A stretch of 64,000 bases of DNA. Origin: Gammaproteobacteria bacterium. Its GTDB lineage: Bacteria > Pseudomonadota > Gammaproteobacteria > Xanthomonadales > Wenzhouxiangellaceae. Of this stretch, positions 1 to 64,000 are shown one piece after another (positions within the stretch are counted from its first letter, which is position 1; each line of letters begins with the position of its first letter). The notes under the pieces were generated by a model that had not been told where the DNA came from, did not search any database, and was given only the letters and a program-made list of their open reading frames with translations. The translations under genes were made by a program, and so were the position numbers. The DNA lies in contig JAAAPE010000075.1 in the NCBI GenBank assembly GCA_009908385.1, positions 1 through 64,000 on the forward strand, written 5' to 3'.

Positions 1-11
1 GCAACCCGCGC

Positions 12-1787
12 GTGATGGGCACCCACCGCAACGTGGCCGCGTTTTCCTGCGGCGAGCACCGCGTGGCCGTCAAGGCGGTCCCGTTCGAGTCGGTGGGCGA
101 CCTGGTGCGGCTCGTCCAGGCGCACCAGTACGTCCACGGCGTGCAGGGCGCGGCGCTGCTGGCGCAGGCGCGTGCCGTGCCCGAACTGGCCGGGGAGATT
201 CTCACCACGGCCACCAGCCTGCTCAGCGAGCCCGCGGAACGCGGCGCCAGCGACGCGCCGGGGGTCGCCCGCCTGCTCGAGGGAGATTTCAGTCCGCTGT
301 TCCGGCGCAACATCGGGCCCTTGCTCCACCAGGTGCGGGTCGACTACGAACACAAGCTGGTGCTGACTGCCCTCGCCTGGAGCGGGCAGGGCATGCTCTC
401 GGACGATCGCGCGCGCAAGCGCCTGATCGAGGAGTGCTCGCTCAGCCATCGCCTGCGCATGGCTGCCAACCTCTTCCGCAACGGCCTGCAGATGCTCGCC
501 GACGACGTCACGCACACCGACCTCAAGCCCGAGAACATCCTCAACCAGCCCGGCGCGGCCTTCCGGGCGCAGCAGAAGGCCAGGAAGGAGGGCTGGCAGC
601 AGCTCGACCCGCGTGAAATCGACGCCCTGATCGCCGGCGAGAAGATCTACGAAGGAGACTTTTCAGGGATCCATTTCGGCCGGGAAGGCGGCGTGGACAA
701 CCTCGGTCACGGCGAGGGACTGCCCACCTCGATCGCTTACTCGTGCTGGCAGTTCACCGCGCTGGGCCTGAGCGAGGGCAGCCGCCCGACCGCCCTGCGG
801 CAGTCCGAGCAAGCCATGCCGCGGCTCGACGCCCTGCTGCTCGAGCAGGACATCGCCAACCGCGGGACCACGGCCTGGGAGATCGTCTACGGGTCGCTGG
901 TCGACTGCATTCCGCCGTCGGAGAAGGCCCGGCGGCTGCTTGAGCAACGCACGGCACAGGAGCGGCTCGGTCCGCATCTCGAGAAGGCAATCCGACTCAA
1001 ACGGGCCGGGCGCGAGGACGCGGAAGCCATGCGCGAACTCGATACCGCCATCGCGCAGTGCGACCGGCGCCTGCTCGACATCGTCAGCCTGCGTTCGGAG
1101 ACCATCGACCGCAAGGCCCGCACCACGCCGCTGTTCCAATCGGCCCGCGACAACCACAACGGCCTGGCCGTGTGGCTCGATCCCCGCGTCATCGACATGC
1201 TCGACCACCTCGCCTGCGACCTGCGGCGCGAGGACATCACGCGGCGGCGCGTGGCCAAGCTCTACCGCACTGCCGAGACCCTGCTGCGGGCCGAGGCCTG
1301 CCGCCTGGAGCGGGCCGACCGCCGGACGGCCGGCACGCGACGCCATCGAATGGCGACCTACATGACAGCGCGGCGCCTGCACTTCAATCCCGACAGCGGC
1401 CTGCTCGGCATCGCGGAGCTGCCGCGGCAGCTGGCCAAGTTCGGTGAACTCGTCGAGCGCATTCCCGACCCGCGCCGCGCCCTGTCGGAATTCGCGCGCA
1501 CCTGGCCCGACGCCCGTGCCTGGGGGGCGAGCGTGCTCGACACCATGGACGACCTCCGCCTGGCGCTGGCGTCGGGCGAGGGCGGGGAGGGCGAGCGGGG
1601 CCGAGAAGAACTGCGCGACCTGGTGCATTCGGCCCTGCTCAAGGAACACGACAACCGCATTCGCGAGGAAGCGCGCGCCGGCGAGGATCGCATCCGGCCG
1701 CCCTTCCTGGGCCTGTTCGAGCGTCGCCGTCCGCGCGCCTGGTGCATCGACGGCGAGCTCCGACTCGGCTACACCGTCGAGTCCTGA
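12..1787 (+). CDS. Divergent protein-kinase-like protein, probably 5'-truncated by the window edge
   Basis: VAVK motif near the N-terminus and a catalytic-loop-like THTDLKPENIL; frame is open to the window edge (RNPRV upstream of the listed start); long C-terminal region not recognised. Confidence 0.6.
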   Translation: MMGTHRNVAAFSCGEHRVAVKAVPFESVGDLVRLVQAHQYVHGVQGAALLAQARAVPELAGEILTTATSLLSEPAERGASDAPGVARLLEGDFSPLFRRNIGPLLHQVRVDYEHKLVLTALAWSGQGMLSDDRARKRLIEECSLSHRLRMAANLFRNGLQMLADDVTHTDLKPENILNQPGAAFRAQQKARKEGWQQLDPREIDALIAGEKIYEGDFSGIHFGREGGVDNLGHGEGLPTSIAYSCWQFTALGLSEGSRPTALRQSEQAMPRLDALLLEQDIANRGTTAWEIVYGSLVDCIPPSEKARRLLEQRTAQERLGPHLEKAIRLKRAGREDAEAMRELDTAIAQCDRRLLDIVSLRSETIDRKARTTPLFQSARDNHNGLAVWLDPRVIDMLDHLACDLRREDITRRRVAKLYRTAETLLRAEACRLERADRRTAGTRRHRMATYMTARRLHFNPDSGLLGIAELPRQLAKFGELVERIPDPRRALSEFARTWPDARAWGASVLDTMDDLRLALASGEGGEGERGREELRDLVHSALLKEHDNRIREEARAGEDRIRPPFLGLFERRRPRAWCIDGELRLGYTVES

Positions 1788-1804
1788 GCGCGACGCCGGG
1801 TCGG

Positions 1805-2506
1805 CTACCAGCCTTCGGGCAGATCCCCCTGCCGTTCGACTTCCCCGCGATCGGCCAGGAAGCCGCCGACGAAGCGCATGCCCCGGGCCTGGCCGTCCCG
1901 GCCGGTCACGAACTCCACCACCAGCGGTTCCGCGCCGGGATTGGTCCACTGCTGCTCGAAGCGCAGATCCCCGACGGATTTCATGTACCAGGGCGCGACG
2001 TCGCCCCACATGGCGCCGACCATGAGGTAGCCGGGCGGGATCTCGCGGCCTTCTATCGCCTGGTTGCGGGCGCGGGTGACGAAGAAATCGCGGCCCGGCC
2101 GGTCGTCGCTGCCGTAGACGCCGTGAAAGCGTTCGAGGTCGTCGCGGGGCTGGCCGAGCGCGAAGGGCTCGTCATTGTCTGATTCCGCGTCGGGATCGGC
2201 AGCCTGCAACTCGCGCTCGCCTTCGGCGTGGTTCTTCCGGCCGGCGTCCGCGGCGGGGGCGTCCGGCGTCGAACGCTGGCATTGCCCCCATTCCATCGCG
2301 CATTCGCCGGCACAGGCGGCCAGCTGCTGCAGCTCCGTCGGCGGCATGACCCGCTCGCCGGCCTCGGCGCGGGATTGCAGTGCCTCCATGGTCGAGCGCA
2401 TTTCGGCGAAGGCCCGGCAGGAGCAGTCGCACGCCTGGGCGGCGGCGCCGGGGGCGATCAGCGCGAGCGACAGCAAGGCGGGCAGGGCGAACATCGATCG
2501 GGGCAT
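1805..2506 (-). CDS. Secreted hypothetical protein, Cys-rich N-terminal region
   Basis: Start MPRSMFALPALLSLALIAPGAAAQACDCSC (signal peptide) with AGGAGG-like RBS; the longer ORF start at 2659 is less likely. Confidence 0.6.
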   Translation of the reverse strand: MPRSMFALPALLSLALIAPGAAAQACDCSCRAFAEMRSTMEALQSRAEAGERVMPPTELQQLAACAGECAMEWGQCQRSTPDAPAADAGRKNHAEGERELQAADPDAESDNDEPFALGQPRDDLERFHGVYGSDDRPGRDFFVTRARNQAIEGREIPPGYLMVGAMWGDVAPWYMKSVGDLRFEQQWTNPGAEPLVVEFVTGRDGQARGMRFVGGFLADRGEVERQGDLPEGW

Positions 2507-2645
2507 CACGAACCTCCTGGCCTGTTCGGCGGCATGGACCCGAATACCAATACCCACTGCAACGGGAAAGCGCGCGCGATCACGCCATACGCGATTCCCC
2601 CGCAGCGGATTGACGGCCCCGCTCCGAGGCCCGAGAATTCGGGTC

Positions 2646-3281
2646 ATGAGACTGCACACCTTTCCCGAAGCCCCCAGCCCGCGGCGCGTTCACCTGTTCC
2701 TGGCCGAGAAGGGCATGGAGATCGAACAGGTCGTCGTCGACATGCGCAAGGGCGAGCACATGAGCGACGCGTTCGCCGCCCTCCATCCCGATTGCACCCT
2801 GCCCGTGCTCGAACTCGACGACGGTACCTGCCTGAGTTCCTGCGCGGCGATCTGCCGCCACCTGGAAGCGATCCAGCCCGAGCCGCCGCTGCTGGGGCGC
2901 ACGGACACGGAGCGGGCCCGAATCGACGACCGCGACCGCTGGGTCGAGATGAACGGCATGCTGGCGGTGATGGAAGGATTCCGCAACGCGATCAAGGGCT
3001 TCAAGGATCACGCGCTGCCCGGGCGACGGCCGGTCGAGCAGATTCCCGAACTGGCCGAGCGCGGCCGCCGCCGTTTCGGCTGGTTCATGCACGATCTCGA
3101 CGCCAGCCTGTCGGATAAGGACCATATCGCCGGGGACGATTTCAGCGTCGCCGACATCACGGCCCTGGTGACGATCGATTTCGGCCTGCGCGGCCTGAAG
3201 ATGGCGCTGCCCGACGAGGCGGCATCGCTCAAGGCATGGCACGAGCGCGTGTCGAACCGCCCGGCGATCCGGGGCGCCTGA
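2646..3281 (+). CDS. Glutathione S-transferase family protein
   Basis: MRLHTFPEAPSPRRVHLFLAEKG..., TLPVLELDDGTCLSSCAAICRHLE, DDFSVADITALVTIDF: GST N- and C-domain motifs. Confidence 0.85.
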   Translation: MRLHTFPEAPSPRRVHLFLAEKGMEIEQVVVDMRKGEHMSDAFAALHPDCTLPVLELDDGTCLSSCAAICRHLEAIQPEPPLLGRTDTERARIDDRDRWVEMNGMLAVMEGFRNAIKGFKDHALPGRRPVEQIPELAERGRRRFGWFMHDLDASLSDKDHIAGDDFSVADITALVTIDFGLRGLKMALPDEAASLKAWHERVSNRPAIRGA

Positions 3282-3297
3282 CCCGCCAGAATAAAGA

Positions 3298-3328
3298 AAC
3301 GCCCGAAGCGCGGTGCACTTCGGGCGTT
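3298..3328 (+). terminator. Putative Rho-independent-like terminator after the GST gene
   Basis: Perfect 11-bp inverted repeat AACGCCCGAAG-(9)-CTTCGGGCGTT, 17 bp after the stop codon. Confidence 0.6.
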
Positions 3329-3594
3329 GTCGGAGAGCCCTGCACATTGCGACCCGCGTCAGGGAGAGTCTCGCGTTCGCTCTCGCGGGGCCCGGACAGG
3401 GCGTGGCGCCAACGCCAATTGGCTTTCGGGAGCCAGGCCGGTACCGGACTTTCCGACGCCTCGCGTGCGCGCCGTCGCTGCAGGACGGGGTGCGGCTGGC
3501 GGGGTCGGAACGCGTCGGTGCATGGTGGCCGGTACACGGTGGGCTTGACTGGATACTGCCGCGGGGGGCGCCGATCTCTCACCGGCGGCGCGGA

Positions 3595-6500
3595 TCAGCC
3601 CTGCAGCGAGGTGCCCGACAGGATGAAACCGGCCCAGTAGTAGGGGTGCGCCGTGGCGCGGTGCCGGCGCATGTGGCGCTGCGCCGCGCCCAGCGCACGG
3701 GCCGGCGACTGGCCGTCCACCAGCAGGTGCCGGTAGAAGACCTGCATGAATTCGGCCGTTCGCGCGTCGTCGATCTTCCACAGCGTGCTCAGCACGTCCC
3801 GGGCGCCGGCCACGATGAACGGCCGTGCCAGGCTGAGCGCGCCGCCGCCGGCCGGCACCGGTCCCTTGCCCGTTTCGCAACCGCTCAGGACCACGAGGCG
3901 GGCCTGGAGGGAGAGCTCCGCGATGTCCATCGGGCGCAGCAGCGAGGGGCCGGGACCGTTCTCGTCGGCCAGCAGCAGGGCGGACAGGCCGGGGTACTCG
4001 AGGTCGACGAGTCCATGGGTGGCGATGTGGATCAGCGGGTAGCCGCCCAGTCCGCCCTCCAGCAGGAACTGCCGCGAAGCGGCGCGGCCGGTGCGAACCC
4101 GGACGTCCACGGCGCCGTCGTCCAGCGCAGCTAGGAGCTCCGCCTCGCGCTGCGTGCCCGGCAGGCCGGTCAGCATGCCGCTGCGCATCAGCTGCCCGAC
4201 CAGGCTGCGTTCCGGGAAAGGCGTGGCCGGTGCGTCGTCCGACTGCCAGCCCGGGTTGGCGAGGACGATCATTCTCGCGTCCGCCCCTGGAGGGGACGGT
4301 TCCGTCGCGGGGGCCAGGGCGGCGATGCGGCGCAGCGTGACCCGATCGCCGAGCAGGGTGCCGTCGACGGCGAGCAGGCCGAAGGGCAGGGCCTGCAGGT
4401 TGCCGTGCGGCTCGATCAGGATTTCTTCGACGTTTTCGATCACGCCGGAGGCCGGGCCGGCGAGCAGGTCGCCCAGTTCGCCCGCCAGTCGGCCGATGGC
4501 GCCGACCGCCTGGCGGGGGTGACGCAGTCGCGCCAGGAGACTCGAGACCCCCGCCTCGATCCGTCCGGACCCGGGCAGTTCGAACTGCCGGATACCGTCG
4601 GCCGAAACGGTCCACAGCAGGCTGCCTTCCGGCGTCAGGTAATAGCTCAACAGGGCCCGCTCCGCGCCGAGCTGCGCCTGCACGGCGGCCAGGTCGGGCG
4701 GCGGCGTGGTTCCGGCGGCCTCGTCGAGCCCGCGCAGGCGGGATTCGATCTCGTCGATCTGCAGCAGCAGCCCGCTGGCGGCGCTGTCTGCCGTTCCCGC
4801 GAGACGGATCTCGTGCAGGCGTGTCATGAGTTCGCCGTGGCGATCGAGCAGGTCCTGCCGTGTCGCCCGGGTGCGGCCGCGCCGCTGTGCCAGCCGGAGG
4901 TCGATCGACTCGGCGGCGCGAATGCGCGCGCTCGCCGCCCAGGCCTGTTCGGGCCGGTCGAGCGAGGCGAGCAGCCGGACATGGCGGTCGTCGATGCGGC
5001 CCAGGGTGGCCGACAGGCCCAGCCGGCGGATATCGCCCAGCGACTGCCTTCTCAGGTCCAGCGCGCGTTCGAAGGCTCGGGTGCTGGCGTCGAGCCGGGC
5101 CGTTTCATCGCCGTCGTGAAGCCGGACGAGCGCTTCGAGGACCAGCAGTTCCCGGAAGACGCGCCGCGTTTCCCGGAAGACCTCGAGCGCGTCGTGCAGC
5201 AGCGGCTCGGCTTCGTCGGGCCGTCCGGCCTCGATCAGCGCCAGGGCGAGGCGATAGGCGACGATGGCCGCCTCGCCGGGTTGTTCGTGCCGGGCCATCG
5301 CCCGGTGAATCGACTCCTGGATCCCGACGGCCCGGTCCGACCGGCCGTCGAGCAGCCGGACGTGGGCGCGGCGGCTTTCCAGCATTCGATGCTGGCGCGA
5401 TTCCGGCCGGTCGGCCACCAGCGCCAGCGCGGCGTCGATGGCGGCGACCGCCGCCGGATAGTCGGCCAGGTCCTGCTGCAGGTCGGCCAGGTTGCGCAGG
5501 GCGCGCAGGCGCGCATTGAGATCCTCGGGCTCCAGGTCGACGGCTTCCTGCGCATAGTGCAGGGCGCTCTCGGTGTCGCCGAGGCGGGCGTAAAGCTGGC
5601 TGAGGCGGACGCGGACTTCGCTCATCCAGCGCCTCGCCCCGTCGGCGTCGAATCGCTCCTTGGCCTGCGAGAGCAGCGGCAGGGCTTCGTCGAGTCGCCC
5701 CTGCCGAATCAGCAGGCCGGCCAGGTTGTGCCTCGCCTCGGCACCCGTGCGGGCCCGGGTGACGTGCCCTTCCAGCGCCAGCACGTTGCGCCAGTAGCGT
5801 TCGGCGAGCGCCGAGTCGCCCTGCTGGCCGCGCACGATAGCGAGGTTGTTGAGCGTGTTCAGCGCCCAGGTCAGTTCCGCCGCCGGGTCCGTCGGCGCAG
5901 CGTCGGCTTCCGGATCCGGCGCATTCGAACGCAGGTCGATCGGGCCCTGCAGGATCGTCAGGGCCACCTCGAAATGGACGGCCGCCTCGGCGAGCTGGTC
6001 CAGGCGCATGTGGACCAGGCCGAGATTGTTGTTGGCGCCGGCCACGGCGGTCTGGTCGCCCAGCTCGATGAACAGGGGTTCGGCCATGCGGAAGCGGGTC
6101 GCGGCCTCCTCGAGCTGGCCCTGCCTCAGGTCGACCAGGCCGAGGGAGTTGATCGCGGCGGCGCGGCCGCCGGCATCGTCCAGTGCGTCGAAGATCGTCT
6201 GCGCGGCGAGGTAGTGGTCGCCCGCCTCATCGAGTCGATCGGCGGCGCGCAGGAAGGACGCGAACTCGAAGTGGGCGACCGCGAGCCAGTGGCGGTGGCT
6301 GGTCGACGAAAGCGCTTCGATCGCGTCCCGGTAGGCCTCGCCGGCATCGACGTCATCGGCCCCCGCGCCGAGATAGCGGTCGAGCCGCAGGTCGATGGCG
6401 CGGCTCAGCGAGTCGGCGGCCGTGCCCGGGAAGTCGGGCGGGCAGGGCGCGAGGGTGACTTCGGCGGGCTCGATCGGGAAATCCTCGAGCGACCGGAAGC

Positions 6501-6774
6501 GGATGGCTTCGACCGCTTCCCCGGGCACGGGCAACAGGTAGCGTCCGTCGCGCCCCAGCCAGCTGCCAGCGCGGAAACGAACGTCGCCGTCGGCGTCGAG
6601 GTATTCCGCGATGATGTCGACGCCCCGGTTGCGCGCCTGGGCGCAGGGCGCGACGCTGCCGAAAACGTCGTCAGCGCCGAGCGTGAAGCCGGGCTCCTCG
6701 GCGAGCGCCGCTCCGGGTGATGCCAGCCACCACAGGATGGCCGACAGCGCCCCGAAAGCGGTGCTTCGAGTCAT
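3595..6774 (-). CDS. Exported TPR-repeat protein with C-terminal CHAT (caspase-like) peptidase domain
   Basis: Signal-peptide-like N-terminus (MTRSTAFGALSAILWWLASPGAALAEE), TPR-like repeats, C-terminal LIHIATHG ... VVLSGCETG (CHAT His/Cys dyad) and DVLSTLWKIDD. Confidence 0.88.
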   Translation of the reverse strand: MTRSTAFGALSAILWWLASPGAALAEEPGFTLGADDVFGSVAPCAQARNRGVDIIAEYLDADGDVRFRAGSWLGRDGRYLLPVPGEAVEAIRFRSLEDFPIEPAEVTLAPCPPDFPGTAADSLSRAIDLRLDRYLGAGADDVDAGEAYRDAIEALSSTSHRHWLAVAHFEFASFLRAADRLDEAGDHYLAAQTIFDALDDAGGRAAAINSLGLVDLRQGQLEEAATRFRMAEPLFIELGDQTAVAGANNNLGLVHMRLDQLAEAAVHFEVALTILQGPIDLRSNAPDPEADAAPTDPAAELTWALNTLNNLAIVRGQQGDSALAERYWRNVLALEGHVTRARTGAEARHNLAGLLIRQGRLDEALPLLSQAKERFDADGARRWMSEVRVRLSQLYARLGDTESALHYAQEAVDLEPEDLNARLRALRNLADLQQDLADYPAAVAAIDAALALVADRPESRQHRMLESRRAHVRLLDGRSDRAVGIQESIHRAMARHEQPGEAAIVAYRLALALIEAGRPDEAEPLLHDALEVFRETRRVFRELLVLEALVRLHDGDETARLDASTRAFERALDLRRQSLGDIRRLGLSATLGRIDDRHVRLLASLDRPEQAWAASARIRAAESIDLRLAQRRGRTRATRQDLLDRHGELMTRLHEIRLAGTADSAASGLLLQIDEIESRLRGLDEAAGTTPPPDLAAVQAQLGAERALLSYYLTPEGSLLWTVSADGIRQFELPGSGRIEAGVSSLLARLRHPRQAVGAIGRLAGELGDLLAGPASGVIENVEEILIEPHGNLQALPFGLLAVDGTLLGDRVTLRRIAALAPATEPSPPGADARMIVLANPGWQSDDAPATPFPERSLVGQLMRSGMLTGLPGTQREAELLAALDDGAVDVRVRTGRAASRQFLLEGGLGGYPLIHIATHGLVDLEYPGLSALLLADENGPGPSLLRPMDIAELSLQARLVVLSGCETGKGPVPAGGGALSLARPFIVAGARDVLSTLWKIDDARTAEFMQVFYRHLLVDGQSPARALGAAQRHMRRHRATAHPYYWAGFILSGTSLQG

Positions 6775-6779
6775 TCAGG

Positions 6780-7349
6780 TCACTGGCCGCCGTCGCTGCC
6801 GGTGCCGTGGCCGTCGTCGGGTGGGGCAAGCGACCTGAGGGTAGTATCTTCCTGGGTGTCGATGTGCCAGTAAATGACGTCTTGTCTTTTGCATTCGGAG
6901 TCAATTTCGCCGGCGTCGAAATGGTTCTCCGGCGCCTTTTCGTCGATCCAGCGCTCGCAATCGGATATCGTTGTGCTTAGCTCTGAACCTTTCAGAATGG
7001 CCATTGTTAGATCCTTGATTTGGCCATGCTCCTGAAATTCCGCTTCGAGAATCGGGACCTCGCAGCGAATAGTGCAGAGATTCTTGATCTTCAGTGGAAA
7101 TGATCGTCGGCTACCATCGGTGGCCTCCTCAACTATCAGCGCGAGCCGGTCGTTAGCGTCCAGGAAAACACCGAAGAGATCTCGATCCTTGATGTGGCCA
7201 TAATCCGGGCACTTTTGGCCCGTATCGTTCGTCCGGCAAGTCTCAGCGTGCCACTGGAAATTGATCAGGCTGGAATCGGCTTGCGCCATCATCGGCATTA
7301 AGAGCAGCAGCAAGACAATTAACTTCGCCAAATTTCTTGTGTTCATCAT
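6780..7349 (-). CDS. Small secreted hypothetical protein in the sigma/CHAT operon
   Basis: Signal peptide MNTRNLAKLIVLLLLLMPMMAQA; five Cys in the mature part; directly adjacent to both neighbours. Confidence 0.6.
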   Translation of the reverse strand: MMNTRNLAKLIVLLLLLMPMMAQADSSLINFQWHAETCRTNDTGQKCPDYGHIKDRDLFGVFLDANDRLALIVEEATDGSRRSFPLKIKNLCTIRCEVPILEAEFQEHGQIKDLTMAILKGSELSTTISDCERWIDEKAPENHFDAGEIDSECKRQDVIYWHIDTQEDTTLRSLAPPDDGHGTGSDGGQ

Positions 7350-7982
7350 TCAGTCCTCCCTCAATCGATAGGTCTTGAGTACTTCGCCCTCGGGCGAACG
7401 CACCTCGATGCTCTTCAGCGAATTCCCGCCCGGCGCGAGTATCGTGAGATAGCCACGTTCGTCCGGCACCTCTGATTCCCAGATCAGGCTGCCGGCGTCG
7501 CGCACGAGTTCGAGCTGGAACGATTCGTGCTGGTGGGCCGAAACGTCGATTTCCAGGAACACGGGCCCTTCGTGGCCCGACAGGTTCACCGGCGGGTCGG
7601 CGCTCTTTGGCAACAGGCTGCGCTGCTCGAACAGCGTGATCACCGGCACGCCGGTGCTGGGCGACTGCAGGCGCTCGATTCGATCGCCGAGGTGCAGCGA
7701 ATACACGCCGAGCAGCACCGCGGCGGCCCCGAAAGAGGCGGCCAGCGCCCAGGCCAGGTGCGGTAGCGGCGCCGACGACGCGGTGCCGTCCGCCGCCCCG
7801 GACGATGCGGCTCGTTCGTTCTCCTCGAGCCCGCGCCTGAGCAGGTCCTCGGTCTGCACCCGTTCGAACAGGTCGTCGTCTTCGAGCATTTCGAGTTCCA
7901 GCTCACGCGCCTCCTCTTCACTGGCCTGCCCACGCACGTACTCGGAGATGCGCCGATCCAGGTTCTTGGGTCCATCGCTCAT
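7350..7982 (-). CDS. Putative single-TM anti-sigma-like protein
   Basis: N-terminal ISEYVRGQASEEEARELELEMLEDDDLFERV resembles cytoplasmic anti-sigma domains; one TM (LAWALAASFGAAAVLLGVYSLHL); ~110-aa periplasmic tail; downstream of an ECF sigma gene. Confidence 0.6.
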   Translation of the reverse strand: MSDGPKNLDRRISEYVRGQASEEEARELELEMLEDDDLFERVQTEDLLRRGLEENERAASSGAADGTASSAPLPHLAWALAASFGAAAVLLGVYSLHLGDRIERLQSPSTGVPVITLFEQRSLLPKSADPPVNLSGHEGPVFLEIDVSAHQHESFQLELVRDAGSLIWESEVPDERGYLTILAPGGNSLKSIEVRSPEGEVLKTYRLRED

Positions 7983-8050
7983 GCGGAATCACCCCGGCGT
8001 GGCATATGAAGTACTGTCGTCATGGCTGCTGATCTCCCATCGCCGCTTGG

Positions 8051-8695
8051 CTAGCGCACGGTCAGGTCGCGGCCGAGCCGGGCTTCCAGGATCTGCCGGA
8101 AGCGCTGGCGGGCCCGGTAGAGGACGCGGTCGAAGTGCTCGGGGCTGAGTTCCAGGGACGCGCAGATGCTTTCCTTGTCTTCTTCGCGCAGGTAGAAACG
8201 CCGCAGGATGTCGCGGTCGCGTTCGACCGTGAGCTCGCCGAGCAGCTCGCGCACCAGTCGCGCGAGCTCGCTGCGCTCGAGGCGGTCGGCCAGCAGCGGC
8301 TCGGCCGTCGCCGCCCGGTCGATCGCGTCGTAGTCGGGGTGGGTGTTGCGGCGGAAATAGGTGCGTGCCTCGCCGCGCGCGAGGTTGACGGCGGTCTGGT
8401 GCAGGAAGGCGGCGAGTTTCTCGGGTTCGTCGAGCCCCGAGTCGCGCAGGCGCTCGATCACGACGATCAGCGCTTCCTGGCGCAGGTCGGCGGCCAGCGC
8501 CGGCTCGCGGACGTGGCGGCGCAGCAGGAACTCGATCCTCGGGCCATAGCGGCGCGCAAGCGCTTCCTCGGCGCTCCGGTCGCCCTGCCGGATTCGGCGG
8601 GCGAGCTCCGCCGCGAGCTGTCCGCGCTGCTGTGCGTCGTTCAACGGCTGTCCCCGATCGTGTTGTGCCGCGGGGTCCCTCAACCCCTGATCCAC
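8051..8695 (-). CDS. ECF-type RNA polymerase sigma factor
   Basis: LADLRQEALIVVIERL ... ELTVERDRDILRRFYLREEDKESICASLELSPEHFDRVLYRARQRFRQ; GTG start at 8695 (TTG at 8644 possible); the longer ORF is antisense to 8804..9787. Confidence 0.78.
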   Translation of the reverse strand: MDQGLRDPAAQHDRGQPLNDAQQRGQLAAELARRIRQGDRSAEEALARRYGPRIEFLLRRHVREPALAADLRQEALIVVIERLRDSGLDEPEKLAAFLHQTAVNLARGEARTYFRRNTHPDYDAIDRAATAEPLLADRLERSELARLVRELLGELTVERDRDILRRFYLREEDKESICASLELSPEHFDRVLYRARQRFRQILEARLGRDLTVR

Positions 8696-8803
8696 GGCTG
8701 ACTGGAAAGATCGTATCACGCCGGTTCGCCGTCCCGCCGGGTACTCTTGAACTTCGATACTGCCGGCCGTACTAATCAATTCGATTGCCAGAGGAGACCA
8801 TCC

Positions 8804-9787
8804 ATGTCCGACACCCGCGAGCGCGACAGCGCCCTGCTGACCATCGCTCTTTTCGCCGCCTTCGCCGACGGCTCCAAGCACGCCGACGAGCGCGAGGAAA
8901 TCCGCAATATCGCCGAGTCGCTCGCCGGTGAAGGTGACGGTCCCGACCTGCGCGCGCTCTACCAGGACGTCCTGCTCAAGCGTGTGGACCTGGCTGAATC
9001 CGCCCGGCGGCTGGCGGATCCGGGGGAAAAGCACCTCGCCTACGAGATGGCGGTGGGCGTTTGCGACGCCGACGGTCGCATGACCGGCGACGAGCGCGCT
9101 TTCCTTGACAACCTCCGTGGCCTGCTGGGCATGGATGCCGGCGAGTCGGAAGAAATCGAGCAGGAGGCCGAGCAGGTCGTGGAAATGACCGAGGCCGCCG
9201 CGCCGGCGACCGTTTCGCAGGCGGCCGCGACGCAGCCGCCGGCGGGCAGCGCCACGGCGGTCGACGAGGCGGCCATGGACAAGACGATCCTGAACTACTC
9301 GATCCTCAACGGCGCGCTGGAGCTGCTGCCCCAGTCCTGGGCCTCGATGGCCATCATTCCGCTGCAGATCCGCATGGTCTACGGCATCGGCAAGGAGTAC
9401 GGGGTCGAGCTCGATCGCGGCCACATCAAGGAATTCCTGGCCACGCTGGGCGTGGGCATGACCTCGCAGTATCTTGAGCAGTTCGGCCGCAAGCTCATCG
9501 GCGGCCTGTTCCGTTCGGCCGGCGGCCGTACCGTCGGTCGGGTGGGGCGCGCGGCGACGGGCATGGCGTTTTCCTTCGCCACGACCTACGCGCTCGGCAA
9601 CGTGGCGCGGCGCTACTACGCGGGCGGGCGGCAGATGAGCACCGAACTGCTCAAGTCGACCTTCAACGAAATGCTCGGCTCGGCCAAGGAGAAGCAGAGC
9701 GAGTTCCTGCCGCAGATCGAGCAGAAGGCGCAAAACCTCGACATGGGCCAGGTCATGAGCCTCGTCAAGGGCGGCGGCCGGGTCTGA
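8804..9787 (+). CDS. TerB-like domain protein with C-terminal DUF697-like region
   Basis: ALLTIALFAAFADGSKHADEREEIRNIAESLAG, CDADGRMTGDERAFLDNLRGLLGM; hydrophobic C-terminal domain; RBS GAGGAGA. Confidence 0.65.
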   Translation: MSDTRERDSALLTIALFAAFADGSKHADEREEIRNIAESLAGEGDGPDLRALYQDVLLKRVDLAESARRLADPGEKHLAYEMAVGVCDADGRMTGDERAFLDNLRGLLGMDAGESEEIEQEAEQVVEMTEAAAPATVSQAAATQPPAGSATAVDEAAMDKTILNYSILNGALELLPQSWASMAIIPLQIRMVYGIGKEYGVELDRGHIKEFLATLGVGMTSQYLEQFGRKLIGGLFRSAGGRTVGRVGRAATGMAFSFATTYALGNVARRYYAGGRQMSTELLKSTFNEMLGSAKEKQSEFLPQIEQKAQNLDMGQVMSLVKGGGRV

Positions 9788-9820
9788 TCCGCCGGTCTGC
9801 GTGTCCGTGACGAAGCTGCG

Positions 9821-10366
9821 CTAGCGCTCCTCCGGCATCGTGTCCGGCTCGGGCAGGAGCAGGTCCTCGAGAAAGAAGGCCGAGAGTTCCGAGCGGCCGG
9901 ACAGCCCGGCCTTGCGGTAGACGGCGCGCGCCTGCTCGCGCACCGTCCGCTCGCCCGTCTCCCGGGCCGCCGCGATCTCCTTGAGGCTCAGCCCCTTGAG
10001 CAGCAGCAGGGCGATTTCGGCCTCGGCCTTGCTCAATCGCCAGGCCTCGAACTGAACCTGGATGGCCTCGCCCAGGCCGCGGATGGTGGCCTGGTAGCGC
10101 TCTCTCCATCGTCGCGATTCCTCCTGCGCAGAATGCAGGGTCGTTCTCAGGCTTCGCAACTGACGGCGGCTGCGAAGCATCTGGGTCAGCACGTAGCCGA
10201 ACATGGCTGATGCGGTCAGCAGGAGAGTGAGCTCAATGATCACGTGCAAGGGCTCCACCCCCTCGGCGTAATCGGAAAGCAGGTCCCAACCGATCAGCAC
10301 GGCGATGACGCCGAAGACGATCAGCAGCAGCGCGTTGCCGGGCGTTCCTGTTCTGTCATTCGACAT
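9821..10366 (-). CDS. Membrane protein with C-terminal LuxR/sigma4-like HTH
   Basis: Two TM segments then LSKAEAEIALLLLKGLSLKEIAAARETGERTVREQARAVYRKAGLSGRSEL. Confidence 0.75.
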   Translation of the reverse strand: MSNDRTGTPGNALLLIVFGVIAVLIGWDLLSDYAEGVEPLHVIIELTLLLTASAMFGYVLTQMLRSRRQLRSLRTTLHSAQEESRRWRERYQATIRGLGEAIQVQFEAWRLSKAEAEIALLLLKGLSLKEIAAARETGERTVREQARAVYRKAGLSGRSELSAFFLEDLLLPEPDTMPEER

Positions 10367-10461
10367 AGTCGGTCCGATTCCGGGGAACAAGGCATTTGCC
10401 CGATTCTAGTCGAGACCGTGCTATCGCATGCTTGCTCCAGGTCAAACAACGGAGCAAGGCC

Positions 10462-11064
10462 ATGAAGGCCCAGGAAAACACCGCAGCGATCAAAGTCTGG
10501 GATCCCATCGTCCGGCTCGGCCACTGGCTGCTGGTGGCGGGCTTTTTTACCAATTACATCATGGAAGACGAGGTGCTGACCCTGCACGTCTGGATCGGGT
10601 ACTCGATCCTGGCCATCGTGCTGTTCCGGGTGGTCTGGGGCTTCGTCGGCAGCGAGCACGCGCGCTTCGCGGATTTCGTTCGTTCGCCGGTGACCGTCAC
10701 GGGCTACATCCGCGATCTCTTCCGCGGCAAGGCCCGGCACTATCTGGGCCACAACCCCGCCGGCGGCATCATGGTCCTGCTGTTGATCGTCTGCCTGCTG
10801 GCGCTGACCTTCAGTGGTGTCGTGCTCTACGCCCTGGAAGAAAACGCCGGGCCGCTTGCCGGCTGGGTGGTCGAGGCCGGGGAGGGCACCGCCGGCGCGC
10901 TGTGGGCGGCCGACGAGCACTTCTGGGAGGAAACGCACGAAGTCCTCGTCAACGTCATGCTCGGCCTGGTCATCCTGCACGTCCTCGGCGTGGTCGTGTC
11001 CAGCCGCCTGCACCGCGAAAACCTGGTGAAGGCGATGGTGACGGGACGAAAGCCTCCCCAGTAG
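10462..11064 (+). CDS. Cytochrome b561-family protein
   Basis: VWDPIVRLGHWLLVAGFF, LHVWIGYSILAIVLFRVVWGFVG, multiple TM, histidines in helices. Confidence 0.85.
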   Translation: MKAQENTAAIKVWDPIVRLGHWLLVAGFFTNYIMEDEVLTLHVWIGYSILAIVLFRVVWGFVGSEHARFADFVRSPVTVTGYIRDLFRGKARHYLGHNPAGGIMVLLLIVCLLALTFSGVVLYALEENAGPLAGWVVEAGEGTAGALWAADEHFWEETHEVLVNVMLGLVILHVLGVVVSSRLHRENLVKAMVTGRKPPQ

Positions 11065-11091
11065 CGTCAAGCCAGGATCGTAGAGCGTTTG

Positions 11092-11127
11092 TCGCCCCGG
11101 AAGCCGCACGGCGGCTCTCCGGGGCGA
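11092..11127 (+). terminator. Putative terminator hairpin
   Basis: TCGCCCCGGAAGCCGC-acg-GCGGCT(c)TCCGGGGCGA, 28 bp after the cytochrome b561 stop. Confidence 0.6.
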
Positions 11128-11149
11128 TGTCGTACTCGTTCGTTTGACT

Positions 11150-11175
11150 TTATTAATTAAATAGTTTATTAATAA
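11150..11175. promoter_or_regulatory. Candidate TetR-family operator
   Basis: AT-rich imperfect palindrome TTATTAATTAAATAGTTTATTAATAA just before the TetR start at 11180. Confidence 0.55.
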
Positions 11176-11179
11176 TGCC

Positions 11180-11836
11180 ATGAGTACGAAGGCAACGAAA
11201 AAGAAGCGCGCGGCGCGCACGCCCGGCCGGCCCGCCGGCGAGACGGAAATCCGGGATCGCCTGCTGGAGATCGCGCTGCGCGAATTCTCGTCGCATGGCT
11301 TCCGCGGGGTGTCGGTGACGGCCATCGCGAGCGAGGCCGGCGCCACGCCGGCGATGATCCACTACTACTTCGGCAACAAGCAGGGCCTCTACGAGGCGGT
11401 GCTGCAGCACGCGCTGGGTCCGATTCTCGCCAGGCTGGAAGCCGTTCGGGCCGCCCCGCCGGACGGCGAGGACCTGCTGCCGCGCTTCATACGCGGCTAC
11501 ATGCGCCTGCTGGCCGAAAACCCGGCCGTCCCGTCACTGATCGTGCGTGACGTGCTCAGCCCCGGCGGGCAGATGCGCGAGACCTTCCTCAAGGGCTTTG
11601 CCAGTCGCGGCGGAAGTGGTGTGCGAAGCCTTGTCGAGCGCGCCCAGTCTCTCGGCCGGCTGCGAGCCGATCTCGATCCCGACCTGGCCGCGCTGTCGCT
11701 GTTGAGCATGGCCGTTTTCCCGTTCGTGGGGCGACCCGTGGCGGGGCAGGTGCTCGACTACAGCCTCGAGCCCGAGTGCATCGACGAGCTGGCCGAACAC
11801 ACCCTCAATCTTTTCTACAACGGAGCGAGCGCATGA
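11180..11836 (+). CDS. TetR/AcrR family transcriptional regulator
   Basis: RDRLLEIALREFSSHGFRGVSVTAIASEAGATPAMIHYYFGNKQGLYEAVL. Confidence 0.9.
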   Translation: MSTKATKKKRAARTPGRPAGETEIRDRLLEIALREFSSHGFRGVSVTAIASEAGATPAMIHYYFGNKQGLYEAVLQHALGPILARLEAVRAAPPDGEDLLPRFIRGYMRLLAENPAVPSLIVRDVLSPGGQMRETFLKGFASRGGSGVRSLVERAQSLGRLRADLDPDLAALSLLSMAVFPFVGRPVAGQVLDYSLEPECIDELAEHTLNLFYNGASA

Positions 11837-12813
11837 CTGCCTCCTTCAAGACCTGCACCCAGGCCGTGCTGATGCTGCTGGTGCTGGCCGGCTGCAACGG
11901 CAACGACGAATACCCCGTGGTCGGCACGCTCGAGCGCGACCGTATGGCACTGGTTGCCGAAATGGCAGAACCGGTTACGGGCGTCCACGTACGCGAGGGC
12001 CAACAGGTCGAGGTCGGGGAAGTGCTGATGGAACAGGATCCCCGTCGCGCCGAGGCCGACCTGGCCAGGCTCGAGGCCGCTGCCGACCGCATGCGGCGTC
12101 GTCTGGACGAGCTGTTACGCGGCCCGCGCCAGGAAGCCATCGACGAGGCGCGTGCCCGGCTGGTGGCCGCCGAGTCGGCGCTGAGAACGGCCCGCGACGA
12201 AATGCAGCGCATCGAGCGGCTGCGGGACCGTAGCCTGGCCAGCGAAAGCCAGCTAGATTCTGCACGCAATACGCGCGACCAGGCCCAGGGCGAGTTCGAC
12301 GCCGCTCGCGCTGCGCTGGCGGCACTGGTCGAAGGGACGACTGCGGAGGAACTCGACCAGGCCCGGGCAGCCGTGCGTGAGGCCGAAGCGGCCCTCGAGC
12401 GCCAGCGCCTGACCCTGGAGCGGCTGACGATCACCGCCCCGCGCGCCGCCCGGGTCGAGTCGCTGCCTTTCGAGCTGGGTGAGACGCCCCGCCCGGGTGA
12501 ATCCCTGGTGCTGCTGCGCGCCGTCGATCAGCCGCCATACGCCCGCGTGTACGTGCCGGCGGAACTCCACGGGCAGTTCCGGCCGGGCGCGCGAGTGCGG
12601 GTTCGCGTGGACGGGCACGGCGACAAGCCGGGCCGCGTGCGCTACATCGCCACGGACGCGGCTTACACGCCGTACTTCGCGCTGACCGAACACGATGCCG
12701 GCCGGCTGAGTTACCTGGCCGAGATCGACCTGGAAGAGGCCGGGGAACTGCCCAGCGGTATTCCGGTACGCGCCGTGGTGCCCGAGGCCGCGGCGGGAGA
12801 CGACGATGAGTGA
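11833..12813 (+). CDS. HlyD/RND-type periplasmic adaptor (membrane fusion) protein
   Basis: Lipobox-like LVLAGC, barrel-sandwich and long coiled-coil region; overlaps TetR stop and next ABC gene. Confidence 0.85.
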   Translation: MTASFKTCTQAVLMLLVLAGCNGNDEYPVVGTLERDRMALVAEMAEPVTGVHVREGQQVEVGEVLMEQDPRRAEADLARLEAAADRMRRRLDELLRGPRQEAIDEARARLVAAESALRTARDEMQRIERLRDRSLASESQLDSARNTRDQAQGEFDAARAALAALVEGTTAEELDQARAAVREAEAALERQRLTLERLTITAPRAARVESLPFELGETPRPGESLVLLRAVDQPPYARVYVPAELHGQFRPGARVRVRVDGHGDKPGRVRYIATDAAYTPYFALTEHDAGRLSYLAEIDLEEAGELPSGIPVRAVVPEAAAGDDDE

Positions 12814-13762
12814 CTCCATCGCCATCGATGCGAAGGGACTGACCAAGCGCTTCGGGTCGCTCACGGCCGTCGACGACGTCAACCTGCAGATCCCGGAGGC
12901 GGCGATCTACGGTTTTCTCGGTCCCAACGGCTCGGGCAAGTCGACCACCATCCGCATGCTCTGCGGCCTGCTGACGCCCACCGCCGGTGAAGTCGAGGTG
13001 CTGGGCTTGCGCGTGCCCGGCCAGGCCGAGGAAGTAAAGCTGCATATCGGCTACATGACGCAGAAGTTCTCGCTCTACGAAGATCTCACCGTAGAAGAGA
13101 ACCTCCGCTTTCTGGCCGCGGTGTACAACCTGCCGCGCCGAGAAGTCGGTTCGCTGATCGACCGGGCCTTGGAAGAGTACTGGTTGAGCGATCAACGCAA
13201 GCAGTACGCGGGCACCATGAGCGGCGGGCAGAAGCAGCGCCTGGCGCTGGCCGGCGCGACGCTGCACCGGCCCAGGCTGTTGATTCTCGACGAGCCGACC
13301 TCGGCGGTCGATCCGCAAAGCCGCCGGGACTTCTGGGACATCCTGTTCGGGCTGGTCGAGGAGGGCACGACCGTGCTCGTCTCTACCCACTACATGGACG
13401 AGGCCGAGCGCTGCCACAACCTGGCCATCCTCGATCGCGGAAGGCTGGTGGCCGAAGGCCGCCCGCGCGACCTGATTCGCGATATCGCCGCCGGCGTGGT
13501 CGAGATCGAGACCGAGACCCCGCAGCGCGCCCGGGAATGCCTGGAAGCCACCGAGGGCGTGCAGAGCGTCGCCCAGCTAGGGACACGATTGCACGCCCTG
13601 ACCGAACAGCGCATCGACGACCCGGCCGGGCTCATCCGGCGGGCGCTCGAGCAGGCGGACATCGACAGCGAGGTCGAATCCGTTGTCGCCAACCTCGAAG
13701 ACGTCTTCGTGGCCGCAACGCGCTTGAACGATCACAGCGGGAGCCGGGCCGATGCTGCGTAG
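12806..13762 (+). CDS. ABC transporter ATP-binding protein
   Basis: GPNGSGKSTTIRML (Walker A), MSGGQKQRLALAGATLHRPRLLILDEPTSAVDP. Confidence 0.95.
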   Translation: MSDSIAIDAKGLTKRFGSLTAVDDVNLQIPEAAIYGFLGPNGSGKSTTIRMLCGLLTPTAGEVEVLGLRVPGQAEEVKLHIGYMTQKFSLYEDLTVEENLRFLAAVYNLPRREVGSLIDRALEEYWLSDQRKQYAGTMSGGQKQRLALAGATLHRPRLLILDEPTSAVDPQSRRDFWDILFGLVEEGTTVLVSTHYMDEAERCHNLAILDRGRLVAEGRPRDLIRDIAAGVVEIETETPQRARECLEATEGVQSVAQLGTRLHALTEQRIDDPAGLIRRALEQADIDSEVESVVANLEDVFVAATRLNDHSGSRADAA

Positions 13763-14831
13763 GTTGTTCGCGATTTCCGGAAAGGAGGTCCGCCAGCTCA
13801 AGCGTGACCGCCTGACCTTCGGCATGATCATCGGGGTGCCGCTGCTGCAGATCCTGCTGTTCGGCTTCGCTATCGACCTGGACGTGCGCCACGTCAACGC
13901 CGCCGTCGCCGACCATGCCAACACCAGCCTGTCGCGGCAGGTCGTCGCGGCCGCCGAGGCCAGCCAGATCGTCAAGGTGACCCGCGCGGCCGCGGGACCC
14001 GAGGCGCTCGAGGCCCTGCTGGATGCCGGCGAGATCGACGCGGGCATCTACATTCCGCACGATTTCGAGAGAAGGCTGATCGACCGTGATCGGCCCGCCG
14101 GCCAGCTGTTGATCAACGGCTCCGACCCGACGGTCGAGGGAATCGTCCGAAGGCTGTCCAACTTGCCCCTGCCGGGACAGGAACAACCGCCGAACCTGTT
14201 CGAAGCACGCACTTACTACAACCCCGAAGGGCGCTCGCCGGTGAACATCGTTCCGGCCCTGATCGGCGTGATCCTGCACCTGACGATGGTGCTGTTCACC
14301 GCGATTGCCATTGTGCGCGAGCGCGAGCGCGGCAACCTGGAGCTGCTGATCACGACGCCGGTGAAGTCCGCCGAGCTCATGCTGGGCAAGATCATCCCCT
14401 ATGTGCTTATCGGCCTCATCCAGGTCACGCTGATCCTGTGGGTCAGTCAGTACCTGTTCCATGTGCCGATACGAGGCGATGTCATCGACCTGTACCTGGC
14501 CTCGGTCCTTTTCATACTGGCAGCGCTGGCCCTGGGGCTACTCGTGTCCACGCTGGCGAAGACCCAGTTCCAGGCTACACAGCTGACGATCTTCACCTTC
14601 CTGCCGTCGATTCTCTTGTCGGGATTCATGTTTCCCTTCGACGGCATGCCGCGCGTGGCACAGTGGATCGGCGAGGTGATTCCGCTGACACACTTCGTGC
14701 GCCTCTCGCGCGGCATCCTCGTGCGCGGCGCCGAACTGAGCGAGCTGCACATGGAAATCTGGCCGCTGGCGGCTTTCTTCGGCGTGTTCCTGGTGCTGGC
14801 GACGCTGCGCTTCAACAAGCGTCTCGACTGA
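13752..14831 (+). CDS. ABC-2 type transporter permease
   Basis: IVRERERGNLELLITTPVKSAELMLGKIIPYVLIGLIQVTLIL; multi-TM. Confidence 0.9.
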   Translation: MLRRLFAISGKEVRQLKRDRLTFGMIIGVPLLQILLFGFAIDLDVRHVNAAVADHANTSLSRQVVAAAEASQIVKVTRAAAGPEALEALLDAGEIDAGIYIPHDFERRLIDRDRPAGQLLINGSDPTVEGIVRRLSNLPLPGQEQPPNLFEARTYYNPEGRSPVNIVPALIGVILHLTMVLFTAIAIVRERERGNLELLITTPVKSAELMLGKIIPYVLIGLIQVTLILWVSQYLFHVPIRGDVIDLYLASVLFILAALALGLLVSTLAKTQFQATQLTIFTFLPSILLSGFMFPFDGMPRVAQWIGEVIPLTHFVRLSRGILVRGAELSELHMEIWPLAAFFGVFLVLATLRFNKRLD

Positions 14832-14945
14832 TCAGGCGGCGCCGCAAGACTCGGCTTCTTGCACCTGCCCTCGCGCAAGCGTGTCAACCCAAACGCATGC
14901 CGATCGTTCTCTACGGTGATCACTACCCGAACCGGGGCAACCGCC

Positions 14946-15155
14946 ATGAATGACAGGATTCCGATGATGCTGCTCGTGCTCGCGACTTCCCTGGCGCTGA
15001 GCGGCTGCGTGACCCATGTGCACCGAGACACGCCCTCGTGGAACGCCTACAAGCAGGCCCAGCCCAACGCGCGCTACGTCGTCGTCCACCAGCGACCGGC
15101 GGCCGATCGCACCTGCTGGAAGATCCGGCGCGGCTGGCGCTGCGTGGCGCGCTAG
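14946..15155 (+). CDS. Small lipoprotein
   Basis: Lipobox LALSGC; 69 aa. Confidence 0.6.
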   Translation: MNDRIPMMLLVLATSLALSGCVTHVHRDTPSWNAYKQAQPNARYVVVHQRPAADRTCWKIRRGWRCVAR

Positions 15156-15179
15156 CGGCGGTCGGGTTCTTGGGTCATC

Positions 15180-15857
15180 ATGCCGGAGGAAGCCAGCGTT
15201 GAAACGTGCGTCAACCGATCCGGCGCGCGATCGTTTTCAAGGCGGAATGCGTCAGTGGAAGATGGTTTGAAAGCCGATGCGAGCACAAGCGATGACAGCG
15301 CGCGGGGCGATGCCACCGAGAGCCTGGATGCCTTTCTGGTCGACGTCCAGGGCCGGGCGTTGACGATGGCGCGCATGGCCACCGGTGATGTCGAAGAGGC
15401 TCTGGATCTCGTGCAGGACGCGATGACCGCCTTCGTCCGGCGCTACGCCGACCACCCGCCGGAGCAGCGCCGGCCGCTGTTCTACCGGGTGCTCAACAAT
15501 CGCATCACCGACTGGTACCGGCGGCGGGCACGCTGGAGCCTCCGGATCTTCGGGGGGCTGCGAGCCAGCGACAAGTCCGCGGACGGGCCCGACCCTTTAG
15601 CAGTGGCGCCGTCGGGCGAACGGCCCGACGGCATTGCTGCCGGCGGCGAATTCGGCCTGGCCCTCGAGCGCGCGCTCGCAAGGCTTCCGGTTCGGCAAAG
15701 GCAGGTCTTTCTCCTGAGGGCGTGGGAAGGGCTGGACGTTTCAGAAACCGCCAGCGCGCTGGCAATCAGCGCCGGGAGCATCAAGACGCATTATTTTCGG
15801 GCGCTGGCGTCACTGCGCCAGGCCCTGGAGGCATACGATGACCGAGATGAACCGTAG
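15180..15857 (+). CDS. ECF-type sigma factor
   Basis: DVEEALDLVQDAMTAFVRRYAD ... LARLPVRQRQVFLLRAWEGLDVSETASALAISAGSIKTHYFRALASLRQ. Confidence 0.85.
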   Translation: MPEEASVETCVNRSGARSFSRRNASVEDGLKADASTSDDSARGDATESLDAFLVDVQGRALTMARMATGDVEEALDLVQDAMTAFVRRYADHPPEQRRPLFYRVLNNRITDWYRRRARWSLRIFGGLRASDKSADGPDPLAVAPSGERPDGIAAGGEFGLALERALARLPVRQRQVFLLRAWEGLDVSETASALAISAGSIKTHYFRALASLRQALEAYDDRDEP

Positions 15858-16233
15858 AACATTCGAGCAGCGGGCCCGTTCAGCGCTCCAGGCGCGCAGC
15901 GAAGCGCTGGAGCCGGATGTGCGGCGTCGCCTGGAACGGGCACGGCGCCAGGCCCTGGCGTCGAGCCGGCGACCGGCGCGGCCGCGCTGGATCTGGCCGA
16001 CCCTGGCAACGGCCGGCGCGGCGGCCGCCCTGGCGATCGTCGTGGTCTTGCAGCCGCGGCATTCGCCGGTTCCCAGCGCCCCGCAGACCGCCGATCTCGA
16101 CTTGCTGACGCGGGATGATTTCGAATTGTTGACCGAAGATGCCGAGTTCTTTGCCTGGATCGCGGCGCAGGAAGAAACGGGGGATGGTTCCCCGGCAGGC
16201 GATTCCACGGCCGAAGAGGAGCGTTCCGGATGA
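15838..16233 (+). CDS. Single-TM, DUF3619-like protein (possible anti-sigma)
   Basis: Overlaps the sigma gene; one TM (LATAGAAAALAIVVVL). Confidence 0.65.
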   Translation: MTEMNRRTFEQRARSALQARSEALEPDVRRRLERARRQALASSRRPARPRWIWPTLATAGAAAALAIVVVLQPRHSPVPSAPQTADLDLLTRDDFELLTEDAEFFAWIAAQEETGDGSPAGDSTAEEERSG

Positions 16234-16922
16234 GCGTCTTTCGAAGTCATTGGCTGTTGGCGTCCGTACTGGCTCTGGGGGTCTGGGGCCCGGTTCATGG
16301 GCAGTCCTGGGAAGCACTGACCGACGATCAGCGGGCCGTGCTGGCACCCTGGTCCGATCAATGGAGCGAGCTCGGAGAAAAGCAGCGTCGTCGCCTGGTC
16401 GAGGGTGCGGAGCGCTGGCGGGAACTGGACGAATCCGAGCGTTCGCGCGTCCAGGAGCGGCTCGATCGATGGCAGGCCTTGTCGCCCGAGGAGCAACGAC
16501 GCGCGCGCCAGCGCCTGGAACGCCTGCAATCCTTGCCGGAGGATTTCCGGGAGCGCATGCGTCAGGGCCTGGCGCGCCTCGAGCGTTTGCCGCCGCAACA
16601 GCGCGAGCAGCTGCGTGAGCGATGGGAATCGATGAGCCCCGGTCAGCGGCGCGCCTTTCTCGCCGGCTTCGCGGCGCGCGATCTGCTCGAGCGCCAGGCA
16701 TGGCTCGGACAGCTGCGGCCGCTGGAGCGGCGTCGCCTGCTGCGTCGCCTGCGCGATCTGGATCCACGGCAGCGCGAGGCGTTCAGGCAGGCGATGGCGC
16801 CGCTCGATGAGTCCGCGCGGGTCGCACTTGCCCGCGATTTCCTGCAAGCCGACGCCGGCGAGTTCGACGCACTGCTCGAACGCGGGTCGCAACAGGAAGA
16901 CGGCGACGGGAGTCGCCCGTGA
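16230..16922 (+). CDS. DUF3106-like exported protein, Arg/Glu-rich repeats
   Basis: Signal peptide; WSDQWSELGEKQRRRLVEGAERWRELDESERSRVQERL-type repeats; operon with sigma factor. Confidence 0.75.
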   Translation: MSVFRSHWLLASVLALGVWGPVHGQSWEALTDDQRAVLAPWSDQWSELGEKQRRRLVEGAERWRELDESERSRVQERLDRWQALSPEEQRRARQRLERLQSLPEDFRERMRQGLARLERLPPQQREQLRERWESMSPGQRRAFLAGFAARDLLERQAWLGQLRPLERRRLLRRLRDLDPRQREAFRQAMAPLDESARVALARDFLQADAGEFDALLERGSQQEDGDGSRP

Positions 16923-17022
16923 TCACCATCGAATCGCGTCAACCGGTTTCGTCCCCGGTCGTTGAATGATCCCGACACCAGCGATGTGTCCCCATTCAAC
17001 CGAACCCGAAGGAGATCGAACG

Positions 17023-17523
17023 ATGCAAGCTTTCACGAAACTGACCGTCTCATTGATCCTGATCGCGCTGTCGACCGTTGTACCGGCGGCTGCGCATGCG
17101 GGCGTGACCGTCGAGGCCGACGTCGTGGTCACCGATGACGCCGGCGGCACGCTGACGCTGATCAGCTCTGCGACGCATGAACTGGCCGGCTCCAACGTTC
17201 TGACGACCGCCGACTTCGAAGGCTTCCGGCCAAAACCGGACGGCCGCACGCTCGACGGCGAAATCGTGCGCGTTCGCAACCGAGACGTGGAATCGATCGA
17301 AGCGACCTACGACGGCAGCCTGGACATCTCTGGGCCCGCCGCCGAAGACGGCATCGACACGCTGCAGCTCGACGGCCTGACCGTCCTGCGCAATCGCGAC
17401 GGCCAGGGACCCGAACTCAGTGGCACGGTGGTCTTCAACGGCCAGAGCTTCGACGCCGACGAACTCCCCGACGCCCTCGCCGGCGCCCTGCGACGTGTGC
17501 TGAGGCTTTTCCACTTCGCCTGA
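17023..17523 (+). CDS. Secreted hypothetical protein
   Basis: Signal peptide MQAFTKLTVSLILIALSTVVPAAAHA; RBS GGAGAT. Confidence 0.6.
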   Translation: MQAFTKLTVSLILIALSTVVPAAAHAGVTVEADVVVTDDAGGTLTLISSATHELAGSNVLTTADFEGFRPKPDGRTLDGEIVRVRNRDVESIEATYDGSLDISGPAAEDGIDTLQLDGLTVLRNRDGQGPELSGTVVFNGQSFDADELPDALAGALRRVLRLFHFA

Positions 17524-17535
17524 TCCCGCATGAGA

Positions 17536-17568
17536 GCGAGCCGGGAGGCCGCGGGTCTCCCGGCTCGC
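17536..17568 (+). terminator. Putative terminator hairpin
   Basis: Perfect 12-bp inverted repeat GCGAGCCGGGAG-(9)-CTCCCGGCTCGC. Confidence 0.55.
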
Positions 17569-17708
17569 GTCCGGATCGGGTCCCGACTCGAAGTGTGCTG
17601 TCTTCAACAGGCGCTCGGTGTGTACCACGATCAAGGTGTTGACAAGGGTGGCGGGCTTCTTCCGGCAGGGCAGCCGGTTTACGATGGCTTCCAGGATCTT
17701 CGCGAGGA

Positions 17709-18338
17709 ATGGTCATGGCGATGAGCATCAGCCGCCTGGGATACTGGTTCGGGCTTGCCGCAGCCGGAGCGACCGTGGCCTTCCTGTTCGTCCAGACGCT
17801 GCAGCTGCTTGGCGTGACGTCCTTCCCGCTGGACGCCATCCTCATCTACGCGACCTCGCTGTGCATCACGGTGCCTTTCATACTGATGATGGTGGCGCTG
17901 CATCACCTGACGAATCCGGACAAGCGTTTCTGGACGCACGCGGCGCTGATCTTCACCGTCATCTACGCGGTTTTCGTGACCGCCAACTACGTGGTGCAGC
18001 TTGCGACCGTCATCCCGGCCCAGGTGGCGGGAGAGGCCGGCGGGCTTCTGGTGCTCGAACAGTCGCCCCATTCGATGTTCTGGAACTACGACGCCGTGGG
18101 CTACATCGCGATGGGCCTGGCCGCGTTGTTCGCGATTCCCGCGCTGGAGCGCACCGGCATCGAACGCTGGGCGCGAATCGCCTTGATCGCTCACGTGCTC
18201 ACGACGCCGCTGATCGGTATCGTGTACTTCTATCCGGTCTACTCGCATGGCTTGCTGATGCTTGCCTGTCCCTGGGGCGTGACGGCGCCACTGTTCATGG
18301 TCCTGCTGGCGATGGTGTTGCGCAATCGGGAGGGCTGA
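17709..18338 (+). CDS. Multi-TM membrane protein of unknown function
   Basis: About six hydrophobic segments; no family recognised. Confidence 0.6.
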   Translation: MVMAMSISRLGYWFGLAAAGATVAFLFVQTLQLLGVTSFPLDAILIYATSLCITVPFILMMVALHHLTNPDKRFWTHAALIFTVIYAVFVTANYVVQLATVIPAQVAGEAGGLLVLEQSPHSMFWNYDAVGYIAMGLAALFAIPALERTGIERWARIALIAHVLTTPLIGIVYFYPVYSHGLLMLACPWGVTAPLFMVLLAMVLRNREG

Positions 18339-18378
18339 GGAATTACGGCAAGCGCCGGGACACGCTCCCGTCGCGGAA

Positions 18379-18846
18379 CTATCCGGCCTTGCTCAGGAAT
18401 TCCTCGAGGAGCGTTTCGATCCGAGCGACCATCTCGAGAAAGTCGCTTTCCTCGAGCGCGGCCACGTGGCGGTTGCCGGCTTCGTTCAATGCGGTAACAG
18501 TCTGGCGCCAGGTCAGGCGCGTCGAAGTGGTGTCGAGGGCTTCCAGGTCGATCTCGTAGTGCATGGCGCGCAGCGCGTTGACCCGCACGAAAGCGATGCG
18601 ACGGTTAGGCTCGTGGCGGCTGATCACCCAGGTATCGACGCCACCGTCGGCTTCACGATCGGTCTGGAACACGCATCCGGGCTCGGCCAGCCCCGATTCG
18701 CTGTAGACCATCCGGCAGTCCCATCCGGGGATCCATTCGTACTCGCGTACCGGGCAGAGCAGGGGAAAGATCGCCGCGGGCGAGGCCGCGACCGTTTGCA
18801 GGCCCAGGAATCGGCGGCGCAGATGGCTGTTCGGGTTTCTCGACAT
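18379..18846 (-). CDS. SRPBCC/START-like domain protein
   Basis: CPVREYEWIPGWDCRMVYSESGLAEPGCVFQT ... TSTRLTWRQTVTALNEAGNR. Confidence 0.7.
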   Translation of the reverse strand: MSRNPNSHLRRRFLGLQTVAASPAAIFPLLCPVREYEWIPGWDCRMVYSESGLAEPGCVFQTDREADGGVDTWVISRHEPNRRIAFVRVNALRAMHYEIDLEALDTTSTRLTWRQTVTALNEAGNRHVAALEESDFLEMVARIETLLEEFLSKAG

Positions 18847-18932
18847 GCTCCACACCTTCACTGACAGGATTCTTTTGCCCACTGCGCTTCTGAAGTCGTG
18901 AACCTCGCAACCCGACTTCGGAGTCTGCCACC

Positions 18933-20177
18933 ATGCCTGTACCGATCCGACTTTCCAACGGCGTCCAGCTTCGAGACGCGACCATCGCCTCGTTCGCCCT
19001 TGCTTCGATCTGTGCTTCGGCGCTGGCCGGCACGCCCGAACCGGGTATGGACGACGCCAACATGGTGCCCAACGCCGGATTGCACGGAACCGCCGGAGCC
19101 ATCGAGGACGGCAGCGGGAGCGGTACCGTCAACGGCTTCGCGCCGACCGCGTGGCGGGCGTTCGCCGTGGGCAGTGCCGAAGTCGATATCGATATCGTCC
19201 CCCTGGCCGCCGACCAGCTGTATCCGGGAAGCCCGGCGACCAACGCCGTCCGTCTGGAGGTTGTGAACTTCGGGGCGGATCAGGGCCTGGATCACACCAC
19301 GCATCTGATCTCGCTCGATGTCGGCCGGTCATACCAGGCATCGGTCTGGGTGAAGAGCGCCAACGGCGACGACAGCGACCAGGACTTTCTGCTGCAGTCC
19401 CCCTTCTTCGACGAGGACCTGAACTTCACGGGCCGCGATCCGATGTTCGTGTCGTCGACCGCCGGCTCGGACTGGAGCCAGGTTGTTTCGCCGATGGCCA
19501 CGGCTCTCGACGGCGAGGCCTTCGCCCATCTGGCGATCCGCCTCGGGAGCGACGGCGGCGACGACAGCCTGCTCGTGGCATTGCCCCGAGTGACCGGTTT
19601 GCCGGTGGCCAACGTCACGCCCAATCCTGCCTTCGAGGGCAACGGCGGAACGGCCGCCGGCAACGTCGTCGGAAGCGTCCCCGACCAGTGGCGGGCCTTC
19701 GCCGTGGGCGACGGAACCCTGACCATCACGCCCTTCGATCTGGCCGCCGATGCGCTCTACCCGGGCAGCCCGGTCACCCGGGCGGTGGAGCTCGAGGTGA
19801 CGGGAAGCGCGGGACCGGCCGAGGGCTTCGACCACACGCTGGCGCTTTCTAGCCTGGCTGCCGGCTACCGGCACTGGGGCGAAATCTGGCTCCGCTCGGG
19901 CAGCGCGAGCCAGCAGGGCGTGACGATCGCCATGCCCTTGTTCGACCAGAGCGGCACCTTCCTGGGCGTTCAGCCCGGCAGCCTGTTCACCGAGGTCGGC
20001 CCGGACTGGACCTTCCTCGCCGGCCCGGCCTTTACCGCCGAACCGGGGCAGGCGCTGGCCAACATGGCCTTCCGGCTGCAGGCCGACGGCGGCGAAGACA
20101 GCATCGTGATCGCACTGCCGCGACTGGTGGGACCCGATCGGGACATCTTTGCCGACCGCTTCTCGGCGGCGCATTGA
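18933..20177 (+). CDS. Secreted protein with two internal repeats and C-terminal IFADRF tail
   Basis: Two ~190-aa repeats (AWRAFAVGSAEVDIDIVPLAADQLYPGSPATNAVRLEV / QWRAFAVGDGTLTITPFDLAADALYPGSPVTRAVELEV); ends DIFADRFSAAH. Confidence 0.75.
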   Translation: MPVPIRLSNGVQLRDATIASFALASICASALAGTPEPGMDDANMVPNAGLHGTAGAIEDGSGSGTVNGFAPTAWRAFAVGSAEVDIDIVPLAADQLYPGSPATNAVRLEVVNFGADQGLDHTTHLISLDVGRSYQASVWVKSANGDDSDQDFLLQSPFFDEDLNFTGRDPMFVSSTAGSDWSQVVSPMATALDGEAFAHLAIRLGSDGGDDSLLVALPRVTGLPVANVTPNPAFEGNGGTAAGNVVGSVPDQWRAFAVGDGTLTITPFDLAADALYPGSPVTRAVELEVTGSAGPAEGFDHTLALSSLAAGYRHWGEIWLRSGSASQQGVTIAMPLFDQSGTFLGVQPGSLFTEVGPDWTFLAGPAFTAEPGQALANMAFRLQADGGEDSIVIALPRLVGPDRDIFADRFSAAH

Positions 20178-20291
20178 GCGCCGTGTTTGCATGACCTGGG
20201 GCTGGCCGGGTGCGCTCGGCCAACCCGCGCACACCATCCGTTGGCTGGTTGCCGGTATCAGGTCGTTCGGTCGACGACTCCGCGGCGCGTG

Positions 20292-20990
20292 TCATTCCTC
20301 CTCACGACGCGATGCGCTGAACAGCTCCCTGTCGGGATCGGCACGCCAGACGAAATACGACAGGCCGACGGGAAACAGGGCGGCGAACATGATCGCTGCC
20401 AGCATGATGATCCAACTCGTATCGCCGTCGGTCAGCCAGACAGCGGCCAGGGAGACCAGGCCGGCAGCGATAAACAGGCGTGCAGCCCAGCGGTGGGTGA
20501 TGTCCCAGCTGCGGTCGGAAGACAGGGTCCAGGGGGTGCGGATGCCGGCGAACCAGTTCGGCCGTGCCTTGCTGAGGAAGTTGCCGACAATCATGATGAA
20601 CACGGCGACGAGGCTGGCGATGATCCGCGGCATGGTCGCGCTGCCCGACTCGATCAGCCCGAGCGCCGAAAACGTGATGACCCCCTGGGCAATGGCCAGC
20701 ACGACCATCGAGCCCAACCAGGCCGCCAGCCACAGCGCTGCGGACCTTTCCAGGTTACGGCCGCGGGGATCGATGTAAGGCGCCACGACGAAGATCAGCA
20801 TCAGGCCCACGGCGATCGCCGGCACTGCCAGGAACGCCTCGACGTGACCGCCGGTACGATTGACTTCGCCCTCAGCGTTCCAGTGCACGGGGATGGGCTC
20901 GCCCTCGGGGACCATCAACCAGCCCGCGATGGAGAAGCCCGCGATCACGACCAGTAACGGAATCGACAACATCAGACCCCTGCGTATCAT
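20292..20990 (-). CDS. sdpI: SdpI/DUF1648-family immunity-type membrane protein
   Basis: PVHWNAEGEVNRTGG, NFLSKARPNWFAGIRTPWTLSSDRSWDITHR; paired with an ArsR/SdpR-type regulator. Confidence 0.8.
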   Translation of the reverse strand: MIRRGLMLSIPLLVVIAGFSIAGWLMVPEGEPIPVHWNAEGEVNRTGGHVEAFLAVPAIAVGLMLIFVVAPYIDPRGRNLERSAALWLAAWLGSMVVLAIAQGVITFSALGLIESGSATMPRIIASLVAVFIMIVGNFLSKARPNWFAGIRTPWTLSSDRSWDITHRWAARLFIAAGLVSLAAVWLTDGDTSWIIMLAAIMFAALFPVGLSYFVWRADPDRELFSASRREEE

Positions 20991-21274
20991 CAGCCTTCCT
21001 CCTGTTGGTGTTCCTTGCCTGCACCCAGGATGCTCATGAGCGCGCTCATGGCTTCCTCGGCCACAGAGACATTGAGCCGGTAGCGAATCGTCGTACCCAC
21101 GCGTTCGGCCTGGATCAGTCCGGCGTCCTTCAGGGTGGCGAAGTGGCGCGACATCGTCGGCTTCGACACCGGGAACGCGTCGGCCAGCTCACCGGCGGCC
21201 ATGGGGCCGCTCCTGAGTTTTTTGAGCACTGCTCGCCGGACCGGGTGGGCGAGTGCCTGAAACGCATCCGTCAT
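20990..21274 (-). CDS. sdpR: ArsR/SdpR-family autorepressor
   Basis: ALAHPVRRAVLKKLRSGPMAAGELADAFPVSKPTMSRHFATLKDAGLIQAERVGTTIRYRLN; translationally coupled to sdpI. Confidence 0.82.
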   Translation of the reverse strand: MTDAFQALAHPVRRAVLKKLRSGPMAAGELADAFPVSKPTMSRHFATLKDAGLIQAERVGTTIRYRLNVSVAEEAMSALMSILGAGKEHQQEEG

Positions 21275-21283
21275 GGCCCTAAT

Positions 21284-21315
21284 TTAGCGCATTTGCTAAT
21301 TAGCGTCAAGGCTAA
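21284..21315. promoter_or_regulatory. Two abutting perfect TTAGC-N6-GCTAA dyads (candidate SdpR operators)
   Basis: TTAGCGCATTTGCTAA (21284..21299) directly followed by TTAGCGTCAAGGCTAA (21300..21315), 10 bp upstream of the sdpR start codon. Confidence 0.75.
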
Positions 21316-21368
21316 ATAAACGCGCTCCCCGGGGTGGAATCGGACGTTTCGCGTACCGGGAGCACCGG

Positions 21369-21647
21369 ATGAGTCTCAACCAGGTGACCCAGCCGGTCGA
21401 CGATATGGCTCGGGCAGGGGACTTCTACTGACGGCCCGGATTCCTGCAGATCGTCGATTCACCGCACGACGCCCGCTTCGAATGCCCGCAGGGAGAGACC
21501 ACTCTTTCGCTGGTGCTGGAGGAGCGGGTATTTGGCAACGGCGCGATCATCCATTTCGAGAGCGATGGCATCGACGATTGGGTGGCCGATCTGGTGGACA
21601 GGAGCTTTCAGATCGAGCAGACGCCGATCGACCTGCGCCATCTGCGG
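21369..21647 (+). pseudogene. Glyoxalase/VOC-family remnant with internal TGA stop
   Basis: MSLNQVTQPVDDMARAGDFY*RPGFLQIVDSPHDARFECPQGETTLSLVLEERVFGNGAIIHFESDGIDDWVADLVDRSFQIEQTPIDLRHLR; stop at 21429..21431. Confidence 0.7.
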
Positions 21648-21650
21648 TGC

Positions 21651-21715
21651 TTGCCCGCCTCGTTCAAGCTGGTGATCGTCTGGCGTCAGGTCAGGCCTGT
21701 CGTGCCGGCGGCGTT
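21651..21715 (-). pseudogene. SRPBCC gene fragment
   Basis: Reverse strand reads TTGLT*RQTITSLNEAG, matching TSTRLTWRQTVTALNEAG of the intact gene at 18379..18846. Confidence 0.55.
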
Positions 21716-21833
21716 TCTTCTTGGCAGCCGGACCCTTTCATACCCGATTGCCATGCAGTCCAGAGGCCTGAATCATCGGGCACGAGGAAATGGGCCGAAT
21801 CGAGCGCCATAGGGCATTTCGCAACGAGCCGGC

Positions 21834-24800
21834 ATGAATCGGCAACCTTCGGGCATTCCCGAATTCGCTCCGGGAAATCATGCTGGAGGCTGGCTATTGC
21901 TCGGAGTAGGCGCAATGCAAGTCTGGAACCTGAGTGGAGGCGAGAGCGAATCACCTGAATGGCGAATTCCGAGTGGTTCGCGCGCGGTGCTGGCCGGTTT
22001 CATGATGCTCGCCTCGGCGGTGTCCGCGCAGTCGCGGGCGGCCGACAACGAGGATCTCGAAACCCGGATCGGGGCCCTGATCGGTACGCACAATTTCGCC
22101 TTGCCGATCTCATTCGTCCCCGATCCCGCCATCGGCATTCCGGCCGGCGCCGTGACCTTCGCCACCAATCTCGCGCTCAAGGACACACGCGCGGTGTTCA
22201 TCACTCCCAACGACTGGGCGGACTGGCCGAACAGTGCCGACTCCTGCTCTTACGATTTCGAGCTTCCCCAATCGCAAGACGAATATTCCAACCTGCTGGG
22301 TTTCGTCGACCTCCAGAGCCTGTCCGGCGACTGGGGTGACCTGGACGACACCGGATCGGTCGAGGTCCACCATGCCAATACCGGGGTCAATGTCTCCGTG
22401 AACAACCCCTATGTGCTGTCCGGGCAGAGCGAAACTCAGACGGTCTCGCTACCCCCCGGGGTCCACCCCTTCGACTGGCGAGCCGATACGCAGATTTCAG
22501 ACGCTTTCGACATCATCATTCCGGCCGCGTTGCTGACCTACAACTCGATCAAGTACGGCGGTTCATTCGCCAACCAGAGCGCGTCCGCCGCGCAGCAGCT
22601 CACCATGAAAAAGGCTGCCGAGGAAACCCTGAAGAACATCGCGCTCACGACGGGACTCGTCGCGGCATCGCAGTTCTTCGACACGCGAACATCGGTCACC
22701 CATACGCGTGACCAGCAGGTCACGATCTACAAGGCACTCGCGCCCGAGATTGCCACAACCCAGTCGAGCGTCGTGATGGAGGCCACGGACTTCGGCGGCG
22801 TTCGCTACGAGCGTGTCGCCGAGACGCTGGCCCAGACGATCGATGCTTCCGACCCTTGCGGCCTGCCGTTCTCACTCGGCAACGACGCGCCCCTGCTTCT
22901 GGGTGTGGGGACGAACGAGATCACCTGGACGGTCTCCGACAACGGGCCGCTGCCGGGCGGTGGTGGTAACAGCAATTCGCTCGTTCAGCAGGTCGTGGTC
23001 GAGGATACACAGGCGCCCATCCTCGTGGCACCGCCCAGCCGCGTGATCGAGGTGCCGGCCACTCATCCGGGACTGGACGCCGACACCATCATGCTCGGCA
23101 CGCCTCGCGTAGTGGACCTGGCCGATCCAGCCCCGTTGATCGAAAACGACGGTCCGGCGTTCTATCCGATCGACTCGCGCTCGCCGATCATCTGGACGGC
23201 CACCGACCAGTCGGATAACGCCAGCCAGGCCGACCAGCTCATCACGATCAAGGCGGCCGGCAGCAACACCGCGCCGATGGTCAACGACGTAACGGCCGAT
23301 ACCTTGACTTCCCAGCCGGTGGATATCGTGCTGACCGGGGAGGACGCGGATTTCCTGGACGGCCGCTTCGACCCGCTGTCGTTCCGGATCAGCCAGCGGC
23401 CGGCCAACGGCGAGTTCGTGGCGCCCCTGTACCCGTTCTTCATCGAAGACTACCGGACGAGCCCGGGTGGACCATACGGTCAGCCGTTCCTCGATGCCAG
23501 CAACCCCAAACAGTGGCTATACCAGAACGTGTGCCAGGTGCTGGGCGGGCCGGATAACGACAAGATTCCACTCGACTGGGTCCACCGCCCGCTGTTCGTC
23601 CATGTCACCGACGGCGGCATCTACGTAATGGTCGACTACTATTTTCGCTGCGGTCCGAGCAGCGTCAGCCAGAACAAGCGACTGTCTTTCTGGGACGCCA
23701 ACGGAGCTTTCATCGACCAGGTCGACTACAGCGGCAGCAACAACACCTTCGTCGTCGACCAGGACAGCTTTCTCTACACGCTCCGGCGAAACGGCGGTGG
23801 GACCAGCACCTCGCTGCTCATCGCCCAGAGCGACGACAGCGTTGATCCGCAAGAGTCGGTGACTGGCGGCGACAGCTGGCGGATCACTGCCTCGTCGGCG
23901 AGCAATCCGGACCTGGGCCTGTCCGATCCGGTCCAGGCGGCGAATCTGTCCTACGGCCGGGTGGACACCCGAGAAGGTCTGCTCTACGTCACCGATCGGC
24001 GTCGCGTTTTCGTATTCGACGTACTCGCGGATCTCAGCGACGGCGTGCCCTACGACAACAACGATATGAACGACCAGTATCGCGGCGCTCTGAACGGCGG
24101 CGATCAGTTCCTGTGCACCAGCGGTAGCTGGGGTAACGACTGGACGGGCTTTGCCATGGATGTCGATCCAGACGGCAATCTCTACATTGCCGACTCCTGC
24201 GCCGACCGCATCCACAAGTTCAGCACCAGTACGCGAAACGATCAGGGCGAGGTGGTTCTGGGCGACTACATCGGCTGGCTGGGCCGTTGCGAGACGAGTA
24301 CGAATAACGCCTGCGACGAGGCGCGTCAGATCAGCAAAGGCTATAGCTGTACTGATGCGACATGCAGTGTTGGCGCTGGCGGCTTCGCCGGTAGCGAAAA
24401 CGGCCAGTTCTCCGAGCTCGAGTTTATCGCCCTGGATCCGAACGGCGTGCTGTATTCCACCGACGAAGGTGACCCGGACACGGGTGGACGCGTCCAGCGC
24501 TTCGGCACCGACGGCAGCTTCGGTGGTGTGGCCCGCTCGACCGGCACCGGTATCAATCAGGGCGACCAGCCCGGCTTCGTGCTGGGCAACCTGGGTACTG
24601 TACGCGCGGTTTCGGTCAACTCCACGCAGTTCTTCGTGGTCGACCAGGAAGAATCCTTCGTGCACGTCTTCGAGACGTCGCCGCTCAAGGACATCACCGA
24701 CGACTCGGTAACCGTGACCTACGTATCCGAGTTCGACTTCCACAGCGATGTCGACAGCTTCGAGTTCATCGCCAGCGACGGTCTGGCCGACAGCAACGTC

Positions 24801-25934
24801 GGGACGGCCTTCATCGAGGTCGAGCGCAACTTTCGCGCGCCCGAGGCGAACGACCAGTCTGTCGTCACGACGGAAGATGAATCCATCGATATCACGCTCA
24901 CCGCAGACGATCTGGACGGGATCGTGGGCTTCGACTTCAACGGACTGGACGTGCTGAGTTACCAGGTTATCGACCTGCCGTCACACGGACAGCTGCTTCC
25001 AATCGACAGCGACAACGCCACGCTGACGTTGCGCTACACGCCGGCCGCGGACTATGTTGGCATCGATACGTTCACATTCGTGGCCAATGACGGCGTGGAT
25101 GATTCGGAGCCGGCTGAAGTGATGATCGAAATGACCTACGTCGACGATCCGCCGCGTGTGACGGATCTGTCCGTTCCCCCGCGAATCGGGCTGGGCTTTC
25201 CCGTTACGATTACCGCCTTGTTCGAGGACGACGGTGCCGTCGACTACACGACCACGCTGCTGGCCGGCGACGGCAGCCCGCCGCAAGACGAAGGGGAGAT
25301 CATCGAAGAGGACGACCAGCCGAGGCTCGACGGCATCGTGCTGGTGGCGCCGCCACTGGGGCGGGGCGAGGGCAGGGCGGTGGCCCAACATGTCTACACC
25401 GGCGCTGGTCCCTGGCAGCTGGAATATTGCCTGGCCGACCAGCTTGCCCGCGAGGACTGCCGGACGATGACCGTCGAGCCTGAGGCACTGGTCAGCCTGG
25501 AGCTCGCCCTGCCCGGCGATCACGGCGAGTTGCCGCCGGCTCCGGTAGACGCCGGGGATACCTTTTCGATCGACGTGGTCGTGGGCAACCTCGAACCCTC
25601 CGGATCGGCGGGGCTCGTGGCCCAGTCGATCGTCATGGAGGGTGCGATCGGCGGCGCCAGCGTGATCTTTGCCGGCGCCTCGGAAGGAGAATGCCAGGTC
25701 AATCCCGACGGCCGGGGCATGACCTGCGATTTCGGAGATTTCGCCGTTGGGGAGGCGCGGACCATCACTCTCCACTTTGAATCCGACGCTTCGATTCTCG
25801 ATCCGGATGTCGTCACGATCGAACTGAGCTTCACCACGGACACGCCGGCGGTCAACGAAATCATGAACGTCAGCGCCGTACGATTCATCGAATCGACCCG
25901 GGCGATCTTCCGCGACAGCTTCGGTTCCGATTAG
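21834..25934 (+). CDS. Large secreted protein with HYR-like, NHL/beta-propeller-like and cadherin/tandem-95-like regions; IFRDSF tail (paralogue of 30098..35566)
   Basis: ITWTVSDNGP, DPDGNLYIADSCADRIHKF, TEDESIDITLTADDLDG ... LRYTPAADYVGIDTFTFVANDG; ends AIFRDSFGSD. Exact start uncertain. Confidence 0.8.
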   Translation: MNRQPSGIPEFAPGNHAGGWLLLGVGAMQVWNLSGGESESPEWRIPSGSRAVLAGFMMLASAVSAQSRAADNEDLETRIGALIGTHNFALPISFVPDPAIGIPAGAVTFATNLALKDTRAVFITPNDWADWPNSADSCSYDFELPQSQDEYSNLLGFVDLQSLSGDWGDLDDTGSVEVHHANTGVNVSVNNPYVLSGQSETQTVSLPPGVHPFDWRADTQISDAFDIIIPAALLTYNSIKYGGSFANQSASAAQQLTMKKAAEETLKNIALTTGLVAASQFFDTRTSVTHTRDQQVTIYKALAPEIATTQSSVVMEATDFGGVRYERVAETLAQTIDASDPCGLPFSLGNDAPLLLGVGTNEITWTVSDNGPLPGGGGNSNSLVQQVVVEDTQAPILVAPPSRVIEVPATHPGLDADTIMLGTPRVVDLADPAPLIENDGPAFYPIDSRSPIIWTATDQSDNASQADQLITIKAAGSNTAPMVNDVTADTLTSQPVDIVLTGEDADFLDGRFDPLSFRISQRPANGEFVAPLYPFFIEDYRTSPGGPYGQPFLDASNPKQWLYQNVCQVLGGPDNDKIPLDWVHRPLFVHVTDGGIYVMVDYYFRCGPSSVSQNKRLSFWDANGAFIDQVDYSGSNNTFVVDQDSFLYTLRRNGGGTSTSLLIAQSDDSVDPQESVTGGDSWRITASSASNPDLGLSDPVQAANLSYGRVDTREGLLYVTDRRRVFVFDVLADLSDGVPYDNNDMNDQYRGALNGGDQFLCTSGSWGNDWTGFAMDVDPDGNLYIADSCADRIHKFSTSTRNDQGEVVLGDYIGWLGRCETSTNNACDEARQISKGYSCTDATCSVGAGGFAGSENGQFSELEFIALDPNGVLYSTDEGDPDTGGRVQRFGTDGSFGGVARSTGTGINQGDQPGFVLGNLGTVRAVSVNSTQFFVVDQEESFVHVFETSPLKDITDDSVTVTYVSEFDFHSDVDSFEFIASDGLADSNVGTAFIEVERNFRAPEANDQSVVTTEDESIDITLTADDLDGIVGFDFNGLDVLSYQVIDLPSHGQLLPIDSDNATLTLRYTPAADYVGIDTFTFVANDGVDDSEPAEVMIEMTYVDDPPRVTDLSVPPRIGLGFPVTITALFEDDGAVDYTTTLLAGDGSPPQDEGEIIEEDDQPRLDGIVLVAPPLGRGEGRAVAQHVYTGAGPWQLEYCLADQLAREDCRTMTVEPEALVSLELALPGDHGELPPAPVDAGDTFSIDVVVGNLEPSGSAGLVAQSIVMEGAIGGASVIFAGASEGECQVNPDGRGMTCDFGDFAVGEARTITLHFESDASILDPDVVTIELSFTTDTPAVNEIMNVSAVRFIESTRAIFRDSFGSD

Positions 25935-26019
25935 CCCGGTCTTACACATCACCCGGCGCGGATCTCGCCCCCCGGTGGAATGCATCGGGGGCAGCAAGCG
26001 CGGGGGTATACTGCTTGCC

Positions 26020-26051
26020 GGTCATGTGGTCATGCGGTCATGCGGTCATGC
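26020..26051 (+). repeat. Four tandem copies of an 8-bp repeat (GGTCATGT then 3x GGTCATGC)
   Basis: GGTCATGTGGTCATGCGGTCATGCGGTCATGC at the 5' end of the HTCS regulator gene. Confidence 0.9.
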
Positions 26052-29000
26052 GTTTGCTTGAGGAGTCGCGATCTGATCGGCGCGTTGCTGCTGCTGACCT
26101 CGGGCTATGCCCTGGCCCTCGAGCCCCCGCCCGGCAAGCCGCCGGTGCGCAATTACACCATGGCCGAGTACGGCGGGCATCTGACCAATTGGGTGATACG
26201 GCAGGGACCAGACCAGCGCATCTATGTCGGCGGCGGGGACGGCCTGGTGATCTTCGACGGTGCCAGCTGGCAATCCATCCGTTCGCGCCACCGCAATCGC
26301 ATCCGCGTCATGGAAATCGACGAGACCGGCCGCATCTGGGTCGGCTCTCCGGACGAGTTCGGCTATTTCGAGGCCGGCGAGGACGGCGGCCCGGTCTATC
26401 ACTCGCTGAGTGACCGCCTGCCCGAGGGTCAGCGCAACTTCGGTTCCGTCCGCGGTCTGCAGTTGATCGGTGACTCGGTCTACTTCCACGCGCTTCGGCA
26501 TCTGTTCCTGTGGCGCGACGGACAACTGTCGGTCGTGCAGGCTACCGACAGCGTGTTTCGGATTGCCCTCCAACACCGGAGCCGTTTCCTGGTCGTCGTG
26601 GGCGATCGGTTCCACGATTACACCGACTTTCCCAGGTCCGGCGAACGACCCGCACCCGAGCCGGGCTGGCGCATGCCCGAGGGTCCGCGCCTGAGCTTTG
26701 TCACCTCCTGGACGGACGGTCGCATCCTGATGGGCAGCGTCGACGACGGCCTGTTCTGGCTTTCCGATGAGGATCCCGAGGCCCTCGAGACCGGGTTCGA
26801 TTTTTCGGGCGCCTGGCCGTATCGGGCCATGCCGGCACCCGACGGCGGCATGCTTGTCGCGAGCCAGCAGGCGGGGCTGTTCCGCATCGGTCAGGATGGC
26901 AAGCTCATCGAGCAGGTGACCCATCGCAACGGGCTGACGGTCAACGGCATCTACGATCTGACTCTCGATCACGAGCAAGGTGTCTGGCTGGCCCAGGGCG
27001 GGGCGATTGCCCGGCTCGACCTCTTCGGTGGGCGGCGTGTCTACGACGCGGATTTCGGCTTGTCGACGACCAACGCGCTGGTGGCTTTCGAGGGCCGATG
27101 GCTTGTGGGCGGCGACGCCGGCCTGAGCGTGCTGCGGGCCGACGGCAGCGATGCGAGTCGGCTAGAGACCATCGATGCGCCCATTCTAGAGGTGTTCCAG
27201 ATCCTCCCCGATGGAGACGGCCTGCTGGTCGCCGGCTCGGAGGGCGTGCATCGCATGGTGCCGGATTTCGAGACGATGAGCCTGAGCGAGCACGACCTTC
27301 TGATTTCCGATACCTACAGTTACGGTCTGGTGCGTTCTCGCCTGCGCGACGCCGTCTACGCCGAGCTGGAGTCCGGGCTCGGTGTATTGCTGAAAACAGA
27401 AGACGGCTGGCGCGCCATCGAACGCGTCGAGGGGGTTGCGCACCGTGCCCATACCGTGGCCGAGGATGTCCGGGGCCGGGTGTGGGTCGGCACGGTGGTG
27501 GGACGCTACTACCGCCTGGCGTGGCAGGGTAATGCGCTGATCCTCGAGGACGTTCTCGACGCCGACGATGGCGTGCCGGAAGGCTACGCCTGGGCGTTCA
27601 ACCTGGGCGAGCGGATGGTGCTCGGGACGAGCGAGGGCGGGTTCCGCCCGGTCGAGCCCGGGGCCGGTCGGATCGAGCCCGAGCCAGACTTCGGCAACGA
27701 CGCGCTCGGCGAGCCGCGCGGGGTGTACCGGATTTTCGGCGCGCCCGATGGCGAGGTCGTGGCCGGCATCGGTCCCGGCGGCGCGCTCTGGCGCGGCCGG
27801 CTGACGGACGACGGCGGCTTTGACTGGTACGGCCGCTGGCTGACGGACCTGGCACCGGCGGTCAACTGGTTCATTGGCGAGCGCGGCGACCATCTCTGGA
27901 TCGGCCGCCATCCGGGTCTGCTGCGGCTGGACTGGCCGCCGACCGCCACCGAAGCCGAACCCAGCCGACTGCAGGTCGTTCGGGCCGGATTCCCCGACAG
28001 TGGGCGTTGGCTGATCGCGGGTCCCGGTTCCGGCGGACTGACCGAGTCGCTGGGGCCGAAGTCGGGTTCGCTTCGCTTTGAATATGCGCTCGGCAGCTAT
28101 CGGGCGCCCGATCTTACCGAGTACCGGGTCCGCCTCGACGGCCTGGAAGACGGCTGGTCGCGCTGGAGCGACGAGACCCGCCGGGACTACACCAACCTGC
28201 CGGGCGGTGATTACGCGTTCCGGGTGCAGGCGCGCAACGCTGCGGGTTCCGTTTCCGAGTCGGAGCCGCTGACCTTCAGCGTGCGCTCGCCCTGGTACCT
28301 GACACCCCTGGCCTGGGCGGGGTACGTCGCGATCGGACTGCTCTTGCTGATGCTGGCTGCACGCTATGGTCAGCGTGCGCGGGAGCGTCGCTTGCTGCTC
28401 CGGCAGAAGGAATTGTCCGAAGAAGTCGCCAGTCGCACCGCCGAGGTGCGCGCCCAGGCCCGCGAAATCCGTCGTGAGAGCGATGCCCGGGCGCGGTTTT
28501 TTGCCAACGTCTCGCACGAGCTGCGCACACCGCTGACGCTGACCCGCGCCCCGCTGCAGGAACTGGCGCAGCACGCCGGCGGGCAGCTGGACGACGCTTC
28601 GAAGCAGTACCTGGATGTCGCCTTGCGCAACAGCGAGGCGATGCAGTCGCTGATCGGGCAGATCCTGGACCTGCAGCGCCTGGAAGCCGGGCGCATGCCG
28701 CTGCGACTGGTCCGGGTCGACCTGGCAGGTATCGTGCGCGGCGTCGTCGATCGATTCGCGCTTCAGGCGAAGCTGCGCGGTGTCGAACTGATCACCGAGG
28801 GTATCGAGCAAGCGCTCGTGATGGCCTGCGACCAGGCGCACGTGGACACCATGCTCGCCAACCTGCTGTCGAACGCGCTGAAATTCACGCCCGACGGCGG
28901 GCAGATCGTGATTCGCCTCGACGCCGGCCCCGATCGGATCGAACTGTCGGTGCGCGATAGCGGTCCCGGTGTGGATCCCCGCGATCGCCAGGCCATCTTC

Positions 29001-29996
29001 GAGCGCTACCGCCAGGGTGAGCTCACCTCCGAGAGCAGCCCCGGCACCGGAATCGGCCTGGCGCTGGTGCGCGAACTGGCCGAGCTGCACGGCGGGTCGG
29101 CCCGCCTGGACGATTCACGCGAACCGGGGGCTTGTTTCGTCCTCGAGATGCCGTCGAACCTCGAGCCCATCACGGCGGCGGTCGAAACTGAACTTGCTGG
29201 CGAGCCCGAGGCGGTGGATGAATCGCCCGCCGATTCGACCCCGCTCGACGCCGAAGACGTCCCCTGCGCACTGCTGGTCGACGATAACGCCGAACTGCGC
29301 GAGTTCCTTCGCCTGCGTCTGGGTCGCAGCTACCGTATTCTCGAGGCAGCCGACGGCGCCCAGGGCCTGGCGGCCGCGCGCGAAGCCTTGCCGGACGTGA
29401 TCATCACCGACGGACTGATGCCGGTGATGGACGGCCTGGCGATGACGCGCGAGATCAAGGCCGACCCCGAACTGGCTTTCGTGCCGGTGCTAATGCTCAC
29501 CTCACGGGCAGCCCCTGAAGACGCCGTGCGCGGACTCGAGGCCGGCGCCGACGACTACCTGGCCAAGCCTTTCGACAGCGCCGAGTTGGCTGCGCGGGTT
29601 GCCGGCCTGATCGCCTCGCGCCGACGCCTGAAGGCGCGTCTCGAAGCGGGCGAGCGGATTCCGGATGAGCGCCCCGAATCCGCCTTCCTGGCGCAGGTCG
29701 ATGCCGTGCTCGATGCCCATCTGGGCGAGCCGGGCTTCTCGATCCGCGACTGGGCGCAGCTGATGCACATGGACCGCACCACGCTCTACCGGCGACTCAA
29801 GAGCGAGACCGAGCAGTCGCCGGAGGACTACCTGCGCGAAAGACGCCTGCAGGCGGCCGAGCGGCTGCTGGCCAGGCGCGCGGGCAACGTCGCCGAAGTG
29901 GCCGACGCGGTCGGTTTTGCCAGCGTCTCGCATTTCTCGCGCCGCTTTCGGGTGCGCTTCGACTGCACGCCGGCCGCCTGGGCGCGGAAAAGCTGA
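26040..29996 (+). CDS. Hybrid two-component regulator (HTCS): propeller sensor, Y_Y_Y-like, TM, HisKA/HATPase, REC, AraC HTH
   Basis: FFANVSHELRTPLTLTRAPLQEL, DSGPGVDPRDRQAIFERYRQGE, LLVDDNAELREFLRLRLG, YLAKPFDSAEL, AraC HTH VAEVADAVGFASVSHFSRRFRVRFDCTPAAW. Start uncertain (25980 or 26040, or a near-cognate codon downstream). Confidence 0.9.
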   Translation: MRSCVCLRSRDLIGALLLLTSGYALALEPPPGKPPVRNYTMAEYGGHLTNWVIRQGPDQRIYVGGGDGLVIFDGASWQSIRSRHRNRIRVMEIDETGRIWVGSPDEFGYFEAGEDGGPVYHSLSDRLPEGQRNFGSVRGLQLIGDSVYFHALRHLFLWRDGQLSVVQATDSVFRIALQHRSRFLVVVGDRFHDYTDFPRSGERPAPEPGWRMPEGPRLSFVTSWTDGRILMGSVDDGLFWLSDEDPEALETGFDFSGAWPYRAMPAPDGGMLVASQQAGLFRIGQDGKLIEQVTHRNGLTVNGIYDLTLDHEQGVWLAQGGAIARLDLFGGRRVYDADFGLSTTNALVAFEGRWLVGGDAGLSVLRADGSDASRLETIDAPILEVFQILPDGDGLLVAGSEGVHRMVPDFETMSLSEHDLLISDTYSYGLVRSRLRDAVYAELESGLGVLLKTEDGWRAIERVEGVAHRAHTVAEDVRGRVWVGTVVGRYYRLAWQGNALILEDVLDADDGVPEGYAWAFNLGERMVLGTSEGGFRPVEPGAGRIEPEPDFGNDALGEPRGVYRIFGAPDGEVVAGIGPGGALWRGRLTDDGGFDWYGRWLTDLAPAVNWFIGERGDHLWIGRHPGLLRLDWPPTATEAEPSRLQVVRAGFPDSGRWLIAGPGSGGLTESLGPKSGSLRFEYALGSYRAPDLTEYRVRLDGLEDGWSRWSDETRRDYTNLPGGDYAFRVQARNAAGSVSESEPLTFSVRSPWYLTPLAWAGYVAIGLLLLMLAARYGQRARERRLLLRQKELSEEVASRTAEVRAQAREIRRESDARARFFANVSHELRTPLTLTRAPLQELAQHAGGQLDDASKQYLDVALRNSEAMQSLIGQILDLQRLEAGRMPLRLVRVDLAGIVRGVVDRFALQAKLRGVELITEGIEQALVMACDQAHVDTMLANLLSNALKFTPDGGQIVIRLDAGPDRIELSVRDSGPGVDPRDRQAIFERYRQGELTSESSPGTGIGLALVRELAELHGGSARLDDSREPGACFVLEMPSNLEPITAAVETELAGEPEAVDESPADSTPLDAEDVPCALLVDDNAELREFLRLRLGRSYRILEAADGAQGLAAAREALPDVIITDGLMPVMDGLAMTREIKADPELAFVPVLMLTSRAAPEDAVRGLEAGADDYLAKPFDSAELAARVAGLIASRRRLKARLEAGERIPDERPESAFLAQVDAVLDAHLGEPGFSIRDWAQLMHMDRTTLYRRLKSETEQSPEDYLRERRLQAAERLLARRAGNVAEVADAVGFASVSHFSRRFRVRFDCTPAAWARKS

Positions 29997-30097
29997 CTTG
30001 CAACCAGCAGGCAAGCGGTCCGCAACACCCACCCATTCCGATCCGGAACGATCTCGTTAATACTTGAGGGGAGGACTACAGGACAAGGGAGCGGGGC

Positions 30098-33000
30098 ATG
30101 CACAAGCGGATCGAAGGACAGCTGGCCGGCTTGCTGTTGCTGATTGTGGCCGTCGAAGGGATGGCCGAAGTACGGGCCCTGCCGCCGGAGTCGCAATCTT
30201 CGATGAGCGCGGTCAATCTGGCCGAAGCAGCGGCGCGGGGGGCGCAAGACGGTCTGATTTCGACCTTCGATTTGCAGCGACTCGAATTCGACCGCGGACG
30301 GCTCTGGCTGGAGTCGGTCGAGCCGATCGTGCTCCAGCTTCAGCAGCCGAAAAGTCAGGTCGGCCTGCAAGTGGGCGAGTTGCAGGATTCGATCGTGTTG
30401 GTGACGCTTCACCGCGGCGACCACCTTGTGGGGCGCCAGCTTTTCGCCGACCGGGCCGTACCCGGCAGCCGCCTGGCGGTGGTGCGCGACGGCTGGATGG
30501 GCGTCGAGTCCGGCCAGGCCTTCGACCGCGTCGAATTGAGCAGGATCGAAGGCCCCGGGCCGGCGGTCGGAATCGAATCGGTGTCGTTGTCGAACGACGC
30601 TGGCGCGCGTGGCGCCGGCTCGGAGCTGGCTTGCATCCTGCCCCTGGCCGCGGCCTACAACTTCTCGTCGGTCTATACGCTCACACCGGCGCCGGGGGCT
30701 TACGCGGCGGGCTGGGCGGCCTATGCCGCCAATCTCGCGCTGAAGTTCTGCAAGCCGACCCTGATTGCACCGGGCACTGTCGAGCGCGAAGTCCCGCCGG
30801 GCCAGTGCGAAGTCGAGCTCGAGCAGCCGCACATGGCCTTCGTCTACTCCGACGCGCTCGGTATTCCCATCGCCACCCAGAGCGACTGGGGCGAGCTGGG
30901 CACGCCGCAAATGCTCCACCACAACACCGATGTCGACGTGATGCTGCTGGCCGGCAATCCCGGCCCGCCGACGGCGAAGTCCACCGAACTGGATTTCCTG
31001 CTGACCAGCGCCTCGTTCGATGCCAGCGACAAGATCTGGGAAAGCTGCCGCGAAGACGGCAGCGTGCGCTACAGCCAGCTCGATGGCGCCGGCCCGGAGT
31101 ACGAATGTCCCTACGTCGAGGATCGGATGCTGTCGTTTCCGGTCGGCCACAACACGGTGGTGTGGCGGGCCAATCCGCGCCTGAGCCCGGTCGATCTGGT
31201 CATCCCGATTCCAGGGCTCCCGTCCGGTGCGAAGTTTCAACCCTATTCAGGCCTCCTTTTCGAGATCTGGTTGGAGACCTGGTTCACCGTGCTGGATACC
31301 CAGATCAACGGCTGGCGGCTGCCGAACGCGCAGTTCGATTTTCAGAGCGTGACCGTGTTCGACGAAATCCCGCCGACGATCACCCCTTCGCCCGGCAGCG
31401 AGGGCAACGCCAGCGCCACGCTGGTGGGTGGCGTGCTGCACGTGACCATCGAAGCCGACGAAGTTGGCGGCGTGTCGCGCCGCCGCTACGAGGACACGCT
31501 GCGCTCGTTCCTGCAGGTGAGCGATGCCTGCGACCGTGACACCACTTTGAGTCTGGCGTTTCCAAACGAAGCCCTGCGCAGCTTCTGGCCGGTCAGTACC
31601 GATACGCAGGACAACAGTTTCGAAGTGGCCTGGACGGCCCGGGACCCGGGTCCAAACATGGCCGGGTTGCCGAACGAGACGGCGACGACGATGCACATCG
31701 AAGTGCTCGACCGCCAGCCGCCATCGCTGGTGCCGCCGCCGGACATCGTCGAGATCGATACGCAGCAGGTCAGCGACCTGGGCCAGGCGGCCGTATTCGA
31801 CCTGGTCGATTTGAGTCCGCAGGTCAGCAACGATGCCGCGCTTCCACTGGGCCTGGGCCTGCACGAGATCACCTGGACGGCCGTGGACGACGCCGGCAAC
31901 AGCGCTCAGGCGGTCCAGATCGTCAACGTCAAGGCCTCCAATATCCCGCCGGTGGCGTTGGCCCAGACCGGCCCCGGCCGGCCCGATGCGGTTTCGTTCG
32001 AGCCGACGCCGATCCGGCTGCAGGGCAATGATCCCGACGGCGACCCGCTGCGCTTCAAGATCGAGGACGTTCCCGAAAACGGCTTTTTCGTCGCGCCGCT
32101 TTATCCGTACTTCATCGAGGACTTCCGGATCGAGCAGTCGATCAGTGACGCCCAACTCGACGACCTGTGTACCAACGGCCCCGAGGCACCCAACGGCGCC
32201 TTTGAACTCGAGTTTCCCTCCGAGCCCATCTACATCACGGTCACCGACCAGGGCGAAACCTTTGTCGTGGACAAAGGCTCCATCAACTGCAGCGGTGGTG
32301 ACTCCGAGCGCTTCCAGCGTCTCGCAAGATTCAGTCCGGACGGCAGCCTGCATTCCACCGAGCGAGTGAGTGGTTTCGACTTTCGCGACGTGGTTTTCGA
32401 TGTCGACAACGGCTGGATCGTGGCCACCTCGGTCAATGGAACGGGCGAGGGCTTCATCCGGGTGTACGACACCGACTTGAACGACATTCAGGACTATGGG
32501 CTGACAGATGTGCGCAACACGGATGGCGATTGCGTTCCTTTCGCGACGGGTGGTTGCGACATTGAGAACGCGAGAAGTGCGGTCCTCGACGATATCGGCC
32601 TGCTATACCTGATGGACTTTACCGGCCGGATCTTTGCTCTGGATGACGAGCGGGCGCCTTCCGATCCAACCGTTTTCATCGACTATCTCAGTGACGATGT
32701 CGAGAACACCCAACCCACCTGGGTCGATGCCGGATCGCTGGCCATTGATTCGGAAGGATTCGTCTACGCCTCACGCAACGACCGCATCTACAAGTACGAG
32801 CCGGCCTGGGTGAACAGCGAAGGACAGGTCGTTCCCGGTGATCCCGTCGGCTGGCTGGGTCGCTGCGATATCGACCTGGCCCCGGGCGACCAGGCGGTGT
32901 GCGATGTGGCCAACCATCGCTCCCTGGGATTTTCCTGCACCGACGATATCTGCGGCGTCGACGACGCCTTCAACGCAGGCGAAGAAGCCCTGTGCGACGG

Positions 33001-35566
33001 TGGCGTGGTTCAGAACGCCCGCAAAGGTTGTCGGCCGGGGCAGTTCCGCGGCACGCCCAAGGGGTTGGATGTCGCCCCTGACGGCACGATTTACGTGGCC
33101 GATTCGTTCAACGCACGCATTCAACGTTTTACCTCCGACGGTTTCTTTGCCGGCCAGGCAAAATCCACCGGCTCGGGCTCGGGTTTCGTGATCGGCGATT
33201 TCGGCAATCCGGAGAACGTCTCGGTCAATTCGAGTCGTTTCTACATTCTCGATACGGACACCAATCTGCTGCATATCTCGCTGTTGACGCCCTTCGTCGA
33301 GATCGGCGACGACTACGCCGATCTCGTCTATCAGTCCAATAATGACTTTGCCTGCGAAAACAGCGCTGACTGCATCGACCTGTTCTCGTTCCGGGTCAGC
33401 GACGGCGTGCGCGATCCGGCCACCGGCCAGCCGGAAGTCAGCGCGCCGGCCGAGGTCGAAGTCGCGGTCAGTCGCAACTTCCGCGAGCCGTTTGCCACGC
33501 CCGGCATTGGCGCGATGGTGGTCGAAGACGTGCCCGAAGCGATCACGCTTGACGGCAGCGATCCCGATCCGCTCGACACGCTGGCGTTCGAGGTGGTCGA
33601 TTCACCGGCGCACGGCGCCGTCTCGATCAGTGGCAACCAGGCGACGTATACGCCAAACGCCGACTACTGGGGCCCCGACGACTTCAGCTTCAGCGTCAGC
33701 GACGGGATCGACACGTCGTCGCCCGAGGTTGTCACGCTCGAAGTCGCCGAGGTCAACGACGCACCGATCATCGACCTGCCCGACGAGGCGCTGGACGCCG
33801 GTACGGGCTATCGCTTTGAACTTGAACTGAGCTTTTCCGACCCGGATCCCGACGAGCTGCATACCGTGGAGATCGACTGGGACGACGGCACGGTGGAGTC
33901 CGAAGGCGAGTTCGACGCCGCCGGCCAGCCGACCGGGCCGATCCTGGGGCACGGCGGAACCGACTCGGGGCGGATCACGGCCGACCACATCTTCCTGAGT
34001 AGCGGCACGAAGAACGTCGAAGTCTGCATCACCGATCGCATGCAGCTCGACGGCAACGACGACAAGGTGCCTACGCCGGGCCTGTCGCTCCAGACCTGCG
34101 AGACGATTGCCGTCGCGGTGACTGACGCCGTCGACCTGCAGCTGACGGCCGAACCTTCCACGGATGTGGCCCTGCCGGACAGCTTCGTGAGCTATGTCTT
34201 CGATATCGAGAACCTGGCGCCCCAGGCCGGCTCGGGCGTGACGGCAACCGGCGTGGTATTTTCGATACGTCTTTCGGGCGGTTTCGATCCGGGCAGCATC
34301 ACCACACCGCCGGGCTGCACGCGAAACGGCTACCGGCTCGACTGCACGATCGGTTCCCTGTCTCCGGGGCAGTCCCAGGACTTGAACGTGACCGCGCAAG
34401 TGGACAGTGGCACCGAATCGGGCTATTTGCTGGTGACCGAAGCCGAGGCCATGCTCGATCAGGAACCGCTTCGCTCGGAGCTGTCGCTGCTCCTGACCAC
34501 GCCGGTTTCGCGCCCGGCCGATTTCCAGGTCGGCGCGGTGGGCGATGCGCTCAGGGACGAACCGGACGCCAACCCGGGCGATGGTCAGTGCGCCACGGCC
34601 GACGGTGTGTGTACGCTGCGCGCGGCGCTCGACGAGGCCGCCACGGCCGCTACGCCCCAAGTGATCGCGCTCGCCAACGGCTTGTACCTGCTGGAGGACA
34701 CGCTGGAGATCAGCAGCGATGTGACGCTGCTCGGCAACGGCCCCGATAAGACCCGGATACATGGTGCACGTCTGGTCACCCAGTCCGGAGCCGACACCCT
34801 GCGCATCGAGAATCTCACCCTCAGTGGTGGTGGCATGACCGTGGGGCCAGACTCACTGATCATTCGCCGGGTGCGCTTCACCGACAACGAAAACCCCAGC
34901 ACTTTCGGCGGTGCGATTCAGACCACTGGCTCTGTTCTGGACATTCGCGACAGCACCTTCGACAACAATCGTGCCGTTGACGGCGGTAGTTTGATGTGCT
35001 TCTCCTGTAGCGGCGTGATCGAGAACGTGACCGTCACCGGCGGCAGTGGCGGCGGGCTGACCTTCGCCAACTCGGGTCAGGTGGCCTTGAAGCACCTGAC
35101 CATCGTCGGCACCGGCGGCGGCAGGTTCTGGAGCTTGCCGAACGGAGCGGCGCTCCACGTCTACGACGACATGGCCGTCACCATCGCCAACTCGGTCGTG
35201 GCCGGCAACTACTCGACCGGCGATGCCGTCAACTGCGCGGTGGGCAGCACCGCCAGCCTGGTCTCCGAGGGCAACAACGCGTTCGGCGACCTGACCGGCT
35301 GCAATGTCTCGCCGCAGGCCAGTGACTTGGACATCACCAACGCAGGCCTGGAAAATCTGGCCGCCGGCCTCGATGGCCTGCCGGTCCGCCGGCCGAAAGC
35401 CGACAGTCCCCTGGTCGACGCATTCGATGGTTCGGGTTGCCTGGCGACCGATGCCCGCGGCATCAGCCGCCCGCGTGACGGTGACGAGGACGGCATTGCC
35501 CGCTGCGATATCGGCGCGGTCGAGAGACGTCGGAACGGAATCTTCTCGGACGAATTCGAGGGCTGA
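30098..35566 (+). CDS. Very large secreted protein: HYR/propeller/cadherin-like regions plus CSLREA-like and beta-helix C-terminal region; IFSDEF tail
   Basis: PENGFFVAPLYPYFIEDFR parallels PANGEFVAPLYPFFIEDYR of 21834..25934; NPGDGQCATADGVCTLRAALDEA (CSLREA-like); ends CDIGAVERRRNGIFSDEFEG. Confidence 0.85.
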   Translation: MHKRIEGQLAGLLLLIVAVEGMAEVRALPPESQSSMSAVNLAEAAARGAQDGLISTFDLQRLEFDRGRLWLESVEPIVLQLQQPKSQVGLQVGELQDSIVLVTLHRGDHLVGRQLFADRAVPGSRLAVVRDGWMGVESGQAFDRVELSRIEGPGPAVGIESVSLSNDAGARGAGSELACILPLAAAYNFSSVYTLTPAPGAYAAGWAAYAANLALKFCKPTLIAPGTVEREVPPGQCEVELEQPHMAFVYSDALGIPIATQSDWGELGTPQMLHHNTDVDVMLLAGNPGPPTAKSTELDFLLTSASFDASDKIWESCREDGSVRYSQLDGAGPEYECPYVEDRMLSFPVGHNTVVWRANPRLSPVDLVIPIPGLPSGAKFQPYSGLLFEIWLETWFTVLDTQINGWRLPNAQFDFQSVTVFDEIPPTITPSPGSEGNASATLVGGVLHVTIEADEVGGVSRRRYEDTLRSFLQVSDACDRDTTLSLAFPNEALRSFWPVSTDTQDNSFEVAWTARDPGPNMAGLPNETATTMHIEVLDRQPPSLVPPPDIVEIDTQQVSDLGQAAVFDLVDLSPQVSNDAALPLGLGLHEITWTAVDDAGNSAQAVQIVNVKASNIPPVALAQTGPGRPDAVSFEPTPIRLQGNDPDGDPLRFKIEDVPENGFFVAPLYPYFIEDFRIEQSISDAQLDDLCTNGPEAPNGAFELEFPSEPIYITVTDQGETFVVDKGSINCSGGDSERFQRLARFSPDGSLHSTERVSGFDFRDVVFDVDNGWIVATSVNGTGEGFIRVYDTDLNDIQDYGLTDVRNTDGDCVPFATGGCDIENARSAVLDDIGLLYLMDFTGRIFALDDERAPSDPTVFIDYLSDDVENTQPTWVDAGSLAIDSEGFVYASRNDRIYKYEPAWVNSEGQVVPGDPVGWLGRCDIDLAPGDQAVCDVANHRSLGFSCTDDICGVDDAFNAGEEALCDGGVVQNARKGCRPGQFRGTPKGLDVAPDGTIYVADSFNARIQRFTSDGFFAGQAKSTGSGSGFVIGDFGNPENVSVNSSRFYILDTDTNLLHISLLTPFVEIGDDYADLVYQSNNDFACENSADCIDLFSFRVSDGVRDPATGQPEVSAPAEVEVAVSRNFREPFATPGIGAMVVEDVPEAITLDGSDPDPLDTLAFEVVDSPAHGAVSISGNQATYTPNADYWGPDDFSFSVSDGIDTSSPEVVTLEVAEVNDAPIIDLPDEALDAGTGYRFELELSFSDPDPDELHTVEIDWDDGTVESEGEFDAAGQPTGPILGHGGTDSGRITADHIFLSSGTKNVEVCITDRMQLDGNDDKVPTPGLSLQTCETIAVAVTDAVDLQLTAEPSTDVALPDSFVSYVFDIENLAPQAGSGVTATGVVFSIRLSGGFDPGSITTPPGCTRNGYRLDCTIGSLSPGQSQDLNVTAQVDSGTESGYLLVTEAEAMLDQEPLRSELSLLLTTPVSRPADFQVGAVGDALRDEPDANPGDGQCATADGVCTLRAALDEAATAATPQVIALANGLYLLEDTLEISSDVTLLGNGPDKTRIHGARLVTQSGADTLRIENLTLSGGGMTVGPDSLIIRRVRFTDNENPSTFGGAIQTTGSVLDIRDSTFDNNRAVDGGSLMCFSCSGVIENVTVTGGSGGGLTFANSGQVALKHLTIVGTGGGRFWSLPNGAALHVYDDMAVTIANSVVAGNYSTGDAVNCAVGSTASLVSEGNNAFGDLTGCNVSPQASDLDITNAGLENLAAGLDGLPVRRPKADSPLVDAFDGSGCLATDARGISRPRDGDEDGIARCDIGAVERRRNGIFSDEFEG

Positions 35567-35678
35567 TGCCGGCAGACCGGTGGTCGTTCGGATCTCAGTA
35601 ATTGGCGAGAGGGGCCTGCTACACTTTGGGGCGCCGGGGCAGCGGTCGCCGGCCTGACTTCAGCCATTGGAGGGGGCG

Positions 35679-37802
35679 ATTCGACTCCTGAGCGAACTCA
35701 AGCAGCGCAGGACCTTTCAGGTCGCCGCGACCTATTTCGTCATCGCCTGGCTGCTGATACAGGCCGGCGATATCCTGCTCGGCAATTTCGGCGCCCCGGA
35801 CTGGGTGTTCAAAACACTGGTTCTGATGCTGGCCCTGGGTTTTCCCGTCACCCTGTTCATTGCCTGGTTTCTTGGCGAATCGTCGGACCAGGCGAGGGTC
35901 ACAGGCGGGGCCGGTGCGAGCGCGGGCCGGAACCTAATGTCGGTGTTCGCCGCCGCTGCAGTGACCGCCATGGCAGTCACCCTGGTGTGGCTGGTCTGGG
36001 ACAAGTTCCGCGGCGAGCCCGTCGGGAGCGACCCCGTCCGCGAGGCATCGGTCGCCGTCCTGCCTTTCGCCGACATGAGTGCCGAAGGCGACCAGGAATA
36101 TTTCGCCGACGGCCTGTCGGAGGAGATCCTCAACCTGCTGGCCGGCATTCGTGAGCTGAAGGTTTCAGGCCGGACATCCTCGTTCTCGTTCAAGGGCAAG
36201 GACGTGCCGATTCCCCGGATCGGCGAACAGCTGGGCGTTGCGCACGTGCTCGAGGGCAGCGTTCGCAAGGCCGGCGACCAGGTGCGCGTGACCGCGCAGC
36301 TGATCGAAGCCGAGGGCGGCTTTCATCTCTGGTCCGAGACCTATGATCGCCGGCTCGACGACATCTTCGAGATCCAGGACGACATCGCCGGTGCCATCGC
36401 CGGCCAGCTCAAGCTGAGCCTGATCGATAGCGACGGCCGGGCGGTCAGCGCCAACAGCACCGATTCGCTCGAGGCCTACGAGCTCTATCTCGAGGCGCGC
36501 CGGCTGGTACAGGGGCGCTCGCTGGAAGGCCTGGAGCGAGCCCACGAGCTGCTCGAGCGGGCCCTTGCGCTCGACCCGGATTTCGCGCCGGCCCTGGCCG
36601 AGTCGGCATTGACCTGGCTGATGCGCTCGAATGCGCGCATCACGCCCGGCGACATTCCCCTGGCCACGGCGCTCTCGGAAGCCCGCCCGCGCCTCGAGCG
36701 CGCGCTTGCGCTCGATCCGAGGCTGGCCGAGGGCTACGCCGTCGGTGGCCTGATGAACATCCTGGAGCGCGATTTCGAGGGCGCGGAGTCCGCGCTGGCC
36801 CGAGCGCTCGAGCTCAACCCGAGCCAGTCCGACGCGCTCAACTGGCGCGCCATCAACCTGCGCAGCAGCGGGCGTTTACGTGAGGACATCCGGGCCAGGC
36901 GCCAGCTGGCCAAGATCGATCCGCTGCACGTCAGTAACCTGTTCAATCTCGCCATCGGCTATATCTTGGCGGGGGACGAAGCGGCCGCGATGGCGGAGGC
37001 CCGCGGTATGCGCGAGCGGTTTCCCGGGATTCCCTGGGGGGAACTGGCCGAACTCGAGGTGCTCGAGGCATTCGGCCGGCTGGCCGAGGCCGACCGGATG
37101 GGGCGTCGGGCGATCGAGGCCGGCAACGAAGTCGTGCGTTCGGCGGCCGGCAGCGTCAATTTCATGCTCGGTCGCTACGAAGCTTCGATGGCGCTTGCCG
37201 GCGTCGAGTACGACATGGCATTGCTGGCTCTGGGGCGGGTCGACGAGGCGCTGGCGGCGGCGCGAGACCGGGCCGTATCGTCACCCCGCGACCAGGAAGC
37301 CGCGCACGGCCTGATGCACACCCTGAGCCTGGCCGGCCGACACGAGGCGGTGCTGGCTTACTACGAGAAGCGCTGGGGCAGTATCGAGGCACTGTCCCAG
37401 TATTTCGGTTTCGACACGCTGTCGGCCGAGATGATCCCGGTGGCCGCGGCGCAATACCACCTGGGCTTGACCGAGGCACTCGAGGACACGATGGCCCACT
37501 GGCGCCAGCGAATGACCGTCCCCGTCGACCAGGGTTACGACATGCCCTACTTCCATGCCATCCGGGCCCGGCTCGAGGCCCTCTCGGGCCATCCGGAACC
37601 GGCGGTCGAGTTTCTGGCCAGGTCCGTCGAGGGCGGCTATCTCGATCCGCTGCTGCAGCGGATGCCGTCGTTCTCGATGCTTCGCAACGATCCGGCATTC
37701 CAGCGTGTCGTCGAGCGCAATTTCGAATTGATCGACATCGAGCGCTCGAAGCTCGATCTGCCCCCGATCGAACGGGAGCAGGCTGCGCCGCCCCCACCGT
37801 AG
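35679..37802 (+). CDS. TM protein with TolB/FlgO-like domain and TPR repeats
   Basis: LLSELKQRRTFQVAATYFVIAWLLIQAGD, ASVAVLPFADMSAEGDQEYFADGLSEEILNLLAGIRELKVSGRTSSFSFKGKDV, TPR-like C-terminus. Annotated TTG start at 35667 lacks an RBS; ATT at 35679 follows GGAGGGGGCG. Confidence 0.8.
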   Translation: MRLLSELKQRRTFQVAATYFVIAWLLIQAGDILLGNFGAPDWVFKTLVLMLALGFPVTLFIAWFLGESSDQARVTGGAGASAGRNLMSVFAAAAVTAMAVTLVWLVWDKFRGEPVGSDPVREASVAVLPFADMSAEGDQEYFADGLSEEILNLLAGIRELKVSGRTSSFSFKGKDVPIPRIGEQLGVAHVLEGSVRKAGDQVRVTAQLIEAEGGFHLWSETYDRRLDDIFEIQDDIAGAIAGQLKLSLIDSDGRAVSANSTDSLEAYELYLEARRLVQGRSLEGLERAHELLERALALDPDFAPALAESALTWLMRSNARITPGDIPLATALSEARPRLERALALDPRLAEGYAVGGLMNILERDFEGAESALARALELNPSQSDALNWRAINLRSSGRLREDIRARRQLAKIDPLHVSNLFNLAIGYILAGDEAAAMAEARGMRERFPGIPWGELAELEVLEAFGRLAEADRMGRRAIEAGNEVVRSAAGSVNFMLGRYEASMALAGVEYDMALLALGRVDEALAAARDRAVSSPRDQEAAHGLMHTLSLAGRHEAVLAYYEKRWGSIEALSQYFGFDTLSAEMIPVAAAQYHLGLTEALEDTMAHWRQRMTVPVDQGYDMPYFHAIRARLEALSGHPEPAVEFLARSVEGGYLDPLLQRMPSFSMLRNDPAFQRVVERNFELIDIERSKLDLPPIEREQAAPPPP

Positions 37803-37898
37803 ACCGTCGCGGGCTCGTTCTGCGTCCTGCCGCGCTCGGCGGCCTGGTCGTGCGGTTCTCCGGTGCCGGGCGCCGGCAGACCGAGGATCAGGGCCGGG

Positions 37899-39545
37899 TC
37901 AGATCGCGTCCTCGAAATCCGCCGGGTCCAGAGCCTCTTCGCCGTCCCCGCCGGGTGCGAAGTCTTCGCTCCAGGACTCGCCGCGGTCTTCGGTGACGAT
38001 CAGGCTTCCGTCGCTGCAGCGCGCGAAGATCCGCTCCTCGGTGGAGATTTCCGGCAGCAGCTGTCGGCAGTACGGTTCGACCTTCTCGCCCCAGCGCACG
38101 ATCTTGCCCTTTTCGTTCGCCATGCGGAGCCGCGGCTCGTCTTCGTAGAGGACGCGCTTGGTGAAATCGTCGACGTAGCCCTTGTAGGACAGCGCCAAGG
38201 CGCGATGGTCGGGCAGGACCAGCAGGAGGCCGATTTCGCCGACGCGGTCGGACTCGGTTGGCCAGTCCTTCGAGGACTCGTGCCAGCTTTCTCCGCCGTC
38301 GAAGGTATAGACGTGGTCAACGGAGGAGATTGCCCAGCCCGGATCTGGAATTGCAATGCCCGCACCGTTGGGCTGCTGTTCGAAGCTCATGAAACCGTCG
38401 CTTTCCTCATCGAGAACGATCTCTCCGGCTGCGTCGAGGATTCGCCTTCGACCGTCGCCAAACAGGACGATACGATCATCGTTCATGGCTGCCACATCGA
38501 GCTGGCACTTCAGAGGGAATACACCGCCCCGTCCTGAGGTCAGCAGTTTCGTCGTCCATTCCGAGAAGTCCTCGGAGACGTGGAACAGGGTGCAGGTCAA
38601 GCCGCTCCGGACCAGGGCGTAGAAGCTGCCGTTGCTCATCTGCGTCATCCATTCCACGGCGGACTGGGACCCCGGCCCGGTAACGACCTGCCAGTCACCG
38701 TCTAGGTTGTCGGCCCGCATGACCAGCCCGCGCTCGCCGGCGACCACGTAGCCGTCGTCGGTCTTCGCCATCGCGGCCAACTGGTGATTCACGCCGGTCT
38801 CGACCCGACGCCACTGCCCGGGGCCTTCGCGCAGCATGACCGCGCCGATCGGGCCGGTCATCGCGATCTCGCCGCCGCCGAGCCAGTGGTATTCGGTGCC
38901 GACTGCGAATTCACCAACCCGCTCGGCAAGCTCCTCCCGGGCGTTGCCATTACGTTCCAGGTCCCAGCCGTGAATCCGCTCGCCGAGGCGCTCGTACAGG
39001 TCCGGCGTGGCGACGCTCATGAAGCGATCGAAGCGCTCTTCGTCGTCGTAACGGACGAAGGTGTGCACGCGCCGCCAGCGCCCGTTCTCCTCGACCGCGC
39101 CGAGGGGCTGGAAAAGGACCGTGCCCAGGCTGGTCAGCTGGCCGGGTTCGATGCGGAAGGTCCCGAGATTCTCGGTGACGGGTGCTTCCATCCAGGCCTG
39201 GGGGTTGCCGGTTTCCGGCCACTCGCTGATCAGGTTCTGGATCCGGTAGCGTCCCGGCGGCAGCGCGCCGACGAAGATCCGGCTGCCGAGCAGGCCCGTG
39301 CCCGCCGGCTTGAGCAGGAAGTGGTTGTCCGGCTGGTCGATCCGGGCGACGTGCGCGCCGGTCCAGGTGAAGAGCCGGTAATTGAGTTCGTCGATGTTGT
39401 TGGTGGCCTGAACGACCACTACGCCGTAGTCTTCCGGCAGGGTGCCGAGATCCTCCGGGCGGGTGTCGAAACCGGTCGAGCAGGCAAAGAGCAATATCGC
39501 AAGTCCGGCGAGCGTCGTCGCGCGGGCAATCGCAGGCAGGTTCAT
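37899..39545 (-). CDS. Lipoprotein with BNR/photosystem-stability-factor-like repeats
   Basis: MNLPAIARATTLAGLAILLFAC lipobox; VYTFDGGESWHES, VTEDRGESWSED. Confidence 0.65.
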   Translation of the reverse strand: MNLPAIARATTLAGLAILLFACSTGFDTRPEDLGTLPEDYGVVVVQATNNIDELNYRLFTWTGAHVARIDQPDNHFLLKPAGTGLLGSRIFVGALPPGRYRIQNLISEWPETGNPQAWMEAPVTENLGTFRIEPGQLTSLGTVLFQPLGAVEENGRWRRVHTFVRYDDEERFDRFMSVATPDLYERLGERIHGWDLERNGNAREELAERVGEFAVGTEYHWLGGGEIAMTGPIGAVMLREGPGQWRRVETGVNHQLAAMAKTDDGYVVAGERGLVMRADNLDGDWQVVTGPGSQSAVEWMTQMSNGSFYALVRSGLTCTLFHVSEDFSEWTTKLLTSGRGGVFPLKCQLDVAAMNDDRIVLFGDGRRRILDAAGEIVLDEESDGFMSFEQQPNGAGIAIPDPGWAISSVDHVYTFDGGESWHESSKDWPTESDRVGEIGLLLVLPDHRALALSYKGYVDDFTKRVLYEDEPRLRMANEKGKIVRWGEKVEPYCRQLLPEISTEERIFARCSDGSLIVTEDRGESWSEDFAPGGDGEEALDPADFEDAI

Positions 39546-39710
39546 TTGGAAAGTTCCGATGGTGATGTCCCCGCGACCCATTCTTGCCGAAGCCGCCCGA
39601 CACCGCAAGGATTGCGAAAACGCCGGCGCAATGCGATAACCGGCGTTGCTGCCGCGGCAGGGGCCGCCGAACGGGGCCCGCCCGCTGGAGGCCCGAGGAT
39701 GGAGACAACG

Positions 39711-40577
39711 ATGAACCCCGACAAACGAACCATGGTCCTTCCGGCACTGCTGCTGGCAGGCCTGCTGTGGGCGGCCGTTTCGCCGGCTTCCGAGGGCCGG
39801 AGGCTCGAGCGGCTCTTCGGCCTGGGCCCGGTCGACACCTTCACGCTCGAGTCCGAAACGCTCGGGCGGGACTTCCATATCTACGTTCGACTGCCCCGCG
39901 ACTACGCCGAATCGGACTGCGACTGGCCGGTGGTGTACATGCTCGACGGCGGCATCCTGTTCCCGATGCTCGCGCCCCTTCACCTGATGATGGAAATCGA
40001 CGAGCTGGCGCCGCCGGCCGTGCTGGTCGGGATTTCCTACGGCGGGCTCGGCTACGCCAAGGGCAACATGCGCTCGACCGACTACACCGCGCCGGCGCCC
40101 GAACCCGAGTACTACGGGGGCGCCGACGACTACCAGCGCTTCCTCGCCGAGGAGCTCGTTCCCCGGATCGATGCCGGGTATCGCGTCGACCACGAACGCA
40201 GCCTCGTCCTCGGGCAATCCCTGGGTGGGCAGTTCACCCTGTACACGGCCCTGACGCGTCCGGGCCTGTTCGGCGCCTACCTGTCGATCAACCCGGCCCT
40301 GCACCGCAACCTCGACTATTTCCTCGATCTCGAACCGGCCGCGCGGACGGCCGCCACCCCCCTGATGATCACGCGCTCGAGCGAGGAGGACGCGCGCCTC
40401 AGCGCGCCGCTCGATCGGTGGCTGCAGGACTGGCGCTCGGGCGGCTCGAGCGCGCTGGCGCTGACGGTTCGGCCCCTGGAGGGCCAGCACCATGCCTCTT
40501 CCGGGCCCGCCGCCTACCTGGAGGCCATCCGGTGGTGGACGACGGGATGGACCGAGACCTGCCGAAGCGGCGAATAA
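39711..40577 (+). CDS. Secreted alpha/beta hydrolase (esterase-like)
   Basis: DWPVVYMLDGGILFPM, SLVLGQSLGGQFTLYTALTRPGLFGAYLSINPAL (nucleophile GQSLGG). Confidence 0.8.
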   Translation: MNPDKRTMVLPALLLAGLLWAAVSPASEGRRLERLFGLGPVDTFTLESETLGRDFHIYVRLPRDYAESDCDWPVVYMLDGGILFPMLAPLHLMMEIDELAPPAVLVGISYGGLGYAKGNMRSTDYTAPAPEPEYYGGADDYQRFLAEELVPRIDAGYRVDHERSLVLGQSLGGQFTLYTALTRPGLFGAYLSINPALHRNLDYFLDLEPAARTAATPLMITRSSEEDARLSAPLDRWLQDWRSGGSSALALTVRPLEGQHHASSGPAAYLEAIRWWTTGWTETCRSGE

Positions 40578-40605
40578 GGGTCCCCGGCCTGGCCTGAAAA
40601 AGCCC

Positions 40606-41901
40606 TTAGCCCGAGCCGCGCCGGCGAAGCAGCAGCGATGCCAGCACCACGCCCGCCAGGCCGATGATTGCGCCGGGCCGGGCGCCCAGCACCAGCGCCG
40701 CGGCCAGTCCCGTCAGCAGCGCCAGGCCGCCGGCCAGGATCGCCGAGATCGATTGCGCGTGGGGGACGACGCTGCGGCGTTGCGTTTCGATCCAGGCGAC
40801 GATCGCCAATACCGGCACGACCATCAGCAGGCACAGGGCGAGCCACCACAGCCGGCCGGCCCAGAAACCCGGATCGCCGGGCGTGCCGGCGTCGATGGGC
40901 GCACCGATCTTCTCGCCCAGCCAGGCCGCGGGCAGTTCGGCCAGTTTGTGCCAGAGGTAGAGCGGCATGCCGAAGGCGCCCAGAAAGGCCACGATGCCGG
41001 CCAGGCGTTCCCGGTCGAGCAGCCAGCGGGCGGGCTTCTCGCACAGGAGCACCAGGCCGACCTGCAGCCACATCACGCCGATCAGTGCCAGCGTGGGCGG
41101 CAGCATGTTGCTGTTGCCGTCCATGTCCTCGCCAATCATTCCCACCGGATAGCCGCTCATCACCGTGCCCGCCAGCCAGGCGGCGCCGAGCAGGACGATC
41201 GACAGGCCGGTGAGGCTGCCGCGGAAGCGCCCGCGCTTCCAGGCGATGCCGAGCTGCTGCGGCAACAGCCAGACGAAGAAGGCGTTGAGCCAGCCGATGG
41301 CGCCGTCGCTGCTCGTCACCCGGGCGCCGAGGGTCGGCCACTGTGTCGGCAAGAACGCGCCGGCGCGGATGATGTCGACGGCCGCGGCCATCACGACCAG
41401 CCCGACGATCGCGCCCAGCCCGAACCGCCGGTCGGCGGCGACGCTGAGCGGCAACAGGGCCTGCACGACGAGCAGCATCACGAGAAACCAGAGGTGGATC
41501 GTCAGCGAGCCGTCGAAGGTGCCCAGGAAGCGGCCGTCATTGAACCGCGCGACGACGACGAGCAGGGTGAGCGCCGCCATGTAGGTCACCGTGGGGCGCG
41601 CCAGGCGCAGCGCCCGTCCGCCCCACCACTCGAGCTGAGAGTGGCCCTGGTGCAGCCGACGGGCGACGCCTTCGGTGCTGACCGCAGCGGAGACGAACAC
41701 GAAAAGCGGCACCACCTGCACGGCCCAGGTCAGGAACGCGGCGGAAATCCAGACATCCAGCAGGTGGTCGGTGGCGACCAGTTCGCCGCCTTCCAGTCGC
41801 GGCAGGGTCGCGAACCAGTGGCCGAAGACGACGACGAGCAGGGCGAGCGCGCGCAGCGCGTCGGGGTAGAGATCGCGAGCTGTGTCTTCGGTCCGAGTCA
41901 G
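40606..41901 (-). CDS. Acyltransferase-3-like multi-TM protein
   Basis: LYPDALRALALLVVVFGHWF ... GMPLYLWHKLAELPAAWL. Frame is intact upstream of the GTG at 41721; possible CTG start at 41901. Confidence 0.65.
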   Translation of the reverse strand: MTRTEDTARDLYPDALRALALLVVVFGHWFATLPRLEGGELVATDHLLDVWISAAFLTWAVQVVPLFVFVSAAVSTEGVARRLHQGHSQLEWWGGRALRLARPTVTYMAALTLLVVVARFNDGRFLGTFDGSLTIHLWFLVMLLVVQALLPLSVAADRRFGLGAIVGLVVMAAAVDIIRAGAFLPTQWPTLGARVTSSDGAIGWLNAFFVWLLPQQLGIAWKRGRFRGSLTGLSIVLLGAAWLAGTVMSGYPVGMIGEDMDGNSNMLPPTLALIGVMWLQVGLVLLCEKPARWLLDRERLAGIVAFLGAFGMPLYLWHKLAELPAAWLGEKIGAPIDAGTPGDPGFWAGRLWWLALCLLMVVPVLAIVAWIETQRRSVVPHAQSISAILAGGLALLTGLAAALVLGARPGAIIGLAGVVLASLLLRRRGSG

Positions 41902-41966
41902 GGTGGGCGCCGGGGGATGGGTCTTGCCGAGAGTATAAACCCGGCTCAGGTCGGTGCCGGGAAAAT

Positions 41967-41989
41967 GCCGCGGGCGCAGCGCCCGCGGC
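41967..41989 (-). terminator. Putative Rho-independent terminator
   Basis: GCCGCGGGCG-ctg-CGCCCGCGGC followed by ATTTTCCC on the minus strand. Confidence 0.6.
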
Positions 41990-42004
41990 GCGTGTCCCCC
42001 TTGC

Positions 42005-42451
42005 TCAGTCCATGAATTTCACTTCGCGCAGCAGCAACTCGCTGCCGAGCGTGCGCAGTTCGCCGCGCTCGATGCCCGCCTCGCGGGCTTCGTCCATGCC
42101 GCCGAAGGTGCTTTCCATCAGCTCCTCGAAGTACTCGGGGCCGCGGTCGAAAGCCGCCCAGTTCGGGTAGGTGACGCGCAGGATGAGGTTGGGTTCGCCC
42201 TCGCGGGGCGATACGACGGCGTACATGCCGTAGCCCAGCACGTGGCCGTCTTCCATCTGCGCTTCCATGCTGCGGCGCCAGTTGGCCTTGAGATCGTTCA
42301 TGTAGGCGTTCCACATGCCCGGCTTGACGTGCACTTCGGTGAGCGCCAGCACCGCTCCGGGTTCGGTCGTGCGACTGTGATCCTGGGCCCAGGCGGTTGC
42401 CAGGCAGCCGGTGAGCAGCGCGGCCAGGGTGATGATTCGAAGGGTCTTCAT
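42005..42451 (-). CDS. Small secreted protein (dimeric-barrel-like fold possible)
   Basis: Signal peptide MKTLRIITLAALLTGCLATAWAQ; ALTEVHVKPGMWNAYMNDLKANW. Confidence 0.6.
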   Translation of the reverse strand: MKTLRIITLAALLTGCLATAWAQDHSRTTEPGAVLALTEVHVKPGMWNAYMNDLKANWRRSMEAQMEDGHVLGYGMYAVVSPREGEPNLILRVTYPNWAAFDRGPEYFEELMESTFGGMDEAREAGIERGELRTLGSELLLREVKFMD

Positions 42452-42645
42452 GGTGTTTCTCCTCGAGCGTTCGATGTTGTCGGTGGTATCGGGTCTTGGT
42501 GCGTCCCCTGCCTCGAGTCCGCACCGTGGTCGGACGATGCCGGGGCGGGCCGGTGCTTGCCTGTCGAAATGCTTGCGACGGCGGACAGAAAGCGCTAGAA
42601 AGGGGTAGTTGGGCGTGACAGGGAGCCCATGCATGGAGGTGCAAT

Positions 42646-43116
42646 GTGGCCAGTGTCGTTTCTTTTTCGGGTCCCGGCCATCCGCTGCTCGAGCGGCTCG
42701 AAGTGGTTTTCGATGCGGATTCGCGCACCCTGGAGCGGGGCGGACGGCGACGTCATCTCGCGCCGCGCGAAGCCGGGGTGCTGGCCGCCCTGCTCCGGTC
42801 GGAAGCAGGGCAGGTGATCCCCCGAAGTGACCTGCTCGATGCGGTCTGGGGAGACGGGGAGGTCTGCGAGGATGCCCTGACCGTGATCGTCTCCCGCCTG
42901 CGCCGCCATTTCGACCGCCTGGGGATCGGCGAGCCGGTCATCGAGACCGTGCCCAGGCGCGGTTATCGTTTGGGTCAGTGCCGAGACGAAACGGGAGGCT
43001 GGCGGGAAGCCCGCCGCGACGGTCGTCTGGCACGCAGCCTGGGCCTGTCGGCGCTGGTGCTGTCGGCCAGCGCGCTGGTCATCGCGTCCCTTGCGCTCGT
43101 CCTCGCCTTGCCTTGA
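42646..43116 (+). CDS. ToxR/OmpR-type winged-helix protein with C-terminal TM and no sensor domain
   Basis: LAPREAGVLAALLRSEAGQVIPRSDLLDAVWGDGEVCEDALTVIVSRLRRHF ... VIETVPRRGYRL; terminal TM; GTG start with GGAGGT. Confidence 0.8.
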   Translation: MASVVSFSGPGHPLLERLEVVFDADSRTLERGGRRRHLAPREAGVLAALLRSEAGQVIPRSDLLDAVWGDGEVCEDALTVIVSRLRRHFDRLGIGEPVIETVPRRGYRLGQCRDETGGWREARRDGRLARSLGLSALVLSASALVIASLALVLALP

Positions 43117-43125
43117 GGTGCCCGG

Positions 43126-44082
43126 TCAGGCCGTGGCCCGGTCGAGTCGGTCGCGGATGGCCGACCAAGCCGGTGTCCCGGGCGGACGCTGAACCAGGAT
43201 GCGCCGCGCGCCGACCGTGTCGAGCGCGCGCAGGGCGGCATAGAGACCGCGTGCATAGGCGGCGGGTTCTTCCGGTAGCGACTGCCAGGCCATGAACCCG
43301 CCCGGATCCGGCGTGACGCCGAGTGCGAGGACCGCTGCATCCGGGTCCGGCGCGGCGAGCGCAGTCGCGTCGACCAGCTCGACCCGGGTTTCCGGTGCGT
43401 AGTGAGCGGGCAGCCGGCCGGAAGCGCGCGGCCCCTCGTCCTGGCCGGCCGATGCGGGGCGTTCACCGAGTACCTGTCCGATCTGCCCGGCGGTGATCAT
43501 CCCGGGGCGAAGGATGCGCGGGCGCTCGCCGCTGCAGTCCACGATGGTCGATTCGACACCCACTTCACAGGGCCCCCCGTCGACGACGGCGGCGACGCTG
43601 TCGCGTCCTTCGAATTCGCTGATCACATGATCGGCGGTGGTCGGGCTGATGCGGCCGAAACGGTTGGCCGAGGGCGCGGCAACAGCGCGTCCGAAGATTG
43701 CGAGCAGCCTGAGCGTCACCGGGTGACCGGGCACGCGCAGGCCAACGGTTCGCTGGTAGCCGGTGATGACGTCCGAGACATGCCCGGCCTTCGGCAGGAT
43801 CAGGGTCAGCGGCCCCGGCCAGAAGGCTCGGGCCAGGCGCCGCGCCACTTCGGGCACGGCGGCGGCCCAGTCATCCAGCGCCTCGATGCCGGGCAGGTGG
43901 ACAATCAGCGGGTGATCGGGCGGGCGCCCCTTGGCGGTGAAGATACGCAGCACGGCACGGGGATCGGCGGCGTCGCCGGCCAGGCCGTAGACGGTCTCGG
44001 TCGGGACCGCGACCAGTTCTCCGCGATCGAGCAGCTCGGCCGCGCGCTCGAGATCCCGGTCGCTGCCGTCGAGCCGGATCAC
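43126..44082 (-). CDS. sua5: L-threonylcarbamoyladenylate synthase (Sua5/YciO/YrdC family, with C-terminal Sua5 domain)
   Basis: VAVPTETVYGLAGDA, KGRPPDHPLIVHL, FWPGPLTLIL, RVPGHP, APSANRFGRISPTTADHV; GTG start overlaps the upstream stop. Confidence 0.9.
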   Translation of the reverse strand: MIRLDGSDRDLERAAELLDRGELVAVPTETVYGLAGDAADPRAVLRIFTAKGRPPDHPLIVHLPGIEALDDWAAAVPEVARRLARAFWPGPLTLILPKAGHVSDVITGYQRTVGLRVPGHPVTLRLLAIFGRAVAAPSANRFGRISPTTADHVISEFEGRDSVAAVVDGGPCEVGVESTIVDCSGERPRILRPGMITAGQIGQVLGERPASAGQDEGPRASGRLPAHYAPETRVELVDATALAAPDPDAAVLALGVTPDPGGFMAWQSLPEEPAAYARGLYAALRALDTVGARRILVQRPPGTPAWSAIRDRLDRATA

Positions 44083-44396
44083 GGCTTGAACTTGTCCGGG
44101 CGCAGCACTTCCACGTCCGACAGCGTGAGGATCATCGCGTAGTTGTCGTAGTAGCGCTCGCGCAGATGGCGGGCGATCTTCAGGGCGGTTTCGTCGTCGC
44201 AGATGACCTCGACACGGATGTTGCTGTCTGCCTCCCAGCCGGCGTCGCGCACGCCGCGCTGACCGCGACCACGCGCGTTGGTGATGGTGTAGCCCGGCGC
44301 ACCCAGCCTGTCGAGATCGCGCGTGAGATGCGTCTCCAGGGCGGCCTCGGTGATCACCATCAGGAGCTTTCGCCGGTAGTCTTCCTGGATGCTCAT
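44079..44396 (-). CDS. sbtB: PII-like protein, probable SbtB
   Basis: KLLMVITEAALETHLTRDLDRLGAPGYTITNARGRGQRGVRDAGWEADSNIRVEVICDDE; directly downstream of sbtA. Confidence 0.8.
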   Translation of the reverse strand: MSIQEDYRRKLLMVITEAALETHLTRDLDRLGAPGYTITNARGRGQRGVRDAGWEADSNIRVEVICDDETALKIARHLRERYYDNYAMILTLSDVEVLRPDKFKP

Positions 44397-44408
44397 GGCC
44401 TGCGCCTC

Positions 44409-45344
44409 CTAAAAGCTGCGGTGAATGAACTCGGCCAGCCGCCAGTAAAGCGGGATGCCGACCAGCACGTTGAAGGGAAAGGTGATGCCCAGCGACGCCG
44501 TCAGCGACAGGGTGGGGTTGGCTTCCGGCACCGAGATGCGCATGGCCGCGGGCACCGCGATGTACGAGGCGCTGGCGGCGAGCACCGCCATCAGCATGGT
44601 GCCGCCCTCGGACATGCCGAGCAACCAGCCCACCGAGGCGCCGACCGCCGAGCCGAACAGGGGCATGACCACGCCGAATCCGACCAGGAACAGGCCGTAC
44701 TGTCGCAGGCTCCCGGCGCGGGCGGCCGCGATCAGCCCCATCTCCAGCAGGAAGATCGCCAGGATGCCCTTGAACAGGTCCATGAAAAGCGGCTCGATCG
44801 ATTTCAGGCCCTCCGGATCGGACAGCCAGCCGATCAGCAGTCCGCCGATCAGCAGCACGATGCCCTTGCCGAGGAAGACCTCGTGGGCGACGTCGCCCCA
44901 TCGCGTGTCGTTGTGGATGCCGCGCGCGAGCACGATGCCGACCAGGATGGCGGGAATTTCCAGCACCACCAGCAGCAGCGGCAGGTGCGGCTCGTAGCCG
45001 ATGTTGCGCGTGGCCAGCCAGGCCACGGCCACCGCGTAGGTGCCGACGCTGACCGAGCCGTAGTGGGCCGCGATCGATGCCGCGTCCGCGCGGGTGAAGC
45101 GGCCGAGCTTGCGCAGCACCGGAAAGGCGACCAGCGGCATCAGCAGGCCGATCATCAGGGTCGCCAGCACCGACGGCGCCAGCTCGAGGAAAGGCTGCTT
45201 CTGCAGTTCGATGCCGCCCTTCAGGCCGATCGACAGCAACAGCAGGATGGAGACGAAATCGTAGACCGCCTGCGGCAGCCTGAGCTCGGATTTCAGCAGC
45301 CCGGCGGCCAGGCCGAGCAGGAAGAAGAGGATGATCGGATCCAC
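44409..45344 (-). CDS. sbtA: SbtA-family sodium-dependent bicarbonate transporter
   Basis: IILFFLLGLAAGLLKSELRLPQAVYDFVSILLLLSIGLKGG, AHYGSVSVGTYAVA; GTG start assumed. Confidence 0.85.
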   Translation of the reverse strand: MDPIILFFLLGLAAGLLKSELRLPQAVYDFVSILLLLSIGLKGGIELQKQPFLELAPSVLATLMIGLLMPLVAFPVLRKLGRFTRADAASIAAHYGSVSVGTYAVAVAWLATRNIGYEPHLPLLLVVLEIPAILVGIVLARGIHNDTRWGDVAHEVFLGKGIVLLIGGLLIGWLSDPEGLKSIEPLFMDLFKGILAIFLLEMGLIAAARAGSLRQYGLFLVGFGVVMPLFGSAVGASVGWLLGMSEGGTMLMAVLAASASYIAVPAAMRISVPEANPTLSLTASLGITFPFNVLVGIPLYWRLAEFIHRSF

Positions 45345-45518
45345 GGTAGTCGTTCGGTTCCTCGGTAGCAGTCTTGCAGGATCGGGATCGATCCGCAACC
45401 GGCATTCTAGCGGCTGGAGGAGATGCGGGGGAGTCTGGCGGTGTGTCTCTTGGTGACGTTTTCGGCCGGAGGAATCGGATGACGGGAATTGGTCGATTGG
45501 ATTCGCTACCGGCTCGTC

Positions 45519-46091
45519 TCAGTGCTCGCGTTTGAGTTGTCGGTGCAAACGCCAGGCGTAGATGCCCAGTGCCAGCGCAATGACCATTCCGACGCCGAAG
45601 CCCTTTAGCCAGTGAATTCGCATCTTGCCGGTGTCGATGTCGTGGCGGTGGTTCCAGATCTCGACGATCTTGCCGTCGCTAATGCGGAAGACATTGATGA
45701 TCGGCAGGCTGTGCTCGCCGAGCATCGCCCAGCCGCGGAGCGTGTCGGGCTGGAAATGCAGGGTCCAGCGCGTGGCGACGAGGTCGCCTTCGGCGATCTG
45801 GTAGTCGATCTCGCCGGACAATTCCCCCAGCGACCAGAAAAAGTCCGCGATGCGCTTTTGCCGGATGGCCGGTTCGGTCACGTTCTTGCGGTCGCCGGTG
45901 TCGTGAACGACATATTCCTCGGCCACGTAGTCGGCATACCGCTCGGTGTTCCCTGAAAACCACAGGTCTTCATAGAGACCCCGGGCGATTTGCTTGTTCT
46001 CGGCCGTGCCGGCCGTAGCGATCTGCGCGGAGCAAAGAAGTACTACGCCCAGAATGGCGCCGAAAGTGAATCGAGCGGGATGCGACTTGAT
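45519..46091 (-). CDS. Secreted SnoaL-like/NTF2-fold protein with C-terminal TM
   Basis: Same-frame extension past the GTG at 45926 gives KSHPARFTFGAILGVVLLCSAQIATAGTAENKQIARGLYEDLWFSGNTERYADYV (signal peptide plus missing domain start); GGAG 7 nt before ATC at 46091. Confidence 0.6.
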   Translation of the reverse strand: MKSHPARFTFGAILGVVLLCSAQIATAGTAENKQIARGLYEDLWFSGNTERYADYVAEEYVVHDTGDRKNVTEPAIRQKRIADFFWSLGELSGEIDYQIAEGDLVATRWTLHFQPDTLRGWAMLGEHSLPIINVFRISDGKIVEIWNHRHDIDTGKMRIHWLKGFGVGMVIALALGIYAWRLHRQLKREH

Positions 46092-46128
46092 CGGAGGGCT
46101 CCGTTTGGTGGAGGGCGCTGTTTCCTGA

Positions 46129-46157
46129 TAATGCCGCGTTCCCGGAATACCGAACGC
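46129..46157 (-). promoter_or_regulatory. Conserved upstream element copy 1
   Basis: Minus strand GCGTTCGGT-ATTCCGGGAACGC-GGCATTA, 37 nt before 46091. Confidence 0.65.
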
Positions 46158-46264
46158 ATGCCGATCGAAGCGATCGGTCCGCGCTGCCCCGGTATGGGCA
46201 GCGCCCGCTCGGGCGGGGTATGCTGGTTGCGGTCATTGACTTGCGTGAACTCGCCAATCCGCGA

Positions 46265-48766
46265 ATGCCGCCCGAGGACGATCCGAATCTGCTGAATCTG
46301 GCCGAGTCGGTCGCGGACGGTCGTGATGTCACCGGCGAGGCGGGATCGGATGCCCCGTCGGACAACCTGCGTCGTCTCGCGGCGCTCGCCGGCGTATTCA
46401 GTCGGTTTCGCGAAAGCGCGCCGGAGCCGCCGTTCAGTTGGGCCGGCCTGGAAGTCGAGTCGGTGGTCGGACAGGGCGGGTTCGGGACGGTCTACCGGGC
46501 CCGCGATCCCGTTCTGGCGCGTTACGTGGCGCTGAAGCTCATCGATCGCGGCGCCCTGGACGACGACGAATTCATGGGCGAAGCCCGTCGACTGGCCCGG
46601 GTGAGGCATCCCAACGTGCTTTCCGTCCACGGCGTCGAGCAGGCCGAAGGTCTCGTGGGCCTGTGGGCCGATCTGCTCGAAGGAGAAACGCTCGAGGAAC
46701 TCCTGGCGCGCGGTCCCGTGGACCGGACTTCGCTGCTGGCCATCGCCGCCCAGCTCGCCGAGGCCCTGCGCGCCGTGCACGCCGCAGGCCTGGTCCACGG
46801 CGACATCAAGGCCGGCAACGTGATGATCGACGCCGACGGGCACGTCACCCTCATGGACTTCGGGGCCGCCCACCAGGCGGTCGGCGGTCTCCTGCGATTC
46901 GGCTCGCCGCGCAACATGGCCCCCGAGTGCTTCGACGCGCCGTCCGGCTTGTTCGCGGCCGACGTCTACGCCTTCGGCGCGCTCCTCTATCGCATGGCCG
47001 CCGGTCGCCATGCCTGGGCGGATCTGGATCGGGAGCGCCTGGTCGCGCGCAAGCGCGGCGGCGAGCTCGACCTGAAACCGCTCGGCGGCCTGCCCCGTCG
47101 GTTGCGGTCGTTGATCACGGCCATGTTGGCGCCGACGCCCGATGCACGACCGGATATGGCCGGCATCGTCCGGCGCATCGAATGGCTCCGCTCGGCGCCC
47201 GTTCGGCGATTGCGAAGGGCCGCGGCGGTCGCGGCCGCACTTTGCCTGGCGATGCTGGCCGCCTGGATGGTCGACCGCAACGATCTGACTCCCGAGTCGG
47301 GCTCGTCCTTCGAAGCGTCGGTTGCCGTGATGCCCTTCGACGATCTCGATGCCGACAAGGAGCACGGCGATTTCGTCCGTGGTCTGTCCGACGAGATCCT
47401 GCATGCGCTCTCCGGGGTTGGCGGGCTGAAGGTCATCGGGCGCTATTCCGCGTATGCCGCCGTCGACGGCGAGCGGTCGGAAGCGGCGAAAAAGCTCGGC
47501 GTCGATCATCTGCTCCACGGTTCGGTCCGGCGAAGCGGCGATCGGCTTCGCGTCTATGCCGAGCTCACGCGCTCCGAAGACGGCGCGCAGGTCTGGTCGG
47601 AGACGTTCGACCGGCGGCTCGACGACGTCTTCCGGATTCAGGACTCGATCGCCGCCGAAGTGGCCAGGGCGCTTCGCGGCGTGACCATCGACGACGACCG
47701 AAGCGACGTTCGGCGCACCGATGTCGACCTCTACGAGATCTACTTGCGCGGCTTGAGTCTGCTCAATCGGCGCGGCGTCGACAACTTGCTGCGGTCGATC
47801 GAGTATTTCCGCGACGTGGTCGACCGCGATCCGCGATTCGCGCCCGCCTGGTCGGGGCTGTCGTCGGCCTACGCCGTCCTGCCGTCCTACATGAACGCGC
47901 CCGCCGACTCCGTGGAGAAAGCGCTGAAAGCCGCGCGGCGGGCCATCGAGCTCGATCCCGACGACGGACTGGCGCTGGGGGTTCTGGCCACCCAGCACAC
48001 GGTGGATCGGGAATGGCTGCAAGCCGAGCGGATGCACCAGCGATCCCTGGCGGCGTCGCCGAGCAGCAGCGTCCTGCAGATGTGGTACGGCGAGCTGATG
48101 GCGGAGACCGGTCGGCTGATCGCCAAGCGCGAGCGAATGGCTCTGGCCGTGGAACTCGATCCGCTGGCGCCGGCGCAGCGGGGCAATTACGGATGGGCGC
48201 TGATCGTCAACGGCGATTTTGCCGGTGGCCGGCGTGAATGCCTCAGAGCCTGGAACCTGGGCCTGGAAGCGATTTTCGTGTGGCAGTGCACGTACTACTC
48301 GCTGCTGTTTTCAGAACGCTTCGACGAGGCGAGAAGCTGGATCGAACGTGTGCCACGGGGCGCGACGTATCGACAGCAGGTGCGGTTGTTCCAGGCCGCT
48401 TATCGCGATCCCTACAATGCCGACAAGCATCAACGTGCGCTCGACGCGCTCGAGGAGGCGCGCGAGCACGGGATTGCCCATTGGGAGAGCGCCGCCTGGC
48501 TGAGCATGCTCGGCGAAACCGAGTCGGCGCGGCAAGTCATCGAAGAGGCGGTCGCTTCCGGTGACCTCGAGCTTGTCCGATCGCTGTTCGGGCCGCACTT
48601 CACCGCGCTGCAGGGTGAGGATCGTTTCGTCGACCTGATGCATCGCCTCGGTATGGTCGAATACTGGCGTGCGACGGAGTGGAGTCCGCTTTGCCGGCCC
48701 GTCGGCGGGCAGGTGGAATGTGCGCCGATCGTCGATGGATGGAGACGGTCTGAAGGTGAATCTTGA
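46265..48766 (+). CDS. TM Ser/Thr protein kinase with TolB/FlgO-like and TPR C-terminal region
   Basis: GQGGFGTVYRARDPVLARYVALKLIDR, LVHGDIKAGNVMIDADGHVTLMDFGAA, one TM, ASVAVMPFDDLDADKEHGDFVRGLSDEILHALSG. Confidence 0.9.
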   Translation: MPPEDDPNLLNLAESVADGRDVTGEAGSDAPSDNLRRLAALAGVFSRFRESAPEPPFSWAGLEVESVVGQGGFGTVYRARDPVLARYVALKLIDRGALDDDEFMGEARRLARVRHPNVLSVHGVEQAEGLVGLWADLLEGETLEELLARGPVDRTSLLAIAAQLAEALRAVHAAGLVHGDIKAGNVMIDADGHVTLMDFGAAHQAVGGLLRFGSPRNMAPECFDAPSGLFAADVYAFGALLYRMAAGRHAWADLDRERLVARKRGGELDLKPLGGLPRRLRSLITAMLAPTPDARPDMAGIVRRIEWLRSAPVRRLRRAAAVAAALCLAMLAAWMVDRNDLTPESGSSFEASVAVMPFDDLDADKEHGDFVRGLSDEILHALSGVGGLKVIGRYSAYAAVDGERSEAAKKLGVDHLLHGSVRRSGDRLRVYAELTRSEDGAQVWSETFDRRLDDVFRIQDSIAAEVARALRGVTIDDDRSDVRRTDVDLYEIYLRGLSLLNRRGVDNLLRSIEYFRDVVDRDPRFAPAWSGLSSAYAVLPSYMNAPADSVEKALKAARRAIELDPDDGLALGVLATQHTVDREWLQAERMHQRSLAASPSSSVLQMWYGELMAETGRLIAKRERMALAVELDPLAPAQRGNYGWALIVNGDFAGGRRECLRAWNLGLEAIFVWQCTYYSLLFSERFDEARSWIERVPRGATYRQQVRLFQAAYRDPYNADKHQRALDALEEAREHGIAHWESAAWLSMLGETESARQVIEEAVASGDLELVRSLFGPHFTALQGEDRFVDLMHRLGMVEYWRATEWSPLCRPVGGQVECAPIVDGWRRSEGES

Positions 48767-48825
48767 TCATGACTGTATCGAAGAGGAGCCCATGACTTTT
48801 CGGCCGGTTTCGAATCCGGCCACGG

Positions 48826-50343
48826 TCACTGCTCGAATCGATCGCCGAATATCGGCGGCCCGCTTCCGAACTCGAAAGCACCGAGGTCGCAGGTCCCGAT
48901 GCGGGGCGCGCCGCGCTGGTCGTGTTCGACCGGGTTGCCGTCAAAGTCCGTGCAGCCACCGGGGTCGCCGGCGTCGATGGCCGGCGAACCGGGCTGCAAC
49001 GCATGGGTGTGTGTGGGTCCGAAGTTGTCTTGCAGCGGGCCGAGCTGGGGGTCGCTTCCGAGGATGACGCCGCTGGTGTCACCCGCCACCAGACACGGGG
49101 CAAGCGGGCCCGAAGTGGACGCGTTTTCGATCAGGTTGTAGCCGTCGGACTGCAGCGTGCCGGAGCAGTCTTCCGCCTGCGGATTGCCCGAAGGTGAGCC
49201 GTCGATGTTGTCGGCGACGATCGAGTTGCGCAGTTCGACGGTGGTGCTGACGCAGAACGGATTGCAATCGGAAGGCGGTTCCAGGTAAATGCCGCCGCCA
49301 TCGCCACTCCCATCGCCGTCGTGATCGGCGGTGTTGTTGGCTATCGTAGAACTGGCGATTTGCAGGCTCTTGCTGGCACAGACATAAATGCCGCCTCCGT
49401 CTTCCGTGGTCCTGTTTCCGCTGATCGTCGAGTTGACGATACGGCCCGGTTCATTACCGCAGAAAAAGATCCCACCGGCTTCGCTATCGTGAATCAGCGA
49501 ATCCTGGATCCAAGTTTGTTCGCTGGTGGAGTGAATGAAGATGCCGTATCCAAAAGTGGTCTCCACGCGGGATCGAAGCACCGTCAGGGAGCCAGAGGAC
49601 TCGATGGACGCGTCATCGTTGTCGCTTATCCGCGAGTCAATCAATGACAATTCTCCTTGATTCAGGATCCCTTGCGAGATTTGGCTGCCGGAGATTGTGC
49701 AACTGGTCAGAAATGCTGTTGCTTGATTGACCATATTGCCGCCTTCACTCGCGGTATTGCCCTTGAGCGTGCAGTTCTCCGACACCAGGGTGCCGGAATT
49801 GTGTATTCCTCCACCCAGGGAACTGCTCGAGCTCTCTATCAGGACGTCTTGCAGCGAAAGGTCTCCAACGTTTCGTACCCCTCCGCCAACGGCATCTCCT
49901 GGTTTCGGTCCCGCCGCTTTGCACTCCAGTAATTCGACCCGTCTCAGAGTCAGGTTTCCCTCGTTTAAGAGGCATCCGCCGCCACCTGTGCCCTGGAAAT
50001 AGCCGTAGCGAATTTGCAGATCCCGAATGGTGGCGGTCGTGTTCGGGAATATCCAGAACACACGAGCCGGAGCGGTATTCGGTGCGCTGGCCGCCTGAAT
50101 CGTCGTGTTGTCAACGCCCTGACCCTGAATCGTGACGTCCTTGTTGACCGAAATATCGAACTCGGTGTGGGGCAGGGAGCTGAGCAGCTCGATGGTGTCG
50201 CCGGCCGCGGCCTGACTGATCGCGCCTTGAATTGTGGTGGAATCACAGCCGCTGGGGCAGACCGTCCACGTCGCTGCGGGTAGGGCCGATGGAATGGACG
50301 CGAAACCGAGTGCGGCGAAGACCAGGGCGTAGGGACGGAGCAT
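48826..50343 (-). CDS. Secreted right-handed beta-helix, choice-of-anchor-Q-like protein; IFGDRF tail
   Basis: MLRPYALVFAALGFASIPSALPAATWTVCPSGC, NSTISGNRTTEDGGGIYVC, CDLGAFEFGSGPPIFGDRFEQ. Confidence 0.85.
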   Translation of the reverse strand: MLRPYALVFAALGFASIPSALPAATWTVCPSGCDSTTIQGAISQAAAGDTIELLSSLPHTEFDISVNKDVTIQGQGVDNTTIQAASAPNTAPARVFWIFPNTTATIRDLQIRYGYFQGTGGGGCLLNEGNLTLRRVELLECKAAGPKPGDAVGGGVRNVGDLSLQDVLIESSSSSLGGGIHNSGTLVSENCTLKGNTASEGGNMVNQATAFLTSCTISGSQISQGILNQGELSLIDSRISDNDDASIESSGSLTVLRSRVETTFGYGIFIHSTSEQTWIQDSLIHDSEAGGIFFCGNEPGRIVNSTISGNRTTEDGGGIYVCASKSLQIASSTIANNTADHDGDGSGDGGGIYLEPPSDCNPFCVSTTVELRNSIVADNIDGSPSGNPQAEDCSGTLQSDGYNLIENASTSGPLAPCLVAGDTSGVILGSDPQLGPLQDNFGPTHTHALQPGSPAIDAGDPGGCTDFDGNPVEHDQRGAPRIGTCDLGAFEFGSGPPIFGDRFEQ

Positions 50344-50375
50344 GGCGTTGGGGAAGCGACGGGTTCATCCGGGGA

Positions 50376-50403
50376 CAATGCCGCGAATCGCGAGACCGAA
50401 CGC
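50376..50403 (-). promoter_or_regulatory. Conserved upstream element copy 2
   Basis: Minus strand GCGTTCGGT-CTCGCGATTCGC-GGCATTG, 32 nt before the start at 50343. Confidence 0.7.
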
Positions 50404-50465
50404 GCGATCTGGACATGGGCCGGTTCAACGGGCTATGTTTTTCGCGGAAGGCAGGGGCATCGCCG

Positions 50466-52973
50466 ATGCACGAAAGCGAATCGAAGCTGCTGGAGATCGC
50501 GCGCGTCGTCGCCGATGGCAATGCTCCGGAATTGTCCGAGTCCGCCAGCCCCGGCCTGGACAACCTGGGCCGACTGCATGCCCTGGCGAACAGGTTTGCC
50601 GAATGCCGGGGACAGGCTCCTGAGCCGCCCTTCCAATGGGCCGGGCTGGAAGTCGAGTCGGTGCTGGGCTGCGGTGGTTTCGGCACCGTGTATCGTGCTC
50701 ATGACCCGGCGTTGGGGCGCCCTGTCGCGCTCAAGCTGATCGATCGCAGCGCCCTGGCCGGCGACGACTTCATCATCGAGGCTCGACGTCTGGCGCGTGT
50801 TCGCCATCCCAATGTGTTGACGATCCACGGCGTCGATGAATCCGAGGGCCGGATCGGTCTTGCCACCGAATTGATCGATGGCGAGGCCCTGACTGAGCGG
50901 CTGGCAGAGTCAGCGAGGTTGACTGAAAGACAGCTGCTCGACATCGCCGGTCAACTCGCCGCGGCGATGCGCGCGGTGCATGCGGCCGGGCTGGTCCACG
51001 GCGATATCAAGGCGGGCAATGTCATGGTCGACGCGTCCGGCCACGTCACCCTGATGGACTTCGGGGCCGCCTACCGGGCCGATCAGCGACCTCGATTCGG
51101 CTCGCTGGACACCGCGGCGCCGGAAGTCGTCGAAGAAGGTTCCGGGTCACCGGCAGCCGATCAATATTCCCTCGGCGCGTTGCTGTATCGCGCCGCTGCC
51201 GGCGTCCAGCCGCATTCCGGGCCGAATCGCGAGGCCATGATCGAGAAAAAGCGCACGCGTGATCCCGACCCGGCCCCGTTGCGTCATCTTTCCGGACCGA
51301 CCCGGCGCCTGATTTTCGAGCTGCTGGCACGCGATCCGGCGGATCGACCCGACGCTGCCGAGACCGTTGACCGTATCTCCGAGATCAAGGCGAGACCGGT
51401 CCGGCGCATGCGCCGTTTGGCCCTCGCTTCCGTTGCCAGCGCCATGCTGATCGGGTTTCTCGTGACCACTATTGCTTTTTTTCAGGTTCGAGACTCGCAG
51501 CGCGAGACCGAAGCGGCGCTGAAGGAGGCCGAATCGGTCAATGCATTGCTGACCGACCTCATCGCGGCGCCGCGCCCGACCGAGGCGGGACAGACGACGA
51601 CGGTGGTCGAAGCCCTGGAACAGTTCGAGCCGCGCCTTGCGACGGCGCTGATCGACCAGCCCCGGGCCCGAGCGCGTTTGTTGCGAACGGTGGGTCATAC
51701 CTTCGTGCAATTGAACGACGCCGAGCGGGCACGGGACTATCTACAGAAAGCGCTGAATCTGGAAAATGAATTCGCTGATACCGATCAGGCCGCGCGACTG
51801 GATACGGTCGATCTTCTGGCACAGGCCGAACTCGCGGGCGATGCACCTGAGCGAGCGCTGGACCTGCTCAAGCCCGTGACGACTTCAGGCCTGGCGGCAT
51901 TGGACTCGGCCCACGAACTTCAGGTGCGGCTGGCGGTAACCCGATCCCATGCGCACCAACGGCTGGGCGAGCTCGAGGCCGCCCAGCGCTGGGCACGGCA
52001 GGCGATGGAGGCCGCGTCGGACACGCGGTGGCAGTATCCCGAGAATCGAATTCTGCCTCCCCTGCGAATGGGCAATGTCCTTCTGGCGCGAGGCAGGCCG
52101 ACGGAAGCCGAACGGTTTGCCCGCGAGGCGGTGTCGATCGCGAGCGAAGACCTACCGCCGCGCCATGCCAATGACCTTGCTGCCAGGGGCATGCTGGCCC
52201 AGATTCTCGTCCGAACGGGGCAACCCACAGAGGCATTGCCCGTCATTCGAAACGCCCTGACGGTATCGCAGGGCTGGCTGGGCCCCGGCCATTCGCGAAC
52301 GATCGTGTTTCGCAATCTGCTCGGGATCGTGCTGATGCACCTGGGCCGCTACGAGGAGGCCGAGACGGTCCTGGCCGGCTTGATCCAATCCCACGCTCGG
52401 GATCTGGGCGCGGAAAGTCCGCGGGTGCTGTCATTGCGCGTCAATCACGCCAATGCCCTTCGCTACCAGGGAAGGGTCGAATCGGCAATCGAGACTTATC
52501 GCGAGGTCGTGCGTGATGGGTCGGCACATCACGGCGAACGAGCCGGCCCCACGCGCGTGGCTCACGCCAACCTGTCCGAGGCCCTTCTCGAGGTCGGCAG
52601 AATCGAGGCGGCGAGACGCGAGGCGCAGGCCGCGCTGGAGATTGTCCTCGAGCCGTTCGGACCCTCGCATCCTTTCACCTTGCATGCCCGCATGGTGCTG
52701 GCGGCGGCGGACGCCGAAGACGGCCGGGCCGGATCGGCCGTTTCCGAACTGCGCGGGCTCGTCGACCGGTACTCGGAGATCATGGGGCCTGATGCGCCGT
52801 CGTCGTTGCTGGCCCAGACTTACCGCGTACGGGCGCTGCGTGCGGCGGGCCGCCCGGCGGAAGCCGAGCAATTACTCGGCAAGATCAGCGAGCTCGCCCG
52901 CGCGAAGCTGAACGAGAAACACCGCGTCGCACGCCGGATCGCCCGACTCCAGTCGAGACCTGGTAGTCGCTGA
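50466..52973 (+). CDS. TM Ser/Thr protein kinase with TPR C-terminal region (paralogue of 46265..48766)
   Basis: GCGGFGTVYRAHDPALGRPVALKLIDR, LVHGDIKAGNVMVDASGHVTLMDFGAA, TM, TPR-like repeats. Confidence 0.9.
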   Translation: MHESESKLLEIARVVADGNAPELSESASPGLDNLGRLHALANRFAECRGQAPEPPFQWAGLEVESVLGCGGFGTVYRAHDPALGRPVALKLIDRSALAGDDFIIEARRLARVRHPNVLTIHGVDESEGRIGLATELIDGEALTERLAESARLTERQLLDIAGQLAAAMRAVHAAGLVHGDIKAGNVMVDASGHVTLMDFGAAYRADQRPRFGSLDTAAPEVVEEGSGSPAADQYSLGALLYRAAAGVQPHSGPNREAMIEKKRTRDPDPAPLRHLSGPTRRLIFELLARDPADRPDAAETVDRISEIKARPVRRMRRLALASVASAMLIGFLVTTIAFFQVRDSQRETEAALKEAESVNALLTDLIAAPRPTEAGQTTTVVEALEQFEPRLATALIDQPRARARLLRTVGHTFVQLNDAERARDYLQKALNLENEFADTDQAARLDTVDLLAQAELAGDAPERALDLLKPVTTSGLAALDSAHELQVRLAVTRSHAHQRLGELEAAQRWARQAMEAASDTRWQYPENRILPPLRMGNVLLARGRPTEAERFAREAVSIASEDLPPRHANDLAARGMLAQILVRTGQPTEALPVIRNALTVSQGWLGPGHSRTIVFRNLLGIVLMHLGRYEEAETVLAGLIQSHARDLGAESPRVLSLRVNHANALRYQGRVESAIETYREVVRDGSAHHGERAGPTRVAHANLSEALLEVGRIEAARREAQAALEIVLEPFGPSHPFTLHARMVLAAADAEDGRAGSAVSELRGLVDRYSEIMGPDAPSSLLAQTYRVRALRAAGRPAEAEQLLGKISELARAKLNEKHRVARRIARLQSRPGSR

Positions 52974-52979
52974 CACGGG

Positions 52980-54509
52980 TCACTGCTGGAACCGATCACT
53001 GAAGATCGGCGGCCCACTTCCGAACTCGAAAGCGCCGAGGTCGCAGGTCCCGATGCGGGGCGCGCCGCGCTGGTCGTGATCGAGCGGGTTGCCTTCGAAA
53101 TCGCCACAGCCGTCCGGATCGCCGGCGTCGATGGCCGGGGAACCGGGCTGCAGTGCGTGGGTCGGCGTCGGGCCGTGATTGTCCGCCAGGGAGTCCAGCA
53201 GGGGGTCGCTTCCCACCATCGCCCCGGAGGTGTCGCCATCGACGAAGCAGTTGCCGGTCAACTCGGACAGCGAGCCCTGTTCGACCAGGTTGTAGCCGTC
53301 GGACTGCAATGTGCCGTCGCAGTCGTGCGCATGGCGGAAGCCGGAGGGCGAGTCGTCGAGGTTGTCGGCAATGATCGAATTACGCAGTTCGACCGTGGTG
53401 TTGATGCAGATGGGGTTGCAGTCGGTTGGCGGCTCGAGAAAGATACCGCCGCCATTGCCATCTCCGTCGCTGTCCGAATCCGCGATGTTACCGGCAATGG
53501 TCGAGCTCGCGATGCGCAGCGTGCGCGATTCGCACACGAAAATCCCCGCGCCGCTTCCCGTGCTCACGTTTCCCGCGATGGTGCTATTGACCAAAGACAT
53601 TGGCTCCGAGCTGCATTGGGAAATGCCGCGGGCGTTGTCGGTCATCAAAACGCCTCTTATATCAACCTGCGCTTCGCCCAAAGCGGCGAGGGCGTTGCCA
53701 GTGCTGACCGTGATCGAAACCATCTCAATGGCGGCCGCGCCACCTGAAATGAATACGGCGACTCCCGAGCTGTCATGAACGGCGCTTTGGCGCAAACCCA
53801 GGCTTCCAACACTGAATATGGCCGACCCGACCGGAGACAGAATTGAGTGGCCTTCAATTGTGCAGTCAATCAGTTCGGCCGAACCTTGGTTGTACAGGCC
53901 GCCGCCGGCATTCTCGGCCGATGAACCCAGGGTCGTGTTGAGGAATAGTTCGCAGCCTTCGATGGACAGCATGCCAGCGTTGTATATGCCGCCGCCCTGA
54001 TCTGCTTGTGACTGGGCGACTCGCGTGGCATGGAGTTGCAAAGAGCCCGTGTTGTAAAGTCCGCCGCCGCTGCCGCTGGTGATGCAGCCCTCGACTGTGA
54101 CGTTCTCAAGCGTCAAGTCGCCTTCGTTGAGGAGGCATCCCCCGTTGGTGCCGCCAACGCCAAACTGGATCGTCATGTCGCGGATGATCACGCTGTTTCC
54201 ACTGAGGATATGGAACACCCGCGCCGAGGCCATGTAAGGCCCGCTGGCGGCTCGAACGGTTGTGACATCCCGACCGGCTCCGTCAATCTCGATTGATTTG
54301 TCGACCACGACATCGGACTCGGTCATTGGTGATGGGGGCGTGGAATCGACAATCTCCACAATATCGCCTGAAGTCGCCTGGTCGATGGCTGCTTGTATGC
54401 TGATGGCGTCGCAGCCGCTGGGGCAAACCGTCCACGTTGCGCTCTGTCCGGGCACGGCCAGGACCCCGGCAATAATCAGGACTGCAGCATATGCAACGGG
54501 TCTAACCAT
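52980..54509 (-). CDS. Secreted beta-helix, choice-of-anchor-Q-like protein; IFSDRF tail (paralogue of 48826..50343)
   Basis: MVRPVAYAAVLIIAGVLAVPGQSATWTVCPSGC, CDLGAFEFGSGPPIFSDRFQQ; start set by comparison with the paralogue. Confidence 0.85.
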   Translation of the reverse strand: MVRPVAYAAVLIIAGVLAVPGQSATWTVCPSGCDAISIQAAIDQATSGDIVEIVDSTPPSPMTESDVVVDKSIEIDGAGRDVTTVRAASGPYMASARVFHILSGNSVIIRDMTIQFGVGGTNGGCLLNEGDLTLENVTVEGCITSGSGGGLYNTGSLQLHATRVAQSQADQGGGIYNAGMLSIEGCELFLNTTLGSSAENAGGGLYNQGSAELIDCTIEGHSILSPVGSAIFSVGSLGLRQSAVHDSSGVAVFISGGAAAIEMVSITVSTGNALAALGEAQVDIRGVLMTDNARGISQCSSEPMSLVNSTIAGNVSTGSGAGIFVCESRTLRIASSTIAGNIADSDSDGDGNGGGIFLEPPTDCNPICINTTVELRNSIIADNLDDSPSGFRHAHDCDGTLQSDGYNLVEQGSLSELTGNCFVDGDTSGAMVGSDPLLDSLADNHGPTPTHALQPGSPAIDAGDPDGCGDFEGNPLDHDQRGAPRIGTCDLGAFEFGSGPPIFSDRFQQ

Positions 54510-54511
54510 GG

Positions 54512-55042
54512 TTGGTGTTCGGAAATGAATCGGGTTCATTGACACCAATGCCGCTGTCCCGGGAACCGAACGCCCCGTTGCGCTTGAGGTGGGCAAGAGC
54601 CCCCGACGCGATGGACGATCCGTTCCTTCGTTCCGGAGTGGAGGAAGACGTTCTCGACAGCCTCGGCGGCCGGGCGCTCCGCATGGCGCCCATGTTGCCG
54701 CCGGTCCACGAGCGCCACTGGCGGCAGGTGCTCGACTCGATCGGCCGGGCGCACGCCGCCGGCGTGCGGTCGTTTGGGCACCGACACCAACAACCCCTAT
54801 GTCTTCCCGGGCTACAGCGTTCATGTCGGGCTCGAACTGCTGGTCGAAAGCGGCATGTCGCCGATGGCCGTCCTGATTGCGGGGACCCGGGCGGCCGCGG
54901 AAATTCTGGTTCACGAGGCCGACTACGGGACGCTGGAGCCGGGCAAGCGCGCCGATATCCTGCTGCTCGACGACAATCCTTTGGAGGCATTCGGGCGACG
55001 CGCATGCTGTCGGCAGTAATCAAGGAGCGGCAAGCTGATTGA
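54512..55042 (+). pseudogene. Amidohydrolase (imidazolonepropionase-like) C-terminal remnant, two frameshifts
   Basis: Frame 1 ...DSIGRAHAAGVRS | frame 2 LGTDTNNPYVFPGYSVHVGLELLVESGMSPMAVLIAGTRAAAEILVHEADYGTLEPGKRADILLLDDNPLE | frame 1 GIRATRMLSAVIKERQAD*. Confidence 0.75.
54546..54573 (-). promoter_or_regulatory. Conserved upstream element copy 3
   Basis: Minus strand GCGTTCGGT-TCCCGGGACAGC-GGCATTG, 36 nt before the start at 54509. Confidence 0.7.
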
Positions 55043-55106
55043 TCGGCAGTCGCTGGTCACGGAAGAGCATCTGCAATAAGAGCTTGATCGCTGTTGATGG
55101 ATGCGC

Positions 55107-55135
55107 CCGTTCGGTTTCCGGTTGAACAGGCATTG
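55107..55135 (+). promoter_or_regulatory. Conserved upstream element copy 4
   Basis: CCGTTCGGT-TTCCGGTTGAACA-GGCATTG, 30 nt before the start at 55166. Confidence 0.7.
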
Positions 55136-55165
55136 CGTACTTGGAGAGCCATCGAGGGACTGTTT

Positions 55166-56344
55166 ATGCCATTCATTCGAATTTTATTGAGTGACTACCG
55201 AACCACCATTGTGCGATTACTTGTGTTTGTCTTGCTCAGCACTTGTTGTATCGCGTCGGTCGGCGCGGCCACCTTCTGCGCCACTACCAGTGCCGAACTT
55301 CAAGCGGCACTCGATACCGCCGAGACCAACGGGGAAGCAGACGAGGTGCGGGTTCTGACCGGGACCTATACCGCGCCAGCCGGCGGTTTTTCCTACAATG
55401 CAATAGGATCCTCCGGCCCAGATCAGAGTATCGAGATCAGCGGTGGCTGGTCGGGGACCATCGGCGGCTGCGGACAGGTGCTGGAGGAAAACGCTGCGCT
55501 CACCGTGCTGTCGGGAGATTTATCCAACCGAGTGATGAGTGTCTTGTTGCCCAGCGACGCTGACGCGACGGTGCGTCTATTGAGCTTCGTTAGCGGCAAT
55601 ACTTCCGGACAGTTCGCTGGCGGCGGGCTGAACGTGCAGGGCACCAACCCTTATAACGGGGTGATAACGATCGAGCGCAATATCTTTCTCAACAATGAGG
55701 CCGAAAACGGTGGCGGTCTTAATGTTTTCTACACCGGGTCGACGGCCGCTAATACCCTAATCGTCAACAATCTGTTCGCCGGCAACCATGCCCGCGACAA
55801 TGCCGGTGCGCTCGATCTCGAAATCGAACAGGCGCCCAGTCTGTCACCCGCACGGGGCAGTATGCTTCCGGCCGTTTCGGTGACGAATAACACCATCGTC
55901 GATAACAGCCTTCCGCCGATCATCCTTCCTCCGCCTGATCTGGTCGGCGGAATGCGCATCGACGGGACGGTGAGCAACAAGTGGGTCGTCAACAATAATA
56001 TCTGGGCCAACCAGGCGACCGACCTGTTCATCGGTAATGGCTCGGGCCTGCGCTTGTGGAACAACAACATCCAGTCCCGGGCAGGTGATGCCCCGACGAG
56101 CGAGCAGAACAATATCAGCGCGGAGCCCGAGTACCTGGATTGCGGTTTGCTGTGTGTGGCTCGTACGCCGGCAGTCTCCTCACCCCTTATGGACGCGGGG
56201 GCGTTTCCGCAGACCGGCCACCCCTGGTTCCTCTCGGATACCGATCTTCGCGGTCTCACGAGAGTGCGCGACGAAGGTATCGAAATAGGCGCCTACGAGA
56301 ACAACACGCTGCTTTTTTCTGACCGCTTTGAATCCGCGCTCTGA
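55166..56344 (+). CDS. Secreted beta-helix protein; LFSDRF tail
   Basis: Signal peptide MPFIRILLSDYRTTIVRLLVFVLLSTCCIASVGA; NNLFAGNHARDNAGALDLE, EIGAYENNTLLFSDRFESAL. Confidence 0.8.
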   Translation: MPFIRILLSDYRTTIVRLLVFVLLSTCCIASVGAATFCATTSAELQAALDTAETNGEADEVRVLTGTYTAPAGGFSYNAIGSSGPDQSIEISGGWSGTIGGCGQVLEENAALTVLSGDLSNRVMSVLLPSDADATVRLLSFVSGNTSGQFAGGGLNVQGTNPYNGVITIERNIFLNNEAENGGGLNVFYTGSTAANTLIVNNLFAGNHARDNAGALDLEIEQAPSLSPARGSMLPAVSVTNNTIVDNSLPPIILPPPDLVGGMRIDGTVSNKWVVNNNIWANQATDLFIGNGSGLRLWNNNIQSRAGDAPTSEQNNISAEPEYLDCGLLCVARTPAVSSPLMDAGAFPQTGHPWFLSDTDLRGLTRVRDEGIEIGAYENNTLLFSDRFESAL

Positions 56345-56401
56345 ATCATGGCGTTCCGGGGTTCTGAAATCTGGTTGCCACCTTTGTGAGAGTGAGCCGA
56401 A

Positions 56402-56429
56402 CCGTTCGTTCTGTGTTTCAGAGGCATTG
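56402..56429 (+). promoter_or_regulatory. Conserved upstream element copy 5
   Basis: CCGTTCGTT-CTGTGTTTCAGA-GGCATTG, 41 nt before the start at 56471. Confidence 0.65.
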
Positions 56430-56470
56430 AAAGTGGATGAAGCAAGGATTTAGCTGTACGGGAGGCTGGC

Positions 56471-57637
56471 ATGAGATACCACTCGATTGTTTTCGCGGGT
56501 TTGATGATGATCACAGCCGCTTTCGCTAACGCACAGGGAACTTATGATGACGCAGTGGTTGGCTATGCGTATACGAGCCCGTCGGGTAGCCTGCAGTTCG
56601 AGAACCTGTATCACCGTTCGGGTGGGGACATCACCGTAGACCATACGTCGGAAGGCCAGTACAAAATCCGCTTCTATGGTGCATCGACCCAGGGTAGTTA
56701 CATACCCATGCTGGCCTGGCCAGCCGCCGACGGCGGAGTGTGCACGATCAGTGGCTTCGGTCCCGGTCTTGATTTTTCCCATGATCCGCCCACGTTTCGC
56801 TGGGTGGGCGTTCAATGCTCCGACGCTTTGACTGTCAATCCCGACGATGATTGGAATCAGGTACTCCTCGTCGATGAGGGAGGCCCCGACGGCAGTAACA
56901 CCAGCCTGGCTTTTGTTGAAAGCCGTGAAGCCATGCCACCCGGTGGCTCCGTTGACCTGTCGAGCGAGAACTCTACTTACAATCCGGGTGGCGGTACAAC
57001 GAGTTTGAGTAGAACGGGCTTGGGAGAGTACTACGTCTCCATGGACGGTCTGGGTGCCGTCATGCCGGCTGACGTCAATGTGTACGTCGCGGCATTTAGC
57101 GATTATTCCCGATCCTGTCGCGTAGCCGACTGGACGCTGCACTTCGCGGGCTCGGACAACGCCCGAGTACAGGTCCGCTGCTCAGGTCCCTCGGGACCAG
57201 TGGACATGCGATTCGTGCTGTTGCTGACATCGACCGAGCCATCCTCGGCTTCAGCGGCAAGCGCCAAGATCAATGGCTTTTCCCAGCCCTCGGAGTGGAC
57301 GACTGTCAGTGGCAGTGCCGTACACAACCCTCATGGTCAGGTTCAATTCAGATGGGATGGCGATAATCACCAGATCCGCTTTGAATGGCCTAGCGATCAA
57401 CCGGAAGGCGTGGCTTTCGTCACTTCGGCGTACTCCCAACTTCGATTCTGTTCAAGCACTACGGCACATCGCCCGCCAGGCGGCCCGGCGGATTATCTCC
57501 AGGTCAACGTGAACTGCTTTGATTTCGATGGCACTTTGGGCGTGGGCACATTCACCGTACTCTTGACGCAGGTCACTCCAGCGCCCCCGGGCGACCTGAT
57601 CTTCAGTGACCGGTTCGCAATGGGCGATTCCCAATAA
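56471..57637 (+). CDS. Secreted protein with about three degenerate repeats; IFSDRF tail
   Basis: Signal peptide MRYHSIVFAGLMMITAAFANAQ; repeats ending VGVQC.../VQVRC.../VNVNC... VLL; ends DLIFSDRFAMGDSQ. Confidence 0.75.
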   Translation: MRYHSIVFAGLMMITAAFANAQGTYDDAVVGYAYTSPSGSLQFENLYHRSGGDITVDHTSEGQYKIRFYGASTQGSYIPMLAWPAADGGVCTISGFGPGLDFSHDPPTFRWVGVQCSDALTVNPDDDWNQVLLVDEGGPDGSNTSLAFVESREAMPPGGSVDLSSENSTYNPGGGTTSLSRTGLGEYYVSMDGLGAVMPADVNVYVAAFSDYSRSCRVADWTLHFAGSDNARVQVRCSGPSGPVDMRFVLLLTSTEPSSASAASAKINGFSQPSEWTTVSGSAVHNPHGQVQFRWDGDNHQIRFEWPSDQPEGVAFVTSAYSQLRFCSSTTAHRPPGGPADYLQVNVNCFDFDGTLGVGTFTVLLTQVTPAPPGDLIFSDRFAMGDSQ

Positions 57638-57766
57638 TCCGGGCACTATTCAGGAGTCCGGTGGTCGCCCCGAGTGATATTAGAGCGGCAGGCGGGGCGA
57701 ATGATACTCGGTTCCGGCTAGCCAAACGCGGTCGTTTCTGCTCCAATAGTAGGGGTGAGGCGACCC

Positions 57767-58357
57767 ATGAACGAAGCTGTAATCGATTCTACAACCCGAC
57801 TGATTCGCGAGGCGCAGTCCGGTGACGGAACTGCGCGTGATCGCCTGTTTGCGCGTTGCCGGCCGCTGCTCAGGCGCTGGGCGCGAGGTCGATTGCCGCA
57901 TTTTGCCCGTGATCTGGCCGATACCGAAGACCTTGTTCAGACGGCCCTGACTCGGGCTTTCACCAATTTGGACCGCTTTGAGGCACGGGGTACGGGCTCG
58001 TTTCTTGCCTACCTGCGAACCATCACGCTCAACGCGGTCAAGGAAGAGCTGCGGCGCAGCGGCCGCCGGCCGGAGGACACGGAGCGGTTCGAGGCGGCGG
58101 ACGATTCGACTAATCCCGTTCTGGAGGACGCGATCTCAGCCGATACGCTGGCTGACTACGAGTCCGGTCTGGATCGGCTCGACGAACCGCGTCGGGAGGC
58201 TGTCGTTCTGAGACTGGAGTTTGGGCTGAGCTATTCGGAAATCGCCGAAGAGCTGGGATTGGCATCAGCCGACGCGGCTCGCATGAAAGTCTCCCGCGCC
58301 TTGGTTCGCCTCGCCGAGGTTATGCGACCGCCTGACGATTCAGCTGGCGCTCACTGA
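57767..58357 (+). CDS. ECF-type sigma factor
   Basis: [53 protein letters not shown] ... [39 protein letters not shown]. Confidence 0.85.
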
Positions 58358-59377
58358 CCATCCGGGGTTCCCGCCGGCCCGCAGCGGCACGAGCACGTCA
58401 TCGCCCGCGTTTACGGTCTCCGGCACCTTCCAGTCCGATTTCTCCAGCGTGATCTTTTCCTCGTGGCGCGGCAGCCCGTAGAAGTCGGGCCCATGGAGGC
58501 TGGCGAATCCCTCGAGCTTGTGGAGCGCGCCGGCGGCTTCGAACACCGAGGCGTAGAGTTCGATCGCGGCCGGCGCCGAGTAGATGCCGGCGCAGCCGCA
58601 GTCCGATTCCTTGGCGTGCTTCGGATGCGGCGCGCTGTCCGTGCCCAGGAAGAAGCGCTCGTTGCCGCTGGTGGCCGCGGCCACCAGGGCGCGGCGGTGG
58701 CGTTCGCGCTTGATCAGGGGCAGGCAGTAGTGGTGGGGCCGCAGGCCGCCTTCGAACAGGGCATTGCGGTTGTACATCAGGTGATGGACGGTGATGGTCG
58801 CCGCGATCGGGCCGGGCGCGGATTCGACGTAATCGATCGCGTCGGCCGTGGTGGCGTGCTCGAGCACCATCTTCAGTTCCGGGAAGCGCCGGCGGATTTT
58901 CTCCAGGTGGCGCTCGATGAAGACCGCCTCGCGGTCGAAGACGTCGATGTCGCCGTCGGTCACCTCGCCGTGCATCAGCAGCGGCAGGCCGTGCTTTTCC
59001 ATCGCCTCGAACACCGGGTAGACGCGTTCGAGATCCCGCACGCCGGAGTCCGAGTTGGTGGTCGCGCCGGCCGGGTAGTACTTGATCGCGTGCACGAAGT
59101 CGCTTTCGGCCGCCTCGCGGACGTCCTGTGCCGTGGTCGTTTCGGTCAGGTACAGGGTCATCAGCGGCTCGAAGCGGCTGCCGTCGGGCCGTGCGGCGAG
59201 AATGCGGTTGCGGTAGGCGCCTGCGTCGGCCACCGTCCGCACCGGCGGCTTGAGGTTGGGCATGACGATGGCGCGGCCGAACACGCGCGCCGTGGCCGGA
59301 ACCACGGCCGACAGCATGTCGCCGTCTCGAAGGTGCAGGTGCCAGTCGTCGGGGCGTCGGATCTCGATGCGGGTCAC
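58340..59377 (-). CDS. pyrC: Dihydroorotase
   Basis: [62 protein letters not shown] start. Confidence 0.95.
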
Positions 59378-59490
59378 GTCACTGTCGCGATGTCGGTTGG
59401 CCTGTGGGCATTCTAGTCGCTCGCTGGCACCCTCGCTCGCCGTCGCGACGCCCTGCTTGACCGGCTCGGGAATCGTGCGGATAATGAAAA

Positions 59491-59508
59491 GATATAACAT
59501 TACATATC
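59491..59508. promoter_or_regulatory. Candidate Zur-type operator (weak)
   Basis: AT-rich imperfect dyad GATATAACATTACATATC between pyrC and the His-rich TonB receptor; contains a GTTATAT half-site on the reverse strand. Confidence 0.35.
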
Positions 59509-59532
59509 TCACTGGATTCCATGGAGACCCGA

Positions 59533-61833
59533 ATGATTCGATCGACCCTTCTGCTGGCGGGACTGCTGCCCCTGACTGCCCTGGCTCAGGACGCCGAGCC
59601 GGAACAGGAAGCCGAAACGCATACGGAGCGCAGCGAGCTGGAAACGGTCGTGGTCAGCGCGCTGCCGATCGAGCGCAGCAAGCTCGATTCGGCCCAGCCC
59701 ATCGACGTACTCTTCGGCGAGGAACTCGACGACCGGCGCGGGCTGACGCTGGGCGAGACCCTCAAGCAGCAGCCCGGGGTGCACTCGACCAGCTACGGCC
59801 CCGGCGCCGGCCGGCCCGTGATCCGCGGCCTGGGCGGCGGGCGCGTGCAGGTGCTCGAGGACAGCCTGCCTTCGGTCGACGTCTCGGCCCAGTCCGACGA
59901 CCACGCCGTGAGCGTCGAGCCCATGCTGATCGATCGCGTCGAGATCCTTCGCGGGCCGGCCACGCTGCTCTACGGCTCCGGCGCCGTCGGCGGGGTGGTC
60001 AACGTGATCGACGGCCGTATTCCCGAATCGGTCCCCTACACGCCCCTGGAGGGTCGATTCGAAGTTCGCGGCAACACCGTGGCCGACGAGAAGACCGGCG
60101 TGCTGCGCCTCGACGGCGGCAGCGGCAACTGGGCCTGGAACATTTCCGGCAGCTGGCGCGACGCCGGCGACTACGAGATTCCCGGCTACGGCGAGCTCGA
60201 AATGCACGAGGATCACGAGCACGAGGAGGGCGACCACGACCACGACGACCACGAGGACGAGGAGGAGCGGGTCTTCGGCACGCTCGAGAACAGCTTCGTG
60301 GAGTCGCAGTCCGGATCGGTCGGCGCGAGCTGGATCGGCGCGCGCGGCTTCTTCGGGATGTCGTTGAAGCGCTTCGAGACCGAATACGGCATTCCCGCGC
60401 CCCACGCCCACGGCGACGAGGAGGACCATGACCACGGCGGTCACGGGCTGGCGGCGTTTCGTTATTCCCTGTTGTCGGAGGAAGACCACGATCACGAAGA
60501 CGAGCACGGTCACGAAGAAGAGGATGTCTTCATCGACCTCGAGCAGACGCGCTGGGACGCCAAGGGCGCACTGAACGATCCCCTGCCGGGCTTCACGCGC
60601 GCCACGCTGCGAACCAGCTACAGCGACTACACGCACGCCGAGCGCTCGGTCGGCGAGGGGCACGGCCACGAGCACGAAGAGGAAGAACACGAGCACGAAG
60701 AAGAGCACGGCCATTCCGGCGATCACGTCCACACGCGCTTCGACGTGGAAGCGTGGAACGCCCGGCTCGAACTCGAGCACCGGCCGGTGGCCGGCTGGCG
60801 GGGGGCCGTGGGCTTCCAGTTCGAACACGAGAGCCTGTCGGCTACGGGCGAGGAAGCCTATATCCCCGACGGCGACACGCTGTCCTGGGCGCTGTTCGTG
60901 CTCGAGGAAAAGCGCACCGGCCCGCTGACCTGGACCCTGGGCGCGCGCGTCGAGCGCAACGAGATCGAGGTCGACGAGCTGATCGAGCACCACGATCACG
61001 AGGGGCACGAGGGCGACCACGACGACGACCACGAACACGGCGACGAGCACGACGCCCCGCTGAGCCGCGACTTCACCACCGTGTCCGGAAGCGCCGGCGT
61101 GCTGTGGCGGATCGACGATCGGTGGCAGACCTCGCTGAACTACTCCTACGCCCAGCGCGCGCCCTCACAGGGCGATCTCTACGCCAACGGTCCGCACGCG
61201 GCCACGTTCACCTTCGAGCGCGGCGCGGTCGACCTCGACGAGGAAGTCACCAACGGATTCGACTTCATCGTCCATCGTCATGGCGAGGACTTCGACCTCG
61301 AGGCCAGCCTGTTCTACAACGCCATCGACGACTTCATCTATCTCGGCGAGACCGGCGAGGAGGAAGACGGGCTGCCCCTGCGCACCACGCGCCAGGAAGA
61401 CGCGACCTTCTACGGCGGCGAATTGCTCGCCACCTGGCACCTGCCGCGCACCGCCGTCGGTCACTTCGACCTGCGAGCCGGCTACGACTGGGTCCGCGCC
61501 GAGCTCGACTCGGGCGAGAACCTGCCGCGGATCTCCCCGGCCCGCTACCTCGCCGGCGTGGACTGGCACCTCGGCGATTTCCGCGGCAGCCTGGACTACC
61601 AGCACGTCACCGACGCCGACGACCTGGCGCCCAACGAGACGCCGACCGACGGCTACGACATGCTCGACGTCAACCTGAGCTACTTCTTCGACCTCGGCGG
61701 GGCCGAACTCGAGGCCTTTGCCCGCTTCTCCAACCTGCTCGACGAAGAGGCCCGGGTCCACACCTCCTACCTGAAGAACTTCGCGCCCCTGCCGGGGCGG
61801 AACTTCGGCGTGGGGCTGCGGGGCCGCTTCTGA
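59533..61833 (+). CDS. TonB-dependent receptor, ZnuD-like, with His-rich extracellular loops
   Basis: Plug motifs [45 protein letters not shown]; His/Asp/Glu-rich segments; C-terminal [15 protein letters not shown]. Confidence 0.9.
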
Positions 61834-61847
61834 TCGGCCGCGAAAAC

Positions 61848-61878
61848 GGGCCCGGCCGGCATCGCGCCGGCCGGGCCC
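61848..61878 (+). terminator. Strong hairpin between the two TonB receptor genes
   Basis: Perfect 13-bp inverted repeat GGGCCCGGCCGGC-atcgc-GCCGGCCGGGCCC; no immediate T-tract. Confidence 0.55.
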
Positions 61879-61954
61879 GCGCACTGTAAACTTTTAATAT
61901 CTTATTGCGGTAGACTGTCGCGCTTTTCACTCAGCGTTCGAAGGAGAGACAAGC

Positions 61955-63775
61955 GTGACGACCGCCGCTCGAATCGCGGCGGCCCTGGTGCTTTTTACCG
62001 GGGTTGCCTCGCATCAAGATGCCCGCGCCAGGGACGACGGCGCGACCTCGCTCGACCCGGTGCTGGTCAGCGCCACGCCGACCGGCCGGTCCCTGTCCGA
62101 CACGTTCCAGTCGGTCACCGTCATCGACCGGGAACAGATCGCGAGCTGGCCGGCCGCGACCCTGGCGGACCTGCTCGCCGGCGTGGCCGGCGTCGACGTG
62201 CAGCGGCGGGGCGAGCCGGGCGTGCAGGCCGATGTCGGCATCCGCGGCACCGGTTTCGAGCAGACCGTGATCCTGCTCGACGGCATGCCCATGGGTGATC
62301 CCCAGACGGGTCACCACAACCTCAACCTGCCGGTACCCGTCGAGCTCATCGAGCGGATCGAGGTGGTCAAGGGCCCGGGCGCCATGGCCTACGGCGGCAA
62401 CGCGACCGGCGGGGTGATCAACATCGTGACCCGGCGGGGCGGGGATGCTTCCCTGGCAGCCCAGGGACGAATCGGCAGCCACGACACTCGCTCCGGCTCG
62501 GTTTCCGGCGCCGCCGGCCGGGGCCGCAGCGACCATCGCCTGAGCCTCGATCATCTGCGCACCGACGGGCACCTGCCTGAACGCCGCGCCGATGCGGCCC
62601 TGACGCGCGGCCTCTATACCGGCGGGACGCCGATCGGTGACTCGGGCCTGCGCTGGGGATTCGGCGCCGAAAACCGGGACTTCGGCGCCTGGAAGTTCTA
62701 CACCGCCGACTTCCCGGACCAGCGCGAACGCACGCAGACGCGCACCGCCTGGCTGGCGGCCGATACCCGGGCGGGTGAATGGTCCCTGACCCCGCAGGCC
62801 TGGTGGCGCGAGCACGACGACTGGTTCCGAACCCTCGTGTCCGGCACCGCCTTCGTCAATCGCCACGCCACGCGCGTGCAGGGCCTGCGGCTTGCCGGTC
62901 GTCGCCAGTGGGCCGGTGGCGTGACGGCCCTGGGGGCATCGCACGCGCGCGAGCGCATCGACTCCAACGCGCTCGATCGCCACGAGCGTGACGAATCACA
63001 GGCCTGGCTGGTACACCGCCAGCCCCTGGGCGAGCGGACCGCGCTGGAAGCAGGCGTGTCGCTGGTCGACTACAGCGATTACGGCGCCTACGGCCTGCCC
63101 AGCCTCGCCTTGCGGCACCGGATCGGCGACCACTGGACCGCGTTCGCGTCCGTCGCGCGTTCCGCTCGCGTGCCGTCCTACACCGAGCTGTTCCTGCAGA
63201 CCTCGGGCAACCTCGGCAATCCGGACCTGGAGCCGGAGCGCTCGGACTATGCCGAGGCCGGCCTGCGCTTTCGCGCCGGTGCCCAGCGCGTCAATCTCGC
63301 GCTGTTCGAGCGTCGAACCGACGGGCTGATCGACTGGGGGCGGATGCCGGGCGAGGTGCAGTGGCAGGCGGCGCAGTTCGACGGTCACCGCAGCCGCGGC
63401 GGCGAAGTCGAGTGGCGCTGGTTCCCCGGGCGGCCATGGCTGGAGCGCGTGGACCTCGCGGCCACGGTGCTGGAAACGGACCTGGACGACCGCGGCCTCG
63501 AGATCAAGTACGCGCTCGACTATCCCGAGCTGGGACTGACCGGGGGCGCGGTCTGGCGGCTGGGCGAGTCGGTTCGCCTGACCACGCGGGCGCGCTACAC
63601 CGACCGCAGCAGCGGTGAATCCGGGACGCTCGTGGACTTGCGCCTGGGCTGGCGCCTGTCGAGGGTCGAGTTGTTCGTCGAGGGCAGCAATCTGCTGGAC
63701 GAACGCCTGGTCGAAGCCGGTTTCGCGCCGCTGCCGGGGCGCTGGCTCTACGCGGGTGTGCGCGCCGACTACTGA
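61955..63775 (+). CDS. TonB-dependent receptor, BtuB/siderophore-receptor-like
   Basis: DPVLVSATPTGRSLSDTFQSVTVIDREQI, ADVGIRGTGFEQTVILLDGMPMGDPQTGHHN, IEVVKGPGAMAYGGNATGGVINIVTRR; GTG start. Confidence 0.88.
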   Translation: MTTAARIAAALVLFTGVASHQDARARDDGATSLDPVLVSATPTGRSLSDTFQSVTVIDREQIASWPAATLADLLAGVAGVDVQRRGEPGVQADVGIRGTGFEQTVILLDGMPMGDPQTGHHNLNLPVPVELIERIEVVKGPGAMAYGGNATGGVINIVTRRGGDASLAAQGRIGSHDTRSGSVSGAAGRGRSDHRLSLDHLRTDGHLPERRADAALTRGLYTGGTPIGDSGLRWGFGAENRDFGAWKFYTADFPDQRERTQTRTAWLAADTRAGEWSLTPQAWWREHDDWFRTLVSGTAFVNRHATRVQGLRLAGRRQWAGGVTALGASHARERIDSNALDRHERDESQAWLVHRQPLGERTALEAGVSLVDYSDYGAYGLPSLALRHRIGDHWTAFASVARSARVPSYTELFLQTSGNLGNPDLEPERSDYAEAGLRFRAGAQRVNLALFERRTDGLIDWGRMPGEVQWQAAQFDGHRSRGGEVEWRWFPGRPWLERVDLAATVLETDLDDRGLEIKYALDYPELGLTGGAVWRLGESVRLTTRARYTDRSSGESGTLVDLRLGWRLSRVELFVEGSNLLDERLVEAGFAPLPGRWLYAGVRADY

Positions 63776-64000
63776 TCGGCCGAAGCCGCGTCACCCGATT
63801 CCAGCCAGTCTCGGAAGCGCTCCCGGATGCGCTCGATCGTGTGCGCGTACCAGTCGATGTCCTTGGCCACGGCGTTGGCGCTGTTGTAGGCGTGGGTCGG
63901 AATGTGCGGACGCATGTCGATGCCCGCCTCGGGATGGCGGCGCACCTGGGCTTCGGCCGAGTGCCGGGCGGGGCCGTAGGCCAGGCGTTCGGCCAGCGCC
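63769..64000 (-). CDS. C-terminal part of a hypothetical protein cut by the window edge
   Basis: Manual minus-strand translation open to the edge: ...LAERLAYGPARHSAEAQVRRHPEAGIDMRPHIPTHAYNSANAVAKDIDWYAHTIERIRERFRDWLESGDAASADQ*. Confidence 0.5.
   Translation of the reverse strand, partial: ALAERLAYGPARHSAEAQVRRHPEAGIDMRPHIPTHAYNSANAVAKDIDWYAHTIERIRERFRDWLESGDAASADQ

Follow-up and report, generated by a model that had tools for sequence, protein, structure and literature searches.

The window, which is the whole stretch of 64,000 nt of DNA that was analysed, carries five copies of a two-box element that is predicted, with a probability of roughly 0.87, to be the promoter of a kinase-linked ECF sigma factor driving five nearby genes for secreted proteins. 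Comparison with other genomes supports a promoter-like element that is tied to the ECF family of the gene at 57767 and lies before secreted-protein genes; that this particular ECF pairs with the five predicted promoters in the cell is what we infer. The cluster comprises the following features, with a remnant-looking stretch between the genes for secreted proteins 2 and 3.

45519..46091 (-), SnoaL-like protein with a signal-peptide start, putative target 1 (Pfam SnoaL 3e-14, from 46082)
46129..46157 (-), element copy 1, GCGTTCGGT-N13-GGCATTA, before the SnoaL-like gene
46220..48766 (+), Ser/Thr kinase 1 with a long C-terminal part (Pfam Pkinase 3e-35)
48826..50343 (-), beta-helix / choice-of-anchor Q secreted protein 1, tail IFGDRFEQ, putative target 2
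50376..50403 (-), element copy 2, GCGTTCGGT-N12-GGCATTG, before the 48826 gene
50466..52973 (+), Ser/Thr kinase 2 with TPR repeats (Pfam Pkinase 2e-39, TPR_12 7e-34)
52980..54509 (-), beta-helix-like / choice-of-anchor Q secreted protein 2, tail IFSDRFQQ, putative target 3
54546..54573 (-), element copy 3, GCGTTCGGT-N12-GGCATTG, before the 52980 gene
55107..55135 (+), element copy 4, CCGTTCGGT-N13-GGCATTG, before the 55166 gene
55166..56344 (+), secreted protein 3, tail LFSDRFESAL, putative target 4 (family match below cut-off)
56402..56429 (+), element copy 5, CCGTTCGTT-N12-GGCATTG, before the 56471 gene
56471..57637 (+), secreted protein, tail IFSDRFAMGDSQ, putative target 5 (no family in profile searches)
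57767..58357 (+), ECF sigma factor, putative reader of the five elements (Pfam Sigma70_r2, Sigma70_r4_2); a GTG at 57755 is an alternative start

The two-box element

The positions, sequences, gap lengths and orientation of the five copies, as an earlier note on this DNA had described them, were borne out by a whole-genome pattern scan; SCGTTCGKTN{12,13}GGCATTR has five exact matches in the 2,939,376 bases scanned (2.94 Mb, 85% complete), all inside the window and spanning 10.3 kb, and the same pattern read backward has 0 matches in that genome. As the five copies were used to fit the pattern, its uniqueness in its own genome is in part circular, a reservation that does not apply to the tests on other genomes. 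The conserved part of the element consists of two short boxes only, and the spacer between them varies in both sequence and length. From the end of GGCATT to the start codon there are 33 nt for the 48826 gene, 37 nt for the 52980 gene, 31 nt for the 55166 gene and 42 nt for the 56471 gene. In the reading frame of the SnoaL-like gene no ATG, GTG or TTG was found before the signal peptide; an ATC at 46091, with GGAG ahead of it and 38 nt after the box, is placed like the other starts, and the start of this gene is either non-canonical or affected by a sequence error. ORF starts and signal peptides here and below are those called by simple rules rather than by dedicated predictors. No element was found before the ECF gene of the window or before its two kinases at up to 2 mismatches, and autoregulation is thus not seen.

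The ECF sigma factor and its kinases

The ECF protein of the window is 196 aa long and contains the sigma 2 and sigma 4 domains only, ending shortly after sigma 4; the Pfam models Sigma70_r2, Sigma70_r4_2 and Sigma70_ECF score above cut-off, as does the NCBIfam model sigma70-ECF. Its sigma 2.2 region contains the motif DTED with Thr53 within it, and D169 lies in the recognition helix of sigma 4.2. The motif is kept as [D/E/G]-T-x-D in all 52 aligned relatives; the Thr at the second position of DxxD, between the acidic residues, is present in 52/52 aligned relatives and in 60 of the 61 matches of a fresh set of loci. With the acidic DxxD kept, the protein may be active without phosphorylation.

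The two Ser/Thr kinases of the window are paralogous (55-59% identical in the kinase domain); in both, the catalytic Asp, the Asn and the DFG are present by eye, and a hydrophobic stretch after the kinase domain is followed by the long C-terminal part. They are of the same family as the kinases that adjoin ECF genes in relatives, where a co-oriented kinase lies directly downstream of the ECF in 57 of the 61 ECF matches of the fresh set and, likewise directly downstream, in almost every one of the first 42 loci. The kinases at 46220 and 50466 are very probably part of one system with the ECF and the elements. The separation of the ECF gene of the window from its kinases is unusual among the relatives.

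Recurrence of the element in loci chosen by their ECF gene

A first set of 42 loci (745,597 bases) was chosen only for encoding a relative of the window ECF, at 40-59% identity. The element occurs 10 times in this set at up to 1 mismatch (3 sites at 0 and 7 at 1), and the reversed control gives 0; the spacers of all ten sites are 12 or 13, and the nine other spacers tried (8-18) give 2 sites in total. An ORF with a signal-peptide-like start follows eight of the ten sites at a distance of 31-44 nt, and one of these eight is acidobacterial. One of the two sites in L119 lacks a proper target start, the start codon not being found; the site in L122 is probably due to chance, its boxes flanking a hairpin-like repeat and a proper target start being absent. 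In L077, L080 and L087, which belong to two other families of the order, and in the acidobacterial MAG L050, sites occupy the divergent gap next to the ECF gene; those in L115, L116, L118 and L119 lie elsewhere in the locus. When a signal-peptide-like ORF is required downstream, 8/6/6 rows are obtained at 0/1/2 mismatches, a count to which the window and two pattern-found loci (L092, L131) contribute, and eight scrambled motifs under the same requirement give 0/0/0-1.

The fresh set comprised 60 more ECF loci, scanned with the fourth base of box 1 left free because some relatives use TGTGCGG rather than CGTTCGG. It yields 1/11/18 sites at 0/1/2 mismatches, 30 in total, whereas five scrambled motifs give 1-3 sites each in total. 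In many ECF relatives the stretch that was fetched shows no clear site; many of the compared genomes are incomplete. The earlier note had held its proposal open to refutation if matches were no more linked to secreted-protein genes than chance would give, and this comparison, run by sequence, did not refute it.

Covariation of box 1 with the sigma 4.2 recognition helix

In box 1, the fourth base goes with the residue aligned to D169, at the start of the recognition helix of sigma 4.2; Asp is found with T and Asn with G. Over both sets the counts are 21 for D/T, 1 for D/G, 2 for N/T and 17 for N/G (Fisher p 2e-8, automatic table), and in the fresh set alone T/G is 11/0 for Asp and 2/8 for Asn. 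The sister ECFs of L115 and L117 have similar targets of ~1590 aa and differ in both the residue (D, A) and the base (T, G). Owing to relatedness, independent pairs of D/N switches are few: the well-supported branches give only 1 and the best tree 4-5, and the covariation is therefore not statistically proven; its direction is consistent on the tree, and it is considered a strong association rather than proof.

The suggestions that the element is a promoter of an alternative sigma factor, and that this factor is the one encoded at 57767, had been put forward by the earlier note, the second as inference; both gain support from the recurrence of the element in loci selected by the ECF alone, several times in the divergent gap next to the ECF gene, and from the covariation of box 1 and the recognition helix. 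The strongest competing explanation is that the element is the site of another regulator, either an activator or a repressor, with a different sigma factor at the promoter and the ECF a mere neighbour. A contact between the ECF and the element is predicted from sequence comparison, and a dimeric regulator could likewise fit two conserved boxes spaced by about two helix turns; however, such a regulator would leave unaccounted for the return of the element in loci picked for the ECF and the covariation with its recognition helix. Furthermore, the start codons lie at a promoter-like distance, the spacer has the length seen in known ECF promoters, box 2 is always on the start side, and the boxes are neither an inverted nor a direct repeat of each other. 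Another regulator is therefore considered improbable, and an ECF promoter is the favoured reading.

Target proteins

The putative targets of what the earlier note called a secretion regulon are secreted or surface proteins; they do not constitute a secretion system. Secreted proteins 1 and 2 (48826 and 52980) are paralogous with 52% identity, and this, together with the paralogous kinases, would be expected if the copies of the element were passengers of gene duplication, upstream DNA without a common function. Co-duplication had been allowed by the earlier note for copies 2 and 3 at best; the other three of the five targets (the SnoaL-like, 55166 and 56471 proteins) have no BLAST similarity to the beta-helix pair or to each other, and the flanks outside the boxes show no alignment by eye among the copies. 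In distant genomes the element also precedes diverse, unrelated secreted proteins, namely trypsin-like (L050), FG-GAP repeat (L080), fn3 (L077) and beta-helix (L131) proteins, and duplication as the whole explanation is highly improbable.

The position of the element shortly before start codons would also fit a 5' leader motif acting in RNA, riboswitch-like or bound by a protein. An Rfam search gave no match, conservation is confined to the two short boxes flanking a changeable spacer, and the covariation is with a DNA-binding helix; an RNA leader is thus given about as little credence as duplication, and the ECF promoter remains the preferred reading.

An FxDxFE-like C-terminal tail is found in 29 of 53 rows of full-length ORFs downstream of the motif (rows that include some double counts and chance sites), compared with 92 of 702 ORFs with a hydrophobic start in the same loci. 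The tail is common in the genome of the window and was C-terminal in 25 of 30 inspected matches; the regulon would therefore be a subset of the tailed proteins. A literature search on the tail found nothing relevant.

Matches outside ECF loci

As a negative control, YGTTCGGTTN{11,12}GGCATT was scanned over 369 genomes drawn from the class and matches 15 of them, that of the window and 14 others, all from other orders (n=364). Around the matches in these 14 genomes, neither an ECF relative (within 1.5 kb) nor a correctly spaced signal-peptide ORF is present, and the majority of these matches sit in long open frames. Within the order, the C-form of the element is present in 6 of 398 genomes (that of the window and five others); three of these five carry the ECF family (G039, G058, G100), which is found in 57 of the 398. 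Exact-pattern matches in relatives, taken alone, were dismissed as evidence, as outside ECF loci they lie mostly in coding regions or have no context. The least probable explanation, that GC-rich two-box patterns were picked by eye and arise from chance or composition, draws on the fitting of the pattern after the fact; it is countered by reversed and scrambled controls near zero on independent loci and by chance matches that have neither ECF nor signal-peptide context, and the fresh-locus test refutes it unless the intergenic DNA of the fetched loci is of unrecognized common ancestry.

Comparison with known ECF systems

In ECF43, which is represented by EcfP/PknT of Vibrio parahaemolyticus and EcfK/PknS of Xanthomonas citri, the ECF gene adjoins that of a membrane Ser/Thr kinase; the acidic motif has disappeared, and the partner kinase phosphorylates a Thr at that place. 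PknS of X. citri has a TPR-rich periplasmic part (PMC13147305, PMC8999054). The window likewise has Ser/Thr kinases nearby (46220, 50466) and a Thr in the core-binding motif of sigma 2.2; however, DTED in the window ECF and [D/E/G]TxD in its relatives stand against QTTA/STTA in ECF43, where DxxD is lost, and since the acidic residues are kept the family of the window is not ECF43 by that feature. The outputs also differ, those known for ECF43 being a type VI secretion system and polymyxin resistance, whereas that predicted for the window is a set of secreted proteins.

The ECF41 promoter, TGTCACA and CGTC with a spacer of 16 +/- 1, is supported experimentally (PMC3426412). The bipartite element of the window agrees with this spacing when written as CGTTCGG-N15/16-CATT, and further likenesses are a -35 box that begins with TGT and a location of most targets beside the sigma gene (PMC3426412); in contrast, the sequences of the boxes differ from TGTCACA-N16-CGTC, and ECF41 has a C-terminal regulatory domain where the window has a bare sigma 2/sigma 4 protein of 196 aa with kinases. 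In ECF59, 61, 62, 217 and 283 a kinase gene adjoins the ECF and a DAED-like motif has a Ser/Thr in or near it (PMC8999054); the family of the window, also kinase-linked and with a Thr in an acidic motif, resembles these groups by description only, and their listed examples are planctomycetes and an actinobacterium, unlike the host of the window. The best-scoring named subfamily model for the window ECF is TIGR02984 (Sig-70_plancto1), at 76.6 bits against a cut-off of 183.75 bits, so that the protein is not a member.

Proposed regulation and its significance

Box 1 (CGTTCGG) would act as the -35 and box 2 (GGCATT) as the -10, and the ECF at 57767 together with RNA polymerase would read each element and turn on the five secreted-protein genes. 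The membrane kinases at 46220 and 50466 probably respond to an extracytoplasmic signal and may activate the ECF by phosphorylation, a step and a site that are both conjectural, perhaps at the near-invariant Thr53 inside DxxD; a phosphorylation switch at Thr53 or elsewhere is a natural guess. Judging from the genomes compared, the same switch with a matching promoter very probably exists in other bacteria, including an acidobacterium. A broader claim is somewhat favoured and held with clearly less confidence: the window would represent a widespread, undescribed family of kinase-linked ECFs with a Thr inside DxxD, a promoter of the form YGT[T/G]CGGTT-N11/12-GGCATT, mainly neighbouring secreted targets with an FxxGFE-like tail, and a preference switched by D/N at residue 169 against T/G at the fourth base of box 1.

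For kinase-linked ECF sigma factors, a known regulon is the exception. The window offers a candidate sigma-promoter pair whose promoter can be read from sequence and whose link is testable by one residue and one base; it would also allow one to study how a sigma factor that retains the acidic core-binding motif could be controlled by a kinase. The output of this putative switch would be a set of secreted proteins.

When the pattern is relaxed to NGTKCGGT...GGCATT, one further site appears in the genome of the window, on C27, 33 nt before the gene for a homologue of the 55166 protein. Homologues of this protein are found in many ECF loci; this variant site is ~4 kb from the only close ECF paralogue of the genome (51% identical to the window ECF), beside which one such homologue is encoded.

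Elements located apart from ECF genes

The two-box element is also found in relatives on stretches that carry no ECF gene; these two loci were found by pattern.

L092 (genome and contig G039:C78), 9984-10009: perfect element, 30 nt upstream of a secreted-protein gene
L131 (G058:C133), 9826-9890: two elements on opposite strands, back to back, 11 nt between them

The L092 contig stretch lacks an ECF gene and the secreted protein following its element has the tail VFSDGFE; targets of the ECF family may therefore also be located apart from the sigma gene. Each L131 element is followed by a signal-peptide gene; one product is 611 aa long, the other has 1456 aa and the tail IFEDGFE. An ECF gene is absent nearby, and the pair is a candidate two-way target promoter working at a distance. 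Sequences such as TGTGCACTT...CGTT, 5' of beta-helix-type homologues (relatives' loci L079, L122, L091, L124 and L134), are possible diverged promoters of more distant family members and are nearer to ordinary ECF -10 sequences.

C-terminal tail of the secreted proteins

A short conserved tail closes the secreted proteins of window genes 48826, 52980, 55166 and 56471; the same type occurs at 18933, 21834 and 30098. Its consensus is [ILV]F-x-D-R-F-E in the window's own genome versus FxxGFE in relatives. The own genome has 40 DNA matches to the motif, C-terminal in 25 of the 30 inspected, and the tail comes with no membrane helix. It has the look of a signal for sorting or anchoring, for which a literature search found no published description.

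Other features of the window

54611-55042, + strand: apparent broken amidohydrolase-type gene remnant, reading frame interrupted, between element copies 3 and 4
46089-46091, - strand: ATC, apparent start codon of the SnoaL-like gene (protein begins IKSHPARF...)
35667-37802: separate membrane protein, 711 aa

The ATC, with GGAG ahead and the gene's own element 38 nt upstream, seems to be either an uncommon start codon or an error in the sequence. By eye, a stretch in the C-terminal half of Ser/Thr kinase 1 (46220-48766, + strand) resembles one in the 711-aa protein (VAVMPFDDL... versus VAVLPFADM..., and ...WSETFDRRLDDVFRIQD), which suggests a common non-kinase module.
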